From Bacteroidota bacterium (GTDB lineage: Bacteria; Bacteroidota; Ignavibacteria; UBA10030; UBA6906): a DNA stretch of 64,000 bases. The stretch spans positions 1 through 64,000 of the forward strand of contig JAUQWO010000064.1 of NCBI GenBank assembly GCA_030835135.1, written 5' to 3'. This document shows positions 1 through 64,000 of the stretch, in pieces (position 1 is the stretch's first letter; each line of letters opens with the position of its first letter). Below the pieces are notes generated by a model. That model made no database searches. It was not told the DNA's origin and was given only the letters and a program-made list of their open reading frames with translations. A program made the position numbers and the translations under genes.

Positions 1-750
1 TCGCGCCGAGGCTTCGATCTCAAGGCTAGATTCGGTCGCCTCTGCTGTACGGGACTCGACGTACATGGCAAAACCGAATTGCAGTAGGAGGAGCACGAGG
101 ACAACCATTCCTGAGGCAAGGGCAGCTCGCTGAAAGAGCGATCGCCAGAGATGGGTCTCTGCTTCTTCGCAGGGTTTCCCTTTGAGGAATTCGAACGGAC
201 TTGCATGTGGTTCGCTTTCACAGGCAGCGGAAATAGAGTCGATGTTGAGTCCTGCAGCACGGCAGAGGGCCAAGGCCTTATCGATCTCCGATGTCCGAGC
301 AAATGCGATCTCGATAGTTGTTGTGCCCTCAACGGTCCCGAGATGGCGAAAGTCGAAGGTCATGCTCCCTGAGGTGACCGGTAGCTGGAGGAGGCTCTCT
401 GCGTGGTCTTCGATCCACTCCGGGATGCGGACGTCTCCCTCAGGGAGGTCTGCCCGAAGCGTCCGGATGGCCTGTGCGCGGAGGACAATACGTGCCCGCC
501 TAGCTTTTGACCCCATGTCCTTGAGAAGCTCCGAGATAGCTTCTCCGGCCTCATCGCTGCTTGCATCGGCAGGAAGGGCGACGCAGTCAGACCACCATTC
601 CTTCCGTTCAGATCCTCCCTTCTTCCGGAGAAGCGGGCCTACTGAGAGTTCCGTGACATGCAGTTCGCACTCGCCGAGCCTGATCTCCAGGATCCGGGAG
701 AGTCCCGCAAGTTGGTGAAGGTCAAGTTCAAACGGTAAATGGATAGACAT
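1..750 (-). CDS. Partial GspL/PilN-like inner-membrane assembly protein
   Basis: An open frame of 250 codons starts at the ATG at 750 and runs off the left edge without a stop. The first ~210 residues are soluble and acidic. A hydrophobic segment follows at about residues 212-234 (ALASGMVVLVLLLLQFGFAM), and then a charged, helix-prone stretch begins. A cytoplasmic domain, one membrane span and a periplasmic coiled coil is the layout of GspL or of PilM-PilN-type platform proteins in type II secretion and type IV pilus systems. It begins 32 bases after the secretin stop, in the same direction, which supports that role. I see no diagnostic motif, so the assignment rests on architecture and context. 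Confidence 0.6.
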   Translation of the reverse strand, partial: MSIHLPFELDLHQLAGLSRILEIRLGECELHVTELSVGPLLRKKGGSERKEWWSDCVALPADASSDEAGEAISELLKDMGSKARRARIVLRAQAIRTLRADLPEGDVRIPEWIEDHAESLLQLPVTSGSMTFDFRHLGTVEGTTTIEIAFARTSEIDKALALCRAAGLNIDSISAACESEPHASPFEFLKGKPCEEAETHLWRSLFQRAALASGMVVLVLLLLQFGFAMYVESRTAEATESSLEIEASAR

Positions 751-782
751 AACTTCCCCCAGAGAGAGAAACCATGCGAGGA

Positions 783-2744
783 CTATTCATCCGATCCAGG
801 CAGGGCATATGCGCTATGGAAGGCCTCCCCATACGAGATGCGAGGCGTCACGTAGATCATGAGCTGTGACTTCCGCTTGTCCTTGTTTGATGAAGAGAAG
901 ATCGAGCCGAGTATCGGGATGGAGCCCAGGATCGGTACGCTCGTCCGGGTTTCAGACTCGGACTCCTGGACCAGGCCTCCAAGCACAATCGTCTCCCCTT
1001 CGCGCACGATAATCGTCGAGCTCATCGCGCGCCTGTTAATCGTTGGCGGCACCTCAGATGAGAACTGCCCAACAGGAGTCCGAAAATCCGGTTTGATCTC
1101 AAGTGTAATAAGTCCGTCCTCGCCCACATAGGGAGTGATATCCAGCTTTATGTCTGCCTCGATCGTCTGGAACGCCTGCGTCTCCTGGAGCAGCACCTGC
1201 GTCTGGTCGCGGTACGGTGTTGTGGTTTTGAGGAGGAAGTACTGTGTTGTGCCGATGCTAAGGCTCGCCTTGTAGCCGTTGAGCGTAGCCAGAACGGGAT
1301 GAGAGCGCACATTGGCCAGACCGTGCTGTTCCATCGCCTTCACGCTCATCAGGAAGTCCGCGGGAAGCTGACCGAGGCGGCCGATATTGACCTCCTTACC
1401 GAAGAGGTTGATCGTGCCGATCTGCTTGAGCTTCCTGTTGATGAAATCTCCCTTCATGCTCATATCGATCCCGGGGACGAGCATCCCCTGCCGGGAGTAG
1501 GAGATCGTGTCGTTTGAGCCAAGGACACCCGCTTGTATGCCGAGTTCTGAGCCGCGCGAGACGTCGTAGTCGATCACGATCGCCTCGATCAGCACCTGGG
1601 CCACGGGCTGGTCGATCTGCGAGAGACACTCCCTGACTTGTTCCACTGCATCGGCCGACCCCACGACGACGAGGCCGTTTTGCTCTTTGATCGCCTTGAC
1701 CGTGGCGAGCGAAGTGACAGACTGTGGGAGGAGTTCGGCGGCCCGGTCGGCGGTGAGAAATTTCAGACGAATGAGTTTTGTTGTCGTGAGGTTCTTGTTC
1801 GCCTTCTCTCCAACGAAGACAATGCCCTCGGTGATCTTGTAGGCGTAGTTCGTATTTCGGAGGATGATATCGAGAGCGCGCAGCAACTGGACGCCCGTTG
1901 CCCGCGCTGAGACTGTGCCGCTGATAGCGCTGTAGAAGACAATGTCCGCTCCCAATTGGGCTGTCATGTCGTGGAGGAGGCGCTCAAGGGGGGCATGGGT
2001 GACATCGATGCTCACGAGCGAATCCTTTGCGCTCACCCAATAGGGACCCGATCGTTCCTTGGTCGCTGTCCCTTGCGTGCCGACGAAGTACTCCTGCCGG
2101 CTCACGATGTAGATCCCGTTCTTCTTCTGGACGGCAAAGCCGTTGTTGTTCAGAAGCTGCGTGAATCCGAGATCGAAATCGATATCGATGAGCTTGCCGG
2201 TGAGTGTGCCCGTGGTGCCGCTGATGATGAGGATGTTCTTTGCGGTCCTTTCCTGGATGAGGAGGATGACCTTCTCAAGATCATCGGCCTTCAGGTCAAC
2301 AGAGAGGAGGCCGTTCTCAAAGAGAATACCCGGGACTCTCGGGGGAGGTGGTGGAGGAGGAGAAGGCGGGAGGGGTTGAGTGATCTGAAAGATACCACCC
2401 TCGCTCTTCACTTCAAGCCCGTTTTGCGCAGCAAGAAACTCGATTGCGTCAATGACACGCACCCGGTTTAGGGCAACGGTCACCCTCTTGTTGATACTGT
2501 TGTCAAGGAAGATGTTGACGCCGTGCTGTAATGAAATGGCACGGAAGATGTCGCGGAGGTCTGTATCCTTGAAACTCAACGATGTTGTGTCCGTGCCCCC
2601 ACGGGGGACCACAAGCGCGCACGAAGTTGGTCTTGGACTTGACCGATCAATCGAGTCCATTTGTCCAAATGCTGCGCTTGAGGTCAATCCGAACACCCAA
2701 AGCAAATAGCTGCAATATTGAACCATCAACCAAGCAACTTTCAT
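783..2744 (-). CDS. Secretin of a type II secretion / type IV pilus-like system (GspD/PilQ)
   Basis: Outer-membrane secretin through which cargo or pilus leaves the periplasm. A signal peptide (MKVAWLMVQYCSYLL...AAFGQ) is followed by three successive STN-like domains at about residues 55-120, 143-215 and 238-308. A proline-rich linker (PLPPSPPPPPPPR) lies between the first and second. Then come an N1-like domain (LIRLKFLTADRAAELL...) and the secretin barrel from VLIEAIVIDYDVSRG to the typical end EGETIVLGGLVQ...VPILGSIPILGSIF...LMIYVTPRIS. I chose the ATG at 2744; an upstream in-frame GTG at 2756 would add four residues before the signal peptide. Three STN-like domains is more than the usual one. 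The partner platform gene starts 32 bases downstream. Confidence 0.9.
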   Translation of the reverse strand: MKVAWLMVQYCSYLLWVFGLTSSAAFGQMDSIDRSSPRPTSCALVVPRGGTDTTSLSFKDTDLRDIFRAISLQHGVNIFLDNSINKRVTVALNRVRVIDAIEFLAAQNGLEVKSEGGIFQITQPLPPSPPPPPPPRVPGILFENGLLSVDLKADDLEKVILLIQERTAKNILIISGTTGTLTGKLIDIDFDLGFTQLLNNNGFAVQKKNGIYIVSRQEYFVGTQGTATKERSGPYWVSAKDSLVSIDVTHAPLERLLHDMTAQLGADIVFYSAISGTVSARATGVQLLRALDIILRNTNYAYKITEGIVFVGEKANKNLTTTKLIRLKFLTADRAAELLPQSVTSLATVKAIKEQNGLVVVGSADAVEQVRECLSQIDQPVAQVLIEAIVIDYDVSRGSELGIQAGVLGSNDTISYSRQGMLVPGIDMSMKGDFINRKLKQIGTINLFGKEVNIGRLGQLPADFLMSVKAMEQHGLANVRSHPVLATLNGYKASLSIGTTQYFLLKTTTPYRDQTQVLLQETQAFQTIEADIKLDITPYVGEDGLITLEIKPDFRTPVGQFSSEVPPTINRRAMSSTIIVREGETIVLGGLVQESESETRTSVPILGSIPILGSIFSSSNKDKRKSQLMIYVTPRISYGEAFHSAYALPGSDE

Positions 2745-3199
2745 CAGTTCAGTCACAATTTCAAAGCGCTATTGAGGCAGACGACTTGGCAGGTGCGGAG
2801 CGATGGCTGCGCTACTCACATGGCCACACCTTCTGCGACTAGTTCTTGAATCCCAGGAACACCTGACTAGATGGTGGGGAAAACAGGCTGCATTAGAACA
2901 ACTGCCACCATAGTTCCCCCATGGGTGGAAAAATCCAATACTAATCAGAACGAAATCAGGAAATGTTCCCAGATGGAACCTGAAACACGTTTCTCTTGAG
3001 ACGATGAAGTCTTTGCCGTTGACTATTCCTTCTAGCTGCAAACATTCAGATTCTAACGCATTCGGACCAGCAGACATAAGTGCGGTTCTAAGTTCACACG
3101 TACCGGTGCTTCACGGGCACACCGCATCGATGTCACGCTGAGGACAGGCTCATAACATCCGTCCTCAACCGTGCAAAGACAGCTATATTACGCGAGCGA
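2745..3199. other. Gap without a convincing gene
   Basis: About 455 bases lie between the secretin start and the lipoprotein stop. A 102-codon minus-strand frame (2769-3077) shows no signal peptide, ribosome binding site or family pattern and is probably chance. A 7-bp hairpin TGAGGAC/GTCCTCA (3139-3167) could end transcription of the Rhs operon, but it has no T-tract. The secretin promoter should be here, but I cannot point to clear boxes. Confidence 0.4.
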
Positions 3200-3760
3200 C
3201 TATAGATGCTTCAGTACACTCCAATTGGAGTCGAGCCTCTCAATATGGCAGTCCCTGCTACCCAAAACGTGCATATACTCCCTGAAATCGAAGTTGATAC
3301 ATGAAAGACTGATGCTGTCTGAGAGCACAAATTCAAGAGCGTATTTGGAAAACCTATACCCCAGGCTATCGCTGAATTCAAGTCGCTTCGACACCTCGTT
3401 GTAGTTGTAACAAACCACTCCTCTGATTTCGTATTTCTTCAGGATTTCCAACTGTAAGGGTGCCCCAGGGTTTTCCCTGAAAAAGTGCTCCTTATCCTCG
3501 TAGTCTTTGGTTCCTTTAACCGCATTCAAATTTGGCAAGAAGTATCGGCTCGAATTAATCCGTTGGTTTCTATACCAGAAGGTCCACTCGGAATCATCCC
3601 TTCTGATGATGTGATAACCAATAAACTTCTCATACACACGATCATCTTTTAATGCAGCATGAACACCCGACAGGTCAACATCCTTGTTGGTTTGCTTACC
3701 TGGCCCAGCGCATGAGACCAATGATACAGCCAACGCAAACGTGACAAGTAGTTTCTTCAT
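3200..3760 (-). CDS. Small lipoprotein after the Rhs-core protein; candidate immunity partner
   Basis: The 186-residue product has a lipoprotein signal with lipobox LVSC at residues 14-17, so it should be anchored in the outer or inner membrane facing the periplasm. The rest is soluble, with several Tyr/Asp-rich segments and no domain I recognise. Its ATG overlaps the stop of the preceding Rhs-core gene by four bases (ATGA), and GGAG lies about 11 bases upstream, so the two are translationally coupled. In polymorphic toxin loci the gene directly after the toxin tip commonly encodes immunity, and a periplasmic lipoprotein would fit a toxin acting or passing there. That role is inference. Confidence 0.6.
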   Translation of the reverse strand: MKKLLVTFALAVSLVSCAGPGKQTNKDVDLSGVHAALKDDRVYEKFIGYHIIRRDDSEWTFWYRNQRINSSRYFLPNLNAVKGTKDYEDKEHFFRENPGAPLQLEILKKYEIRGVVCYNYNEVSKRLEFSDSLGYRFSKYALEFVLSDSISLSCINFDFREYMHVLGSRDCHIERLDSNWSVLKHL

Positions 3761-6700
3761 TTTTTCCGTGCTCCATGTTCAATTGCTCTTTGGTCTGTGG
3801 GGTCGTCGGATCTGCCTTTCCATACGCGTTCGTATACCTCTGCCGCCAGTTTTGCCATGCTTGGCGTGTAGCCAAGAAGGCCCATTGTCATTCCCCAGTA
3901 ATAGTTGCCCAAGTCGAAGTTGTTGTATCCAATTCCATCTATCACGGTAACAACTGAGCGGATTCGTGGATCCTTCTTGTCAATTTGAACGACATAGTCC
4001 ATTTTCTGATTCTCTCGACTTTCAACCAACGGATACAAAACGGGTATGAATCGTCCAGACAAGACGTTTTCCTGTGTGAGTGTCAACCCATACTTGTTCT
4101 CACCAATCGCAATTCCATCGATCAGATTCAAATCAACATTCATTACTAGGGAAGCAGATGTAGACGACAGGATCGACTCTGCATCCCTCTGGTCATTAAA
4201 CTTAAATTTGACCAGATTTCCGTCTTTGTCGCTGTAATATCCAACATGGTCTCCCTTCCCTTTCTTGGTTTGCTTATCAAGGTACCTGCCGTTCGAATCA
4301 AAGTACAACGTGTCCCTACCATCTGGATCGACAATAATCAGGGGATTGTTCAATGCATAGGTGTACGGACTTGTGCTAGCCAACGGATTCCACTGCGGAT
4401 CCACGCTCAACCATCTCCCAATCCTCGCGTCATAGTATCTCGCCCCGAAGTAGTCGTATCCCGACTCCCCATCTCTTTCTTTCCCCGTGAACTTGAACCG
4501 TTGATCCGCATTGGCTGCGACGTAGCTCCTCGTCACCAATCCCCACGGATCAAAGTCCTCGGCCGTGACCACTTGTCCGGGATATCCCGTCGTCGCCTGG
4601 AAATTCCGCCAGCGCGCCTCTCCGTTGGGGCCCTCAGGGGTCCCCTTGTACCACATTCCCACTCGCCCGCTCGTCCAGGGAGTAGTATCCGTCCATGACA
4701 TGACCGAATCGCCGTCCCAATACGCGACGAGCTTTCCCCCCTCGGCCGTCACCTGGAGCCGATACCACCGACCGGTTTGAATCGTCCCACCCGGGAGCGT
4801 GTGACTTGCCCGCACCGAGAACGACCCACCGACCTTCTCTTTGATCAAGAGCTGTGAGCCCTGCGGTTGGATCAAATAGAAGTTGTATGCATCCTGAAAT
4901 CTTACTACCGCAGTGCCGCAGTAATTCGGGTCGCTTACGCTCTTGACATCAACGGAGAGGATCCCGTCAGTAAACTCTCCCGGCGGTTCATTTGCCAGAA
5001 TGAGCTCTTGCGCAGACATTCCCTGGGTCCTTAGCTCACCGCTACCATAGGTCCATCCAGTGCCGACATAGGGATGCCATTTCACGAGTCCCAACGTGAA
5101 ATCATCCTTGAGGAGAAGGTTTCCTCCTTTCACCGTCGACCGAATGGTACCGAGATGATCCGTAAGGTAATACGTGGTCTTGGGCCGCCGAGTAACGCGA
5201 ATGATCAATTGCGTTTCATTCACATTGCCCTCCTCATCAGAAACTACCAATGACACCGTGACAAGTTTTGAGCGCTCATTCGGGGAAAGGGCGAAGTTGT
5301 AGTCTACCGTCGTATCCGCACTGATCGCAGAACCATCGACACTCCACGCCCAGGATGCAACTGGTCCGGTACTTGCTGCGCCGTCAAGAAGGATTACCTC
5401 ATCATCGGCCACCGCCGTCCGGCCGCCCGCGATCGTCGCTATGGCCTGAAGCAGTGGCCCTGTCGTATCTCCGGATGTGGTGCTCAACCTCAGGTCATCG
5501 AGGTGGTACGCATCGTCGTCGGAGGCATCGTCAGAGAACCAGAACCGTAATCGGGTGTCCGTTGTCGATGCCGTATCATCGGGTGGATCAAAGAACGAGG
5601 GCGTCTCAAATGGTATCTCGAACTCCTGCCAAGAGGTGCCAAGATCGGGCGTTGCGGGGAGGCCATAGCTTGTGTACGGGGATGTGTGCTTCTGAAGATA
5701 CACCCCCATGTCATGACCTGTGTTCGAGTATCCCTGGAACTTGAGCGAATACTGGGTGTTAGGCGTGAGCCGAAATCCAGACTGGTAGAGCTGTAGGTTG
5801 CCGCCCGATGTAGAATTGATCGTAACTACTCCACCGGCTGATCCTGCGCCAGGAGCCGGCGATCCTGTTGTGAACGATCCGTAGGACGGATCCCACCAGG
5901 ACCAGTCGCTTGTTCCATCCTCAAAGCTGCCGTTGAGAAGTACATTTAGCCCAGCACCCGCTGTGTGGAAGCTCCTCACACTGCTCCACGAACTCCTGCC
6001 TCCGGCGTTAACGGCCCGAACACGCCAGTAGTAGAGCGTGTCAGATGCGAGCCCTGAAGCGCCATACGACGTCTCTGTAATCCCCGAGTCATTGACCGCG
6101 AGCGATGAAAATCCTGATGAGAGTGACACCTGCAGGGTATACGATGTGGCCCCCTGGGATGCATTCCAGGCAAATGTTGGGCTCGTCGACACCCCAAGCG
6201 CGTTGTTTGCTGGATCTGTGAGTACAGGCGCCGAAGGAGTATCAACGTGGACGGTGAAATGCCAAGCAGATGACCACGAGCTTGAACCCGCGGAATTCAC
6301 TGCCCGCACATGCCAGTAATACGTGCTGTCATTGTTCAGACTAGCGGCATCGTAGCTCGTGCTGGCAATGCCAGTCTGAGAGTCCACAATAGTGCCGCCA
6401 AACGAAGAACTGCGGGCGACCTCGATATTGTACGATGTTGCTCCGCTTGAGCTGTTCCATGTGAGAGTCGGTGCGGGGGAAACACCGGTCGCCCCGTTCG
6501 AGGGTGAAGCGAGCGCCGGTGCGGAGGGAGGATTCACCGCAACAGCTTTCACAAGTGATACTTCGTCGAGGCCGACGGTCTCGTAGTCCGATGCAAAATC
6601 TGCAAACCAGAACCGGAACCGAACATCAGTCGTAGTCCCGGAGAAGCCGCTCGTAGTGAACGTAAACTGATACGTTTGCCAGCCACTCGTAAGAGCCACC

Positions 6701-7074
6701 TCCTCGTAGAGCCCGTAGTTGGTATACGGCGAGGTGTGCTTTAAGAGTTGGACCAGGACGCTTCCACCAGCACTCGCGTAGGCAGCGAACGACAACGTAT
6801 AGATCGTGTCCGCCTTGATGGACATGCCATATTGATAGAGTTGGACGTTGCTCCCCATGCTGCTTCCCGTCTGTACTCTGGCCTTGTACGATCCTGCATA
6901 ACCGGGCGATGGCGCATCGAAAGTAGCCGTGCCGCTACTATACCAGGACCACGAACTCGTGCCACTCTCAAAGCCGCCATTGGCAAGAACATTCGACTGA
7001 GCGACGGCTGCGGAGAAATGCCCGTGAACACAATATACGGCAAGCATGAGGACAAATGCCAGCGTGCGTTTCAT
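3757..7074 (-). CDS. Exported CBM/Fn3/PKD protein with Rhs core and variable toxin-like tip
   Basis: The 1105-residue product carries a signal peptide (about 1-26), a CBM4/9-like domain (27-178), two fibronectin-like domains (about 183-372), a second CBM-like domain (375-545) and a PKD-like domain (545-632). Then comes a short Rhs segment TDHLGTIRST near 638, a LamG-like sandwich (about 660-835), the Rhs core with GARYYDARIGRWLSVDP near 881 and VDPDGRD near 916, and a divergent 190-residue tip. The tip motif NNFDLGNYYWGMTMGLLG resembles the toxin-44 family as I remember it. The protein has no YD-repeat shell of its own. The shell is encoded two genes upstream, so the pair may work as a split Rhs cocoon. 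The start overlaps the TPR gene by four bases and has a strong AAAGGAGCG site. Confidence 0.85.
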   Translation of the reverse strand: MKRTLAFVLMLAVYCVHGHFSAAVAQSNVLANGGFESGTSSWSWYSSGTATFDAPSPGYAGSYKARVQTGSSMGSNVQLYQYGMSIKADTIYTLSFAAYASAGGSVLVQLLKHTSPYTNYGLYEEVALTSGWQTYQFTFTTSGFSGTTTDVRFRFWFADFASDYETVGLDEVSLVKAVAVNPPSAPALASPSNGATGVSPAPTLTWNSSSGATSYNIEVARSSSFGGTIVDSQTGIASTSYDAASLNNDSTYYWHVRAVNSAGSSSWSSAWHFTVHVDTPSAPVLTDPANNALGVSTSPTFAWNASQGATSYTLQVSLSSGFSSLAVNDSGITETSYGASGLASDTLYYWRVRAVNAGGRSSWSSVRSFHTAGAGLNVLLNGSFEDGTSDWSWWDPSYGSFTTGSPAPGAGSAGGVVTINSTSGGNLQLYQSGFRLTPNTQYSLKFQGYSNTGHDMGVYLQKHTSPYTSYGLPATPDLGTSWQEFEIPFETPSFFDPPDDTASTTDTRLRFWFSDDASDDDAYHLDDLRLSTTSGDTTGPLLQAIATIAGGRTAVADDEVILLDGAASTGPVASWAWSVDGSAISADTTVDYNFALSPNERSKLVTVSLVVSDEEGNVNETQLIIRVTRRPKTTYYLTDHLGTIRSTVKGGNLLLKDDFTLGLVKWHPYVGTGWTYGSGELRTQGMSAQELILANEPPGEFTDGILSVDVKSVSDPNYCGTAVVRFQDAYNFYLIQPQGSQLLIKEKVGGSFSVRASHTLPGGTIQTGRWYRLQVTAEGGKLVAYWDGDSVMSWTDTTPWTSGRVGMWYKGTPEGPNGEARWRNFQATTGYPGQVVTAEDFDPWGLVTRSYVAANADQRFKFTGKERDGESGYDYFGARYYDARIGRWLSVDPQWNPLASTSPYTYALNNPLIIVDPDGRDTLYFDSNGRYLDKQTKKGKGDHVGYYSDKDGNLVKFKFNDQRDAESILSSTSASLVMNVDLNLIDGIAIGENKYGLTLTQENVLSGRFIPVLYPLVESRENQKMDYVVQIDKKDPRIRSVVTVIDGIGYNNFDLGNYYWGMTMGLLGYTPSMAKLAAEVYERVWKGRSDDPTDQRAIEHGARKK

Positions 7075-8495
7075 CGCGACTGCGCTCCTTTCACCAGGGA
7101 ATCAGGCCGTACATTGTTGGTCTGCATTGACGAGAGTGCTATCGCAGCGTATCGCGTGTAGGGACTTGAGGAATAAGCCGAATCCAAGAGTCTGAACCTG
7201 GCAGTGCTCTCTGATTCACGCCCCAACCTCTTTAGCGCTAAGGCATCAAGCGAAAGGAGATGTGCTTTGTGGGAACCGGGCTCACCCCGATCGATGATCC
7301 ACTGACATGTCTTATGCAATGCTTCGAAGTTGTTCGCTGTATACAGGGCGTCAAGATACTGGACCGTTGCCGCGAGGCGCTGCTGAGCGGTGCCAAGACT
7401 CATGGCTTCCTTGAGCGATGCAAGGACACCGGCCTGATTCTTCGACCGACGCTCGATATCAGCCAGTGCGATAAGCGCTTGCCGTCTCCGCTGTTTGTCG
7501 TGAGTTCTCCCTGTGACGGCCTTGAGGAGCTGACGAGCCCGCTCCCTTAAGGTTGGTGTCGTCTCCCGTCCGCAGGAAATAGCAAGGCAGATAGTGCTTT
7601 CATCCTTGAGTTCAGAAGACACTCCCGATCGCTTCGACACATCCGCGAGAATCGATCGCGCCTCTTCAACATCACCGTTTCGGTCGAGGACCTTGCCGAG
7701 CTTGATCCGGACCTCTGCCTGATAGTTTGCGCTCCCCTCTTTCGGCGGGACAGACCGAAGGGCGGTAATCGCATCCTGAGGTTTGCCGCCTCGGATGAGC
7801 GCATTGGCAAGTTCAACCGGGAAGCGGTCATAATTCTCCCTCGAGCTCGCGCCGAGTGGAGATGCCGCCAGGAAGCGCGCATAGACACTCTGCGCTTCCG
7901 CAACACGCCCCGACTTTAGGAGGGCAACAGCGCTCCGGTAGTTGTACTCGCGTGCCGTCGCATTTTGCTTCACCGATTGTGCAAGTGATGCAGCGGCGCT
8001 GAAATCATCTGCCACGGTACCACCTTTGGCAAGCGGGATGAAGCGTCTTCCCATAGAGTCGTACTGGAGTGCGATCGTCTGCAAGGCCTTGGCTGAGTCC
8101 AGAAGCACGACGTGAGACACGCCCATGCTTCCTGGTTCCCGGAGCCAGAGACCCTCGACACGGAAGAGGATCAGAAATGAGAGGTCTCTTGCTGTACCTT
8201 TGGGGAACGCGACCATGCCTGTGAACACGCCGGGACTCCCCTTCACTTCATGAAGCACGAGAGCTGGGGGGAATACCTTGTCCGGAGAGAGCGGCGGCCG
8301 ATTCCCGGCGATCCCTATTGCCTCAGGAGGAGTTCCACGTACTCTATATGGAGAAACCGTGACTGTGAAGCTGGCTTTCACGTTCGTTGTCAGGACGCCT
8401 TGCTCGGCGAATGCCATCTGCGTGAGACCCAGAAGCATCAGAAGGAGCCATCCCTTCACCCCGCAATCGAGAAGTGTATTTTTTGAGCTGGACAT
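7071..8495 (-). CDS. Exported TPR-repeat protein
   Basis: The 474-residue product has a signal peptide (cleavage likely after AFA near residue 30) and a beta-rich N-terminal part (about 35-170). From there to the end it is built of helical repeats of TPR type (for example YRSAVALLKSGRVAEAQSVYARF and the DRNGDVEEARSIL region). TPR proteins hold complexes together, so a periplasmic assembly or chaperone role for the two Rhs polypeptides on either side is plausible but inferred. A site AAGGAAC lies upstream of the ATG. The stop overlaps the next start (ATGA), and the gap to the Rhs shell gene is 65 bases. Confidence 0.75.
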   Translation of the reverse strand: MSSSKNTLLDCGVKGWLLLMLLGLTQMAFAEQGVLTTNVKASFTVTVSPYRVRGTPPEAIGIAGNRPPLSPDKVFPPALVLHEVKGSPGVFTGMVAFPKGTARDLSFLILFRVEGLWLREPGSMGVSHVVLLDSAKALQTIALQYDSMGRRFIPLAKGGTVADDFSAAASLAQSVKQNATAREYNYRSAVALLKSGRVAEAQSVYARFLAASPLGASSRENYDRFPVELANALIRGGKPQDAITALRSVPPKEGSANYQAEVRIKLGKVLDRNGDVEEARSILADVSKRSGVSSELKDESTICLAISCGRETTPTLRERARQLLKAVTGRTHDKQRRRQALIALADIERRSKNQAGVLASLKEAMSLGTAQQRLAATVQYLDALYTANNFEALHKTCQWIIDRGEPGSHKAHLLSLDALALKRLGRESESTARFRLLDSAYSSSPYTRYAAIALSSMQTNNVRPDSLVKGAQSR

Positions 8496-8560
8496 GTGTT
8501 AGTTCCTTAAGCATGGACACGTATCTGTCGTCTTCATTTCGCACGAAGCTCACACAGGAG

Positions 8561-11500
8561 TTAGGGATCGAGTCGCCCCAACATTTTCCCACCCACAGAA
8601 ATGATCCAATAGAGGAGAGTACCGTCCTCTTTGTAGACCGCAACTGTGCTGCCGTCCGCCCCCCTGATGTATCGGGTCTTCCCTGAAGGGGTCTCCTTCC
8701 AGATGCGGTTCCCCTCCGCATCGTAGCGGTACTTCACAAGAGTTGAGTTCAGCGTTGCTTGCAGGGGGAGATTCCGGTAGTCGTAGCTCACGCTGGACAT
8801 TGCGCGGCCGGGGCTGCTTTCTGTCAGGAGATTGCCGTTGCCGTCATAGGAGTATGTTGACGTTGTCCCATCAGCCGCATCATAAATGCTATTTACCCTA
8901 TTGAGCGACGCATAGCTGTATGTGAAGTTATTGCGATAAGGGGTGCCGTCATCTCTGCGACTCAGCGAGCGGATATTGCCGTTCCGGTCATACGTCACCG
9001 TGTCAAGATCAAACGCTGCCGAGGCTGGCCACGAGCTCCCGTCCGTCGTGAGAGAATATCCGCAGTTAGCTCCGGTAAGGCGGTTCCCCCGATCGTACTT
9101 GTATGACCATCCCATGAGGGGAGCTGATTGCGAACCTGTCGAAAACGGAAGCGACGCCGAGTTGTACATCGCCCAGGAAATGTTGCCGTTGTACTGGGCT
9201 GCTGCGCCAAGGCCTGCTCCGGCATATCCGATCGAATCATAACCAATCACCATGCCGAAGCGGTCAGACGGGATGCCATTGCCGCCATCATGTCCAGGAT
9301 CTGACTGCACAGAGAAACTCTGATTATTGATCTTCCTTACCCAGTCTCGAACATTGTAAGTGAAGTCTACCCCCTGGGCCACCCCAAGCTGGAGACGCTT
9401 GACCTGCCCGGTTGCAGTGTATGCGTATTCAGCCTGAGTCACCGCTCCAACCCCGGTCGTGTCGATACCTGCGTCCACCCGGGAGAGGCGGCCGAGTTCG
9501 TCGTAGGAGTAGAAGAGAGAAAGCGCGTTTTCAGGCACAGCGCTGTCCACATAGTCCATCCTGACGGGATTCCCCTGAAGATCATACCTGTAGCTGATTC
9601 GAATGGGTTGGAACGCGGCAAGTTGTCGCTCGATCCATTCGACTCGGCCTTCTCTGTCGTAGGAGTACGTCGTCGTGCACGTTGCTTCACTCCCGCCGTA
9701 GGAGATCGAACGCGACAGCCTGCCGAGGATGTTATGCTGGCCCGTCAGGACTACGCCGTCATACGACATGACGGCGTGAATGCTATTAGTACCAGCTGTT
9801 GGGAATGTGACGGCGTCGGCGTTCGCCTGAGTGAAATCCGATGAGGGAGAATGTTCGCCAATCTCAATGAGACGGTTGAGCGCGTCGTATTTCCTGTATG
9901 TAAAGCGATTCGTTCCCTGGCTCGAATCCTTCGAAAAGCGTAGGTTCCCCACCTTGTCATAATAGTAACGGACGGTTCCCTCATCAGGCGACCACTTTTT
10001 CGTGAGCTTCCCAAGCAAGTCATAGGTGTACGTCGTACTGTCTCCCTCAGGACGGACAACGGAGAGGATTCGGCCGAGGGCATCAACCCTGAATCGCGTC
10101 TTCATGCGGAGCTTCGCTGAATCGACCCGAGAAAGTACGAGATTACCGCGATGATCACGGTACTCCTGACTCACATTCCCGTTCTCGTCACGAACGCTTG
10201 TTTTGAAGAGCGTGCCTACCGCGTAGCCGGTTGAATCAGCTGCTGTGTTCGTGCCGTAGCTCGTGGTAGCCGGATGCGTAGCGAATGCAGTCCCAGGAGC
10301 CCACACTGCGGACGGACGACCATTCGCGTCGTAAGAGTAACTTGTGTAGGGGCGCGATCCCGCGTCAACACCTATTGAGGTCTGGTAGGATGTGGACTGA
10401 GACTGGATATTGCCATCAGGCCCAGGGTAACTCGTACTCAAGAACGGCTTGTACTGTTTCTGAAGGTGCCAGAGCGGATCGTAGACGCTGTGATTGACGA
10501 TGTATGTTGATCCAAGCTTCGTCCGCGTCTGGAACGGCTGCCCCAAATCATCGGCATAAGTCCAGGACACGGTATAGTCCCCCGACTTTCGGTAGGTATA
10601 GGCGATCACATTCGGGAACCTAGGGCTGCCAGTATCATCATCAAGAGGATCGTCGTCGTACGAATACTGATTGACCAATACGGAGTCGCAGTTCCGAATC
10701 CCAGAGAGACGGGCGAAGGGTTCATATTCAAACCTCGCACTGCATCCGTTCTCATCGGCCATCCGGCTCACTTTCCCGAGCGGCTGGTATTCGAACGTCT
10801 TGGACAATGTGTAACCGGGTACGCTCCTCGACACCTCAGTGAGATATGCTTGATGGAAAGGCGGTAGAGTTGATGGATCCGGCGCTGGCGATTGGAACTC
10901 GTCGTCACCACCTCCAGTCCGTTGGACCACATTGGTTGTCCCACCAAAAGTATACAGCGCAACGGATCCGTTGGCATCTACGCTCCTCGTGACATTTGCA
11001 CGGTAATCATAGGTGTCAAAGCGCACACTTCGTACCTTGTCAAGAGAATCGGTCGAAGACCAGGACCGCCATTGCCAGATTTCCGACGGTAAGTAAACAT
11101 AGCGGGACGACTGCACGTTGACGAGTTGTTCAGCCCAGAGGATTCGTTGAAGGCTGAGGCACGTATTGTCCTCTTCTACTTTTGATTGATAGGGCTGACT
11201 TAACATCCATCGGTCTCGGAGTCCGGAGTAACCGGGTTGATCACTTGCGTAGCTCGTGGTCGTCTTCTTCCAAGTTGAGGGACCGCTTTCTCTCACCGAC
11301 TCCACGAGACCATTCTCATTGTACGTGTGTATCCGAGTTGTGCGCACACCATCTTTTACCGACACAATGGTGTCCGGCACACTCTCAGTTGATGTGTTTC
11401 GTACGAAGTGCCGTGGATTGTAGTAATTGTCGTACAGGTCGTTCATCGCATAGCGCACCCTGCTTCGGTATGAAGTGATTGTGCTGTCCATGGAATTCTG

Positions 11501-13384
11501 CACGACCTTCCACACCATTCCCCTTTCCCCCGCACGGGACACGACCATCGTTGATCCCCACGCTTGCCAGTCACCAATGCTCAAATCCGGTTTGCTTTCG
11601 TGAGGCTCAGCGCCGGGGCCGGAGTAGCTCGTCACATAGTGGGTTCTGGTTGTCGACCCGTCTGGCGCTGTCACAACCACCCACCTGTGCGCAAGTGGGG
11701 TTCCCCGAAACATTTGATAGTAATTGGGAGAAGAGACCGTGACAAGATGTCCACGGATTGACACAGGCATGTACGTCGAGCTATTCACTCTGCTGGGCCA
11801 GTCGAAGAGCGCGGGGCCGTACTCGTAAGTCCAGGTCCGGGTCTCGCCCAAGCTATTGAGTACGGACTTGCTGGCAAGGCGTGAGCGAGGCTGCATCCTG
11901 AATCCCCATCCTCGGCTTTCTGCACCCTGATACACAGATCCCTCCGGATCATAGGTCACAGTTGGGACAGGTGTGTAGGAATAGGCTATCTTCCCCCCAG
12001 TGGACAGAACGAGAGTATCGAGGTGCCACGCCGTGGCGTAATCGTTGAACCCATCAGAAAAGGAGTCGGTCCAATATCCCGGAAATTCGCCCCAATTTGG
12101 CTGAGCCGAATATGTTGTCAAATTTTCGAGACTTACCGCAGTAGCGGCCTTGTATTTGAATTCATATGGCGGCTGCCATTCACCATTAGAAGCCATTCGC
12201 CTAACCCTCTTCAGGGTAAGCTGGTTGTTGCAGCTTGTATCGTACTCCAAATGAACTGAGGCAAGCCAGACGTTAAATTTCTTATCAAAGAGTGTGATGG
12301 AATCTAGTCTGCATGATCTTTCAGCATTCCTCTCTGGTATGATAGAGACATAGAACAGCGCGTAGTGCGTTTCAGTAGCGAGCCTCGTTGGCCAGGACGA
12401 CCCATAGTCGGCGAACCCGTCATCACCGACGCCATTCTCTCCACTCGCCTTCCCAAAGTTGTTCTTCTCATTTGCACGCCTCGACCGATCAATCTGCACG
12501 TTATCCCACGCACGTTGGTAAGTGCGCGAGTTCGTTTGCGCCACGTAGTAGCGCTCATGATAAATTGAATCTGTTACGCCGTCGGGATGGACGACAAGAC
12601 CCAGATTCCAGCGATACGGATACGAAAACCATTGATAGCTCCACGGAGGGCTGTCTCCGCCATGAACACTAATGGTGTCAACCGAACCGCCAAAAGAGTA
12701 CTGAGTCCCGTCCTCAGTCCAGACATTGAAAGCGTCATACTGCTGATTCATTGCGAACGATGCTTCAATCTTCCAGGGTTTGTACTGGATCGGATGGAAT
12801 TGAGAGGCGCTGACAAGTACGCTGTCGGCAGAGTAGTTCGACGAAAACGGAAGCATTTCCAGACCGGAACCAGTTATGTTCAATCTATACAGATCTGCCT
12901 GGTCGAACGAATCGATCTCAGTCGTGGCTGCGTTCTTGGTGTGCATCCCGAAAAGGCGGCCTTCCCGCTCTCCACGTTCGACGGAATGGATGTTTTCACC
13001 GAGTTCGCCACTTGCCATTCCATACCGTTGATCGTCGGTCCTGCCTCTAACCGTCCGTTCGACATAGCCAAGGTCGAACTCCCATCCAAGACCCACCCAA
13101 CTCGCCCGTTGACGTTGAGTAATGTTGCTATTGTAGTGAAGCACCAGCGGCCAATCGTGGCCGAGCCGATTGGGAACCGTGAGAAGCGGGATTTCTATGT
13201 TCAAGTCACCCGAGGACGTGACTTCTGATGACGTGGCCAGGTTGTCAACGCGATATGCTTCGTATGTTGGACGCAACGGATTGGCTGGTTGCTGGTAAGT
13301 CTGACCAGACAACTCCTCACCCAAGCATAGAAGCACAAGGGCGCCGAATAGAAGGAGTGCGCGTAATACACTATGAGCTACCAT
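8561..13384 (-). CDS. Rhs/YD-repeat shell protein lacking the C-terminal core
   Basis: I start this gene at the ATG at 13384, where AGAGGCG lies just upstream and the first residues (MVAHSVLRALLLFGALVLLC) form a signal peptide; the longer frame to 13477 adds an unlikely leader. The 1607-residue product begins with an SpvB/TcaC-like region (SGDLNIEIPLLTVPNRLGHDWPLVLHYN) and continues into many YD repeats (for example TYTYDLLGKLTKKWSPDEG, YSYDGNGNLLTESSPG, YRYDAEGNRIWKE). It stops at SVGGKMLGRLDP, exactly where other Rhs proteins continue into DHLGTVR and the conserved core. The shell would be exported and build the hollow YD-repeat cocoon. The core is supplied by the gene at 3757-7074. Confidence 0.88.
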   Translation of the reverse strand: MVAHSVLRALLLFGALVLLCLGEELSGQTYQQPANPLRPTYEAYRVDNLATSSEVTSSGDLNIEIPLLTVPNRLGHDWPLVLHYNSNITQRQRASWVGLGWEFDLGYVERTVRGRTDDQRYGMASGELGENIHSVERGEREGRLFGMHTKNAATTEIDSFDQADLYRLNITGSGLEMLPFSSNYSADSVLVSASQFHPIQYKPWKIEASFAMNQQYDAFNVWTEDGTQYSFGGSVDTISVHGGDSPPWSYQWFSYPYRWNLGLVVHPDGVTDSIYHERYYVAQTNSRTYQRAWDNVQIDRSRRANEKNNFGKASGENGVGDDGFADYGSSWPTRLATETHYALFYVSIIPERNAERSCRLDSITLFDKKFNVWLASVHLEYDTSCNNQLTLKRVRRMASNGEWQPPYEFKYKAATAVSLENLTTYSAQPNWGEFPGYWTDSFSDGFNDYATAWHLDTLVLSTGGKIAYSYTPVPTVTYDPEGSVYQGAESRGWGFRMQPRSRLASKSVLNSLGETRTWTYEYGPALFDWPSRVNSSTYMPVSIRGHLVTVSSPNYYQMFRGTPLAHRWVVVTAPDGSTTRTHYVTSYSGPGAEPHESKPDLSIGDWQAWGSTMVVSRAGERGMVWKVVQNSMDSTITSYRSRVRYAMNDLYDNYYNPRHFVRNTSTESVPDTIVSVKDGVRTTRIHTYNENGLVESVRESGPSTWKKTTTSYASDQPGYSGLRDRWMLSQPYQSKVEEDNTCLSLQRILWAEQLVNVQSSRYVYLPSEIWQWRSWSSTDSLDKVRSVRFDTYDYRANVTRSVDANGSVALYTFGGTTNVVQRTGGGDDEFQSPAPDPSTLPPFHQAYLTEVSRSVPGYTLSKTFEYQPLGKVSRMADENGCSARFEYEPFARLSGIRNCDSVLVNQYSYDDDPLDDDTGSPRFPNVIAYTYRKSGDYTVSWTYADDLGQPFQTRTKLGSTYIVNHSVYDPLWHLQKQYKPFLSTSYPGPDGNIQSQSTSYQTSIGVDAGSRPYTSYSYDANGRPSAVWAPGTAFATHPATTSYGTNTAADSTGYAVGTLFKTSVRDENGNVSQEYRDHRGNLVLSRVDSAKLRMKTRFRVDALGRILSVVRPEGDSTTYTYDLLGKLTKKWSPDEGTVRYYYDKVGNLRFSKDSSQGTNRFTYRKYDALNRLIEIGEHSPSSDFTQANADAVTFPTAGTNSIHAVMSYDGVVLTGQHNILGRLSRSISYGGSEATCTTTYSYDREGRVEWIERQLAAFQPIRISYRYDLQGNPVRMDYVDSAVPENALSLFYSYDELGRLSRVDAGIDTTGVGAVTQAEYAYTATGQVKRLQLGVAQGVDFTYNVRDWVRKINNQSFSVQSDPGHDGGNGIPSDRFGMVIGYDSIGYAGAGLGAAAQYNGNISWAMYNSASLPFSTGSQSAPLMGWSYKYDRGNRLTGANCGYSLTTDGSSWPASAAFDLDTVTYDRNGNIRSLSRRDDGTPYRNNFTYSYASLNRVNSIYDAADGTTSTYSYDGNGNLLTESSPGRAMSSVSYDYRNLPLQATLNSTLVKYRYDAEGNRIWKETPSGKTRYIRGADGSTVAVYKEDGTLLYWIISVGGKMLGRLDP

Positions 13385-13466
13385 GGTTCGCCTCTTTAGA
13401 TTTGACAATTGCACGGATGAAGTAACACAGTCCTGAAATGCATCGCTGTTGGTCAGACAATTGGTG

Positions 13467-14921
13467 CTAGGTTTCACGGCACACCTCTTCGGGCGTCGTC
13501 ATCCCTTTCTCGGCCAAGCGCATGGCGGACTCTCGGAGCGAGTTGAATCCGGCTTCCCTAGCCTCCGTTACCAGGGTCTCCGCTCCAACGTTTGCGGAGA
13601 TCATGCCTGCGAGGCGATCTCCAACTTCCAGAAGCTCGTATACGGCTGTTCGCCCCAGGTAGCCGGTCCCTCGACAATGAGAGCAGCCTCTCCCGCGTCG
13701 AAGCCGGGATTTGCGGATTTGCTGAACGATGGAAGCTTGTCCCTCCCCTCCCGGATCAGCTTCAGCACACTCCGCGCAGATCCTCCGGAGCAGCCTCTGC
13801 GCGAGGATCATTTTAGCTGAAGCAGCGACAAGGAATGGTTCAACACCCATGTCGATAAGCCGTGTGATCGCCGACGGCGCATCGTTGGTATGGAGAGTTG
13901 AGAGTACCAGATGCCCTGTGAGCGCGGCCCGAATGGCTATCTCTGCAGTCTCACCATCTCTGATCTCGCCCACCATCACTATGTTGGGATCCTGCCGGAG
14001 AATCGAGCGAAGAGCCGCGGCAAACGTGAGCCCGATGTCGGCCCGGACGTGCGTCTGGTTGATCCCGGGAAGGTTGTATTCGATCGGGTCCTCGATCGTG
14101 GTGATGTTCACTCCAGGATGATTGAGGTAGTTGAGTGCTGCATAGAGAGTTGTGGTCTTCCCGCTTCCCGTCGGACCTGTCACGAGGATCATGCCATGCG
14201 GGAGCTTGAGAGCCTTCTTGAACGAGACGAGGTCAGCATCCTCAAAGCCCAGCCGCGAGAGGTCTAGCTGAAGGCGCGACTTATCAAGGATGCGAAGCAC
14301 GACCTTCTCGCCAAAATCCGTAGGGAGTGTAGAGACGCGGATATCGATCGTCCTCCCCTCCTCGCGGACGCGTATGCGTCCGTCCTGGGGACGCCGTTTC
14401 TCGGCAATATCCAGATCGGCCATGATCTTGAGGCGAGAGATAAGCGTGCGGCCTTGAGAAACTCCAGGCTGAGACACCTCTCTCAGGACGCCATCGAGCC
14501 GGTAGCGGATGCGGACAAAGGTCTCATACGGCTCGACGTGTATGTCACTTGCTCCCATCTTTACAGCATCTGCAATCAGAGCACTTGCAAGAGAGACGGC
14601 TGATCCTTCGGAGTTGATTGAAGCCGCATGGGACGAAGGGTGTCCATCCCCCGCGTGCAAATTGGGCGTCTCGGTACCTCCCTGGTATGCGCGGGCGATC
14701 GCACCTTCCAGCTCGGCCTTTGTCCGCGGCGAACACCTGACCCTGCGCCCGGTCACAAATTCCAGGTCGCGCAGCGCGCTCTCCTCCATCCCTTCTGGGA
14801 CGGCGCAGATCAAGACTCCATCCTCAAGGGCAACGGGAAGGACAGGAATCTTCAGTGCCAATGCTTTCGGGATGAGCGAGAGCACCGCCTGTGTGGGTTC
14901 TATGGGATCAGTGTCAACCAT
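13467..14921 (-). CDS. GspE/PilB-type secretion or pilus ATPase
   Basis: Cytoplasmic hexameric ATPase that drives type II secretion or pilus extension. The 484-residue product has a short N-terminal domain, then the GspE core: DIHVEP (about 122), Walker A GPTGSGKT (about 247), an Asp box (TIEDPIEY), Walker B with NIVMVGEIRDGETAEIA, and the His box TGHLVLSTLHTNDA. A tetracysteine zinc site (CAECAEAD ... CSHCRGTG) sits near the end, as in GspE and PilB. The start overlaps the prepilin peptidase stop by 22 bases. No GspF-like platform gene is visible next to it; the following gene, 82 bases away, is the Rhs shell. Confidence 0.93.
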   Translation of the reverse strand: MVDTDPIEPTQAVLSLIPKALALKIPVLPVALEDGVLICAVPEGMEESALRDLEFVTGRRVRCSPRTKAELEGAIARAYQGGTETPNLHAGDGHPSSHAASINSEGSAVSLASALIADAVKMGASDIHVEPYETFVRIRYRLDGVLREVSQPGVSQGRTLISRLKIMADLDIAEKRRPQDGRIRVREEGRTIDIRVSTLPTDFGEKVVLRILDKSRLQLDLSRLGFEDADLVSFKKALKLPHGMILVTGPTGSGKTTTLYAALNYLNHPGVNITTIEDPIEYNLPGINQTHVRADIGLTFAAALRSILRQDPNIVMVGEIRDGETAEIAIRAALTGHLVLSTLHTNDAPSAITRLIDMGVEPFLVAASAKMILAQRLLRRICAECAEADPGGEGQASIVQQIRKSRLRRGRGCSHCRGTGYLGRTAVYELLEVGDRLAGMISANVGAETLVTEAREAGFNSLRESAMRLAEKGMTTPEEVCRET

Positions 14922-15496
14922 TGGTCGAAAGAAATTGGCGCAACCTCCTTCCAGAGCATGAGAACGAGCGATGTGGCGGAGAGGAATGATCCAAAGGGAA
15001 TCGCATCCTGTCCGGCAATGTGAAGAATGCCTGAATCGGTAAGGGGAACGGGAATGGTGTGCTGGAAACGCCTTACGACGGCAAAGAGCAAAGCAGCGTC
15101 TGCTGCAGTCCAGAGTGCTGCCATGAACAGAACGGCGCCCGTGTGAAATGCGATGAACCCCGCGAGCTTTACATCTCCGAGTCCCAGCGCTTGTCGGCTT
15201 ACGAAGATGCTTGCAGCTTTCCCCACCAGGTACAGACCAACAAGCACGCCTCCTGATGCTAGAAGCCGACTTCCAAGCTCAGCAGGCACAAGTATTCCTG
15301 CCGCAAGGAGCGAAGCGAGGCTGCCTGTGATGAGGATCCTGTTCGGAATCAGGAAGAATTCACAATCGGTCCAGATGAGGGGGATGAGCGTGCAGGCGAG
15401 AATGAGGCAAAGCACTGCACCCGCATCCCAAGTCGTTGTGATGGAGAGGATCACAAAGCACGCAGCAGTCGTAAGCTCGATTATCGAGTAGTGCAA
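14900..15496 (-). CDS. Prepilin peptidase, 5'-truncated
   Basis: Membrane aspartic protease that cleaves and may methylate prepilins. The visible 198 codons (TTG at 15496) contain several membrane segments and the two active-site aspartates in context (IWTDCEFFLIPNR and ALGLGDVKLAG). The same frame stays open upstream to about 15588 and reads CRTCGAKIPLHYSIIEL, the second CxxC pair and family signature of prepilin peptidases. No usable start codon exists there, and the N-terminal part with the first CxxC is absent. The gene therefore appears cut near 15.52-15.56 kb rather than being a genuinely short peptidase; TTG at 15496 is only the best remaining start. Confidence 0.8.
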   Translation of the reverse strand: MHYSIIELTTAACFVILSITTTWDAGAVLCLILACTLIPLIWTDCEFFLIPNRILITGSLASLLAAGILVPAELGSRLLASGGVLVGLYLVGKAASIFVSRQALGLGDVKLAGFIAFHTGAVLFMAALWTAADAALLFAVVRRFQHTIPVPLTDSGILHIAGQDAIPFGSFLSATSLVLMLWKEVAPISFDQWLTLIP

Positions 15497-15560
15497 GGGA
15501 ATCTTGGCTCCGCATGTGCGGCAACGCCAGTGTGATAGCGCCGGCCCAGGCCTACATGCA
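15497..15560. other. Junction where two head-to-head genes are both truncated
   Basis: On the minus strand this stretch still encodes CRTCGAKIPL of prepilin peptidase. On the plus strand the same bases form the first ~15 codons of the giant Rhs frame (MCGNASVIAPAQAY...), which have no signal peptide and match nothing, while authentic-looking Rhs sequence starts around QNVYEAKHLDTLSVRQ. Both genes lose their 5' ends here. That points to a deletion, inversion or recombination end point, or an assembly join, within a few tens of bases. Confidence 0.6.
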
Positions 15561-18500
15561 GAATGTATACGAAGCGAAACACCTCGACACGCTCAGTGTC
15601 AGACAAAACGGACAGATCGTCAAGAGAATCGTGCTGCGCTCTTTCACATCGCAGGACGTCCTCTCTATCGGCGCCAAGAAGCGCTACCTTGCGAGCGTCC
15701 ACGTCTATGACCGGAACAGCGTTCGGATGTTGATCTCAAAGTATGACTATTGCGGGATTGGCGCGGAGGCCGCAGGTCTCAACCCCGGAGCAGTGCGTAG
15801 GATCACCTACCGATCGGGCGGATACACTGAATACACATACAAATCTCAGCCACTGACGCGTGATACGCTGAGCGCAGTGAGGACCATCCCCTCAACCATC
15901 CCGGGAAATCCGGGCACCACAGCGCCGAGTCCCACGGGAGTGGCTGGAACGGACTTCTACATTGTATCGCAGTCTCTGTACCGCTTCTACCGTTTTGACG
16001 GCGCCAAGGATACTCTTCGGCCGATGGAAGTCTACCGGCGGGGCGTTACCGGATGGTACCGGGATACGTCCTTCCCTTACGATTCGACGACATTCTGTCA
16101 GGTTGGAAGTGATGTCGTAGTAGGGTTTTTCAAAGACCGGTGGAAGGTCGTGCGGCGCTCTGGTGAAGGGTGGTCGATATATGATATCGACTCCGCATTT
16201 GTCGCAGACAGTGTTAGCTACAATACCAACGCTGTCAAACGCCGTGGGCCTGTGGGTTTCGGATCCACGTATTTCGTTTTCAAATACAACTGGACCCTTG
16301 ACTCCCCAGGGGACTTCAGCTACTCCATTGCTGCGGTGCACATTACTGAGAAGGGTCTGAAAGTACGGGCTCTGGGCTCAGGATTTCACGAAACAAACTT
16401 CTCGGCTATCGATAACACCGTCTATGTCGCGCCTCTGAGGGCCGATTGCGGGGAGAACTTTTTCGTTCTGACCAGTAGGGCGGCCGGGGAGATCTGCACG
16501 GCGCCGATGATGGCTTCATTCTACAAGTTCAGAAACGGTTCGTGGAGTCTATTCGATCAGCGTCAGATGGGAGACGCAAACCCCTTTCCCCCTTCCGATG
16601 GGCTGTTTTTTGCCACGAATGTCCCCACTCACCGAATTGGAAAGAACTTCGTTGTCAGCACAGCTCCTAAAGAGTATTACAGCGATAGCATTTATGTATT
16701 TCAGCACACTGCCGCATATCTCAAGAAAATTGACTCTCTCAGGTCTCCCTTCGGTGCAAGCACTCAGATTTCCGTCGGGGATTTCTACTACACCTATGCG
16801 GTCGGCGGAGCCCAGGGCTCATCACCAGTGTTGAGAACTTGGACCGGACAGGGATGGGAACAAACGTACCTCAGCGCGGCATTTCCGGGTGATAATACTT
16901 CGTTGGCCTCAACGACGATCTTTTCAAACGGCCGCAAGCTTGCATTTACGGGCAAGACCTCTACCGACACGACTGCTCACGTGTTTGCCATCACACACAA
17001 TGGCACCTCCTGGTCTTCACCGCGACACAACATCTTGAACGGGGTGTGGGATTTCTTCCGGGCATCGCCATTCGGTGAAAATGGATTTCTGCTTGAAGAC
17101 CATAGTGGACCGCTTTCCATGCTGTGCCATCTTCGGGCAATCTCGTTTGATGGGGACAGCCTGCGCTCAGCACCAGTGATTCCGCTCCTTAAAACGAACA
17201 GCGACATGACCAGCTCGTGGTATTGGCAACCAGGAAGGAACTTCGTCGCATCCTTCAGAATGTGGAACAAGGCCATCGGGACGGTAGACACCAATCAGGT
17301 TCTGACCCAGTGCATGGATAGTCTTGGTAGGCCCTCGTTTGCGCAAACCGGCTACGACATCGTCATCGATCGAAAGACAACCGTCTCCGGTATGGGTGAC
17401 AGTATCGTGACCACATTTGCTTTCGAGAACGGCATCTTTGATGACCAGGTAAGCGGAGGCAAATACAACAAGGTCACCGTGACGCATCCAGGTGCAACTG
17501 GCAAGACGGTGAGCTATTTCTACAATGACCTAGGCTCTGCTTGGTCGGAAGAGTTCTACGCTGGGAGGAATGTTCCTGTCCTGGATGGCACATCCTACAG
17601 AGTGAGGGAGTACAACAACTCCAATTCGCTTGTCCGCGAGACGGTGCAGTTCACCTCTGCCGACCCGGTCGACTCCGTGCGCGGTGTGTATTTCACGGCG
17701 CTCCTTCGCGACTCCGTCGTCACCGATAGCATTCCGCGCTTCACGACCTATGAATACGGCAATACGGCTCACCGTCAGGTCACACGCATCAACGAGACCA
17801 ACAGCGATGGCACCCAGCGCGTCACCCGGATGAAGTATCCTCTGGACTATTCAACAACAAGCGGATCGTCAACAAGCGCCACGGTCCGAATGTTGGACTC
17901 TATGAAGAATGTCACCCATATGGTGAACCCAGTCATCGAGCGATGGGTATTCTCCAAGACAGCCACCGATTCCTCATCTGTGCTCTCGGCCGCTCTGACG
18001 ACCTACCGCCGTATCGGGGCAAACCAGGTACTTCCCCTCCAGTCCTTCCGACTCCGAGACAGCGCAGTCGTGAACTTCGCGGCCTCGTATACCCAGAATG
18101 ATTCCTTCAAGTGTGACGCGCGCTATGTGCCCGATGCGACGTATGATCTGTACACCGCACTGGGCAACCCCGTGCAGGTGCGTAATGGAAACGGCATCGC
18201 TTCGTCCACGATCTGGGGATACTCGAGTGCACTGCCAGTGGCTTCAACAGTGAATGCCCGCACATCGCAGACAAGCGTGGGAGGCGAATGCAGCTACGTC
18301 GGCTTCGAAAGCGGGACAACGACCCCCGCGCTCGCCTCTGATGAAGACTACTGGTCTCTCTACGGGACGAATGGTTACAATGTGCCAAGTACCGATGCAC
18401 ATACGGGGCTGTACAGCCAGAAGCTTCCGGGCTATTCCTCAAGCCCGGCCACCTCACCTGCGCCGCGCTTTGGGCCCACACGCGATTTCTGCCCCCCAGA

Positions 18501-21500
18501 TCTTGCCGGACAGCAGCGCGTCTACATCATCTCAGCGTGGGTGAAGACCGAGTCCGGCACGGCGGCGAGTTCGGCTCGGCTCACCGTCTACACCAAAGCG
18601 AACACGGATGCCAATAATAACTTGTATCCGAACATCGCCATGGCATATGCGAGCGCCACGGCAGGCGACACCTATGGCAGCTGGGTGTACCTTGAAGTCA
18701 AATGCGACCTGAAATCGATCCGCCAACTCGGCGGAATATCGGACAACGAGCTCATCCGCATGAGGGTCTATGCGGAGAACTACGATGCTTCACATTACAT
18801 GCTTGTGGACGACATTCGCATCCACCCAGCGGATGCGCCCATCACTCAGACGATAGCATACGACCCCATCCTGCTTATTCCCACATATGAGAGCGACGCC
18901 GCAAATCTCTTCACCCGCAAGACATATGATGGTTTTGGCCGCCCAATTCAGATGTGTAATGGTTCGGGATCCCTTCTCGTCGAGCAGGCCTACTACTTCT
19001 CCCGAGATGGCGCGGCGGACTCGGCGTTCCACGCAAACGATCCGAACTATGTGAAGGTCAAGACCTACCGCTCGGCCAGTGACTCGTCTCTTTCAAAGAG
19101 CTACTCCGACGGCATCGCAAGAGAGGTTCAAAAACAGATCTATCTGGGGGACGAGGATATCATTTTCCATACGAAATACGACTCCCTCAGCCGGCCTCGA
19201 TACGTCTACAAGCCTTATCAGTCGAGCCTGGGTGCCGGAAAGCACCTGTACGACGCGAGCGTTGCCTCACACCTCACCAGCTATTATGATGGTCTGGGAA
19301 TCTCGCTGGGCTCGGTGCCCTATGCCGAATCACGATATGTTGCTGATCCCTTAAGCCGGATCGAGCTCGAGGGGTCCCCGGGAACCACCTTCGCCATTGG
19401 CGGGGGGCATGACATCCGCGTGGACTACTCGGGTGACGGAACGAACAAGTGGAATGTTGCACGTCGGCGCAATGAGCAGGGGGACACCACAAGAGTCTCG
19501 ACCGACCTCTTCGGTAATGCAGTGAGGTCCGAGGTCCTGATGGGAAGCAGTCCTTCTCTGGTCACCTCTTCAACCTTCGACGTCATCGGGAACCTCACCA
19601 AATCCACCCCCCCGCTGGGCGACACCTACAGCACAGCATACAAGTACTCGACCAGAAGCGAACTCAGACAGAAGACGTCACCCGATGCCGGTACTGTGAG
19701 GATGCTCTACGACAAGAAGGGGAATCTCCGGCTCATCAGAGACGCCGCGCACACGGGGACTGGAGCCAACGCGGTCAATATCTCCGCAAGCGTTTCACCC
19801 GGAGGCCAGGTATCAAGCAATATCACGCTCAATAACCGAGGGAAGTTGAACGTCACGCTCAACGCTTCCGGATACCCCGTGATGGGGGGCAATGTGACAC
19901 TCCAGGTGAAGACGACAGGCGGCGTGGTCTTGCTGTCGCTCGTCACGACGGGAGCGCCCCAGTCGGGATCACTCATTCTCCCACAGGGCACCTACAGCTA
20001 CACCGTGCGTTCTACCGCGCAGGATCCTCCCCCTACGCCGTATACCATACAATGCCAAACCCAGTATCCGTTCGCGTACAACAAATATGACGGTCTCGGC
20101 CGCATCATCGAATCGGGTGAATACGTTGCCTCCGACGCGTCGGCGTTCACTCAGGTCAACGCAGACTCGGCGATCTTCCCTCCCCCCTCAAGTGTGGTCC
20201 TTTCGACCTCGGCCGGATACGACACGGCCAGCACAGATGCGATGGCCTCCGGTCAGCGCAATCTCAAGGGAAAGATCTCGTGGATTTCGGCCTACCGGCT
20301 CGGGACACTCGCGCTCACGACGTTCTATTCGTACGATGACATGGGGCGCACCGAGTGGGTCGTGCTGAAAGGCCTCGGCTCATCATCCAAGAAGATCGCC
20401 TACGCCTATGACCTCGCGGGGAATATCACCACAAAGACCTATACTGATGCGTTCAACACGCAGAACAACTACATGTGGTGGTATGAGTATGATCAGGCAG
20501 GCCGCCCGGTGCGCGCCTACAGTGGAGCGGACAATGGCACACGGATAAGTGAAGCCGCCACCCGCTACGTGGCCACAGGTAGAGATAGCCAACTTACCCT
20601 AGGCGTGGGCCCGGCTCAGACATTGAGTTACACGTACAACCAGCGTGACTGGACCAGGTCCATCAACTCAACTCAGTTCTGGGAATCACTCGGGTATGAA
20701 ACGGTGCAGGAAGTTGGCTCGACCTTGAACGTCGCGCCGCAATACTCCGGTAACATTAGCTGGATGGCCTATAGCCAAACCCCGGATACTTTCGCCGTGT
20801 CGACAATCAAAACGACAACCATTGGATACGGATTTGGCTACGACAAGGCCAACCGGCTTACCTCGGCCAATTTTGGCTACAAATACAGTGGCTCCTGGAC
20901 AAGCCATGACCGCTACAAGATGCCTCAAATCGGGTATGACAAGAACGGCAATATCACAAGCCTTGTTCGCTACGGCACGCCCGATGGGACGAGCACCTCG
21001 CGGATGGACAGTCTCAGTTACAAGTATCTTGCAAATACCAACCGACTGGATTACATTTGGGACACGGTGGCTGCGGCCATTTTCCCAACGGACATTGACA
21101 ATCAATCCACCGGGGCGTATGCTTACGACGGGAATGGGAATGTGAAGGCTGATGCGAGCCGAGGCGTGGCTCTGGTCGTCTATGACATGAACAATCTGCC
21201 GGTCTCCGAATACTTGACCAACGGCACACTCATCCAGTATGCCTACGACGCTAGTGGCATGCGGGTGCAGAAGATCGTCGGGGCAGGATCCCCCGTCTGG
21301 TATGTGGGGGGAGCCGACGGAAAGACCGATGTGGTCTATAATGGATCCACGAGCAATCCGTGCTACAACTTATTCGGAGCCGGAGGCGGGCTCATCGGCC
21401 AGGTGAAGCGGAGCGGCACATCGCTCAGCCGCCAGTACCACCTGAAGGACCACTTGGGAACGGTCCGGGTGACACTTTCCCCTTCGATGGTTGTGGAGAA

Positions 21501-22845
21501 CTTCGGCGGCGACCTCTCGCAGTGGACCACGGTCCTGGGCTCAGGCTTTGCCATTGAAAGCGGGTGGCTCTCGGCCTCTTCAGCAGGCGGTGACAACGTG
21601 ATGGTGAACAGCTCCGCGACTACGATCGCTGATGGGGTGGTCGCCTGCGATGTGAGTACCCCGCTCCCCTTGCCGAGCGTGGCCGATGTATCGATCGTTG
21701 TGCGCTATGTAGATACGAACAACTTCTACCTGGTGTACCCGTGCGGCAACCGGCTCAAGATCTTCAAGAAGCTCTCCGGGACTTACGCGCTGAAGGTGGA
21801 TGTGGCCTTACCGGATGGCTACATGGCGCAAAGTACCTGGTATCGTCTGCAGACAACGCTTTCAGGGTCGAATATCAAAGTCAACTGGAACGGTCAGCAG
21901 CTTATCAACTGGACCGACCCGTCGAGTCCGTTCTTAAGCGGGAAGGTTGGATTCCGGCAGGACAACTCCATGCATGCGCACTGGGACAACTTCGTGGCCT
22001 GGAGCACCGGCACGCCGACGATCCTCGCCTATGATGATTTCTACCCATTTGGGCAGTACATGGACTATAGGAGCTCTAACAACGGGTTCGCCGATGCGCG
22101 GTACAAGTACACGGAGAAAGAGCGAGACAGTGAGACGGGGTATGATTACTTCGGGGCACGTTACTATGATGCGAGGATTGGAAGATGGCTGAGCGTTGAT
22201 CCTCTATCTGCGTCCTATTCCGATCAATCTCCATTTGTCTATGCACTCAACTCTCCCTTAAGCAAGGTTGACCCAACCGGGGAATGGGTTGCTTCCTATG
22301 ATGCGAGCAATAACCTTGTGAATGTTCAAGCCGAAAAGAACGACAACCTCGAGGGACTATATCAACAACTGGGGGTTTCACCCGAGGACTTCGCCAACAA
22401 ATACGGCATTGATGACTTGTCAAAATTTGAAGTTGTCGAAGGTCAGACGGCATTTGATGTTACTGACTTCGTGTTTGCGAAAGGCTCGAGCACGCAGTTT
22501 TCAACGGATGCAGGAAACATGAATTGCTTTTCTTCAACATTGGTTGCAACAGGAATGGTTGATCAGGAGACCCAGGTTCAGGGGGGGTTCCATTTTACTC
22601 AAGAAGTTCAAGATTTGTTCCACTTCTCCCCTCAGTCCTCTCCCAACACCGGGGCGGCTGTCACATGGGTCGACAAGAGCGGGATTACCAATCACTCTGC
22701 CGTGTATGTAGTGAAGGATCAATCAGGTAAGGAGTACTTTGTCGGGAGGGCGGGGCCGAATTCACCCGTGTCACTGCAGACGAGCGATCGAACAAATCAG
22801 ACCTATCCGAACTTCCAAATCAATTACCTAGGGAGGCCAAAGTGA
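15514..22845 (+). CDS. Giant Rhs/YD-repeat protein with LysM-like and papain-like C-terminal tip (5'-truncated)
   Basis: The 2443-codon frame holds an SpvB-like/beta-propeller N-terminal half, then YD repeats from about residue 1100 (for example YSYDDMGRTEWV, YAYDGNGNVKAD). DHLGTVR lies near 1978, a LamG-like insert at about 1985-2165, and the Rhs core GARYYDARIGRWLSVDP near 2212, ending at VDPTGEW near 2252. The tip has a LysM-like segment (about 2266-2318: NLEGLYQQLGVSPEDFANKYGI). A cysteine-peptidase-like domain follows, with MNCFSS near 2335 and NHSAVYVV near 2393, a likely Cys-His pair of the NlpC/P60 or papain-like fold. There is no signal peptide, unlike the other Rhs proteins here, because the 5' end is lost at the 15.5 kb junction. 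The next gene overlaps by four bases. Confidence 0.88.
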   Translation: MCGNASVIAPAQAYMQNVYEAKHLDTLSVRQNGQIVKRIVLRSFTSQDVLSIGAKKRYLASVHVYDRNSVRMLISKYDYCGIGAEAAGLNPGAVRRITYRSGGYTEYTYKSQPLTRDTLSAVRTIPSTIPGNPGTTAPSPTGVAGTDFYIVSQSLYRFYRFDGAKDTLRPMEVYRRGVTGWYRDTSFPYDSTTFCQVGSDVVVGFFKDRWKVVRRSGEGWSIYDIDSAFVADSVSYNTNAVKRRGPVGFGSTYFVFKYNWTLDSPGDFSYSIAAVHITEKGLKVRALGSGFHETNFSAIDNTVYVAPLRADCGENFFVLTSRAAGEICTAPMMASFYKFRNGSWSLFDQRQMGDANPFPPSDGLFFATNVPTHRIGKNFVVSTAPKEYYSDSIYVFQHTAAYLKKIDSLRSPFGASTQISVGDFYYTYAVGGAQGSSPVLRTWTGQGWEQTYLSAAFPGDNTSLASTTIFSNGRKLAFTGKTSTDTTAHVFAITHNGTSWSSPRHNILNGVWDFFRASPFGENGFLLEDHSGPLSMLCHLRAISFDGDSLRSAPVIPLLKTNSDMTSSWYWQPGRNFVASFRMWNKAIGTVDTNQVLTQCMDSLGRPSFAQTGYDIVIDRKTTVSGMGDSIVTTFAFENGIFDDQVSGGKYNKVTVTHPGATGKTVSYFYNDLGSAWSEEFYAGRNVPVLDGTSYRVREYNNSNSLVRETVQFTSADPVDSVRGVYFTALLRDSVVTDSIPRFTTYEYGNTAHRQVTRINETNSDGTQRVTRMKYPLDYSTTSGSSTSATVRMLDSMKNVTHMVNPVIERWVFSKTATDSSSVLSAALTTYRRIGANQVLPLQSFRLRDSAVVNFAASYTQNDSFKCDARYVPDATYDLYTALGNPVQVRNGNGIASSTIWGYSSALPVASTVNARTSQTSVGGECSYVGFESGTTTPALASDEDYWSLYGTNGYNVPSTDAHTGLYSQKLPGYSSSPATSPAPRFGPTRDFCPPDLAGQQRVYIISAWVKTESGTAASSARLTVYTKANTDANNNLYPNIAMAYASATAGDTYGSWVYLEVKCDLKSIRQLGGISDNELIRMRVYAENYDASHYMLVDDIRIHPADAPITQTIAYDPILLIPTYESDAANLFTRKTYDGFGRPIQMCNGSGSLLVEQAYYFSRDGAADSAFHANDPNYVKVKTYRSASDSSLSKSYSDGIAREVQKQIYLGDEDIIFHTKYDSLSRPRYVYKPYQSSLGAGKHLYDASVASHLTSYYDGLGISLGSVPYAESRYVADPLSRIELEGSPGTTFAIGGGHDIRVDYSGDGTNKWNVARRRNEQGDTTRVSTDLFGNAVRSEVLMGSSPSLVTSSTFDVIGNLTKSTPPLGDTYSTAYKYSTRSELRQKTSPDAGTVRMLYDKKGNLRLIRDAAHTGTGANAVNISASVSPGGQVSSNITLNNRGKLNVTLNASGYPVMGGNVTLQVKTTGGVVLLSLVTTGAPQSGSLILPQGTYSYTVRSTAQDPPPTPYTIQCQTQYPFAYNKYDGLGRIIESGEYVASDASAFTQVNADSAIFPPPSSVVLSTSAGYDTASTDAMASGQRNLKGKISWISAYRLGTLALTTFYSYDDMGRTEWVVLKGLGSSSKKIAYAYDLAGNITTKTYTDAFNTQNNYMWWYEYDQAGRPVRAYSGADNGTRISEAATRYVATGRDSQLTLGVGPAQTLSYTYNQRDWTRSINSTQFWESLGYETVQEVGSTLNVAPQYSGNISWMAYSQTPDTFAVSTIKTTTIGYGFGYDKANRLTSANFGYKYSGSWTSHDRYKMPQIGYDKNGNITSLVRYGTPDGTSTSRMDSLSYKYLANTNRLDYIWDTVAAAIFPTDIDNQSTGAYAYDGNGNVKADASRGVALVVYDMNNLPVSEYLTNGTLIQYAYDASGMRVQKIVGAGSPVWYVGGADGKTDVVYNGSTSNPCYNLFGAGGGLIGQVKRSGTSLSRQYHLKDHLGTVRVTLSPSMVVENFGGDLSQWTTVLGSGFAIESGWLSASSAGGDNVMVNSSATTIADGVVACDVSTPLPLPSVADVSIVVRYVDTNNFYLVYPCGNRLKIFKKLSGTYALKVDVALPDGYMAQSTWYRLQTTLSGSNIKVNWNGQQLINWTDPSSPFLSGKVGFRQDNSMHAHWDNFVAWSTGTPTILAYDDFYPFGQYMDYRSSNNGFADARYKYTEKERDSETGYDYFGARYYDARIGRWLSVDPLSASYSDQSPFVYALNSPLSKVDPTGEWVASYDASNNLVNVQAEKNDNLEGLYQQLGVSPEDFANKYGIDDLSKFEVVEGQTAFDVTDFVFAKGSSTQFSTDAGNMNCFSSTLVATGMVDQETQVQGGFHFTQEVQDLFHFSPQSSPNTGAAVTWVDKSGITNHSAVYVVKDQSGKEYFVGRAGPNSPVSLQTSDRTNQTYPNFQINYLGRPK

Positions 22846-23228
22846 GACTCCACCGGTGTGCCATCGGGTTGCTCTTGTCCGTGATGTGTCTCGGAGAACT
22901 TCCTTCCGCCCAGACAAGATTCGAAGGCGCCATTAGCACAAAGACTGGCAGCCATTTCATCGGTTTGCAGTTTGATGTGTCGCCAAATGATCACGTGCGG
23001 CTTGAAATGCTCACTACTGATTCAAGCCGATCTTTCACCCTTTTGGACTCAACTTTTCGGGCATCCACAACGGTGTTGCTTGCGGTTCATCCGGAGAGCG
23101 GCAACATGCCGGACAGACATGACAATCGACTTGTCATAAGCTATCCCAAGGTCAAGACAGGGGAGTATTTGATCCGTTACATTCGGAACGGTACAGTATC
23201 TGTACAGAAGATCCTTCTGATGAAATAG
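22842..23228 (+). CDS. Small exported beta-rich protein; candidate immunity partner
   Basis: The 128-residue product starts at a GTG that overlaps the stop of the giant Rhs gene (GTGA), so it is translationally coupled to it. A signal peptide covers about residues 1-24 (GLLLSVMCLGELPSAQ). The rest is a short beta-sandwich-like domain ending GEYLIRYIRNGTVSVQKILLMK, which has the rhythm of a type IX sorting tail, though the domain forms the whole protein. Position after a toxin-tipped Rhs gene suggests immunity or a chaperone; the tail-like look suggests a surface protein instead. I cannot decide between them. Confidence 0.6.
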   Translation: MRLHRCAIGLLLSVMCLGELPSAQTRFEGAISTKTGSHFIGLQFDVSPNDHVRLEMLTTDSSRSFTLLDSTFRASTTVLLAVHPESGNMPDRHDNRLVISYPKVKTGEYLIRYIRNGTVSVQKILLMK

Positions 23229-23267
23229 TATGGAAACGGCTGGTAGTCAAGTTCTTTGAAAAAGAAA

Positions 23268-23439
23268 GTCGAGAGGAGAGCGTTCGTCGACGATCATCAG
23301 ACTAGTATTCGCGGGTTATCTCGCAGAGCGGGAATACCGCATCATCATGGGTTCGTCCGGAGCGTTCTCTATCTAGCTACGCGGATTGTTAGCCGCATAT
23401 TTCAAACGAGAGTTCTCCTATCGGTGCTCTCCTCTCGAC
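23268..23439. repeat. 14-bp inverted repeat pair next to the transposase remnant
   Basis: GTCGAGAGGAGAGC (23268-23281) and its exact reverse complement (23426-23439) enclose 144 bases. They lie immediately past the stop of the IS110/IS1111-like transposase remnant. Subterminal inverted repeats and a non-coding guide RNA region after the transposase are known for IS1111-type elements, so this may be the surviving right end. A hairpin function cannot be excluded. Confidence 0.5.
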
Positions 23440-23447
23440 GGTAGTTT

Positions 23448-23593
23448 TAAGGTTCAGGTGCTGGCAGTGCTATCATTATTGCCCAGATGAAGCCGCAGAT
23501 TTCACGGGCGACAGCGATGATCGCGACATTTCGATGCTTGCTTTGATCGAGCCGGAAGGACTTCTGAGCGAGTCGATGTTGCGGTTTGATGGC
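23448..23593 (-). pseudogene. C-terminal remnant of an IS110/IS1111-family transposase
   Basis: The frame reads IKPQHRLAQKSFRLD then QSKHRNVAIIAVAREICGFIW and stops at TAA (23448-23450). KHRNVAIIAVARE..GFIWAI is the typical ending of IS110-family transposases. A stop codon (23594-23596) closes the frame upstream, and no catalytic DEDD or Ser region is present nearby, so only about 48 codons survive. Confidence 0.75.
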
Positions 23594-23707
23594 TCAGCGT
23601 ACTATCGTCGGCTTAGATCCAGATGAGGCACCGATCTAAATGCTCTCAGTGTCGAGGGATCCTCGTAAGAGAGGCTTGCGCTTGAATCCAGATCAGATGT
23701 CGAATGG

Positions 23708-23848
23708 TCAGCTGTCGCTCACGCCCCTCAACGAATCAACAAACTTCTCGTGGTCGTCCTCGAACTGGTTGATGTCTTTCAAAATAGTCATCCCCTGCTG
23801 TGAGGTTGATGGGCCCGATGGAGGGTTCGCATCGTTGAACTCGTCCAT
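23708..23848 (-). CDS. Small protein related to the decayed gene at 35.2 kb
   Basis: A 46-residue frame with GAAGGTG just upstream of the ATG at 23848. Its end KFVDSLRGVSDS matches FIDSLKGVTNG of the 35.2 kb copy, and the DNA is similar over the last ~35 bases. Similarity continues upstream of this ATG (DPGRRVKV against DPKPRVNI), but that part is cut off by an in-frame TAA. This is probably a decayed copy rather than a complete gene. Function unknown. Confidence 0.45.
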   Translation of the reverse strand: MDEFNDANPPSGPSTSQQGMTILKDINQFEDDHEKFVDSLRGVSDS

Positions 23849-24035
23849 CACCTTCACTCTTCTTCCCGGGTCTTAGCCCGGCATCCCCTGATGTCTGTTT
23901 CAAAACTATGGTCGAACAAAATCGCGTCAGATCTCTCAGGGGCCTCATGGTCAACTGCCTATTTGAGTTTCCCACTTCGATGCCTTGGTAGTCCATCACG
24001 ATCGATGTAATAGCCAAGCGCGAGGCAAAGAAATG

Positions 24036-24057
24036 AGGGCCCCAGTTACGGGGCCCT
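24036..24057. terminator. Hairpin terminator downstream of the HNH gene
   Basis: AGGGCCCC-AGTTAC-GGGGCCCT forms a perfect 8-bp stem followed by TTT on the plus strand. It lies 41 bases past the stop of the minus-strand HNH gene and could serve either strand. Confidence 0.65.
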
Positions 24058-24098
24058 TTGCGTTATACAGCTTATGTACCTCTACTGCGCCAAGAACA

Positions 24099-24389
24099 TC
24101 AGCTTACGCTATCGCCCTTCCTGCGATTGTTCTCCCATTGCAGCGGTTGCAGGTTGCTGAGGTTGTCACTCCCTCCTTTTGACTGAGGATAGATGTGGTC
24201 TATCTCCCAACCATACTTAGAGTCAGTATTGCCGTGTTGGCTGTATTGCATTGGTGAACCGTAAACGTCCGACCTCCAGACTGATGCGTCATAGCCTGGA
24301 ATGGCGCGCCCTTTCGCCCAAACAGCTAGTTTGGTCTGTTCAGGCACCCACTTAAAGGGGTATTTGTATGTTGAAGTTTGAGTGTACAT
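24099..24389 (-). CDS. HNH endonuclease-domain protein
   Basis: The 96-residue product ends in a clear HNH motif: GWEIDHIYPQSKGGSDNLSNL followed by QPLQWENNRRKGD. The DH pair and the two downstream Asn/His-position residues form the metal-dependent nuclease site. The first half (YPFKWVPEQTKLAVWAKGRAI) is the short leader seen in small free-standing HNH proteins of the restriction or toxin type. GAGG lies about nine bases before the ATG. It stands alone, back to back with a strong plus-strand promoter. It could be a detached toxin tip from an Rhs-like gene, a homing-type nuclease or a defence nuclease. Confidence 0.8.
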   Translation of the reverse strand: MYTQTSTYKYPFKWVPEQTKLAVWAKGRAIPGYDASVWRSDVYGSPMQYSQHGNTDSKYGWEIDHIYPQSKGGSDNLSNLQPLQWENNRRKGDSVS

Positions 24390-24410
24390 TTCAAAAACCT
24401 CATTCTTAAC

Positions 24411-24439
24411 TTGACATTGTGAGCCATCCTGCCTACAAT
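24411..24439 (+). promoter_or_regulatory. Near-consensus sigma-70 type promoter
   Basis: TTGACA (24411-24416) and TACAAT (24434-24439) are separated by exactly 17 bases. No open frame with a ribosome site follows for 600 bases, so the promoter most likely drives the RNA ending at the terminator at 24617. Confidence 0.7.
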
Positions 24440-24445
24440 ACCAAG

Positions 24446-24617
24446 GCAGGGCGGGGTAAAGATGTGGAGGAACCTCTTGGGACGGCGCTGGCCGCCCCTA
24501 TTTTGGTAACTTTAACATAACGAGCCTCCTTCCTGCAAAGGGTCTCCAAACCCTTGCTTCAATTTTTCGTATTTGGCCAACGTGAACGTCTGCCCGACCT
24601 AGCGTTGGCCTTTTTTT
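24446..24617 (+). ncRNA. Candidate structured small RNA of about 170 nt
   Basis: Bounded by a strong promoter upstream and a T-tract terminator at its end. Possible pairings include GCAGG (24446-24450) with CCTGC (24532-24536), GGGCGG with CCGCCC (about 24449-24496), and a hairpin AAGGGT/ACCCTT (about 24539-24555). No ORF with a ribosome binding site fits inside. I do not recognise the family; there is no SRP motif and no tmRNA or RNase P signature. The neighbouring HNH gene is divergent. It may be regulatory, an antitoxin RNA or a 6S-like RNA. Confidence 0.45.
24575..24617 (+). terminator. Rho-independent terminator of the small RNA
   Basis: GGCCAACG (24575-24582) pairs with CGTTGGCC (24603-24610), and seven T follow directly. 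Direction is plus strand. Confidence 0.75.
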
Positions 24618-25082
24618 ATCCCTGCCTCCATTCCATTTCAACCACTGCTTCTACTAACCCATCTCAAGTCATTGTCTTATGCCCCCCTCGCCAAGAATCT
24701 ACGAGCATAGGGGAGAGAAGTCAAGTTAATATTTTCATGATGATTCATCGAATCGTATTATGGCTCCGTCTCCGATTTCTCTTTTTGTCCTCTATTGCTC
24801 AATGGATCATCCACTTGATCCGGACGCAAGGGCCTATGGCTTGAATATTGTCCTCTCACCGTTCTGCCATTCTGATTGATGAAATGGTAGGACTGAGAGT
24901 ACTCAAAGTCAAGGAACGCCGGAGGGAAGTTGTGAACAACTTTTGCAGTCCGTTTTGGCGGGTCCAATCCATGATTTTCCTTCATTCATTGCCGCCGACC
25001 CCGCCTACGCAATTCCGAATTCGAAGCATCTCATGATCCGTAAATCCTCTATTTGCTATATATCATTGGTGCGGAGGATTCT
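24618..25082. other. Gap with no convincing gene
   Basis: The only frame of note is minus strand 24758-24985 (75 codons, beginning MKENHGLDPPKRT), without a ribosome site or known family; I treat it as unproven. TATATA near 25057 may be part of a promoter for the short plus-strand frame at 25083. Confidence 0.35.
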
Positions 25083-25256
25083 ATGGACAAGGACATCAAG
25101 CAGTCAACACTCGCCGAAGCCGAACGGCATCTGCTTGCGCGTGACCGAATGCACGTGGCCGTCCCATCGACCCTCCGGTGGAGGGTAGCAGCTTCGTCTG
25201 GATTCTCGGGTTGGGCGGCCCGTTGTGTGGTGTGTGGGCACGGGTTGATCCAATAA
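25083..25256 (+). CDS. Possible small protein of 57 residues
   Basis: The ATG at 25083 is preceded by GCGGAGG at good spacing. The product (MDKDIKQSTLAEAERHLLAR...) is helical and charged at first and ends with a CxxC (RCVVCGHGLIQ). A terminator-like hairpin follows within ten bases of the stop, so a promoter-gene-terminator unit is plausible. No family recognised. Confidence 0.35.
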   Translation: MDKDIKQSTLAEAERHLLARDRMHVAVPSTLRWRVAASSGFSGWAARCVVCGHGLIQ

Positions 25257-25262
25257 AACAAG

Positions 25263-25306
25263 AGGGCGTCGCCAATATTCTTTCGAGTATCAGAGCACGC
25301 CCTTTT
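25263..25306. terminator. Bidirectional terminator between the small plus-strand frame and the defence operon
   Basis: AGGGCGT (25263-25269) pairs with ACGCCCT (25297-25303), followed by T on the plus strand and by TTGTTTT on the minus strand. It lies 80 bases past the end of the six-gene minus-strand operon and would end that transcript. Confidence 0.55.
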
Positions 25307-25386
25307 GATGGGTAACGTGTCGGACTACTGCATGTCTACTGCAAGAAAATAAAGAAATCAGGGACTTTGTCAAGCTCACAGATGCG

Positions 25387-26166
25387 TCAAGACACTCGTT
25401 CAACCTGATTTTCACAATGAAGATCATATGTCAACGGTTCGGAAATCTCGAGATCCCCCTTATCATTCCGAATTCGAGGCGGCTTCATTCCTAGGTCTGG
25501 CGATTCCCATTGGAATAGGCTCAAATAGTCACTATGAAGAGTCGCGTACCGCCAGAGCACCAAATCCACGACAGCGATTCTATCCCCCGTGCTTGACGCA
25601 ATCACATGACAAAGTTCGCCCGGATCAGAATACCCCGTGGCGTTTGTGATCCTGACGAGATGTCGATCAGGTTTCGCTACGTCCATCCCAAGATTTTTCG
25701 CCAAGTGATATGAAGTCACTGGTCCAATGTATGGGAGTGTACGTAGGAATTCAAGTCCGCCACGCATGATGCTTCTGATAACATGTTCAAACCCTTCGCT
25801 CTGCACAGCTTCGGCAATATCAGCGATGGCACCAATCTTGCCGGGATGGTTGAAGTGGACCAATGCTTCATTGACACAAGCTTGGCGCTGCCTTACTATG
25901 TTTGATGCACTGCTCCAATTGCGAAATGCAGTGCCAATCTCCCCCCAAAGCCCCCGAATGACGCTTGCCTTCATCCCGGCATTTAGGATTACCCACGCAC
26001 ACTCACTCAAGAAAGCAGACTCCGTTATCGTCGAAAGTGATAGGCTTTCCTGCCAGGCGATCTCTGGGCCATATCCTGCCTGAACCACATCCTTCTTTGC
26101 ATAAAGATAGGTCTCTGTCACCCTGAGGGCAGAGGCTCGACGGACTCTTGCAGGAACTTGGACCAT
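25387..26166 (-). CDS. HhH DNA-glycosylase/OGG-like protein
   Basis: The 259-residue helical protein has a helix-hairpin-helix glycosylase signature near residues 143-175: LRTLPYIGPVTSYHLAKNLG then MDVAKPDRHLVRIT. The Asp of PDRHL sits where HhH glycosylases place the catalytic aspartate. Family members flip out and excise modified bases. OGG-like proteins accompany QueC-like proteins in type IV CBASS, and here too the gene follows a QueC-like gene (73-base gap). I start at the ATG at 26166, which has AAGGAAGG upstream, rather than at the TTG at 26229. It is the last gene of the operon that begins with KwaA. Substrate unknown. Confidence 0.8.
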   Translation of the reverse strand: MVQVPARVRRASALRVTETYLYAKKDVVQAGYGPEIAWQESLSLSTITESAFLSECAWVILNAGMKASVIRGLWGEIGTAFRNWSSASNIVRQRQACVNEALVHFNHPGKIGAIADIAEAVQSEGFEHVIRSIMRGGLEFLRTLPYIGPVTSYHLAKNLGMDVAKPDRHLVRITNATGYSDPGELCHVIASSTGDRIAVVDLVLWRYATLHSDYLSLFQWESPDLGMKPPRIRNDKGDLEISEPLTYDLHCENQVERVS

Positions 26167-26239
26167 CGCAGACCTTCCTTGATTTGATTGGTGGGGGAGA
26201 AATGTATTGTTTTCGAAGTCTCGAAGCAACTTAAATCTG

Positions 26240-26854
26240 TTAAGGAGAACCCCAAACCTCGATCATTACCTCGCCCCGCTTTCGACATCCTCGACACATC
26301 CCACACGCGACATTAAAGCAATGACACGAATGCGTCCAGCGAGCGATGGCTTCGGGCATTTTGCTCTCACGCAAGAGCTCGGCGGAGCACTTCTTGATTG
26401 CGGGCGCATAGAGCCGGAGTCCCCCCTCTTGGCGAGTAAAGAGTTCATCCATCAGCGAATAGAACCCCACTGTGCCATCTGCGAATCTGGCATCTGAAGA
26501 AACTGTTCCTGTGAAGAGGTCACCTTGCACCCCCATCGCAAGGCACCGAGCTGCGACCACAGTTATGAGAAATTGATTTCTTAATGGCCACCAATCAGAC
26601 GAGGGCAAATAATTAGAATTCTCTGATCCAGCCTCCCGCCGATTGGTCGACATGTCACCTAAGCCTGCAAAAGAGAAATCCGCTCGAAGCACCTCATGTG
26701 AAGTCCCCAGTTCGTGACAAATCGCCTTCGAGGCCTCGACTTCTGCTTCGCCCGCTGCTTGACCATATAGGACTGTAAACGCCAGGTCTGGTCTTATCGC
26801 ATACGCGAGTGCTGAGGAGTCGAGCCCTCCAGATAGAAGCAGTATCTTTCTCAT
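26240..26854 (-). CDS. QueC-like PP-loop protein
   Basis: The 204-residue product opens with the PP-loop KILLLSGGLDSSALAYA and ends with the zinc-site pattern HSCHCFNVACGMCRGCRKR, both hallmarks of 7-cyano-7-deazaguanine synthase (QueC). Housekeeping QueC makes preQ0 for queuosine, but no queD, queE or queF is nearby. QueC-like proteins are known parts of the QatABCD and type IV CBASS defence systems. The ATG at 26854 overlaps the stop of the PfkB-NDT gene (ATGA), showing tight coupling. I infer a defence-dedicated activity that acts on a nucleobase or a protein partner. Confidence 0.85.
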   Translation of the reverse strand: MRKILLLSGGLDSSALAYAIRPDLAFTVLYGQAAGEAEVEASKAICHELGTSHEVLRADFSFAGLGDMSTNRREAGSENSNYLPSSDWWPLRNQFLITVVAARCLAMGVQGDLFTGTVSSDARFADGTVGFYSLMDELFTRQEGGLRLYAPAIKKCSAELLRESKMPEAIARWTHSCHCFNVACGMCRGCRKRGEVMIEVWGSP

Positions 26855-28122
26855 TCCAGCTTGCCCATCCAAGCCGCTTGATAGATCGCGGTTGGAAAAT
26901 CACGGAATACATGGCAGTTGCTGCCTTCGATCATAGTGATGTGTCTGGGGTCCAAGTCGCTGACGAACACAACCGCAGGTTTCTTCAAGGCACGCGCAAA
27001 ACCGAGTTCAAAGATCGTACCCGGATCAAAGCCATCCACCAAGGCAAAAACCAGATCGCTTTCGACTAAACCTTTGATGTCTGCATCGGCGATCTTGGTC
27101 ATGTCCTTGGCATGTGTCAATTCTCCCACATGATCCCTCGGGGAGAATACGACGAGTCCTTGTTCTTCGAGAGCGGCCCTCGCTTCGTTCAACAGCCACA
27201 ATTGAGGAAGATTAAAGAACGGTCCTGCCAAATATACTTGCGCCCGATGCTTCTTCGGGGCTTTGGGGGGCACAAGCACTTTCGTCATTTTGGGAGCAGA
27301 GAGATGGGGGGATGCAGGAACCGGCAGAGCCCGGGTGGCACAATAGAGCGCAGTGGCCGCCGCAGCCTTACGAGCTGAATCAAGTGGAGTGGCCCCAGCT
27401 ACTGTCCAATATGCAGCGAAGATCGATGAGAAGACATCACCAGATCCAATTGGGAACACGGTTGGAATAGGAACGCTCGGGATGTGGTCGAGATTCCCAT
27501 CACTGCACACGACTGCACCCTCAGTGGCATTCTTCACGACAACCACTTCGCACCCGGCCAGTCTGAGCAGTGATTTCGCCAACACCTCAGAGTTCAACTC
27601 CTGTGGTGCGGAGTGAGGCTCGACGGCCTGCAACATGGCCCGAGCTTCTTTGAGATTAGCGACGATGGCAAGCCGCTTGGCTGAAATCTCCTCTTTGGAT
27701 GGCAATCGTGCGAGTTCACCCGATTGCGGATCGAAGACAATTTGATTTGCCTCAACGCTAGGCGATGCTTCGACCATTCCGAAGACGAGAGCGCACTCTG
27801 TTTCAACCCGGTCTAGGTTTATTCGAGCGCGTCCGGGTCTACTCTGGTACAACTTTGGAGCGGACAATCCGTGGATGTACTGAAACTCAACCATCCCATC
27901 GCGTGGTGTAATCTCGACATCGTATCCGAACGAGGCAGCAGTGTCCCTGACCTGACTTTCGAGCTCACCTTCAGCGCAGGTACGAAGTAGTACCCGACTC
28001 TTGGAGATCATCTCGACGATCCTTGATGCTGCGGCAGCGGCGCGCCCCCCTGAACCGTACACCTCACGCCATGCGGGATTCAGACAAACCTCAAAGTACG
28101 TGCCTCCGATTACAGTGAACAT
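26851..28122 (-). CDS. PfkB-family kinase fused to a nucleoside 2-deoxyribosyltransferase
   Basis: The 423-residue product has two halves. Residues 1 to about 280 are PfkB-like, starting MFTVIGGTYFEV with the catalytic-base motif PIGSGDVFSSIFAAYW. Residues about 300-423 are of the deoxyribosyltransferase type: VYLAGPFFNLPQLW, then DPGTIFELGFARALKKPAV, whose Glu is the expected nucleophile. PfkB enzymes phosphorylate sugars or nucleosides, and NDT enzymes move or hydrolyse deoxyribosyl groups. Joining them in front of a QueC-like gene suggests handling of a modified nucleoside or nucleotide. ATG 28122 has AGGGGGA upstream and lies eight bases after the previous stop. The longer frame to 28212 reads through that upstream gene and is unlikely. 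Confidence 0.85.
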   Translation of the reverse strand: MFTVIGGTYFEVCLNPAWREVYGSGGRAAAAASRIVEMISKSRVLLRTCAEGELESQVRDTAASFGYDVEITPRDGMVEFQYIHGLSAPKLYQSRPGRARINLDRVETECALVFGMVEASPSVEANQIVFDPQSGELARLPSKEEISAKRLAIVANLKEARAMLQAVEPHSAPQELNSEVLAKSLLRLAGCEVVVVKNATEGAVVCSDGNLDHIPSVPIPTVFPIGSGDVFSSIFAAYWTVAGATPLDSARKAAAATALYCATRALPVPASPHLSAPKMTKVLVPPKAPKKHRAQVYLAGPFFNLPQLWLLNEARAALEEQGLVVFSPRDHVGELTHAKDMTKIADADIKGLVESDLVFALVDGFDPGTIFELGFARALKKPAVVFVSDLDPRHITMIEGSNCHVFRDFPTAIYQAAWMGKLE

Positions 28123-28130
28123 ATTTCCCC

Positions 28131-28514
28131 CTATGCATGTACGCGAAGTTCCACGGCTCCACTCTGGATATTGACGACGTCCGCAACATAGACGTATCCC
28201 TTTCCGATGCAACCGAGAATGAGGCTAACGTTGGACACAATGCTCCCGGCTATATCCCCTCCGTTTGTCATAACCTGTAGTGGCGGACCACCATTTGTTG
28301 GAACCAATGTGAGGCGATCACCTTCGCTCAGTTTTTCAACGACACCTCTCTTCGGTGACTGAAGAAATGTCACGAAATCCAATGAAGCACAAGCATTTGT
28401 CTCACCTCCACCTCCCGCCCCACCCCCGCTATCCTCACCACGGATTCCGTTGTCGTCTCGTTCAGGGCGGGACGGACGCCCAAAATCCGGAATACCTCCA
28501 CCTGATCCACTCAT
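28131..28514 (-). CDS. Small protein with Gly-rich disordered N-terminus and compact C-terminal domain
   Basis: The 127-residue product begins MSGSGGGIPDFG and stays Gly/Pro/charge-rich to about residue 42. A folded domain of about 85 residues follows (LDFVTFLQSPKRGVVEKLSE, then GDRLTLV ... GGDIAGSIV ... LILGCIGKGYVYVADVV). The beta-rich pattern suggests a small OB- or HIRAN-like barrel, but I cannot name the family. AAGGAGG lies five bases before the ATG. It sits between KwaB (72-base gap) and the PfkB-NDT gene (8-base gap), within the operon. The flexible glycine-rich tip makes it a candidate partner or substrate of the QueC-like protein. Confidence 0.7.
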   Translation of the reverse strand: MSGSGGGIPDFGRPSRPERDDNGIRGEDSGGGAGGGGETNACASLDFVTFLQSPKRGVVEKLSEGDRLTLVPTNGGPPLQVMTNGGDIAGSIVSNVSLILGCIGKGYVYVADVVNIQSGAVELRVHA

Positions 28515-28586
28515 CGGTCCTCCTTCGGCAATGGTTACCTGCGAATTGATTTCTCACCACTGTTGGGCCTGCTTCTGCAGGTCCAG

Positions 28587-29477
28587 TCACTTGGTTATGA
28601 CAATCTTAGAATTCGTGAGGAACATCCTTTCAGATATTGGCGAATCGAGTATATCCTCAGCGAGAAATTGTATTGCCCGCTTTGCTTTCTTCCGATCTGC
28701 TGGAATCTGCAGTGCGGGCCTACCATTCTTCGTCGTGATCCCCAATGGAATGCCCCGTCGCTTAGCGGAATTGAAGACCGCTTTTACCGAATCCTTGCTT
28801 AGGACACCAGATTGGAGAATTGAGTGAACCTTCTTCCTCAACCATGAATCCGGGAGCCCGAAAAAACCATCCTCATCGTCTATGAAGATATACGGTCCCT
28901 TTTGGAACTTCTTCATTTCAATGTCGCTCGCTTCTAAAAGGTATTCTGAGATGTCAAGGAATCTTGAAACCGACCTCAGAGATTCGAAGAACAGTTTCCC
29001 GTCTTGATATAGAGCAGTGATGTTCTTTTGAAACACCAGCACTGGGGATTCAAGAGGTGTCAGAGTATCTTCTGAAAACAATAGCCCCCCTTCAGCCCTA
29101 ATCACGACGCTCTCAGACATCCTCTGAAATGCGATGAGTTGTCCGGCACGGTTCTGACCACAAGCAATCAATGCCAGCAGACGACCTCCACGCTCTATCA
29201 TCTCCTTGGTCAAGATCTCCGGTGGAAGGTCAGGCTTGCAGAGGCTCGCATAAATGTCAGGCAACTTCAGCCCTTCGATCACGAGCAGGCTGTCATCATC
29301 GGCTTTGTAGTCTCCGTTGTACGAGATGAGCTCCTTCTCGGCAAGGAAGGCATTCGAATACCCAGAGAAATCTCTGGTCATATCAGTCTGAGTCTGTCTT
29401 TCGATCGGAAGGGACCTCACTATTGTTTCGTCCGCGTATTCAAGGGCCACGAAGAATTGCCACACGATCGGAGGCAT
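28587..29477 (-). CDS. kwaB: KwaB-like protein (DUF4868), Kiwa defence
   Basis: The 296-residue soluble protein has the layout of DUF4868/KwaB. A beta-rich N-terminal half contains a segment around LVFQKNITALYQDGKLFFES and FLDISEYLLEASDIEM. A helical part follows, and the family ending reads ILDSPISERMFLTNSKIVI, matching the D-x-L-x-S-x-(L/I)-T/S...SK pattern. KwaB works with membrane KwaA in Kiwa to detect phage attack and block phage DNA functions. ATG 29477 lies one base after the KwaA stop (TAACATG); an in-frame TTG at 29486 is less likely. The pairing with a four-helix KwaA-like gene makes the call firm by context; the residue-level match is from memory. Confidence 0.78.
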   Translation of the reverse strand: MPPIVWQFFVALEYADETIVRSLPIERQTQTDMTRDFSGYSNAFLAEKELISYNGDYKADDDSLLVIEGLKLPDIYASLCKPDLPPEILTKEMIERGGRLLALIACGQNRAGQLIAFQRMSESVVIRAEGGLLFSEDTLTPLESPVLVFQKNITALYQDGKLFFESLRSVSRFLDISEYLLEASDIEMKKFQKGPYIFIDDEDGFFGLPDSWLRKKVHSILQSGVLSKDSVKAVFNSAKRRGIPLGITTKNGRPALQIPADRKKAKRAIQFLAEDILDSPISERMFLTNSKIVITK

Positions 29478-29478
29478 G

Positions 29479-29991
29479 TTAGTCAATCTCCATTAATAGG
29501 TAGTCTGAGATCTCAACAACGAATCGATTCTGTGGATTGCCCCTGAGTCTCTTCTTGGTCAGAAGAATTAGGGTTACGTTGTCATTTGTCGTGACCTCAT
29601 AGAAGTGATAGCGGAAGAGTCCCAGCAGCGGATTGAAGTGATACGAATTACTTGCAAATACCGCCACAAAGATTAGAACGAAGACGAAGGACACAACAGG
29701 GAGGTTTGTTTGCTGATCCGATGTCCCAGCAAGAGGAAGCAGGTACGTCAAAATGAAGGCGAGTATCTCTTGATCCGCATTTCGGACGGAAGATAGCTTT
29801 AGCTCGATCACACGCAGCTTGGACCTAATGAATCTGAGTAAACACAGATTCAGAAGCACGAGAAGACCAGCAAGAGCAAAGAGAACATACTGCCATCCTC
29901 CTTGCTCAGAGAGCCTTGATAATCCGTAGGTAATCAGGACGGGGGCCAACGATGTGGACACCAACGCAATCTTCGCGAAAAAGCTCAGCAT
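29479..29991 (-). CDS. kwaA: KwaA-like four-helix membrane protein, Kiwa defence
   Basis: The 170-residue product has four hydrophobic segments: two near residues 5-50, one around AFILTYLLPLAG (about 80-90) and one at VSFVFVLIFVAVFASN (about 100-115). NPLLGLFRYHFYEV follows, then a C-terminal beta stretch. The LTYLLPL and NPLL..FRYHFYEV patterns fit KwaA. I choose the ATG at 29991, which has GGGGAG seven bases upstream, over the ATG at 30015. It is the first gene of the minus-strand operon, with KwaB immediately downstream. KwaA is the membrane sensor of Kiwa. Confidence 0.75.
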   Translation of the reverse strand: MLSFFAKIALVSTSLAPVLITYGLSRLSEQGGWQYVLFALAGLLVLLNLCLLRFIRSKLRVIELKLSSVRNADQEILAFILTYLLPLAGTSDQQTNLPVVSFVFVLIFVAVFASNSYHFNPLLGLFRYHFYEVTTNDNVTLILLTKKRLRGNPQNRFVVEISDYLLMEID

Positions 29992-30257
29992 AGTCGACTC
30001 CCCATTAGAATCCATAGAGGTAAGTGCCAGGGTCGGTCATGGGACCCGCAACAACCGCAATCGTTGATTTCGTTTATGGATCCGTCCGATGGTGTCTTCG
30101 AAAAACCCAATTTCCCTTTTTAAGGCAGATTTCGAGAATTAGTTGAAGGCTATCTATCATTCTAAGAAGAGTCCGTCCTCCTATGGCACCCCCTTCAGAA
30201 CTATTGAACAACTCACACACCCAGTTTCAGTAGTTCATCAGGAGTGGAACTCAACGG

Positions 30258-30977
30258 TCATATCTTATAGCTGCTGGTATCCTGCTTCTTGATGACCCCG
30301 TCCACTCGAAATGTGAAGATGTAGTCGTTCACAACGTCTTCAATCTGGAGTGGCAGGAGCACCTGATACGTCTTTCCGACATAGCCTTGCATCGTCCGGC
30401 TGAAATCTTCGTAAGATGCATATGTCCCTTTCGTGTATTTGCTTTGGTACTCATAGTCTGGAAGGAGCGATTCTTCAAGCCATCTCCCGGCCGTGTATCT
30501 GGTTCCTTCTACCCAGCGGACAAAGTCGGTCGGAAAGACGATATCCTCAATTGATCCCCTGCGGACGATAATCGATGGTGCCTGAGGTTTTTCTCGATCA
30601 TTATATTTCACCCCTGAATGCATAACGCGATGCGTGGCTCCATCGTGATCTACAAAGGCCGCTTCATCCCATGGCACCTTGATCGAATGATCGGTCTTGT
30701 TGACAGCTGAGAAAGAAATATTTCGACTGTCTGCTATCCAGAGAATACGGAGCAGATCATCCTCAAAGAAGAACTTGTATTTCGGGTTCGTCGAAACCGT
30801 ATCCACCTTTTGTGTCCCGTAACGCTGAGAAGCCTTCTCTGGCCGTTCGACTTTTGACAATGACATTGAATACTGAGCTGTGAATGTTGAGGTCTTGACG
30901 ATTTCACTGGGAGAAAAACAGCCGGACAGTATAAGACCTAAGGCTATTATAGAAAGTATGATTCTACGAGCGTGCAT
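30258..30977 (-). CDS. Lipoprotein of unknown function
   Basis: The 239-residue product has a lipoprotein signal, lipobox ILSGC at residues 16-20, and AAGGGGGC before the ATG. The mature part has alternating beta segments (ISFSAVNKTDHSIKVPWDEA, RHVMHSG-like) and looks like a single globular periplasmic domain. It is 267 bases upstream of KwaA on the same strand, so it is probably a separate unit. No family recognised. Confidence 0.7.
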   Translation of the reverse strand: MHARRIILSIIALGLILSGCFSPSEIVKTSTFTAQYSMSLSKVERPEKASQRYGTQKVDTVSTNPKYKFFFEDDLLRILWIADSRNISFSAVNKTDHSIKVPWDEAAFVDHDGATHRVMHSGVKYNDREKPQAPSIIVRRGSIEDIVFPTDFVRWVEGTRYTAGRWLEESLLPDYEYQSKYTKGTYASYEDFSRTMQGYVGKTYQVLLPLQIEDVVNDYIFTFRVDGVIKKQDTSSYKI

Positions 30978-31157
30978 GTTCAGTTGCCCCCTTGTCCGTG
31001 GTTTGCTTTGATGGATTAATGAACTCAGTGTAGATTCGAGTGAGAAGGACCATTTTCAATCCATGATGAAACGAAGGCACTTCTGTCCGGAGAAAATGAG
31101 TCCTTTCTTTTGCCTCGTCACTCGAATCGTCGGAATCCCTTGGTTCTGAAATACAGT

Positions 31158-32102
31158 CTATCGTTGCCCCGGTTCACCCGCACCATTGATGACCGCCCGA
31201 GCGATCAGATAAGTGGTGATCTCTGTCGCTGCTGGATTCTTCAACGAAGTACAGAGGTTACAGATAGTTCTTGTCAGGTATCCAATCGCGAGACGCCCGA
31301 GTGTGTCAATCAGTTCTCCAAATCTAGGAGCCATGGAAATCCCGCCAACGGTTCTTACTATTCCGCCGGCGCGTGACGATCCATGCGAGACCGTAGAGAG
31401 GGTGGAGTATAGCGATTGGTAGTCATCTGCATGTCCGACATGCACTGCAACGTCAAATATGGTGACGCACGCATTGGGGTCTTTCTCGTTTACCACTTGC
31501 CACGACCAATGAGATTTGAGATTTGTTGAATAGTTGACGCGGACCTGATCATAGGCAGCTTGTATTCCCTCCTCCGATGATGTTGGGAACCTCTTCCTGA
31601 ATGACTCCTCTGAGAGTCTCCCATTCCGACGCGCCTTCCGACACCACTCAAGGTCTTTGTACTGCTCTACATGGCGGTATTCAAGGAAGAGTAGGTCCCG
31701 CTTTTCCGCATTGCTCTGTAGAATGATTGACTGGTTCAAGTAGTTCTCAAACAAAGACCGAAGCAAAATTGAGGCTTCCCCTGGGAGACCTTCTTGAAGA
31801 CAAGCCCGCACCCCCGAAAAACACTGACAACTCCTAGCGAAGAGGACCCGCAGGCCCACCATTGGATTGTCTTCTGAGAAAAGGCCCGACTCGGCAAGAT
31901 AAGATGTAAAGAGGTGAAGCGTCTCCATTTCTTCCCAGAGACTGAGGTGGGGGGCACGCAACCTCTCCAACGTCTCGGCTAATCCACTAAGGCTGTTCGC
32001 CCGATAACTGGCGATGATGCCATCGTACTTGGCAAGCAGGCTCACCAGGATCGGCTTCAAAGAGCCCGGGAGATTTGGTAAGTCAGCCGAGTGCACGTTC
32101 AT
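31158..32102 (-). CDS. DUF5677-like helical protein
   Basis: The 314-residue, mostly helical protein has the core ILLRSLFENYLNQSIILQSN followed by EKRDLLFLEYRHVEQYKDLE, and later LYSTLSTVSHGSSRAGG. The R-x-x-x-E...S-x-x-x-H layout is that of the DUF5677 family, common in defence and mobile islands and sometimes compared with HEPN/Abi proteins. Biochemical function unknown. I start at the ATG at 32102; a TTG at 32114 is also possible. A methyltransferase fragment lies 28 bases upstream. Confidence 0.65.
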   Translation of the reverse strand: MNVHSADLPNLPGSLKPILVSLLAKYDGIIASYRANSLSGLAETLERLRAPHLSLWEEMETLHLFTSYLAESGLFSEDNPMVGLRVLFARSCQCFSGVRACLQEGLPGEASILLRSLFENYLNQSIILQSNAEKRDLLFLEYRHVEQYKDLEWCRKARRNGRLSEESFRKRFPTSSEEGIQAAYDQVRVNYSTNLKSHWSWQVVNEKDPNACVTIFDVAVHVGHADDYQSLYSTLSTVSHGSSRAGGIVRTVGGISMAPRFGELIDTLGRLAIGYLTRTICNLCTSLKNPAATEITTYLIARAVINGAGEPGQR

Positions 32103-32129
32103 CACTGTTGTCAATCATCCGTGGAGGAC

Positions 32130-32333
32130 TCATCGCTCGTTCTCGCGTCTTCGTTGCGTTGGATCGAAGGAGACCCTGTAGTCCCGCTTCGAATTAAACG
32201 GAGGGTCGATATAGATCAGATCAATAAAGCCAACCGGATGCTCCTTGTGGAGTTCCTTGAGGACTTCGAGACGGTCACCGACGCGGAGCTGTTTCACTAG
32301 GTCTTGCCTCCGAGGCGCAGCCAAAGAAACCAT
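32130..32333 (-). pseudogene. N-terminal fragment of a DNA methyltransferase
   Basis: The 67-codon frame reads LRVGDRLEVLKELHKE...GFIDLIYIDPPFNSKRDY, which is motif IV (DPPF) of the Mod/N6-adenine or N4-cytosine methylases, and then ends after about 18 more codons. A complete enzyme needs several hundred residues, and the DUF5677 gene follows at once. This is a remnant of a lost restriction-modification gene. It overlaps the preceding membrane-protein gene by 37 bases. Confidence 0.7.
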
Positions 32334-33262
32334 CGAGGAAACTCAAACCCAGGAAGTAGGTTTGACGGAATCGGCGTGCGAGGCCACGAAACCCATAGAG
32401 CCAATGTTGAAGAAAACGCCATGATCCAGCCGATCGCCTTCAACCCAGTTGGAGTTTCGGCTTTCGGCAAGTGATCTAGCATTCGTTCAGCCAATGAATC
32501 GGCTTGTGTCGATCGGAAACCTTCGGATCGCAGTTCGGAAATAACCTTTGGCCGAATACCGTCAATCGCTACGATCGTAGGTGGACGCTCAGGGAGTGTC
32601 GTGGCTTGATATAGGGACAGCAGGAGCGCAATTGCAAATGAAATGGAAACAAGTCTGGGGCCTTGGAAGATCTGCTCCCAGAATGTACTGAATAGATCTC
32701 GTGCGAAGGGCCTGAAGAACACCTTCTCATTTACCTTAACGACTTTGTGCGGCCCAAGAATGACTCCTCCAAGAACAAGACTGGCGTCGGCAGTTCCAGT
32801 GTGCTGGATCTCTATAATGGCGCCGTCCCTTCTATCTAAATAGTCAAAGTCTAGTACTACACCAGGTGCATCAGCGTGCCCCTTGACTGTGAAATTGGTG
32901 CTCGGTCGGACAACCTTCAGAATGTCGAAATCCAAAATCTCGACATCCGCCTTGGGATCATGAAGTGTGAATGTCAGTCGATCATTTTTGGGGATGTCAT
33001 CCCGTCTCAGTGGACGACGGCCATTGTTCCAAATGCAGATGAGCGTTCTAGTGACACGTGGAACTTCGTTCTTTTCGAACGTCACTTTGATTTTCCGGTG
33101 GGCGCTCGAAATTCTACTGACCTCACGTATATGTTTGTAAACGAATCGCAGGTCGACGCGTGACTTGCTCCTGAAGTAGATGGTGATCGAAGCCAAGATT
33201 CCCAAAAGTCCTATCAGATAGCCCAATGGGTCCCGCAATGCGGTTTCTAGAATTTGTTCCAT
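32297..33262 (-). CDS. Membrane protein of unknown function
   Basis: The 321-residue product has a membrane segment at about 11-30 (PLGYLIGLLGILASITIYF), a soluble beta-rich domain (about 35-200), a second span at about 205-225 (LVSISFAIALLLSLYQ) and a third near 278-298 (IGWIMAFSSTLALWVSW). The soluble domain should face the cytoplasm if the first span is N-out. I do not recognise the family. It belongs to a run of minus-strand orphan genes in the accessory island. Confidence 0.6.
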   Translation of the reverse strand: MEQILETALRDPLGYLIGLLGILASITIYFRSKSRVDLRFVYKHIREVSRISSAHRKIKVTFEKNEVPRVTRTLICIWNNGRRPLRRDDIPKNDRLTFTLHDPKADVEILDFDILKVVRPSTNFTVKGHADAPGVVLDFDYLDRRDGAIIEIQHTGTADASLVLGGVILGPHKVVKVNEKVFFRPFARDLFSTFWEQIFQGPRLVSISFAIALLLSLYQATTLPERPPTIVAIDGIRPKVISELRSEGFRSTQADSLAERMLDHLPKAETPTGLKAIGWIMAFSSTLALWVSWPRTPIPSNLLPGFEFPRWFLWLRLGGKT

Positions 33263-33302
33263 GTGTGCTTGAAGAGATTGTTCAATCTATCGAAATGGTG
33301 GT

Positions 33303-33920
33303 CTATTCCTTCTCCCCCCAGTTGGTACCGGGGATGTTGTGCGCCATCTTGAGAGCTTGCTCAAGGAGATCCCATTGCTCGGCCGGGTCCGTCTCGGCGC
33401 GGCAACGCTCAAACAGGGAGATCGCATTCTCAATCATCATCAGGCGATAGCCTTTAGGTGCTGGCGATCGACCATGGTAGATGTGCAAATGTGCAGTCCA
33501 CATATTGCGAGCATCCGTCAGGCTACCGCCATTAAGTGGGTTGGGTTCATCGGCAAATGGGTCGTCTTGTCCGTCGTCCTCCCAAAGGCAAATCGGGCAG
33601 ACAAAGTAGTCTGCCCAGCTCTCGTGGACCGGAAAGTGGCACACCGGACAATGGTAGAGGTCGAATTCCGTCGCTCGGGGGAAGACGGGTCGCGGTTCAA
33701 ATTCAGCTCGGGCTTGAGCCTCTGCTCGAGCCTGTGCCTCCCTCTTCTTCTTCGCGCCTCTCACAGCCGCACGATGCAAAGATGTTGAAAAAGGATGATC
33801 AGTCCGAGGAACGTCGCTGTGCGCTGTTTCATGGCGTTCTCCGCAATTGTTACGACGATAGTAGTTTGAGTCCTGAATGATCCCCTTCTCCACTGAAATG
33901 GAATCGGGCACTAGTATCAA
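33303..33920 (-). CDS. CPCC-type cysteine-rich domain protein
   Basis: The C-terminal two thirds carry the cysteine-rich CPCC pattern: YHCPVCHFPVHESWADYFVC, then PICLWEDDGQDD and NPLNGGSLTDARNMW. The Cys pairs probably bind zinc. CPCC proteins are small and common in mobile and toxin/immunity contexts, with unknown activity. Before the domain there is an Ala/Arg-rich helix (EAQARAEAQARAEFE). The start is uncertain: the frame opens with TTG at 33920, a GTG lies at 33764, and neither has a good ribosome site. Confidence 0.6.
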   Translation of the reverse strand: MILVPDSISVEKGIIQDSNYYRRNNCGERHETAHSDVPRTDHPFSTSLHRAAVRGAKKKREAQARAEAQARAEFEPRPVFPRATEFDLYHCPVCHFPVHESWADYFVCPICLWEDDGQDDPFADEPNPLNGGSLTDARNMWTAHLHIYHGRSPAPKGYRLMMIENAISLFERCRAETDPAEQWDLLEQALKMAHNIPGTNWGEKE

Positions 33921-34222
33921 TTGCTATGAACGTTATCTCCTTTTGAATAATTGTGAATCACTGAAGACCTGAGGCCGCAGCAACGGGTGAAAACGAGAAT
34001 GCCCCCCATCCAGATCATCCGGATAAGAGGCATATGAAGTTCCATCGTTTCCCCCGATAGTGCTATCACAAAATACAGCAGCAATGTGGCATTGTCAACA
34101 ATCAAATTACCTTACCGCCCCGCCTGTCACAAGACCATGGTCGAGGTGCGAGGACAATTGTGAAGTGCTGGTTGTTCTCGTCGTATTCGATTTGGCCGAA
34201 GACCTAGCCCTTTTGAATTTTC
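33921..34222. other. Gap with no clear gene
   Basis: About 300 bases. A 62-codon minus-strand frame (33917-34105) has hydrophobic stretches but no ribosome site or family pattern. I see no promoter or hairpin that stands out. Confidence 0.35.
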
Positions 34223-34966
34223 TTAGCGCACGGCCCCTCCACCGACAACCCTAGACTTGCCGGGAGCATCAACCATTTTGGGATGGAACTCCCCCGAAAA
34301 GGCTCTATCCAAATCAACGTAGAACCTGGGAGAGTTGGTCGCATCGGTTACGACAATGAATCGGCCGTCCAAGACAATATCTTTGAATAGCTTCTCGAAG
34401 TAGATCTCATCAGGCGGTGTCATTAACAGAGTGCCAGAGCACAATTGAGATTTTGTAGACATTCTGCTAATCGTCGCAACGAGCCTGAATTCACTTGTTG
34501 TGAACTTGCATTCGAGCAAAACGTCAAGGTCTTTCTCCTTAAATCGCCTGGTCTTGTAATGCCACTCGTTCCTGCAGCCATTGGCCTTGAACTCCGTCAT
34601 TAGGCGCAGCAAGGCCTCCAATGGGATAGATTTGAACTTAGAGGCTTCAACAAATCCCTCACGCAACAACTCAAGATAATATTCGCAGTCTTGAGAACCT
34701 TTAATTGCCTCATATCTGGTTATCTCGAATGGAACATCGACTCTGAGCGCATTCAGTGGTACAATCCGACAACGCTCGTCGAGAAGGATCGACATAGGTG
34801 CGATCGAAATCATGTCAAAAGTGCCGTCGGTAACGTACCTGACTCTTCGAATTCCGGTCGACATGTAGTGACTGATAAACCGAGTATTCAACGTAAAACC
34901 ATACCGCCAACTGACATCGTACCCCGATCGCGGGTCGACCGAAATATTGATGTATCTCAGGTTCAT
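34223..34966 (-). CDS. Protein of unknown function in the accessory island
   Basis: The 247-residue soluble protein has no signal peptide and no membrane segment. Visible traits are an N-terminal beta-rich stretch (MNLRYINISVDPRSGYDVSW) and a helical middle (YYLELLREGFVEASKFKSIP). A basic-acidic patch (WHYKTRRFKEKDLDVLLECK) follows. ATG 34966 is preferred over the TTG at 35032, because the TTG version would start only four bases from a terminator hairpin. No family recognised. Confidence 0.5.
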   Translation of the reverse strand: MNLRYINISVDPRSGYDVSWRYGFTLNTRFISHYMSTGIRRVRYVTDGTFDMISIAPMSILLDERCRIVPLNALRVDVPFEITRYEAIKGSQDCEYYLELLREGFVEASKFKSIPLEALLRLMTEFKANGCRNEWHYKTRRFKEKDLDVLLECKFTTSEFRLVATISRMSTKSQLCSGTLLMTPPDEIYFEKLFKDIVLDGRFIVVTDATNSPRFYVDLDRAFSGEFHPKMVDAPGKSRVVGGGAVR

Positions 34967-35036
34967 CGCAATGGTCTCGGTCCGATTATCGTGTGCCAAT
35001 TGGTAAAGAGAATCGATAGCAATACCACTCAACGCG

Positions 35037-35062
35037 AAAGCCTCTCATACGAGAGAGGCCTT
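35037..35062 (-). terminator. Hairpin terminator after the small decayed gene
   Basis: On the minus strand AAGGCCTCTCTC-GTAT-GAGAGGCTTT forms a stem with one bulged base, followed by TT. It lies about 55 bases past the 35.1 kb stop. Confidence 0.55.
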
Positions 35063-35115
35063 CAATTCTCTTCTCCCCCGATCTTGTGTCAAGGTAAGGG
35101 AGGCGTGTTGGATTG

Positions 35116-35379
35116 TCAACCGTTGGTCACGCCTTTCAACGAATCTATGAACGTATCGAGGGATTGGTCGAGCTCGTCCATTTCCTGGAGCACCTGAAAT
35201 GGCATGCTCGGGTTTCATTCGTTCTCGACAATTGTCGCTGACCTTCCCCCAATGTTGACTCGTGGTTTGGGGTCTTCAAACATCTTCTGCATAACAATGT
35301 CTGCTTTCGACTTCTTCTTCACCGGGAGCGTCTTATTCCGGAGTGTACTGTCGATGTGATCTAATAGGTTCTGGTTCAT
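35116..35379 (-). pseudogene. Small gene interrupted by an in-frame TGA; homologue of the 23.7 kb copy
   Basis: ATG 35379, preceded by AAAGGAAT, opens a 54-codon frame (MNQNLLDHIDSTLRN...DPKPRVNIGG...IVENE). It hits TGA at 35215-35217 and then continues in the same frame (NPSMPFQVLQEMDELDQ...FIDSLKGVTNG) to a stop at 35116. The second part matches the 23.7 kb small gene. Either the TGA is a decay mutation or there are two adjacent small proteins. About 85 residues would be the intact length. Function unknown. Confidence 0.55.
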
Positions 35380-35505
35380 GTGTTATTCCTTTCAAAGTTG
35401 TGTGAATTCACTGCTAGTTTTTGAGTCTGCGAAAACGCATGATCCCAGACCGCATCCAAGCGCCAGTCAATGAGTTGCGCTGGCACCTGGATATGGTCTT
35501 CTTTC

Positions 35506-35892
35506 TCAGCTAAACCTCACGTTCGGGCTGTTGGGCACGTGTTCGGCGATCCGAAATCCCTTGTGAAGTGCGGCCAATATGAACGCACCGTTTGGTACGT
35601 AGACGCCTCGATAGGTCCGCTCGACTTCGTGTTTGAGTCCGTAACTGGTCCGATTTCTCGCAAAGTCAGGGTTCCGGTCCAGCCATTTCAAGCTCGTTTC
35701 GAATGCGGTTTTGAAGGTCGCCAGATCCTTGCGAGAGCTGTCGTATTGGGCCTTTCTGGCCGATGCCGTCAGGGCTGGAGTGCCTATGCCGTACCCGTCG
35801 GCTGTGATTTCTGGGTGGTTTTTGATGATGATTTCGAATGATTTCTGAGTGATTTCGTTACCGTTTTGTTGCTGTTTTTGAGTCGTTTTCAT
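35506..35892 (-). CDS. Mobile-element protein of unknown function
   Basis: The 128-residue basic protein ends in a conserved-looking block: RTSYGLKHEVERTYRGVYVP, then NGAFILAALHKGFRIAE and PNSPNVRFS. I recall similar SYGLKHxVE...GAFIxAAxxxGF blocks from phage and integrative-element proteins beside primase genes, but cannot name the family. ATG 35892 has GGAAAG upstream. It lies downstream of the primase-helicase, separated by the heptamer repeats, and probably belongs to the same element. Confidence 0.55.
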   Translation of the reverse strand: MKTTQKQQQNGNEITQKSFEIIIKNHPEITADGYGIGTPALTASARKAQYDSSRKDLATFKTAFETSLKWLDRNPDFARNRTSYGLKHEVERTYRGVYVPNGAFILAALHKGFRIAEHVPNSPNVRFS

Positions 35893-35991
35893 TGTGTTTT
35901 CTTTCCGTTTTTCTTTCAAGTTCTTGGCATTTCTGCCCTCCGTCTCAGACGGTCACTTTCTTAGGTGGGTCGGGACTTTTCCCCGGAGGAA

Positions 35992-36330
35992 TGTTACACT
36001 CTTGTTACATCCTTGTTACAGAGCTTTCTCTTCCTTGTATTGACCCACCATATCTATAAGTCTCATATTTATAAGGAGTTAGGCGTGTTCACCGCTCCGA
36101 CCCCATTTTCTTGTTACAATGTTACAGATGTTACACGATTTTCACATACCCCCCCCTAAAACCACGCAAGTGCTCATAGGACATATAAGAGAGAGGACTA
36201 CATCAAATTCCATAAGGTGTATCTAAAAACGTGTAACATTGTAACATTCTATCATATTTGCCTATTCTGATCTGTATTGACCATATTCTTGTTACATTTG
36301 CTCTGTAACATTGATGTAACATCTGTAACA
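35992..36330. repeat. Iteron-like cluster of TGTTACA / TGTAACA heptamers
   Basis: Seven TGTTACA copies (starts 35992, 36003, 36014, 36112, 36120, 36129, 36290) and five inverted TGTAACA copies (36232, 36240, 36304, 36315, 36324) lie within 340 bases. Spacings of 8, 9 or 11 bases recur. The last four overlap the 3' end of the primase-helicase gene. The stretch is AT-rich. It may be a replication origin or an operator for a protein of the element. Confidence 0.6.
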
Positions 36331-38963
36331 TTAGCGTTGGGATCCGTCCAGGCTATACCAAACCCCTCCATGTCTAAACCGGTGGCCTTTGCCTTTTCAA
36401 TATCGACACACAGGCACCGGTACTTCTTCCCTTCAAAATCAACGGGGTGATCCGTTTTTGCCACGTAAGCGCAGTCCTTGAACAGCCGCATGTACGAGTC
36501 TTTGTCCAGGAGATCGCCTTCGTACTTCGTTCTCTGAGCGTACTCCTTGAACTCAGGGAATACCTTGTTGAAGCGGACGGCAATGGCTTTCCGGTTTTCG
36601 ACGTCGGCGGTCTTCCACCACGGGGTCTGTCTGACGGGTGCGTCATACCCCGGCGTACTCGTGATCTGCTTTTCGTTCTTCTGCCACATGATTCCGAGTT
36701 CTGTGATGAGCTGATCCACAGCTGATCGCACCTGACCACCATCCGTGCCGGTGATCTCATTCAACTGATCATCCAGGCAAACCTCCGGGTCGATTGCGGG
36801 GATCCGTAGTCCACACTCCGCAGCATAATCCTGAAAGAGCATGAGACCCAGAAGCATGACTGCGAGATTGTTCACAATACGAGGAGCGACATTCTTCGAC
36901 TCAAAATGATGATCGACATGCCTCCGTGCTGCACCCAGCATCCCCACGATGTCCTGATTCAAACAAAACTGAATATACCTCGGCATGAACCCTTCCAGCG
37001 GAAGCTCGAGCAGTCTCTTGAACGGCGCCCTCAGCTCCTTGTGCTTCTTGACCGCATCGGAATACCGGACCATGAGTGTCCGCTCACGAATGGCCGGCTG
37101 ACTGATGTTCCACTCGCCAAGCACCGCCATTGGAGCGAGAAGCTCATAGTCGACCGTTGACTGGTCTTCTCTACCCTTCGTTTCGAGTTCTCCGTCATAG
37201 ATTTCACGGATGTAGCGGAGCAGACTATCGACCTGATCGTCCCTCATATCTGACTGTTTGAACTCGTCATAGAACTGCGGGACACCGTTTGTGGCAGACA
37301 GATTCTTCATCATCGGAAATGGTCGCATGTCGCACTTGTTCGGCACGGGATTCTTGTACCCGGCCAGACGCATGAGCATCTTCGTCGTGCTGGTTTTCCC
37401 ACTGCCCTGTGCGCCCTGAACCAGAAGCGATGGGAATGCGCCGGTGCTCGCACGTACGATCTCTTTCACCGGTGTAGCAAAGAACCAGCCCAACAGGGGC
37501 AAGAGGACCTTGCGGTCGTTGATATCCAGAATGTCGGCGTACAGACCATTGACAAGAGAATGATACTCATCGTCATTCAATTCGACATATCCGATCTTGT
37601 GGTGAAAGGCTCCGCTTCCCTTATCATAAGGAACAATGGTCGGCTCGAGGGATATGCCTGAACAGGAGATATTCAATCCTTCCACAACCCAGATATTCTC
37701 ATGAAGTCCGATGACCCTTGTTCCGGTCTTGCGCACTGGCACACTACGGTTGACGAAATCGCACAGAAGCTGGATGTCACGGTCAGATCCCAGGAACGTG
37801 CAGTCCTGATGACCGATCGCCGATAGGAGCTTGTTCTTCGACTGCCAATCCGCATTCTCAATGAGAATCCTTTCGTAGGCATGCCCCTGTGCGGAAGTCA
37901 CCGTACAGCTCAGACAGTCCTTGTCTGGCAGTACCAATAGCTCCTTCGGATCGATTGAAAAGGTCGTCACTTGATCAAGGTATTCGTTCTTTCCTTTGCG
38001 GGTGACCTTGTAGTATGCGTTATCGAGGTTCCTGAATTCAGCGGCAGACAGCTGCGATTGTGTCGCATAGCGCTTGTAGGTATCACGAACGGCTTCCTCT
38101 ATTGCCGGTGCATCCTTGGGCGGAGAATTATACGCGAGATTCATACCCTGGACGAGAGGAACAGTCACCTTCTCTGGCACACCATAACGAAGCAGATATC
38201 CGGCAACGGTGATGGCATTGTGATGCCGCCCACCAGCCGAGCTCCCTTGGAGTGCTGAGATAATTCCTGATTCATCCAACGTCTGAATGGATTTCGATAC
38301 CTGCGGTTTGCGCACGGGAGGAGGCATGGAAGTAACAACGGGAACCCAAGCACAAGAAGGGTTCACGTACACATCCGGATCTGACGAAAGAAAGCACGCC
38401 CGGGCCGGATCAGCATCGGTATCCGGCTCTATGTCGTAGGTATCTCTGATTTTCTGAAGGAGGAACTCGAACGTCGCCCGGTACACCTTCTCGTCGGTGA
38501 TGTCTTCGGCAAGTCGGTAGACGACCTTCAGTCCGTCCCCGCTGGGGGATTGGAAGCACACGAAGACATGCCCATCGGCATGGACTTTCGTGCGAATCTC
38601 CTGAAGATTGTCGCCGAGATGATCGAGATCTGCGATGAGAAATGACGTCCGTAAGAAGGACGCATTGTTCCGCTTGTTGTCTTTGAACTGCGAGAATGTG
38701 AAGAATGGGAGGAGTTGCTGTTTTGCATCCCGGCGCTTCTCAGGATCGGAAATAGCGCGGATATGCTTTACTGCGGTTGCGAGGACATCTGAGCTGGAGA
38801 TCTGGCTGAGGACATAGGCCAGAGTTTTCGGGGTTGTCGTGCTGAATCGAATCTTGTCGCCGTAGGATACGGCGATGGAGACAAACGAGCGATCCGCATA
38901 GTATGCGGTTACTTCTTTAGGGTTATGACCCTTGTCCTGATTGTTGAACATAGTTGTTTGCAT
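36252..38963 (-). CDS. Primase-helicase of a Bacteroidota-type mobile element
   Basis: The 903-residue product starts with a BT4734/VirE-like N-terminal domain (FLIADLDHLGDNL...VFVCFQSPSGDGLKVVYRL), typical of primase proteins of Bacteroidota elements. A primase-associated helical part follows (GRHHNAITVAGYLLRYG), then an ATPase with Walker A LLVQGAQGSGKTSTTKMLMR near residue 522. Later motifs include NGVPQFYDEFK and PMAVLGEWNIS. It would unwind or prime DNA for element replication. The C-terminal tail (VTDVTSMLQSKCNKN) is encoded by the heptamer repeats. ATG 38963 is chosen over the longer frame; it overlaps the DUF5659-like gene by 41 bases. Confidence 0.82.
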   Translation of the reverse strand: MQTTMFNNQDKGHNPKEVTAYYADRSFVSIAVSYGDKIRFSTTTPKTLAYVLSQISSSDVLATAVKHIRAISDPEKRRDAKQQLLPFFTFSQFKDNKRNNASFLRTSFLIADLDHLGDNLQEIRTKVHADGHVFVCFQSPSGDGLKVVYRLAEDITDEKVYRATFEFLLQKIRDTYDIEPDTDADPARACFLSSDPDVYVNPSCAWVPVVTSMPPPVRKPQVSKSIQTLDESGIISALQGSSAGGRHHNAITVAGYLLRYGVPEKVTVPLVQGMNLAYNSPPKDAPAIEEAVRDTYKRYATQSQLSAAEFRNLDNAYYKVTRKGKNEYLDQVTTFSIDPKELLVLPDKDCLSCTVTSAQGHAYERILIENADWQSKNKLLSAIGHQDCTFLGSDRDIQLLCDFVNRSVPVRKTGTRVIGLHENIWVVEGLNISCSGISLEPTIVPYDKGSGAFHHKIGYVELNDDEYHSLVNGLYADILDINDRKVLLPLLGWFFATPVKEIVRASTGAFPSLLVQGAQGSGKTSTTKMLMRLAGYKNPVPNKCDMRPFPMMKNLSATNGVPQFYDEFKQSDMRDDQVDSLLRYIREIYDGELETKGREDQSTVDYELLAPMAVLGEWNISQPAIRERTLMVRYSDAVKKHKELRAPFKRLLELPLEGFMPRYIQFCLNQDIVGMLGAARRHVDHHFESKNVAPRIVNNLAVMLLGLMLFQDYAAECGLRIPAIDPEVCLDDQLNEITGTDGGQVRSAVDQLITELGIMWQKNEKQITSTPGYDAPVRQTPWWKTADVENRKAIAVRFNKVFPEFKEYAQRTKYEGDLLDKDSYMRLFKDCAYVAKTDHPVDFEGKKYRCLCVDIEKAKATGLDMEGFGIAWTDPNANVTDVTSMLQSKCNKNMVNTDQNRQI

Positions 38964-39198
38964 GGTTTTTAGATTTCTCTGAATGAATAATCGTACGAAT
39001 AGAACGCAGCGCATTGCCGAAGGTCAATGGATTTACGGTAGCCTTCAGCGAGTAGTACTGCGACACAAGATCAGCGATCCTGTCTGATTGAGCGAACTCG
39101 AAGATCGTCAGGTTGTCGACGCGAGTGAACCCCGTCATCGAGCAGCCAGAGACGATCAAGTACGCAGCTAAGTTGTAGTCTTTGCATGAATAGGTCAT
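38923..39198 (-). CDS. DUF5659-like small protein
   Basis: The 91-residue product (YLIVSGCSMTGFTRVDNLTIFEF then FAQSDRIADLVSQYYSL... NPLTFGNALRSIRTII) has the beta-beta-alpha-alpha look of DUF5659 proteins, which lie next to primase genes in phage-like elements. The stop overlaps the primase start. Function unknown. Confidence 0.65.
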   Translation of the reverse strand: MTYSCKDYNLAAYLIVSGCSMTGFTRVDNLTIFEFAQSDRIADLVSQYYSLKATVNPLTFGNALRSIRTIIHSEKSKNHANNYVQQSGQGS

Positions 39199-39427
39199 GA
39201 GTGCTTTCTGTTTTTCGTTGGGAATTGTGAGGCAGGAACAACCTGGGAAGGAGTCCGTCTACACGACCAGCGGGGCTGGTTCTATTACTACTCTATTATA
39301 TTCAATTTCGAACGGCGCGTCAAGGGGTCTCTTTTTCGTGACATCCGGAACCACCCAACGTGCGCCCTAGTATACGCATGAAAATCGCTCGCAACGCTGC
39401 GAACGATGCGGGAAAACGCTGCGGGCG

Positions 39428-39889
39428 TCACCGCTTCTTGGGGCCCTCTTTCGAGAATCCGAGGGTCGAGAGCACCGCTCGGATGGAGCCCTCCGTAGCT
39501 TGGTACCCGTCTTTTTCCAGCTCCCTCCGCCATTTTGCGACCACGGTGGAGGGTACCGTTTTTCCGGTCGTGTAGCCCCCCTGGGCGGCCAGGTCCTGAA
39601 CCCTCTTTTTCAACTCGCCATGCCCGAATTTCTTGCCGCCCGGTGGATTCTGTTTTGCCAGAAAGGCCGTGCGCTCCTTCTGGAGTCGGGCAACTTTGCC
39701 CTCGAGCACCGTGATTCTCTTTCGGCGCTCATCAAGGGGCACATAACCGATCCCGATGTCTCCCGTCTTCCGGCGGTGTGCTTCACGCCAGTCGGGTTCA
39801 TCGTCGTGGATACTCTTCTTCAAGTCGAGGATCTCCAGCTCAGCTTCTTCGATCTCGATATCTATGTCTGCAAGTGTTCGTTTTGCCAT
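39428..39889 (-). CDS. Coiled-coil protein of the mobile element
   Basis: The 153-residue charged protein is helical at the N-terminus (DIDIEIEEAELEILDLKKS, and later RRKRITVLEGKVARLQKER, a coiled coil). The end is basic and may form a winged-helix-like domain (VVAKWRRELEKDGYQATEGS...). It begins upstream of the DUF5659-like gene on the same strand. It may bind DNA, but there is no specific signature. Confidence 0.6.
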   Translation of the reverse strand: MAKRTLADIDIEIEEAELEILDLKKSIHDDEPDWREAHRRKTGDIGIGYVPLDERRKRITVLEGKVARLQKERTAFLAKQNPPGGKKFGHGELKKRVQDLAAQGGYTTGKTVPSTVVAKWRRELEKDGYQATEGSIRAVLSTLGFSKEGPKKR

Positions 39890-39943
39890 AGGTCAGTCGT
39901 CTTCTGTAGGTCAGCATCAATATACACGTCGACCCGGATGTTA

Positions 39944-40078
39944 TCAAATGCGAACCGCAGCGTCAGTGAGGGCGAGACCAACGTCGGACATTTCCAGATC
40001 TTTGGCAAGCTTCGAAACAAGGGTCGTCCAGACCTTCCCATACAGCTGATCTCTGGTCAGTTCGATCTTCTTCGTCAT
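39944..40078 (-). CDS. 44-residue protein with an LTRxxLYxKVW start
   Basis: The frame MTKKIELTRDQLYGKVWTTL VSKLAKDLEMSDVGLALTD matches the beginning of a larger protein family in which LTREELYxxVWxxPxxxLAxxxGxSDVGLxK is followed by a long C-terminal part. Here it stops after 44 residues. It may be a true short version or a truncated copy. It is the first minus-strand gene of the element's replication module. Confidence 0.45.
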   Translation of the reverse strand: MTKKIELTRDQLYGKVWTTLVSKLAKDLEMSDVGLALTDAAVRI

Positions 40079-40171
40079 AGGTCCTTCTCCGAATATCTGG
40101 CCCTACAAGGTATCCTATGCCCCACTGGATTTCAAGCAGACCGGGCGAGGTCTCTGCCTTCCCATGAACAT

Positions 40172-40206
40172 AAAAAAGGGGTGACCTATGCGAGGACCAC
40201 CCCTTT
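40172..40206 (-). terminator. Terminator hairpin at the island edge
   Basis: AAAGGGGTG (40175-40183) pairs with CACCCCTTT (40198-40206). On the minus strand the stem is followed by TTTTTT, the layout of a rho-independent terminator for leftward transcripts. Confidence 0.6.
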
Positions 40207-40439
40207 GCCCTGGAACGTTACGTATGCGGGCGCACATACTGAGTAGTGCTGCTTGAAGTATATGCTAGCAGCGAGGGGCTCCAAGCAGCCGGGCACGTTC
40301 CTATCACCCGTAACCAATACCCCCTCACCGCCGTTGACATTCTGCATATCGACCCCGGATCAGGCCCCTCTATTATAAGCGCATCACGCGCACCTCGAAG
40401 AGTTTCGCAATGAGTGATCTTCCGGTTCCGGGCACACAG

Positions 40440-40470
40440 AAAAGCCACCTTGAGATTCAAGGTGGCTTTT
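40440..40470. terminator. Perfect 14-bp hairpin, bidirectional terminator
   Basis: AAAAGCCACCTTGA-GAT-TCAAGGTGGCTTTT is a perfect inverted repeat with A and T ends on both sides, so it can act in either direction. No gene ends near it now, which suggests the preceding gene was lost. Confidence 0.7.
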
Positions 40471-41020
40471 CTTCGCTTTTTACCACTCGCAGAACCCCGC
40501 TGGGTCACGTTGAGTTCAGCACAGCAGCACAACTCCCGTCCGGTGTGTGGATGGGATCTTCGCCGGACACTTGGACCGTTCAACGGACCCTCCCCCTCTT
40601 GACGCAATGACTGAACCTGATATTGCCGCCTTCGTGATGCAACCGCTACTGCTTCATGGAGACTGCAGGGCAAGCCTCTTGCCCCGCTGACGCTGGACGA
40701 CCCCCGCCCCCGGACCGTTGGCATGGACCAATGCGGCATTGATCGACCAGTGGCATAAGAGCATTGTGAGCAGAACCTATAAGACCGCCCGCGATCATTC
40801 GCTGGGCTCGACCGGAGGGTGGCTTCCCCCTCCTGGCCGGCGTGATCTCCTCCGATCGTGGTTCTGCCTGCAGCCCCCCCGAAGATTGCTTATCGCCTCG
40901 ATCTGTCCTACATTCTCAATGTTTCCGTGCTGGCTTCCCATCAGAAGGACGGATGCATCGCAGGGCGATCGCTTTGCGTCGCTTTCAAATCTCTTACGTC
41001 AACAACAAGCACATCCGACA

Positions 41021-43744
41021 ATGATGACCACAACAAGCGGATCAATCGTCCCAATTCTCCTGTCCGCCTTGAGTCTTGCAGTACTGATCACATTCACATC
41101 ATCGGCACAGACACGCATGGATACCGGGTTGAAGGATCTCATCATCGTGTTCAAGACGCATTTCGATAACGGGTATACCGATCTGTCGGAGCGCGTGTTG
41201 GACAAGTACAGCACCACCTTGATCGAAGGGGCGTTGCAGGGGATCGAGAACACCGCCCGTCTCGGGAAGCAGCAACAATTTGCCTGGACGCTCTCCGGGT
41301 ATCCGATGAAGGAGATCCTCCGGCGAAATCCCGCTGTCCGCACCAGGGTCACCAATGCCATCCGGAAGGGAAAGTTTGCGATTCACGCACTTCCCTGCAC
41401 CTTCGAGACCGAGTCCATGTCACCCGAACTCCTTGTGCGGGGGTTCCGGTTCTCGGATGAGATCGCCCGGAGCGCCGGTCTGGACCTCCCGATCGATGCC
41501 AAGCTCACGGATGTTCCCAGCCATTCATGGATCCTCCCGACCACCCTGCACCAGGCAGGGATCAAGTTCCTGCACATCGGCTGCAATGCCGCATCGCGTT
41601 CGCCAGAGGTCCCGTTGTTGTTCTGGTGGGAGGGGCCGGACGGCTCGCGGCTGATGACGCTCTACTGGGGTGGATACTATGGCACGGATCTCATCCCGCC
41701 GGAAGGCTGGCCGTTCAGGTCCTGGCTCGCCATCATTCACACGAATGACAACCAGGGTGCGCCATCGCTCGAAGAGATCAATGAGACACTCCGGAAAGCC
41801 CGCGCAATGGCACCCAATGCCCGGATCCGGGTGGGACGCATGTCCGATTTTTACGACGCACTCATCAAGGAAAAGCCCGAGCTGCCTGTGGTCCGCGGTG
41901 ACATGCCGGACACGTGGATCCACGGCTACATGTCGATGCCGAAGACGGTCGGTCAGTATACCCGCACGTTGCGGGATCTGAAGAGCGTCGAAGCAACGTC
42001 AACGCTCCAGAGCATGCTCTCCCGAAAGCCCCCTCACCCTGAACCTGCACTGAACCCGGCCTACGAAGACCTGTTGCTGTTCGCAGAGCACACGTTCGGC
42101 ATGGCCATGAGCCACGGACACTCCGGCATCTGGCGGTATGACGATGACTTCATAACGCATCGTGCGCTCGGTGACTATGACATGATCGAACATTCCTGGC
42201 AGGAAAAGGCGGACCATGTTCTGCAGGCAGCACGCGTCACCGTCCCTGCGCTCCAGAAGAACCTTGCAGCCCTTGCAGCCAATGTGCGCGTGGAAGGGAA
42301 CAGGATCATCGTCTACAATCCGCTCCCCTATCCCCGATCAGGGAGGGTGGAGCTTCATGCCCACTCCGGCACGGGGATCCGCGCATTGAAGGACGCCGCA
42401 ACGGGCGAGCACATTCATCTCGAAAACAACGACAATGTATACCGGTTCGCCGTGCGGGATGTCCCTGGCATGGGGTATCGCACGTATGTCCCGTCGGATG
42501 TCCCGGCACCACCCAAGGCCCCAACTGTTTCCCATGACTCAAGTCTGGGAATGCTCCAGAACGAATTTCTCGTTGTGAAGCTGGATCGGGCGACGGGGAG
42601 ATTGGTCTCTGTCACCGAACGAGCCACGGGCCGTGAGATGATCGCGGCTTCAAGCAAGGACATCACCGGCCCCATGGTGAACGCCCCCGAAGGCACGTGG
42701 CCCTTCGGCGGGTATGTCTATCAGCGCTTCGACAAGAAGCAGGTCGATGCATATGCCGCAGCGTACATCAAGGGTGGGTGGGACTGGGCTCCCGCCGAAC
42801 TCGGGCGCCCCAACCTCGACGACCGGCCCGGCTTCGTCGCTTCCGGTACGGCTCCTGTCATCCGCTGGGAGGCCGACAACGATCGCGTTGCCGCTGTAGC
42901 ATTGTTCGGATCCACCGACAGGGTCCCGCACGCATATACTCTCGTGTATGAACTCGAGGCCGGCACACCTGCGCTGAAGATCACATGCAGCATCCACGCC
43001 AAGCCGGCAGACCCGTGGCCGGAGGCGGGATGGCTGGCATTTCCATTCGCGATCGACGATCCTGAATTCCGCGTCGGAAGGCTGGGTGGCATTGCCGACC
43101 CGTCTAAGGATTTCGTCAAAGGGAGCAACTACGACTACTTCTTGATCCAGCACGGGGTGGCACTTTTCGACAAGGATGGTGCGGGGTTCGCCGTTACGTC
43201 CCCCGATGCCCCGGCTGTGAGCCTCGATCGTCCCGGGCTCTGGACATGGAGCGGAGATTTCATTCCCAGGAGGGCGAACGTCTTCTTCAACCTCTTCAAC
43301 AACCAGTGGAGCACCAATTTTACCGAATGGATCGAGGGGTCGTGGTCGGCTCATTTCGCTATCTGGCCGTTCTCGAAATATGATCCGGCGACAAGTCTGG
43401 TCGTGCCCTCGGAAGATCTCACAACACCCTTCTCTGCTGCACTCGCATCCGGCCCTGCAGGCAAGCATCCACTCACATGCGCAGGCGTGGAGGTCTCGGA
43501 GCGGAGCGTTGCGGTCACGGCATTCGGGCCTGTGGAACATGTAGAAGGAGTTCTCTTGCGTCTCTGGGAGACATCCGGCCGGCATGTACGCTGTGACGTG
43601 CGGCTCCCCGAAGGCAGCAGATTCCGCAGTGCGACCCCGGTGAACCTGAGGAACCAAAGATCCGGCAAGGCGATCAGGATCCAGGGCGGGAAGTTCACGG
43701 TCGAGTGCCCGGGGAACGGACCGATAACGCTGGTCCTAAAGTGA
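41021..43744 (+). CDS. Exported GH38-like glycoside hydrolase (alpha-mannosidase type)
   Basis: I start at ATG 41021, which opens a signal peptide (SIVPILLSALSLAVLITFTSSAQ); the longer frame to 40718 has no support. The 907-residue product begins with a GH38-like catalytic domain. The metal-site block is KTHFDNGYTDL near residue 48, and IDAKLTDVPSHSWILPTTLH is in the nucleophile region. Later motifs are GDMPDTWIHGYMSMP and EHTFGMAMSHGHSG. Beta domains fill the rest (EGNRIIVYNPLPYPRSG, later LGMLQNEFLVVKLD). Related proteins are sometimes classed as DUF5054. It likely trims mannose- or related sugars outside the cytoplasm. Confidence 0.82.
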   Translation: MMTTTSGSIVPILLSALSLAVLITFTSSAQTRMDTGLKDLIIVFKTHFDNGYTDLSERVLDKYSTTLIEGALQGIENTARLGKQQQFAWTLSGYPMKEILRRNPAVRTRVTNAIRKGKFAIHALPCTFETESMSPELLVRGFRFSDEIARSAGLDLPIDAKLTDVPSHSWILPTTLHQAGIKFLHIGCNAASRSPEVPLLFWWEGPDGSRLMTLYWGGYYGTDLIPPEGWPFRSWLAIIHTNDNQGAPSLEEINETLRKARAMAPNARIRVGRMSDFYDALIKEKPELPVVRGDMPDTWIHGYMSMPKTVGQYTRTLRDLKSVEATSTLQSMLSRKPPHPEPALNPAYEDLLLFAEHTFGMAMSHGHSGIWRYDDDFITHRALGDYDMIEHSWQEKADHVLQAARVTVPALQKNLAALAANVRVEGNRIIVYNPLPYPRSGRVELHAHSGTGIRALKDAATGEHIHLENNDNVYRFAVRDVPGMGYRTYVPSDVPAPPKAPTVSHDSSLGMLQNEFLVVKLDRATGRLVSVTERATGREMIAASSKDITGPMVNAPEGTWPFGGYVYQRFDKKQVDAYAAAYIKGGWDWAPAELGRPNLDDRPGFVASGTAPVIRWEADNDRVAAVALFGSTDRVPHAYTLVYELEAGTPALKITCSIHAKPADPWPEAGWLAFPFAIDDPEFRVGRLGGIADPSKDFVKGSNYDYFLIQHGVALFDKDGAGFAVTSPDAPAVSLDRPGLWTWSGDFIPRRANVFFNLFNNQWSTNFTEWIEGSWSAHFAIWPFSKYDPATSLVVPSEDLTTPFSAALASGPAGKHPLTCAGVEVSERSVAVTAFGPVEHVEGVLLRLWETSGRHVRCDVRLPEGSRFRSATPVNLRNQRSGKAIRIQGGKFTVECPGNGPITLVLK

Positions 43745-43853
43745 AACACAGTTGACCTCTGCCCTGCTCCCGGCAAGCATCGCGGCAAGGGACCAGGTCG
43801 TTGCCGGTGTGCTGGCATGATGCACCGCCACAGGCGACTCTCTCCGCGCCCAA

Positions 43854-45137
43854 TTACCGGAGCACCACGAGAGCACGTGTTCGCGTGACCGATGAGGTGT
43901 GTAGCCTGCAGTAGTATGTACCGCTCGCAATTGCCGGCGCGGTCCATGGCAGGGAGTGTTCGCCCCCATCAAGGACCCCGGATGCGAGCGTCGTCACCTC
44001 CCTCCCCAGCACATCGTACACCCGGAGCGATACGTACATTCTCTCCGGAATCCTGAACCTGACCGTTGTCGTACCATTGAAGGGGTTCGGGTAGTTCTGT
44101 AGCAGAGCAACACTGGCCGGCACGTCGCGGTCCCCGGTCTCCGCATCAGAGACGACGCCCGGTGTGAACACGGCAACCCCACCGCTCAGTGTACCCGCCC
44201 AGATCTTTCCCTGCGCATCAACACCCACGGAAAGGACCACGTCCTCCGGTAGCTCTGAGTTCTCGCTATTGTACGTGGTCCACATGGTTCCGTCATGCCG
44301 GACCAACCCGCTCCCCGTTCCTATCCAGAGCGCCTGTCCGTGAGCCGCCAGTGAAGAGATCCCGCCCGCGGGAAGCCCTGAATTATGACGGTCGTAGGCA
44401 ACCCATTCCGGTCCACTGACATCCACGAGATGCCCGCCCGTTGTGCCGGACGTCCCCATCCATACCCTGCCATCGTCCATCACGGCTATCGCCTCAGGGA
44501 AACTCGACGGAAGTGCGTTCAGGTCAAGACGCATATTGGTCCACGAACTCCCTGCGTGTTTCCAGAGTCTCCCACGGAAAGCGAACGGGTCCCATGTGCC
44601 GAACCAGACAGAGCCCTGCCGATCCGATGCCAGCGAGAGGACGAGCGGTTCAACGAACGGCGTTGTCGTGTCGCTGAACACGGTCCACTGCATGCCATCC
44701 CACCGTGCAAGTCCATGTTCGGTGCCCGCCCAGATGGTCCCCCCGTTATCCATCGCCAGCGAAGTGACGGCCAGGCCGGATACTGGGAAGTTCGTTGAAT
44801 CGAACACCAGCCATGCCGTGCCATCGTAGAATGCGATCCCGTTGTCCGTGCCGATCCACACCTTCCCCTTCCCTGCCGTCGCAAGGGCCCTGATGTTGGA
44901 CGACGGCAATGGTGTGCTATCCGCGGTATACGATATCCATTGGGCGCCATCGTACCGCGCAAGTCCATTCGCCGTGCCGATCCAGACATAGGAGGAGTCG
45001 GATGCGATCGCCTGCACCTGGTTGTGCGGAAGGGGTGAGTTTGCGGTATCGAAGACGGCCCATGCGGGCTCCTGACTGAAGACCATGTGCGGTACGAACT
45101 GGAGGAGGAGGAGCAGGGTCCTGCAGGAATGCGACAT
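43854..45137 (-). CDS. Reg-propeller surface protein with type IX sorting tail
   Basis: The 427-residue product has a signal peptide (MSHSCRTLLLLLQFVPHMVFSQ) and about seven two-component-regulator-like propeller blades (repeats such as VWIGTANGLARYDGAQWISY and WIGTGSGLVRHDGTMWTTY). The C-terminal sorting domain begins NYPNPFNGTTTVRFRIP near residue 347 and ends SGTYYCRLHTSSVTRTRALV. The tail is the signal for type IX secretion, so the protein should be surface-bound or released. There is no histidine kinase domain, so this is the propeller alone. It converges with the GH38-like gene. Confidence 0.85.
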   Translation of the reverse strand: MSHSCRTLLLLLQFVPHMVFSQEPAWAVFDTANSPLPHNQVQAIASDSSYVWIGTANGLARYDGAQWISYTADSTPLPSSNIRALATAGKGKVWIGTDNGIAFYDGTAWLVFDSTNFPVSGLAVTSLAMDNGGTIWAGTEHGLARWDGMQWTVFSDTTTPFVEPLVLSLASDRQGSVWFGTWDPFAFRGRLWKHAGSSWTNMRLDLNALPSSFPEAIAVMDDGRVWMGTSGTTGGHLVDVSGPEWVAYDRHNSGLPAGGISSLAAHGQALWIGTGSGLVRHDGTMWTTYNSENSELPEDVVLSVGVDAQGKIWAGTLSGGVAVFTPGVVSDAETGDRDVPASVALLQNYPNPFNGTTTVRFRIPERMYVSLRVYDVLGREVTTLASGVLDGGEHSLPWTAPAIASGTYYCRLHTSSVTRTRALVVLR

Positions 45138-45531
45138 GTAACGATCCCTTGTTGGCTGGCGCGCGGCGGTGAATGACCGTATCGCTTGCGTTGATGATGG
45201 CCGTGTTCACGATGATGCCGGTGATCGCACCCAACACGATCGGGCCGGACGAACGCAGGAATGCTACCGTGGGGCAGCATTCTGGAAGCAGATCAGTGTC
45301 GTGACTCATCCCCCCAGACGACGGGAGTCCCGGGAAAACACTGACTGTTCGACTAACGCCCGTGCGGATCGGTTAGTTCCTTGATCGGCCCCGGGCGTGG
45401 ATCTTGCGCGCCGTTCTGCACCGGAGAGTCTCACCTCCAGGGCCCGCCACGAGGGGCACAGCGTCGTTCCACCGCCGGAACACCCGATGTCAGCAGACAC
45501 GCAGCGATATGATCGCAACCTGCGTGCGCCA
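45138..45531. other. Gap before the catabolic operon
   Basis: Nearly 400 bases without a frame I trust. It must hold the promoter of the propeller gene and any operator of the operon to the right, but I see no clear palindromic operator. Confidence 0.3.
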
Positions 45532-45560
45532 TTGACAATCCTCACCTCGAGCGGTATATT
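45532..45560 (+). promoter_or_regulatory. Near-consensus promoter of the sugar operon
   Basis: TTGACA (45532-45537) and TATATT (45555-45560) are separated by 17 bases. The first gene of the operon starts about 100 bases downstream. Confidence 0.7.
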
Positions 45561-45662
45561 CCTCCATTGATCGCGTCTCTCCACACTCTCGACTATCGCG
45601 AACACCGGAACCCTTCCTGATCCACCACCGGCTATCCCACCACGAACCAGACACAGAACGCC

Positions 45663-46640
45663 ATGCCTCAACAGATCAACGTCGGTATCATCGGTTGCGG
45701 CGCGATGGGCGAAACCCACGCCCGCTGTCTCGCTGCGATCGAGCATGCATCCATCCGTGCATTCTGCGATGCGGATGAACAGCGCGCACAGGCCTTGTGC
45801 GCCACGTATCACGGCGGCTACGCCACGACCGATCCCGAGAGAGTGCTGCGCGACGACACGATCGATGCCGTCTACATCTGCACCCATCACGACACCCACA
45901 GCACCCTCTGCATCCGCGCCGCCGAATGCCATAAGCATGTGATGGTCGAGAAGCCCCTCGCCCTGACCCTCAACGAATGCTATGCGGTGGGCAACGCGGT
46001 GGAGAAGCACGGCATCACGCTGATGACAGGGTTCAAGATGCGCTACTACCCCGCCGTTGCACGCGTCAAAGAGTACATCCCGACACCACTCGTCACCACC
46101 GGACAGATGCTGGACGGACGCTGGCCCGATGACTTCTGGGCCAACGACCCCGTGAAGGGCGGCGGCAACGTCCTGTCGCAGGGCTGTCACACGATGGATC
46201 TCGTGTACTATTTGAACGGCTCGGAGCCGGAACGGATCTATGCGGAGGGCGGCAACTTCACCCACCAGGGGCTCGCCATCGTGGACAACATCGTGGCCAC
46301 CCTACGGTTCAAGAACGGTTCGGTCGCCAGCATCGTGCAGGGCGATTCGGGACAGACGCCCTTCGTGTCGAAGTTCTCATTCCAGGTGACCGATGGCCGG
46401 AAGACCGCACACCTGCGGAACCGCCTGAAGTCCGTCACCTTCTTCGACGGCGAAAAACCGGAAGAGATCACCGATCCGGAAGAGTATGGCTTCCCGGAGG
46501 AGAACAGGGATTTCATTCGCGCGCTGCTGACAACGACTGCGCCGCCGATCACCCACCGGGACGGACTCCGGGCCACGCTCCTGATCCTGAAGGCCTTTGA
46601 ATCACTGAAGACGGGCCTTCCTCAGACGATATCCTTCTGA
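45663..46640 (+). CDS. Gfo/Idh/MocA-family oxidoreductase
   Basis: The 325-residue cytoplasmic NAD(P)-dependent sugar dehydrogenase has a Rossmann start NVGIIGCGAMGETHARCL. The EKP motif is MVEKPLALTL near residue 97, and the C-terminal beta domain contains KGGGNVLSQGCHTMDLVYYL (the catalytic His is likely in this block). Members oxidise or epimerise sugars, sugar acids and inositols. It is the first gene of an operon running to about 55.46 kb; the next start follows one base after its stop. Confidence 0.88.
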   Translation: MPQQINVGIIGCGAMGETHARCLAAIEHASIRAFCDADEQRAQALCATYHGGYATTDPERVLRDDTIDAVYICTHHDTHSTLCIRAAECHKHVMVEKPLALTLNECYAVGNAVEKHGITLMTGFKMRYYPAVARVKEYIPTPLVTTGQMLDGRWPDDFWANDPVKGGGNVLSQGCHTMDLVYYLNGSEPERIYAEGGNFTHQGLAIVDNIVATLRFKNGSVASIVQGDSGQTPFVSKFSFQVTDGRKTAHLRNRLKSVTFFDGEKPEEITDPEEYGFPEENRDFIRALLTTTAPPITHRDGLRATLLILKAFESLKTGLPQTISF

Positions 46641-46641
46641 C

Positions 46642-49485
46642 ATGAACGACATGACCGATCCGCGTCAGGATCCTTTGGCCGTACCGCCCGGCGAGTGGCA
46701 CATGTACCGGCGCGACCACCGCCTGCACGGCCGCTCGCCGCTGCCCGGCACCATCACCACCCCCGCGATCCGGTGGTCGTTCCCCCTTGGTGGTTCAGAG
46801 AACGAGTGCTTCCCCGTCCCCGCCTCAAACGGCCGGATGGACCTCCTCTTCGCCTATGGTGGCTGTGTCGTCCGCACGGATGGCTCGGGCACTCAGCTGT
46901 GGAAGAGCAGGAGTTACGGCATCAATGCCATTGGCGCCGTCGCGGACCTCGATGGTGACGGCATCATGGAGATCGCCTGCAGCACCGGGTATGAAGTGAT
47001 CGTGCTCGCGGCCGAGTCGGGCGCTCTGCTGATGCGCCACGATGTTGGGTTTCCCCGGTCCTCGGGCACACCCGCCGGCACCATCCTCTGCCATCAATTC
47101 GACACAACCTCCCGCGGGATGCACCTCATCGCGCCCATGATGAGCGCCAAGGAGGTCCTGGTATTCGATTTCCGGAACGGCAACCGCAACGGCACCCTTG
47201 CGCACACGCTCTGGATGGACGATGCATTCCATCCAACGGCCGTGGCCGCGGACATGAACAACGACGGCACGGATGAGCTGGTGATCTCGAAGCTCAGCGG
47301 ACTCTATGTCTTCAACGTGCTCACGGGCGCGATGATCACATCGGTGACCTGGACGTCCAACGGCGAACGGCACCGGAACTACGGACTCCATCAACTCATC
47401 GACATCGATGGCGATGGCATACGCGAGGTCGTGATCGTGGCCGAACGCGTCGCGCGGCACATGGCCGTGATCGACAACGACGGCAAGGGGACGCTGACGC
47501 CGCTCTGGGACCGGTTCGTGGAGTTCATCTATCCGAGCGACACCACCGAACTGCGCCACTGCGGCAACTCCGTGGCCGATGTGGATGGCGATGGAAAGCC
47601 CGAGCTGATCGTCTGCCTCTTCAATGACCGGAAGGACAACCGCTGGTGGCTTGAGATCATTGACCCGCTGACCGGCGCGGTGAAGATGGCGATGCCGGAT
47701 ACGTATCTCTGGGGCGTGCAGGACATCGATGGCGATGGGGTTCCGGAGTTGCTCATCGGCAAAGAGTACCACCGCAACCCCGCTCCGTACGGCACGGTGG
47801 AGGTCGTTAGTGTGAAGGGACTCTCCACCGCGACGCTCTGGAGCTGCGACCATGCACGGTTCGCGGGCAGGGCGCTCCGTCCGTCCGGATGGAGTTCCAA
47901 TTTCCGCCCGATCCAGTTCGCGCATGACGAAACGTGGTCCGAGCGGTCCGGCACCGGCAGCACGCTGTTCCTGTTCACGCAGGCGGCTGACCGCACGCAA
48001 TCGCTCGCGGCGGTCACCTGGAGCCATCGGGCGATCACCATGTGCTCGACCCCGCTGCATACGGCCGGCGAGATCGTGATGGTGGCACTCACCGATGTGA
48101 ACGGCGATGGCATCGCTGAGTGCGTGCTGTCGGAGAACAACGGAAGGATCCTCATCCTCCGCCCCGGCACGGAGATCTTCGGGCAATGGTCCGCCGGGTT
48201 CCGGTTGCAGCTGGAAGGGTTCTCCGCTGCCCGTCCCGGCCCCGTCCCGGTCGTGTACCGCACGCGACCCGGGGCACGGCCATGCATCGTGGTTCCCGAC
48301 AATACCAACACGTTCCACCAGATCCAGGTCGGCCCCGACGGTTCCTCCATAAGCGAACACTGGCGGCATCCGGGACGGGGATGCATGGGCTATGACAATT
48401 GCTTTCACAGCGCGTATGTCCGTGACGTGGACGGCGACGGCGTGCCGGAGATCATGATCTCGAACACGCAACGGCCGGAGTGCTCTGAACTTCTCGCGCT
48501 GGATGGTCAGGGCACCCTCAAGCGGTCGTGGACGTTCCCTGACATCCCCCCGCCGGGGATGACGAGGATCGGGCTGTACCAGTGGATCGTGGTGGATGGC
48601 ACGGGAGGCAAGACGATCCTGGCGTCATCATACGCTTCCTATTCGATGAACTCCGAAGAGACGGCCGCGATCGACCTGCACGGAAAGACCCTCTGGCATC
48701 GGCGCGAGCAGGGCGAAGGAGAATGGGGACGCGGCGTCGGTCCATGGAGCGCATTCTCCGTTGCGCTCATGCCCGGTGCCGACACCGAGGTCATGTTCCT
48801 CGCGAAGGACCTCCTCTGCCGGATCAACACCCGGACCGGCGAGTGGATCCGCGAACCCTGGCTGTTGTGGCATGCCACGAATTCGGTGATGAACCAACCC
48901 GACTGGGAGTTCACGAAGGACCGTCAGGCGGATTTCGGCACGGCACGCGATCCCTTTACGGCATACGGCTCGGCCATCCTGGCGGACATGGACGGCGACG
49001 GGCTGGAGGAGATGCTGATAGGCGGTTGCTTCGGTGGGTTCGGCTTGCTGCGCGCCGATTTCTCGATCGTCTGGTGGATGCAGGCCCCCTTCACCGACAT
49101 GATGCTCCGGCTCCCCGGCATCGCGGACGTCCACGGGAACGGACGGCTGTGCGTGGGACTCTGCCGCGCCAATGGCGTATTCCATTGCCTCGATGGCGCC
49201 ACCGGCGCGTCGCTCTGGCAGATCGACCTGCAGAGCACGACCGCGGATATCGTGAGCTGCGATATCGACGGTGACGGCAAAGAAGAGTTCATCGTCGGTA
49301 CAACGGACGGTCGCCTGCTTGCCATCGGCACGGATCCCTCAGGCCAGGGGGTCATCCGCTGGAGCGTGACCATCGGCACCGCCCTGGGCAGTCCGGTCGT
49401 CGCGGATGTGGATGGTGATGGTTCTTCAGAGATCCTCGTCGTGACCGGCGACGGATCACTTGTGTGCATCGGATCGGGAGGTTGA
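46642..49485 (+). CDS. Large FG-GAP/VCBS propeller protein without signal peptide
   Basis: The 947-residue product has at least ten Ca-binding-type repeats: DLDGDGIMEI, DMNNDGTDEL, DIDGDGIREV, DVDGDGKPEL, DIDGDGVPEL, DVNGDGIAEC, DVDGDGVPEI, DMDGDGLEEM, DIDGDGKEEF and DVDGDGSSEI. They form one or two beta-propellers of the FG-GAP/PQQ-like type. Such proteins are usually secreted polysaccharide lyases or adhesins, but this one begins MNDMTDPRQDPLAVPPGEW with no signal peptide, so it should stay in the cytoplasm unless the start is wrong. It is second in the operon; ATG 46642 comes one base after the previous stop, and GTG-free frames upstream are absent. Confidence 0.75.
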   Translation: MNDMTDPRQDPLAVPPGEWHMYRRDHRLHGRSPLPGTITTPAIRWSFPLGGSENECFPVPASNGRMDLLFAYGGCVVRTDGSGTQLWKSRSYGINAIGAVADLDGDGIMEIACSTGYEVIVLAAESGALLMRHDVGFPRSSGTPAGTILCHQFDTTSRGMHLIAPMMSAKEVLVFDFRNGNRNGTLAHTLWMDDAFHPTAVAADMNNDGTDELVISKLSGLYVFNVLTGAMITSVTWTSNGERHRNYGLHQLIDIDGDGIREVVIVAERVARHMAVIDNDGKGTLTPLWDRFVEFIYPSDTTELRHCGNSVADVDGDGKPELIVCLFNDRKDNRWWLEIIDPLTGAVKMAMPDTYLWGVQDIDGDGVPELLIGKEYHRNPAPYGTVEVVSVKGLSTATLWSCDHARFAGRALRPSGWSSNFRPIQFAHDETWSERSGTGSTLFLFTQAADRTQSLAAVTWSHRAITMCSTPLHTAGEIVMVALTDVNGDGIAECVLSENNGRILILRPGTEIFGQWSAGFRLQLEGFSAARPGPVPVVYRTRPGARPCIVVPDNTNTFHQIQVGPDGSSISEHWRHPGRGCMGYDNCFHSAYVRDVDGDGVPEIMISNTQRPECSELLALDGQGTLKRSWTFPDIPPPGMTRIGLYQWIVVDGTGGKTILASSYASYSMNSEETAAIDLHGKTLWHRREQGEGEWGRGVGPWSAFSVALMPGADTEVMFLAKDLLCRINTRTGEWIREPWLLWHATNSVMNQPDWEFTKDRQADFGTARDPFTAYGSAILADMDGDGLEEMLIGGCFGGFGLLRADFSIVWWMQAPFTDMMLRLPGIADVHGNGRLCVGLCRANGVFHCLDGATGASLWQIDLQSTTADIVSCDIDGDGKEEFIVGTTDGRLLAIGTDPSGQGVIRWSVTIGTALGSPVVADVDGDGSSEILVVTGDGSLVCIGSGG

Positions 49486-49487
49486 GC

Positions 49488-50360
49488 ATGCGTCCAGTGA
49501 CGATCGGGACCACCGCATTCCTGGTGGAAGACTCCCCGCATTCCATTGCCATGAACATCGAGCGGGCGGTGGGCTACATCGCACTGGCTGCCACGCGCGG
49601 GGCGGACATCCTCTGTCTCCCGGAGATGGTGAGCACGGCGCATGTCCCCCGCGACCTGGAATACTACGCCGAGACGTATCCGGGCGAGATCACCTCGGTC
49701 TTCCGCCGCGCCGCGCGCAAACACCGCATCAACGTCATCGCCCCGTACCTGGTGCGCGTGGGAAGGAAACTCTTCAATCAGGCCACCGTGATCGACCGCA
49801 AAGGAACGATCGTGGGATACTACCGGAAGGTCCAGCCGACCGCGGAAGAGAGTCATCATGTCACGCCCGCGAACGACTTTCCGGTGTTCACCCTCGACTG
49901 CGGACGTGTCGCAGTGATGATCTGCATGGACATCTACTTCCCCGAGATCCCGCGCATCTATGCCTTCAAGGGGGCCGAGATCCTGTTCTGGCCGACCGTG
50001 TCGCACGGGCCAACACAAGAGACATTGCGGACGCAGCTGATGGCGCGCGCGGTGGATAACTCGCTCATCGTGGCCGAGTCCAACCTCGCCGGGCATCCGC
50101 CGTACGCCGTGTATGCCGGCCGGTTCCGCCCGGCCACCGCGCGGATCATCGACCACAATGGCGACGTCCTCGCACAAACGGGCCGCCGGCATGGGGTCGC
50201 AACCGCCACCGTTGACCTGGATGAGGTCCGGCTGACCTCCCAATGCGTACTCATCCGTGAGCCCGACCGGATGCGCGAGGACCTGCAGAGCATCACGCGC
50301 CTGGACCTCTACGCAAAGGAATATGCACGCCTCTCCCGCAAACAGAAGAGGTACTACTGA
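49488..50360 (+). CDS. Nitrilase-superfamily carbon-nitrogen hydrolase
   Basis: The 290-residue cytoplasmic amidase/nitrilase has its Glu-Lys-Cys triad in the expected blocks: CLPEM (Glu), YYRKVQP (Lys) and VMICMDIYFPE (Cys). The ATG at 49488 follows the propeller stop by two bases and has GGGAGG at good spacing. It may cleave an amide in the sugar substrate pathway; N-carbamoyl or amidated substrates are possible. The longer frame to 49464 overlaps the propeller gene and is unlikely. The stop overlaps the next start (TGATG). Confidence 0.88.
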   Translation: MRPVTIGTTAFLVEDSPHSIAMNIERAVGYIALAATRGADILCLPEMVSTAHVPRDLEYYAETYPGEITSVFRRAARKHRINVIAPYLVRVGRKLFNQATVIDRKGTIVGYYRKVQPTAEESHHVTPANDFPVFTLDCGRVAVMICMDIYFPEIPRIYAFKGAEILFWPTVSHGPTQETLRTQLMARAVDNSLIVAESNLAGHPPYAVYAGRFRPATARIIDHNGDVLAQTGRRHGVATATVDLDEVRLTSQCVLIREPDRMREDLQSITRLDLYAKEYARLSRKQKRYY

Positions 50361-51643
50361 TGCGAGCCTTCCGGGTCACGATCGCCATCCTGTGTGCGCT
50401 CACCGCCCTGTCCTGCGGCACCAAAAAACAAGGCAACGGCATCACGCTGACACTCTATCACTGGATGGAGCAGGACCGGACACTCTGGGAAGAGGAGATC
50501 ATCAAGCCGTTTGAAGCAGCCCACCCGGGCATCCGTGTGGTGCTGCAGACCTCGCCATACTCGATGTACGTGACCAAGAGCCTGACCTCGATCGCCTCCG
50601 GCAGCGAGCTTGCCGATGTCATGTTCGCGGAGGACTGGTTCGGGCAGGAACTGATCCAGAAGAACTATGCGCTCAACCTCACCCCGTTCGTGCAACGGGA
50701 CATCACGCTCAGCGACTTCAACACCGAGACGTTCACGGAGTGGCGTGGTGTGGCGCAACGGGACGACGAGCTCTACGGATTCTGCGCATCGCTGGGCCTC
50801 ACCGTCCTCTTCTATAACAAGGACCTCTTCGACGCCGCGCACATCCCCTACCCGGACACCACGTGGACGTACGATGACCTCCGGCGGGTGGGCAAACAAT
50901 TGACCGTGGACGCGAATCGTGACGGAACGCCCGAGCAGTGGGGACTGTCGTTCGACGTGCAGTATACCGGGCTCGAGACGATCCTCTACTCCTTTGGCGG
51001 CCGTCTCCTCACGGATGATTCCCGGCGCGCGGACCTGCATGGACCCGCCACGGTCCGCGGGTTCCGGTACATCCGCGATCTCTTTCTGGATCACCGCATC
51101 GCCTCACATACGACCTCCTTCGTCAACCCGTGGGATTCCTTCGTCGGGCGCCGTTCCGCCATGATCCTCATCGCATCACACGGCGCATTGAACCTCGAAG
51201 GCAGCCCTATCCGGTGGGACCTGACATTCCCCCCGAAGGGACCGGACGGCAAGCGGATGTCGCGGCGTTTCACCATGGCGTACATGATCCCCAGGAACTC
51301 GCCGCATCCGGAGGAGGCGTGGCAACTACTCCACTGGGTGCTGACAAAGAGTCCGGTCCAGCGCCTCAACACCCAGTACCTCGGGATGATGCCAACGTAC
51401 AAACCGTTCACGCGTTCGGCGGAGTGGCTGCATGCCGGCCCGACGCACAACCGGCATCTGCTGGTGGAACTCGAAGAGCGACACGCGTTCCCGCTCTTCA
51501 CCCCCGCATGGCAGGAGTGGCGCGATAACAACCTGACGCCGGAGATGCTCCTGATGATCCAGGGTCAGAAACCCCTTGAACAATGTCTCGACGACGCCGA
51601 GCGGAGGATCAACACCGTCCTGTCGCGCGTCTTTCCCCAATGA
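50360..51643 (+). CDS. ABC sugar-transporter solute-binding lipoprotein
   Basis: The 427-residue extracytoplasmic binding protein has a lipobox LSCG near residue 18 (ILCALTALSC). The rest has the family-1 look: LTLYHWMEQDRTLWEEEIIK, then FEAAHPGIRV, DVMFAEDWFGQELI, WTYDDLRRVGKQLT, and W...W-rich C-terminal helices. It passes sugars to the two permeases further downstream. The start overlaps the amidase stop by one base. No ABC ATPase gene lies in the operon, so a shared MsmX-type ATPase is likely. Confidence 0.9.
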   Translation: MRAFRVTIAILCALTALSCGTKKQGNGITLTLYHWMEQDRTLWEEEIIKPFEAAHPGIRVVLQTSPYSMYVTKSLTSIASGSELADVMFAEDWFGQELIQKNYALNLTPFVQRDITLSDFNTETFTEWRGVAQRDDELYGFCASLGLTVLFYNKDLFDAAHIPYPDTTWTYDDLRRVGKQLTVDANRDGTPEQWGLSFDVQYTGLETILYSFGGRLLTDDSRRADLHGPATVRGFRYIRDLFLDHRIASHTTSFVNPWDSFVGRRSAMILIASHGALNLEGSPIRWDLTFPPKGPDGKRMSRRFTMAYMIPRNSPHPEEAWQLLHWVLTKSPVQRLNTQYLGMMPTYKPFTRSAEWLHAGPTHNRHLLVELEERHAFPLFTPAWQEWRDNNLTPEMLLMIQGQKPLEQCLDDAERRINTVLSRVFPQ

Positions 51644-51661
51644 CCACACTGGTGACCACAC

Positions 51662-52579
51662 ATGATCCGCATCGGCCTCGTTGATCTCGACACCTCCCAC
51701 CCGCAGGCATTCCTGAAGATCCTGCGTACCATTCCCGGCGTCGAGGTGACAGCGCTGTGGGACGGCCATGATGTCTGGCCCGAAGGATACGATGCTGCGT
51801 TCGCGCGTGACAACGCCATCCCCACGGTCTGTCCGCGACTCGAAGATCTGCCCGGGCACGTCGATGCGGCCATGCTCCACGGAACGAACTGGGATACGCA
51901 CATCGAAAAGGCGCTGGTCTTCATGAAGGCGAAGAAGCCTGTGCTGATCGACAAACCCATCGCCGGTTCCGCCGCCGACTGCGACCGCCTTCTGGACCTG
52001 CAGGCGAAATACGGCACCATCGTCTATGGAGGGTCGTCTCTGCGCTATGCCAGGGAGGTGACTGCGATGCGCACAGCGATCGGCCCGCGCACGGACCTCC
52101 TCTCCGTCGTGGCCGCAGGCCCCGGGGATTTCTTCAGCTACGGTATTCACACCACGGAGATGCTCCAGGGGCTCGTAGGGACAGGCATCCGCTCGGTACG
52201 GCTTGTCGCGCAGCACGGCGCCCCGGTCTTTGCCCTCACCTTCAATGACGGGTTCGTGGCGATGATGCATCTGCAACTCCCCTTCCATGAATGGTCGCTC
52301 AACGCGTTCACCGCACAGGGACTCCGTGCATCCACGGTCGCCATTGAAGGATTGTATGAGCCGTTCCTGCACAACTTCATTGCCCTGGTGAACGGCGAAC
52401 CGGTGGACTACACACTGGCGGGCCCCGTGGAAGCGGTCAAGGTGCACCTCGCGGCACGGATCGCGCTCGAAAGGGGTGGCGAGGTGTCCCTTGATGACCT
52501 CCCTGCGGACCCGGGATTCGATGGCCGTGCATTCGCACAGGAGTATGCTGCAGCGAAGCGCGCCCAGACGAAACACTAA
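51662..52579 (+). CDS. Second Gfo/Idh/MocA-family oxidoreductase
   Basis: The 305-residue cytoplasmic dehydrogenase starts MIRIGLVDLDTSHPQAFLKI. The usual GxGxxG is replaced by a DLDTSHP block, and the EKP motif is DKP (VLIDKPIAGS). Such variants exist in the family, but nucleotide binding may differ from the first paralogue (45663-46640), which keeps GCGAMG and EKP. It probably acts on an intermediate of the same pathway. Confidence 0.85.
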   Translation: MIRIGLVDLDTSHPQAFLKILRTIPGVEVTALWDGHDVWPEGYDAAFARDNAIPTVCPRLEDLPGHVDAAMLHGTNWDTHIEKALVFMKAKKPVLIDKPIAGSAADCDRLLDLQAKYGTIVYGGSSLRYAREVTAMRTAIGPRTDLLSVVAAGPGDFFSYGIHTTEMLQGLVGTGIRSVRLVAQHGAPVFALTFNDGFVAMMHLQLPFHEWSLNAFTAQGLRASTVAIEGLYEPFLHNFIALVNGEPVDYTLAGPVEAVKVHLAARIALERGGEVSLDDLPADPGFDGRAFAQEYAAAKRAQTKH

Positions 52580-52624
52580 ACACCGCATTCCCCACAGCGG
52601 CCCCATTCAGGAACAGAGGAACAA

Positions 52625-53746
52625 ATGATCCGGTCCATCGACGTGATCCCCCTCCGGCTTCCGGTTGCCCGTGTACTGACTCTCTCCCGCGGGGCGGCTA
52701 CGAACGCATCGACCGGCGCTCCGCACATCCTCGTGCGGATCGTTGATGCGGACGGTGTTACCGGGTGGGGCGAATCCCGCCCGAGCCACCGGTGGTCCTA
52801 CGAGACGGAGGAGACGGTTGTCACCACCATCCGCGGCTATCTCGCCCCGGCCCTCATCGGACAGGACGAACGCGACATCGCGCAGTGTCATGCGCTCATG
52901 GATGCGTTCATTGCTCCCGGGATGCAGATCGGACAACCCATCGCAAAGTCCGCCGTGGATCTTGCGCTCCACGATCTTCTCGGCAAACAACGGGGTCTCT
53001 CCATCGGCGGCCTGCTCGGGCGCGCTGCTGCGACGCCGGTGTCGCTCGGCTTCGTCGTTTCCGCCCACTCGATCGACGACGCCGTGCAGCAGGTGGCCGA
53101 GGGGAAGGCGAAGGGCTATCACGGTTTCAAGGTCAAGACCGGGATCCATCCAGAGACCGATCTTGAAATGATGCAGGAGATCATGCGCGTTGCCGGCGGG
53201 GCGCCGGTATGGGTGGATGCCAATCAGGGGTGGGAGTACAACACCGCCATCCGGATGTCGCGCGAACTGGCGATCCTTGGCGTGAAGGTGATCGAGCAGC
53301 CGCTTGCAGCGGGGAACATCACCGGCTACGCCGGGCTCGTACGACGGTCCGATGTACCGATCGTGCTGGATGAATCGATCTATGCACCACGCGACCTCAT
53401 CCAGCACATCCGGCTTGGTGCCTTGAACGGCCTGGTGATCAAGCTGTGCCGCGTTGGCGGGATCTTCTGGGCACGGCAGCTCGCCGAAATGGCGCTTGCC
53501 GCAGACCTGATGCTGCTGGGCAGCGGGTTGACGGAAGGACGGATCTCGCTCACCGCGGGAGCCGCCGTCTTCAGTGCCTTCGGCATCACCATGCCGGTGG
53601 ATCTGAACGGCCCGCAGTTCCTGGCAGATGATATGGTCGCCGGCCCGCTCGAGATACCTGGCCGGCGCGTGGTGCTCACGGACCGGCCCGGGATCGGCGT
53701 CGAACCCGACCCCGAAAAGCTGGAACGCTACCGGGTGAAGGAATGA
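52625..53746 (+). CDS. Enolase-superfamily sugar-acid dehydratase or epimerase (MLE-like)
   Basis: The 373-residue TIM-barrel enzyme has the active-site blocks in order: KxK at GFKVKTG, metal ligands in VWVDANQGW, IEQPLA and VLDESIY, and a distal Lys in VIKLCRVGG. The two-Lys arrangement is that of the muconate-lactonising subgroup rather than the Lys/His-Asp mandelate racemase subgroup. Substrates range from muconate and dipeptides to acid sugars; next to the sugar oxidoreductases an acid sugar is likely. It follows the second oxidoreductase by 45 bases. Confidence 0.85.
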   Translation: MIRSIDVIPLRLPVARVLTLSRGAATNASTGAPHILVRIVDADGVTGWGESRPSHRWSYETEETVVTTIRGYLAPALIGQDERDIAQCHALMDAFIAPGMQIGQPIAKSAVDLALHDLLGKQRGLSIGGLLGRAAATPVSLGFVVSAHSIDDAVQQVAEGKAKGYHGFKVKTGIHPETDLEMMQEIMRVAGGAPVWVDANQGWEYNTAIRMSRELAILGVKVIEQPLAAGNITGYAGLVRRSDVPIVLDESIYAPRDLIQHIRLGALNGLVIKLCRVGGIFWARQLAEMALAADLMLLGSGLTEGRISLTAGAAVFSAFGITMPVDLNGPQFLADDMVAGPLEIPGRRVVLTDRPGIGVEPDPEKLERYRVKE

Positions 53747-53756
53747 GCATCACGCC

Positions 53757-54641
53757 ATGAAGAACCCGTCCCGGCTATTCAGGGCGCTGGAGCCCTGGCT
53801 GTATCTGCTGCCGACCCTCACGGGGCTGGCACTCTTCAGCGCGGGGGCGGTCGTAACCTCCTTTCTGATCAGCTTCACGACGTGGGACATGATCACGCCA
53901 CCCGAGCTGGTCTGGGCCGGCAATTACCTCTCGCTCTGGCGGTCCGACCTGTTCTGGGAGGTCGTCCTCAACACGCTGTACTTCATCCTCCTGGCGGTCC
54001 CCCTTTCGGTGAGCTGCTCCCTGGCCCTGGCGCTGGTGGCGAATACCGGACTCCGGGGGATCACCTTCTTCCGCACCGCATATTTCCTGCCGGTCGTGTC
54101 GTCGATGATCGCTGTTGCGCTGGTCTGGAGCTGGATATTCAATCCCGAGTACGGCCTGCTGAACTATCTGCTGGAGGAGGTCTTCGGCGTGAAAGGGCCG
54201 GCGTGGCTGCACAGCACGACATGGGCGATGCCGGCGATGGTGATCGTGACGGTGTGGAAGGGGCTCGGGTACTCGATGATCATCTTCCTGGCCGGATTGC
54301 AGAACATCCCACAGGACCTCTACCACGCCGCGACCATGGATGGTGCCGGGGCGTGGAAGCGATTCCGCCACATTACGCTCCCGATGCTTTCACCCACGAC
54401 GTTCTTTGTCCTGGTGATCACGCTCATCAACGCGTTCCAGGTGTTCGAACAGACGTACGTCCTCACGCGCGGCGGGCCGGCAAATTCGACGCTGACGATG
54501 AGCTACTATATCTACCAGAATGCGTTCCAGTACTTCCAGATGGGCAGGGCGGCAGCTTTGTCCTACGTCCTGTTCGCCGTGATCTTTGTCGTCACCCTCG
54601 TCCAGTTCCGGATCCAGAAGCGGTGGGTCTTCTATGCGTAG
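53757..54641 (+). CDS. ABC sugar permease, MalF/UgpA type
   Basis: The 294-residue inner-membrane protein has six membrane segments and the cytoplasmic EAA loop GAGAWKRFRHITLPMLSPTT, which docks the ATPase. The typical start LEPWLYLLPTLTGLALFS supports the MalF/UgpA branch. It starts ten bases after the enolase-type gene, and its stop overlaps the next permease start by eight bases. Confidence 0.92.
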   Translation: MKNPSRLFRALEPWLYLLPTLTGLALFSAGAVVTSFLISFTTWDMITPPELVWAGNYLSLWRSDLFWEVVLNTLYFILLAVPLSVSCSLALALVANTGLRGITFFRTAYFLPVVSSMIAVALVWSWIFNPEYGLLNYLLEEVFGVKGPAWLHSTTWAMPAMVIVTVWKGLGYSMIIFLAGLQNIPQDLYHAATMDGAGAWKRFRHITLPMLSPTTFFVLVITLINAFQVFEQTYVLTRGGPANSTLTMSYYIYQNAFQYFQMGRAAALSYVLFAVIFVVTLVQFRIQKRWVFYA

Positions 54642-55461
54642 GATCATCGGGAACACATTGCGCTACTTCCTGCTCACCGCGATCGCAGCCCTGATGGTGG
54701 GTCCGTTCCTGTGGATGGTGGCGACCTCTCTGATGGACCCCCAGGACATCTTCCATTTCCCTCCCCGGTGGATCCCCGACCGGTTCGACCTCCGGAACTA
54801 CGGCGCCATCATGGACGTGCTGCCGCTTGGCACCCTGTTGCTGAACAGCTTCGCGATCGCCGTGAGCGCAACGATCGGACAGCTCCTGAGCTGCACGCTG
54901 GCGGCATATGCGTTCGCGCGGATGGAGTTCCACGGGAAGAACGCGCTCTATTTCATATTGCTCGCCACGATGATGATCCCCGCGCAGGTTACGATGATCC
55001 CGACGTTCCTGATCATGCGCGCGGTCGGACTCATCGACACGCTCTACGCCCTCATCGTGCCGGCGTTCTTCGGCGGCGCCTTCGGCACATTCCTCCTGCG
55101 GCAGTTCTTCACCTCGATCCCCCGGGAGCTCGATGATGCCGCACGCATGGACGGGTGCGGACGGTTCCGCATCCTCTGGTCCATCTATCTGCCGCTCTCC
55201 CGGCCCGCGCTGGTGACGCTCGGGCTCTTCTCGTTCATGACGTACTGGAACGATCTGCTCGGGCCGGTGATCTATCTCTCGAGCACGGAACATGCGACGT
55301 TGACGATGGGGTTGGCCAGCCTGCAGTCGGGAACGATGGTGACGCGCTACGACCTGCTCATGGCGGGGTCTGTGTTGAGCGTGCTGCCGATCCTGGTGCT
55401 CCTCATCGTCGGACAGCAATGGTTCGTGAAAGGGGTTGCCACGACGGGGTTGAAGGGGTAA
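54634..55461 (+). CDS. ABC sugar permease, MalG/UgpE type
   Basis: The 275-residue product has six membrane segments and an EAA loop (AARMDGCGRFRILWSIYLPL). FLWMVATSLMDPQDIFHFPP at the N-terminus is typical of the MalG/UgpE branch. ATG 54634 (MRRIIGNTLRYFL) is chosen over the longer frame to 54586, which lies inside the previous gene. It pairs with the upstream permease and the lipoprotein at 50360. It ends the operon, four bases from the convergent URO-D-like gene, with no terminator visible between them. Confidence 0.92.
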   Translation: MRRIIGNTLRYFLLTAIAALMVGPFLWMVATSLMDPQDIFHFPPRWIPDRFDLRNYGAIMDVLPLGTLLLNSFAIAVSATIGQLLSCTLAAYAFARMEFHGKNALYFILLATMMIPAQVTMIPTFLIMRAVGLIDTLYALIVPAFFGGAFGTFLLRQFFTSIPRELDDAARMDGCGRFRILWSIYLPLSRPALVTLGLFSFMTYWNDLLGPVIYLSSTEHATLTMGLASLQSGTMVTRYDLLMAGSVLSVLPILVLLIVGQQWFVKGVATTGLKG

Positions 55462-55465
55462 CGGC

Positions 55466-56632
55466 CTAGATCATCGGGACATCGAACTCACCCAGCCGCA
55501 GCGGATAGCGCCCGTATTCCCGCACCAGCCTGACGATGTAGTCATACGCTTTCCCCGGTACGCCCCTCGAGACCGAGTGATCCGACTGGAAGATGAACCC
55601 GCCCCCTTTTGCGGCGTTCAGCTTCCGCAGGACATCCCTCCGGATCAGTTCAAGGTCACCCGTTTCCCATATCTGGATGTTGTTATTGCCACAGTATGCG
55701 ATGGTGGTGCCGTACCTCTTCTTGAGTGCCACGGCATCGAGCCCCGCCTTGGCCTCCAGAGGATTGTAGGCATCCACGCCGATCTCGATGAAATCGTCGA
55801 AGATCAGCTCAACGTTCCCGCAGCCGTGATAGATCACGGGGAGGTGATGCTTGTGGCATACGTCGATCATCGCCTTTACCCACGGCTTGAAATACGTGCG
55901 CCAGTAGGCGGGACTGAAGAGCATGGTGCGGGTGTAGGCAACATCACCCCAGATCACGAATCCATCCAGCATCCCACCGGCCGCATCGATCTGCGCCTTC
56001 ACGGTCTCCAGGTAGAATTCTCCGATCCTGTTGATGCAGGCGCCCAGCTCCTCGGGATACATGCCCATCCAGATGAGGGTGTTCGGTTGTCCGATCAACC
56101 GGGTCAGGCATTCGGAACATTCGAGCGTGCTTCCGTACACGGGGAAATCCGGATGCCACGACCGCACCGTCTCCACCCATGCCGGCGAGTTGCGCGTGAA
56201 CCCGTCGCCGACGCCCGCGATCTGATTGTCTCCTGCCTCGCAATACCGCCGCCGGTCCCAGGGATCGTCGAATGTGAAGGCCTGCAGTTGTTCGATGGTA
56301 CTGACATCGAACCCCATGTACTCCGGCATGGGATAATCGAACCGTTTGCGCAGCGTGCCTCCGAAGCCGGTCTTGACGACCACCTCCTGTGCATCTTCCC
56401 GGATGGTCTGGAAGGGCCGGATGTGCGGGTCCAGGTTCGGGTTGGTCACGATCCAATCAAGGTCGTAGTAGGTGTACGGCTCGGCGCTGTCCGGCAGGCC
56501 CAGCTCCTGCCGCCAGCGCCTGACAAAGCCTCCCCAGAAGAAATCGCTGATGGGTACCCGGTCGGCTTCTTCGTGCCGCAGGGTCCGGTTCATCCGGTCG
56601 AGCTTGGCCAGGCAGTTCGATGTCCGCTCCAC
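55466..56632 (-). CDS. URO-D-like methyltransferase/decarboxylase family protein
   Basis: The 388-residue protein is of the uroporphyrinogen-decarboxylase fold: DRVPISDFFWGGF, GDNQIAGVGDGFT, then WGDVAYTRTMLFSPAYWRTY and VIYHGCGNVELIFDDFI near residue 265, and GGGFIFQSDHSVSRGVP. The GCG-type Cys region and late D-x-x-x-x-x-x-P are seen in cobalamin-dependent methyltransferases of this family. Such genes often sit in sugar loci, with unknown substrates. I start at the GTG at 56632, preceded by GGAGGA; the ATG at 56650 puts that site inside the gene. Confidence 0.75.
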   Translation of the reverse strand: MERTSNCLAKLDRMNRTLRHEEADRVPISDFFWGGFVRRWRQELGLPDSAEPYTYYDLDWIVTNPNLDPHIRPFQTIREDAQEVVVKTGFGGTLRKRFDYPMPEYMGFDVSTIEQLQAFTFDDPWDRRRYCEAGDNQIAGVGDGFTRNSPAWVETVRSWHPDFPVYGSTLECSECLTRLIGQPNTLIWMGMYPEELGACINRIGEFYLETVKAQIDAAGGMLDGFVIWGDVAYTRTMLFSPAYWRTYFKPWVKAMIDVCHKHHLPVIYHGCGNVELIFDDFIEIGVDAYNPLEAKAGLDAVALKKRYGTTIAYCGNNNIQIWETGDLELIRRDVLRKLNAAKGGGFIFQSDHSVSRGVPGKAYDYIVRLVREYGRYPLRLGEFDVPMI

Positions 56633-56717
56633 GATCGCTCCTCCGTGCATGATGCATCAACGTGCCGCGAATGACGCAGGCACGCCCATCGATCCTTCTC
56701 CCGAGGCGGGAGGGGTC

Positions 56718-57059
56718 TCAGTCCAGATGAAAGACCTCTTCCATCGTCGCCCACCACTCCCCGGGAGCGCGATCGGCGACCGGCCGCTGCATGGGCATCA
56801 TGACGCTCCACCACTCCTGCGTCTTCGGATCGGCGGCCATCTTCGCCATGTCGGCAGCGAAGTCGTTCCCGGTATACTCCATGTATGCGAAGAGCTGGCC
56901 ATCCTTATGGAAGATGGAGTAGTTCTCGATGTTGCACGCCTTGATCATGGCCAGGATCTCCGGCCAGACAGCAGCGTGGTAGGCCTTGTACTTCTCGAAC
57001 TGTGCGGGGTCGACCCCGATGATCTGTCCGAAGCGTTTCACGACACGACCCTCCGACAT
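56718..57059 (-). CDS. rhaM: L-rhamnose mutarotase (cytoplasmic)
   Basis: The 113-residue enzyme interconverts the alpha and beta anomers of L-rhamnose or a related deoxysugar. Family blocks are clear: FEKYKAYHAAVWPEIL, IENYSIFHKDGQLFAYMEY, and the C-terminal MEEVFHLD. The conserved Tyr, His and Trp-rich end (TQEWWSVMMPMQRP) are present. No signal peptide. An exported paralogue lies at 59255. It lies 85 bases upstream of the URO-D-like gene on the same strand. Confidence 0.88.
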   Translation of the reverse strand: MSEGRVVKRFGQIIGVDPAQFEKYKAYHAAVWPEILAMIKACNIENYSIFHKDGQLFAYMEYTGNDFAADMAKMAADPKTQEWWSVMMPMQRPVADRAPGEWWATMEEVFHLD

Positions 57060-57384
57060 TGATGAGCGGTCAGCATCCGTTCACCGGAGCAGCTCCCACA
57101 CGAGGAGAGCTCTTGTGCTGCCCTCACCAGCAGTGAGCAGGCCGCACAGAAACCGCCGATGAGTCGCGGTGTGCCTCATGTGCACGGCGTTGACAACGAA
57201 TGAGTGAAGGTAGAGCAGAAGAGATCCGGGAGACCCTCCGGACGATGCAACATAGCCCGAACTTGCGCAAAAGTCAATTCCCCAGCGTGTGTTTGGCCCG
57301 ACGCGTAGGGGCCCTCCGGCATTGGGACCTTCCGAGCTCGATCCTGTACCCCGGATCATTGTGCCCCGGATCATCAGCGCGCGA
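57060..57384. other. Intergenic stretch before the symporter promoter
   Basis: About 325 bases between the mutarotase and the symporter region. A TTGACA at 57190 has no matching -10 box. I see no gene. Confidence 0.35.
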
Positions 57385-57413
57385 ATTGATTTTTGCGGTG
57401 GCGACTGCTATCT
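57385..57413 (+). promoter_or_regulatory. Candidate promoter of the SSS symporter gene
   Basis: TTGATT (57385-57390) and TATCTT (57408-57413) at 17-base spacing; the gene starts 37 bases downstream. Confidence 0.5.
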
Positions 57414-57449
57414 TGCGAGCCACTCCTCAATACTCTGAAGGTCTTTCCC

Positions 57450-59198
57450 GTGAACGAAGCAATGAGCGGTCTGGACTGGGGGATCATTGTAGCGTACCTG
57501 GTCGGTGTCGTCGGACTTGGGGTCGCGGCGGGGTTCCTGCGGCGCCGCGGGGGAGAAGGGAGCCACTACTTCCTTGCGGGGAACACACTGACGTGGCCGG
57601 TCATCGGTCTCGCCATGTTCGCCGCAAACATCTCGACGGTCCATCTGGTCAGCCTCGCGCAGACGGCATATCAGTACGGACTCGTCTACGGCAACTTCGA
57701 GTGGATGGCGGGGTTCACGCTCATCCTCCTCTCGCTCTTCTTCGCACCACTCTACCTCCGTTCGCGCGTGCCCACGCTTCCGGACTACCTCGAGCGCCGC
57801 TTCAACCGTCCCTGCCGTGACGTGCTCGCCATCGTCTCGCTCTTCTCGGCCATCGTCATCCATATCGGTGTGGCGCTGTACACGGCATCATGGGTCCTGT
57901 GCGGCATCCTGGAGATCTCACCTTCAGCCCCGATCTTCGGACTCGATGCCCTCATGGTCTTCATCGTCGCGCTCGGTGTGCTCACGGGCATCTATACGAT
58001 GCTCGGAGGGTTGCTCGCTGTGGTCTGGACCGAAAGTCTGCAGACCGTCCTGCTCCTTGTCGGCGCAGTGGCGATCACCATCGTGGGCTACGTCAAAGTG
58101 GGTGGATGGTCCGCTCTCTCTACAACGCTTGCCACCTATCCGCACCCGCTGGCGGGACAGGAAGGCATTCCACAGTCGACGGGCAATTTCCTCAGCATGG
58201 CCCGCTCCGCCAGCGATCCGAGTGGGCTCCCCTGGTATTCCGTGCTGCTCGGCTACCCGGTCCTCGGCATCTGGTACTGGTGTGCCGACCAGACGATCGT
58301 ACAGCGTGTACTCGCCGCCCGTGATGAGAAGCAGGCCCGCCTCGGCCCGCTCTTCTGCGCGTTCATCAAGATCCTGCCGGTCTTCTTCTTCGTGCTCCCG
58401 GGCGTCATCTGCGTCGCCCTCGTACAGCAGGGATATTTCGAAGGGGGTGGGCCCGCCCGGACCGCCGACACGTATACGTTCATGCTGACCCGCATGCTGC
58501 CGACGGGGTTGAAAGGACTCGTGGCCGCCGCCATGCTCGCTGCTGCCATGCAGACGTGCTCCGCGGCACTGAACTCCTCCGCCACCCTCTTCGCGTATGA
58601 CATCGTCAAGCGCTGGAGGCCGGCGACCACCGACCACCGCCTTGTCGTGATCGGCAAGGTCACCACCGTCGTTGCCACCGTCATGGCGATCGTGATCTCT
58701 CCGCTCTTCGGACAATACAACACGATCTTCGAAGGGCTGGCACGCCTCATCTCCTACGTGTCGCCGCCCATCACCGCGGTCTTCCTGTTCGGCGTGTTCT
58801 GGAAGAAGGCCACCGGACGGGCTGCCCTGCTGACACTGAGCGTGGGAGGCGCGATCGGGATGATCCTCTTCGCGCTGGACTTCTGGAAAGGGCCGATCGC
58901 GACGTCACTGGGTGGAGGCAGCCCCATGCTGGCCGGTGCCTTCGCCTGGTTCACGCACAACGTCATCCATGACTTCATGCTGCTCGCGTTCTATCTCCTC
59001 GTGGTCTGCTGCGGCATCATGGTGACGGTTTCTCTCTTCAAGCCCGAGCCGCTGAAGGCCGGGGCGCGACAGCTTGTCTGGGAGGATTGGCGCGAGCCGT
59101 TGCGGGGCGAAGCCCACGGCCATGCCCTTGGCAATTACCGGATCCTTTCCGGACTCGTACTCGCGGCGTTCATCATTCTGTACATCGTCTTCCAATGA
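57450..59198 (+). CDS. Sodium:solute symporter (SSS family)
   Basis: The 582-residue membrane protein of the SSS/SGLT family imports sugars or sugar acids with Na+. It has more than ten membrane segments. The N-terminal block is YFLAGNTLTWPVIGLAMFAA NISTVHLVSLA. The middle block is YWCADQTIVQRVLAARDEKQ, typical of sugar symporters. The C-terminal tail is VWEDWREPL. GTG 57450 has GAAGG eight bases upstream and is chosen over the longer frame. It sits between cytoplasmic and lipoprotein rhamnose mutarotase genes, which suggests a rhamnose-like substrate. Confidence 0.9.
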   Translation: MNEAMSGLDWGIIVAYLVGVVGLGVAAGFLRRRGGEGSHYFLAGNTLTWPVIGLAMFAANISTVHLVSLAQTAYQYGLVYGNFEWMAGFTLILLSLFFAPLYLRSRVPTLPDYLERRFNRPCRDVLAIVSLFSAIVIHIGVALYTASWVLCGILEISPSAPIFGLDALMVFIVALGVLTGIYTMLGGLLAVVWTESLQTVLLLVGAVAITIVGYVKVGGWSALSTTLATYPHPLAGQEGIPQSTGNFLSMARSASDPSGLPWYSVLLGYPVLGIWYWCADQTIVQRVLAARDEKQARLGPLFCAFIKILPVFFFVLPGVICVALVQQGYFEGGGPARTADTYTFMLTRMLPTGLKGLVAAAMLAAAMQTCSAALNSSATLFAYDIVKRWRPATTDHRLVVIGKVTTVVATVMAIVISPLFGQYNTIFEGLARLISYVSPPITAVFLFGVFWKKATGRAALLTLSVGGAIGMILFALDFWKGPIATSLGGGSPMLAGAFAWFTHNVIHDFMLLAFYLLVVCCGIMVTVSLFKPEPLKAGARQLVWEDWREPLRGEAHGHALGNYRILSGLVLAAFIILYIVFQ

Positions 59199-59254
59199 TC
59201 ATGCGGTCGGACGATCGCCCATCACTCATTTCTCACTCACACCGACGGTGCCCC

Positions 59255-59659
59255 ATGAGAACCTGCATCGCACTCCTCCTCGCGGTCATGCTGGCCGGCT
59301 GTTCGGCGGAACCCCCTGCGCCCAAACGCTTCGCATGGGTCACCGGGTTGAAACCGGAGAAGGCCGCATACTACAAGCAACTTCATGCCAACCCGTGGCC
59401 CTCGGTCAATCGTCGCCTCAAGGAAAGCCACATCCAGAATTATTCCATCCATCTCAGAGAGATCGAAGGGAAGCTGTACCTCTTCTCATGTCTGGAGTAC
59501 ACGGGGGATGACTGGACCGCGGATATGAAGATGATGGCCGCTGATCCTGAGACGCAGCGCTGGTGGAAGGAAACCGACCCATGCCAGGCGCCGCTCCCGG
59601 AGGCCGCGGCACAAGGAAAGATCTGGTCGGATATGGAAGAGGTGTACCACCTGCGGTAA
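59255..59659 (+). CDS. Exported rhamnose mutarotase-like lipoprotein
   Basis: The 134-residue product has a lipoprotein signal (CIALLLAVMLAGC), then a mutarotase fold. The matching blocks are KPEKAAYYKQLHANPWPSV, HIQNYSIHLREIEGKLYLF and DPETQRWWKETDPCQAPL, ending IWSDMEEVYHLR. Compare IENYSIFHKDGQLFAY and EEVFHLD of the cytoplasmic paralogue. It would act on deoxysugar anomers outside the cytoplasm just before uptake by the SSS symporter, whose gene ends 56 bases upstream. Start at ATG 59255. Confidence 0.8.
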   Translation: MRTCIALLLAVMLAGCSAEPPAPKRFAWVTGLKPEKAAYYKQLHANPWPSVNRRLKESHIQNYSIHLREIEGKLYLFSCLEYTGDDWTADMKMMAADPETQRWWKETDPCQAPLPEAAAQGKIWSDMEEVYHLR

Positions 59660-60021
59660 CAGGGAAACCGGACGGACGACGCCGATATGCCCGTTCCGGC
59701 AGGTCCGTCCGCAATGGTGCCACTCGCTTCACTGAACGGGTGGCCTCGCTGTCCCGCAAGTCCCGAAGGATCGACATACCCCCCGTCCCTCGAGCAAATC
59801 CAGGTATCGTCCGAACCGCGCCCGTGCGCGGAGCTGACCCCCGATGTCCCCACACCCGTGTGCGATGTTCCTTCCTCCCTTGATACCACGGTGTTGAAAA
59901 GAATCTCCCCGGCGACCGGAAATGGACCCACAGGCCGTTCACCTTTTCCGCGTTGGGGACATCAACCTCCAGAAGGTCACCGTCACCCAATCCATCACGG
60001 ATCAACCTGTGGAGGTACACT
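59660..60021. other. Gap of about 360 bases
   Basis: A hairpin GGACGGAC/GTCCGTCC (59670-59710) follows the mutarotase gene at once and may be a weak terminator, without T-tract. The rest shows no gene or clear promoter. Confidence 0.35.
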
Positions 60022-61350
60022 ATGAAGACCCTTGCCGCGATAATCCTCGCTCTCTTCGTCACAGCCCGATCGGCCGGTTGCGCGGTCCCGCAAACGGAGA
60101 AGGTCACGCTCTCCGGGCACCTCACCTGCCCCGCGGTCTCCACCGCCGGCGGGAAGGTCTATCTGCGCCTCGCCGTGAACACGCCCCGGTACCACCGGGA
60201 ATCCCGGAAGCCCATAAACCTGAGCGTCGTTCTGGACCGGAGCGGGTCGATGTCCGAGGAATCCAAGATCGAGCACGCAAAGGCCGCCCTTCGTGCTCTC
60301 GTCGATCAGCTGCATCACGATGATATCTTCTCCCTGGTCATCTATGACGATGTGGTGGACGTGCTCCGCCCGGCCGCGAGGGTCGGCAGCAACAAGGAGG
60401 GAATCCGGTCGCTTATCGACGAGATCGCACCGCGCGGATGGACGAACCTCGGCGGGGGGATGCTGGAAGGGTTCCATCAGGTCCAGAAGAATACCGGCCG
60501 CGAATACGTCAACCGCGTGATCCTGCTGTCCGATGGACTTGCGAACCAGGGAATCACGGATCCGGAGCGCCTTGCCGGTATCGCGCGCAAGCAACGGGAC
60601 CGTGCGATCTCCCTTTCCACCATCGGCGTCGGACTCGACTACAACGAGAACCTGATGGTCGGCCTTTCGGAGAACGGTGGAGGCAATTACTACTTCCTCG
60701 AGAGCTCGCGCAACCTGGCGTCGGTCCTCCGCAAGGAGTTCGACCGGCTCGGCGATGTAATGGCGCAGAACGTGACGATCGAGATCGAGCTCGGCCGGGG
60801 CGTGCGGTTGCTCGATGCCATCGGGTACACGCATAGCACCTCCGGACGGACAGTGTCGATCCCGGTCGGCGACCTGTATGGTGAGGAGACGCGCGATATC
60901 ACGCTCGAACTGGACGTCCCCCCGGGCACCGGTTCGTTGACCGTGGCGAACGGCAAACTGACATCACATTCTCCTTCCGCGGCGGGCGACCTTGGATCGT
61001 TCGAAAGCGGGGTCCGCTATGAAGCCGATGTCGCGGCGATCGAACGTCAGCGTGATATGTCGGAACAGGCACGCGCGGATGTGGCGGTGTCGACGCGCGA
61101 TGTCCACCGGGCGATGGAATCGCTGGACAAGGGTGACCGTGAAGAGGCAACGCGGACACTGGCGGGTGCGGGACAGGCGTTGATGTCATCCCCCGCCGCC
61201 GCAGCACCCGGTCCGGGGTCTGACGCGATCCGGGAACAGGTGCAACGGCTCCGCAACTACACCGACACGCTGCGGAGCGGGAGCCAGGATGCCCGTCGGG
61301 CAAAGAAGGCGATCCAGTACGAGAACTACCAGCAGCAGAAGCAGCGGTAG
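60022..61350 (+). CDS. Exported von Willebrand factor A-domain protein
   Basis: The 442-residue product has a signal peptide (MKTLAAIILALFVTARSAG) and a VWA domain at about 70-240. Its metal-ion adhesion site is visible: VVLDRSGSM, T in GWTNLGGGM, and D in LLSDGLANQG. After the VWA domain comes a beta region (about 245-340) and a helical, Gln-rich end. ATG 60022 has GGAGGT six bases upstream. VWA proteins bind metal-dependent partners on the cell surface or in the periplasm; the partner here is unknown. Confidence 0.85.
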   Translation: MKTLAAIILALFVTARSAGCAVPQTEKVTLSGHLTCPAVSTAGGKVYLRLAVNTPRYHRESRKPINLSVVLDRSGSMSEESKIEHAKAALRALVDQLHHDDIFSLVIYDDVVDVLRPAARVGSNKEGIRSLIDEIAPRGWTNLGGGMLEGFHQVQKNTGREYVNRVILLSDGLANQGITDPERLAGIARKQRDRAISLSTIGVGLDYNENLMVGLSENGGGNYYFLESSRNLASVLRKEFDRLGDVMAQNVTIEIELGRGVRLLDAIGYTHSTSGRTVSIPVGDLYGEETRDITLELDVPPGTGSLTVANGKLTSHSPSAAGDLGSFESGVRYEADVAAIERQRDMSEQARADVAVSTRDVHRAMESLDKGDREEATRTLAGAGQALMSSPAAAAPGPGSDAIREQVQRLRNYTDTLRSGSQDARRAKKAIQYENYQQQKQR

Positions 61351-61376
61351 ATTGGGTGGGACGGCAGTGTGACAGG

Positions 61377-61404
61377 CCGGCGGGGTGCATCAATGCCCCG
61401 CCGG
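61377..61404 (+). terminator. Hairpin terminator after the VWA gene
   Basis: CCGGCGGGG (61377-61385) and CCCCGCCGG (61396-61404) form a 9-bp stem. It lies 26 bases past the stop and is followed by TCGTTTG, so the T-tract is weak. Confidence 0.5.
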
Positions 61405-61488
61405 TCGTTTGTCCGGCGGTCATGGTGCCAGAGATCAGCAAACCCACTCCCCGCCGAACACGGACCCGTGTCGCACGGCGTCCCCGTC

Positions 61489-61516
61489 TTGCAATTCACA
61501 GTCCCTTTCGTATGTT
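61489..61516 (+). promoter_or_regulatory. Candidate promoter of the GT-C-like gene
   Basis: TTGCAA (61489-61494) and TATGTT (61511-61516) with 16-base spacing, about 30 bases before the start codon. Confidence 0.4.
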
Positions 61517-61545
61517 GTATCGACGTGCAGAAGAGGATGCCTACT

Positions 61546-62640
61546 GTGAAACGGTTCCTTCCCGCGGTTCTCCTTGCCCTGACGGTCGGTGGTCTCTACC
61601 TCCCGCTCGCCCGGTACGGGTATGTGCACGACGATCTCGTGATGATCCGGAGCATTTCCGCATCACGCGTACCGGACCTCTCTCCCGTCGGCACGACCTT
61701 CTATCGTCCCATGGGGACCTTGTATTGTCACACCGTCTACGCCGTCTTCGGCATGAACACGGCAGGGTTCCATCTCCTCGCCATCATCATGCTCTACATC
61801 ACGGCTCTTGTCGTCCGGCGCGTGGCCGCCGCACTGACCCGGGATGACGTGATCGCGTGGGGCGCGGCATTCCTGTATGCAGCCGCTGCACATCTTCACC
61901 TGGATGCGCAGATGTGGATGGTCGGGGTCTTCGACAATGGGGCCACGCTCTTCTCGCTCCTGTGTCTGCTCATGATCATGCGTGGTCAGACGTGGCTCTC
62001 CGCACTCTGGTTCGCCATCGCACTCGGGTTCAAGGAGAGCGCGGCCCCCATCGTGGTCGTCCTTGCATTCTGGATCATGGTACACGGACAGGGCAGGAAA
62101 GCGATCCTGCAGATGTGGCCGCACGCTCTGGTCCTGATCGCCTGGATCATCATGAAAAGCATGGGCACCCATCCGCTCGCGATCACAGACGACCACCCCT
62201 ATGCCTGGGGCCTGCTCGGTGGGCACATTCTGAAGAACATCGGGCTCTATGTCACCTGGCTGATCCCGGTACCGTTCGGCTTCCTGGCGATCATCGCCCT
62301 GATGGGATGGACGTGCATTCGCAGACCGGCGATCGGGGTGTTCCTGTTGATCTGGACACTCCTGATGCTCCTGCCCCCGGTCATCCTCGTTCAGCATGCA
62401 TTCCGCTACTACGCGATCATGGCACTTCCCCCTGTCGCCATTGGCATGGCGATCGCCATCCGCTCACTCCCCTTCCCCCGACAATGGCAAACGGCTTCCA
62501 TCGTCGCGATCGCGACGATCCAGATCGTCGCGAATCTCTTCTTCATCCAGGGACATGTGGGCAGGGGGATCCACGACGATGAGCCGGCACGGGATGATGG
62601 CTACAACCATCTGATCCGCCGGTCGCTCCAGGGAGAATAG
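61546..62640 (+). CDS. GT-C-like polytopic membrane protein
   Basis: The 364-residue product has about ten membrane segments. After the first span comes YGYVHDDLVMIRSI, an Asp-Asp loop like the catalytic first outer loop of GT-C glycosyltransferases (protein mannosyltransferase/TMTC type). FYRPMGTLYCHTVYAVFGMN is the matching second feature. It would move a lipid-linked sugar onto an acceptor. I start at GTG 61546, with GAAGAGG nine bases upstream; an in-frame ATG at 61537 is too close to that site. Confidence 0.7.
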   Translation: MKRFLPAVLLALTVGGLYLPLARYGYVHDDLVMIRSISASRVPDLSPVGTTFYRPMGTLYCHTVYAVFGMNTAGFHLLAIIMLYITALVVRRVAAALTRDDVIAWGAAFLYAAAAHLHLDAQMWMVGVFDNGATLFSLLCLLMIMRGQTWLSALWFAIALGFKESAAPIVVVLAFWIMVHGQGRKAILQMWPHALVLIAWIIMKSMGTHPLAITDDHPYAWGLLGGHILKNIGLYVTWLIPVPFGFLAIIALMGWTCIRRPAIGVFLLIWTLLMLLPPVILVQHAFRYYAIMALPPVAIGMAIAIRSLPFPRQWQTASIVAIATIQIVANLFFIQGHVGRGIHDDEPARDDGYNHLIRRSLQGE

Positions 62641-62643
62641 GAC

Positions 62644-62673
62644 CCGGGGCGGGACCGCGATCGCCCGCCCCGG
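62644..62673. terminator. Bidirectional terminator between convergent genes
   Basis: CCGGGGCGGG (62644-62653) pairs with CCCGCCCCGG (62664-62673), a 10-bp stem between the stops of the GT-C-like and terC genes. No T-tract. Confidence 0.5.
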
Positions 62674-62680
62674 TCACATA

Positions 62681-63778
62681 CTACACAGCGGCTTCTTTCG
62701 ACTTTGCTATCATCAGTGATGCGACCACCCCTGCCCCGAGGATGGCAAGCACCATCCCGAGGACGTACAGATTGAAGTGAGCACCGAGCAGTTCCTTCAG
62801 CCAGCCATGCGTCAGCATCTTCACTCCGACAAGGACCAGCACGAGCGCGAGTGACACCTTCAGGTACCTGAACTTCTCGATCATACCCGCGAGGGCAAAG
62901 TACAGGCTCCGCAATCCGAGGATCGCGAACACATTGGAGGTGAAGACCAGGAATGGGTCCGCCGTGATCGCAAAGATCGCCGGGATCGAGTCCACGGCGA
63001 AGATCAGGTCGGTGAACTCGACCATCACCAGCGCAAGGAACAACGGTGTCGCCAGGAACTTGCCGGCCGGTGCGGTTGCCACTACCTCATCCCGCTGCGG
63101 TTCCTCGCCGGGTTGCGACGGTTCCAGCGACCACGCGGAACCAGCGCGGACGAAGAAATGCTGGCCATGATAGCGTTGTGTGATCGGGAACAGGCGCCGC
63201 GTGATGCGCACGATGATGCTGGAATGCGGATCCTCGTTCCCTCCCTTCAAGACGAGCATCTTGAGACCGGTGATGACGAGGAAGACGCCGAACACATAGA
63301 TGACCCACGTGAACTCCGCGATCATGGCGGCACCCACCGCGATCATCACCCCGCGCATCACCAGCGCCCCGATGATCCCCCAGAACAGCACCCGGTGCTG
63401 ATAGATCGGCGGCACCGCCAGGAACGAAAAGATCATGCTGATGACGAAGATGTTGTCCACGGAGAGGGATTTTTCGACGATATAGCCGGTCAGATACTTC
63501 ATCGTCGCCGACGGACCATCGTTGTATACCTCCCCCACCCCCGCCACACTGCGCGACGCCCCACCCATCAGGTCAGGGGAGAGACCGAGCCCCATCCAGT
63601 GGTTCTCGTAGCCAACGTAGATGAAGACGGCGAACGAGAGACCGAGGGCGATCCAGAACGCGGACCAGCCGAGGGCCTCCCTCACCGAGACAACATGCGC
63701 CTTCCTGTTGAAGACACCAAGGTCAAGCGCCAGCAGGATGAGGATCAACCCGGTGAAGCCGGCATACATCCAGAACAT
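62681..63778 (-). CDS. TerC-family membrane protein
   Basis: The 365-residue product has about nine membrane segments and the TerC signature regions: GYIVEKSLSVDNIFVISMIF, and MVEFTDLIFAVDSIPAIFAI. Its acidic residues are thought to carry metal. TerC/Alx proteins export manganese or meter metals to secreted proteins. ATG 63778 has AAAGGA upstream; the longer frame to 63901 adds an unlikely leader. I looked for a yybP-ykoY-type leader in the 220 bases upstream and saw none. Confidence 0.92.
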   Translation of the reverse strand: MFWMYAGFTGLILILLALDLGVFNRKAHVVSVREALGWSAFWIALGLSFAVFIYVGYENHWMGLGLSPDLMGGASRSVAGVGEVYNDGPSATMKYLTGYIVEKSLSVDNIFVISMIFSFLAVPPIYQHRVLFWGIIGALVMRGVMIAVGAAMIAEFTWVIYVFGVFLVITGLKMLVLKGGNEDPHSSIIVRITRRLFPITQRYHGQHFFVRAGSAWSLEPSQPGEEPQRDEVVATAPAGKFLATPLFLALVMVEFTDLIFAVDSIPAIFAITADPFLVFTSNVFAILGLRSLYFALAGMIEKFRYLKVSLALVLVLVGVKMLTHGWLKELLGAHFNLYVLGMVLAILGAGVVASLMIAKSKEAAV

Positions 63779-64000
63779 TACGGTCCTTTGGTTGGGTGGA
63801 CGGAAGACTGATGTCCTCTTGTAACCATGGGGCAGGGTGGGGAGTTCCGTTCTCCGGAGCCGCATCAATACCCCGGGGAATGCCCATTCCACCCGTTCCA
63901 ACAGAGTTCATCCGGGGGCCCTGTGGAGCCTGGGAGAGGCGACCGGCCTGCAGTTCACCGTTCGGGGGCCAGGGCGGGGTCAGGCCCGGGCACCGGCTCC
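63779..64000. other. Upstream region of terC; window edge
   Basis: No gene or recognisable riboswitch. GC-rich short repeats around 63900-64000 may be the start of an unseen gene beyond the window. Confidence 0.3.

Follow-up and report, generated by a model that had tools for sequence, protein, structure and literature searches.

A QueC- or PurA-containing gene cassette as a putative mobile immune module for nucleobase conjugation

We analyzed a 64,000-nucleotide stretch of DNA (the window) from a Bacteroidota bacterium and found that four genes next to a Kiwa pair, on balance, probably make up a self-contained, horizontally spread immune module that uses N-terminal nucleobase conjugation. 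These genes encode a small Gly-rich protein with a HIRAN-like domain, a PfkB-NDT fusion, a QueC-like ligase, and an OGG-like HhH glycosylase. Our reading draws on what we observed directly: the genes themselves, their conserved order and the conserved N terminus of the Gly-rich protein, the exchange of QueC for a PurA-like enzyme, the retention of motifs, a family shared with type IV CBASS, the mobility of the cassette, and the absence of a conserved link to Kiwa. It is apparently an undescribed, widespread variant of QueC-type conjugation immunity. To our knowledge, type IV CBASS is the only system in which conjugation of a nucleobase to a protein has been demonstrated, and the same has been suggested for Qat.

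An earlier note on this DNA had listed six co-directional genes, and all of them are indeed on the minus strand, with the order and gaps exactly as it gave them. kwaA (30015-29479) is separated by a single base from kwaB (29477-28587), which is followed after 72 nt by the gene for the 127-residue Gly-rich protein (28514-28131) and, 8 nt further on, by the PfkB-NDT gene (28122-26851). The latter shares an ATGA overlap with the gene for the 204-residue QueC-like ligase (26854-26240), and a gap of 73 nt leads to the OGG gene (26166-25387). The names that the note had given to the parts were also correct: PADLOC models identified KwaA, the membrane protein of Kiwa (E = 7.7e-49), KwaB/DUF4868 (E = 1.5e-49), and OGG (E = 5.5e-80), and family matches identified the NDT (PF05014, E = 2.3e-19), PfkB (E = 4.1e-7), and QueC (PF06508, E = 1.1e-17) parts. 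The six ORFs are not chance reading frames, because each gene has homologues at the equivalent position elsewhere. On the minus strand, a scan of the interval from kwaB to the Gly-rich gene returned no promoter-like site. The single terminator that the note had placed at the operon end gained some backing from a weak candidate 3′ of the OGG gene (25303-25255, minus strand), whose stem (GGGCGT/ACGCCC) encloses a long loop and is followed by a T-rich tail and which folds somewhat better than shuffled sequences (z = -2.2; 10 of 200 were as good), and none from a short-loop terminator scan, which was empty at this position.

To follow the cassette beyond the window, we used the fusion protein as a query. 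In 296 genomes of the same phylum, this query had four further full-length relatives, each encoded 3′ of a Gly-rich homologue and 5′ of a QueC-like gene; none of the four is accompanied by kwaAB. When ~85,000 species genomes were scanned with a profile, 375 fusion relatives were obtained, from which 80 loci were kept. In the resulting set of 85 loci, which includes the window, the fusion is present by construction and the partner genes are not. A Gly-rich homologue lay directly upstream of PfkB-NDT in all 85 loci. Downstream, QueC followed in 76 loci and a PurA-like enzyme in eight (Bacteroidota), so that one or the other was present in all 84 loci with downstream sequence; the only locus with neither, L078, stops at the fusion gene. 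At 60% identity, the fusion proteins fall into 47 clusters, hence the conserved pattern is not that of one clone.

With partner families assigned using Pfam and NCBIfam, several architectures could be told apart. In 27 loci, after Gly-rich, PfkB-NDT, QueC, and SagB-like nitroreductase genes, there are genes for an HhH glycosylase and a DNA adenine methylase (Dam) in convergent orientation; in 15, the order is HhH, Gly-rich, PfkB-NDT, QueC, and nitroreductase; and in five (the window, L035, L038, L043, and L055), it is Gly-rich, PfkB-NDT, QueC, and OGG. The Bacteroidota architecture starts with a gene for an 80-residue protein, followed by Gly-rich, PfkB-NDT, and PurA-like genes (seven loci, plus the incomplete L078 and L096). 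A search for further OGG-type cassettes in the phyla of the window and of L038 added one more locus, from the genome that L043 and L146 share, together with two loci (L147 and L148) that are true type IV CBASS and not cassettes. None of the Gly-tail, PfkB-NDT, nitroreductase, HhH, and PurA-like proteins is represented among the PADLOC models, which do include one for dGTPase.

dGTPase-like genes were found in nine loci and also in modules of E. coli, Citrobacter, and Moraxella. Together with the presence of a dGTPase model in PADLOC, this would fit a nucleotide-depletion defense, in which the deoxynucleotides of an infected cell are broken down by dGTPase, NDT, and kinase. Most loci, including the window, have no dGTPase, however, and depletion leaves the Gly tail, the QueC/PurA enzymes, and the glycosylase unexplained; we regard it as quite unlikely.

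The same set of loci bears on the relation to Kiwa, a known two-component system that is represented in the window by an ordinary pair of adjacent kwaA and kwaB genes. The earlier note had proposed a Kiwa variant joined to a modifying cassette; kwaAB and the cassette would then act as one six-gene system. The shared direction and short gaps of the six genes agree with this, as does a second OGG-type locus, L043 (Balneola), that also has a Kiwa pair less than 6 kb away. However, when we searched the cassette loci with profiles from several Kiwa pairs, we found a pair only in these two, and kwaAB was in line with the cassette only in the window. The note had itself named a cassette occurring mostly without kwaAB as evidence against its proposal, and this is what we observed in the stretch examined for 83 of the 85 loci. 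Moreover, the Kiwa pair of L043 is a different one, 5 kb off on the opposite strand and within a type I restriction operon. For five Kiwa loci that other members of the phylum carry, the 4-19 kb of sequence examined contained no cassette genes. A six-gene Kiwa variant is therefore highly improbable; the cassette is an autonomous unit outside Kiwa, and its linkage to kwaAB is not conserved. The neighboring Kiwa would be a membrane-sensing system in its own right that has the locus, and possibly the transcript, in common with the cassette. Both Kiwa-bearing cassettes belong to the rare OGG subtype (two of its five members), from which some attraction between this subtype and Kiwa is conceivable; clustering of defense genes is the simpler account of their proximity.

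We then considered what the ligase might do. The QueC-like protein of the window carries SGGxDS, YGQ..E, and RN motifs, an HxDG-type site, and CHx5CxxCxGCxK, and it keeps the ATP loop, the zinc cysteines, and the equivalent of D117, the Asp that reads the base, of Cap9. In type IV CBASS, Cap9 joins a nucleobase to the N terminus of the CD-NTase (PMC11996544). The best PDB profile match was Cap9 (9nto, E = 1.6e-14), by a small margin over canonical QueC (2pg3, E = 1.6e-13), which came next; a single-sequence PDB search with the same protein returned no match. It counts against a Cap9-like function that, across cassette QueC proteins, the Tyr of Cap9 that stacks on 7-deazaguanine is Phe, His, or Tyr, and YxDC is replaced by xxDG. 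Homology and the conserved motifs suggest that the Cap9-like QueC would adenylate 7-carboxy-7-deazaguanine and, by analogy to Cap9 and its CD-NTase, would couple the base to the N-terminal amine of the Gly-tailed HIRAN-like protein. The host genome of the window has a canonical QueC and a QueD, so 7-carboxy-7-deazaguanine is probably available. QueD was found in 26 of 27 genomes, PurA-type ones included, and does not discriminate between those that need the precursor and those that do not; the search found no QueD match in one QueC-type genome (G557, locus L085), which speaks against the proposed coupling.

The proposed acceptor begins MSGSGGG and consists of a disordered tail (residues 1-37) and a HIRAN-like domain (residues 38-127). 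In an alignment of 43 Gly-rich members, M1 and G3 were invariant, and 73 of 87 Gly-rich proteins have the N terminus M[SGTA]G. Less in keeping with conjugation, residue 2 is mostly Ser, whereas a Gly is modified in CBASS, and three proteins begin MKG, where the Met would stay. Haloarchaeal members begin MGGGGSS or MGGGSGG and have the domain in two copies. The AF2 model had a pLDDT above 90 for most of residues 41-127 and about 53 in the tail. The best PDB folds in Foldseek were 3k2y and a HIRAN domain bound to DNA, that of HLTF (4s0n), with probability 1.00 but E = 0.007-0.018. The HLTF match is one of fold only (TMq 0.50, E = 0.018); there was no family match in Pfam, and a sequence search for PDB relatives gave only weak CBS-domain matches. 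The alignment and the model together reveal the features of a partner in N-terminal deazaguanylation (NDG) systems, namely a small exposed N-terminal residue and a Gly-rich disordered tail. In type IV CBASS, CD-NTases begin MGGS, and changing G2 to Asp abolished defense (PMC11996544); likewise, QatB begins MGTS, and the same change abolished defense (PMC13279940). We consider it probable that the Gly-tail protein is conjugated at its N terminus. The nucleobase- or protein-modifying cassette that the earlier note suspected is the best reading and has gained support, with a Gly-tail protein in 85 of 85 loci and a QueC profile that matches Cap9 best.

The PurA-like enzyme points in a similar direction. 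It matches PF00709 (E = 8.9e-45), and its catalytic motifs GDEGKG and GGHxAGH are intact; however, the aspartate-binding GATTGRPRR, as found in the window genome's own PurA, is NE.QG.F in seven of seven complete PurA-like members. Such an enzyme may activate a 6-oxopurine without binding aspartate and couple another amine instead, for which the N terminus of the Gly tail would be the natural candidate. As the alternative ligase, it would join a 6-oxopurine base to that N terminus. If true, a second chemistry, based on PurA, is predicted, with a new protein modification in which a peptide N terminus is placed on purine C6.

The earlier note had also linked QueC- and OGG-like proteins to type IV CBASS, and the Cap9 profile match and the OGG family bear this out. 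Two loci of the same phylum, L147 and L148, encode QueC, a gene at the TGT position, a SMODS CD-NTase, a membrane protein, and OGG; the L147 locus is matched by both the TGT and the 2TM-effector model. The OGG family of the window is common to these two loci and to the cassettes L035, L038, L043, and L055. The cassette is further like type IV CBASS in that its QueC keeps the active-site features of Cap9 and its partner has a Gly-rich N terminus, comparable to MGGGGGGGGYIRS, with which the CD-NTase of L147 begins. However, where type IV CBASS comprises Cap9 QueC, Cap10 TGT, OGG, and a CD-NTase (PMC11996544), the cassette contains neither a stand-alone TGT nor a cyclic-nucleotide effector, and has instead the HIRAN-like partner and the PfkB-NDT fusion. 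Neither a CD-NTase (SMODS) nor a TGT-family gene (Cap10) was matched in the window operon by Pfam-type or PADLOC models. With qatABCD, the cassette shares a QueC-family enzyme and a partner with a disordered tail and an N-terminal Gly motif (PMC13279940), but QatC has ~400 residues and Thr-Thr in the base site, compared with 204 residues for the window QueC, and QatA- and QatD-type genes and a helical QatB were absent from the window operon. Judged by gene content, the cassette is neither type IV CBASS (no CD-NTase, no TGT) nor Qat, but in the step of conjugation it most likely resembles both.

The YGQ..E and CHx5CxxCxGCxK motifs and the PfkB-NDT neighbor place the window QueC in Cluster 4 of PF06508 as defined by Libby 2026 (PMC13329287), who assigned Cluster 4 to purine salvage on the PfkB-NDT neighbor alone. 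In a salvage pathway, the QueC-like and PfkB-NDT enzymes would recycle purines or 7-deazapurines, and the small protein would be regulatory. Kinase and NDT are indeed salvage-type enzymes, but this account fits poorly with a patchy, island- and plasmid-borne spread, an invariant Gly-tailed protein, the exchange of QueC for a PurA-like enzyme without the aspartate loop, and glycosylase, Dam, TIR, TGT, and dGTPase partners. We therefore think salvage unlikely; if N-terminal conjugation is correct, Cluster 4 would be re-assigned away from it. Libby 2026 is silent on the Gly-tail protein, glycosylase, nitroreductase, Dam, dGTPase, the PurA variant, or defense (PMC13329287). Our literature search, which left most subscription papers and preprints outside its reach, found no paper describing the cassette as a system, in line with the earlier note, to which none was known.

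The fusion keeps the kinase motif GSGD and the NDT motifs YLAGPFF and DxGTxFExG. Its first part is a ribokinase-family kinase, with 3kd6, described as a nucleoside kinase, as the best PDB profile match, and the AF2 model of the fusion (pLDDT 92) matched ribokinases in Foldseek (E = 8e-13). PfkB-NDT occupies the position that TGT holds in type IV CBASS, a parallel that would have a base-exchange enzyme accompany the nucleobase ligase in both. Mainly because of this parallel, we tentatively propose that the tag becomes a nucleoside or nucleotide, a step less certain than conjugation: the NDT domain would exchange the base onto deoxyribose, and the fused ribokinase-type kinase would phosphorylate the sugar to give a protein-tethered nucleotide. 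Where present, dGTPase may supply deoxyguanosine as the donor. If true, the kinase-deoxyribosyltransferase acts on the tag and yields nucleotide-like conjugates.

The later steps are speculative. The HIRAN-like domain might take the conjugate to invader DNA ends or replication forks, although we find such delivery to DNA doubtful, and the HhH glycosylase might remove or edit a base in DNA, as an effector or a host safeguard. In the window OGG-like protein, the catalytic-type Asp in KPDRHL is kept, and the Lys of GPK is Val. The order in which NDT, kinase, and glycosylase act here, and the role given to each, are guesses. The joint occurrence of QueC, glycosylase, and adenine methylase could instead signify DNA base modification, with 7-deazaguanine or another base as a self mark and the glycosylase attacking unmarked DNA. 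This is very unlikely, since most loci have no DNA transglycosylase of the TGT/DpdA kind, the window and over half of the loci have no Dam, and the Gly-tail protein is unexplained.

One locus on a Rhizobium plasmid (L154) has, in one run, a PfkB-NDT relative, a TIR-TGT fusion, an HhH glycosylase, QueC, and a TIR protein. Its NDT part is degenerate and its TGT match weak (E = 1e-3), and the Thoeris-type TIR protein begins MGGGSSGSW. We counted it as a bridge locus in favor of the immune reading. A general class of immunity is perhaps conceivable: nucleobase ligases that can replace one another (QueC-type for 7-deazaguanine, PurA-type for 6-oxopurine) would tag the N termini of equally interchangeable immune proteins (HIRAN-like, TIR, or CD-NTase), and NDT-kinase or TGT would make a tethered nucleotide directed against invading DNA. 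If true, a compact cassette in hundreds of genomes, E. coli included, would make nucleobase conjugation a general immune strategy, with a chemistry not tied to cyclic-nucleotide signaling.

Finally, the distribution of the cassette fits an anti-phage function, which we consider likely. It ranges over many bacterial phyla and haloarchaea, and is found on plasmids and in E. coli islands. Viral contigs held no full-length PfkB-NDT relative, and phages gave NDT-domain matches only; we therefore rejected a phage or prophage origin. Most of the E. coli query is present in 18 of 5426 complete genomes of this species. Those islands that we examined, such as the one of strain KMi029 (L135, 12007-18075), contain integrases and all seven genes (Gly-tail, PfkB-NDT, QueC, nitroreductase, glycosylase, Dam, and dGTPase) and are located at the ssb-yjcB site or near tRNA-Sec. 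One of them adjoins a Gabija-like pair, and the surroundings of plasmid copies include TIR, restriction, and toxin-antitoxin genes.

In eight of the loci compared with the window (L050, L057, L064, L074, L076, L083, L096 and L104), we found a PurA-like enzyme without the aspartate-binding loop in place of the QueC-like protein. Where these PurA-type loci had upstream sequence, an 80-residue protein with the motif LTDEQVLKEFVRRFECDGAVLIYxxS..FGFGRW was encoded upstream of the gene for the small Gly-rich protein; this 80-residue protein was also present in the incomplete locus L078. The Gly-rich proteins of L050, L064 and L096 start with MKGG, from which removal of the methionine is not expected.

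Among the OGG-type cassettes, L035 encodes a multi-span 8xMP-like membrane protein (L035:9209-9727) on the same strand as the OGG gene and overlapping it, a possible effector. In L126, L127 and L135-L137, a DNA adenine methylase gene overlaps the glycosylase gene, and the seventh gene of the Enterobacteriaceae copies among these loci is a dGTPase. In E. coli 20AR0354, an IS3 element interrupts a cassette remnant (L138:7905-8800), which adjoins NACHT and HEPN genes.

In a Rhizobium plasmid locus (L154:6001-10363), a PfkB-NDT relative, also found in about a dozen Rhizobium plasmid records, is accompanied by QueC, a TIR-TGT fusion and an HhH glycosylase. The locus further encodes a TIR protein that starts with MGGGSSGSW and would be the likely target of the proposed tagging there. 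The window's phylum also contains two true type IV CBASS loci, L147 and L148; the CD-NTase of L147 has the N-terminus MGGGGGGGGYIRS.

The stretch upstream of kwaA (window positions 30258-33262) looks like a decayed defence region: besides a lipoprotein-like ORF, it encodes a DUF5677 protein at 31158-32114 and, at 32130-32333, a short fragment that by eye resembles the N-terminal part of a DNA methyltransferase. On the other side, a small HNH nuclease-like ORF (24099-24389, - strand) lies between the operon and a gene for an RHS/YD-repeat-type protein of 2443 aa (15514-22845, + strand).
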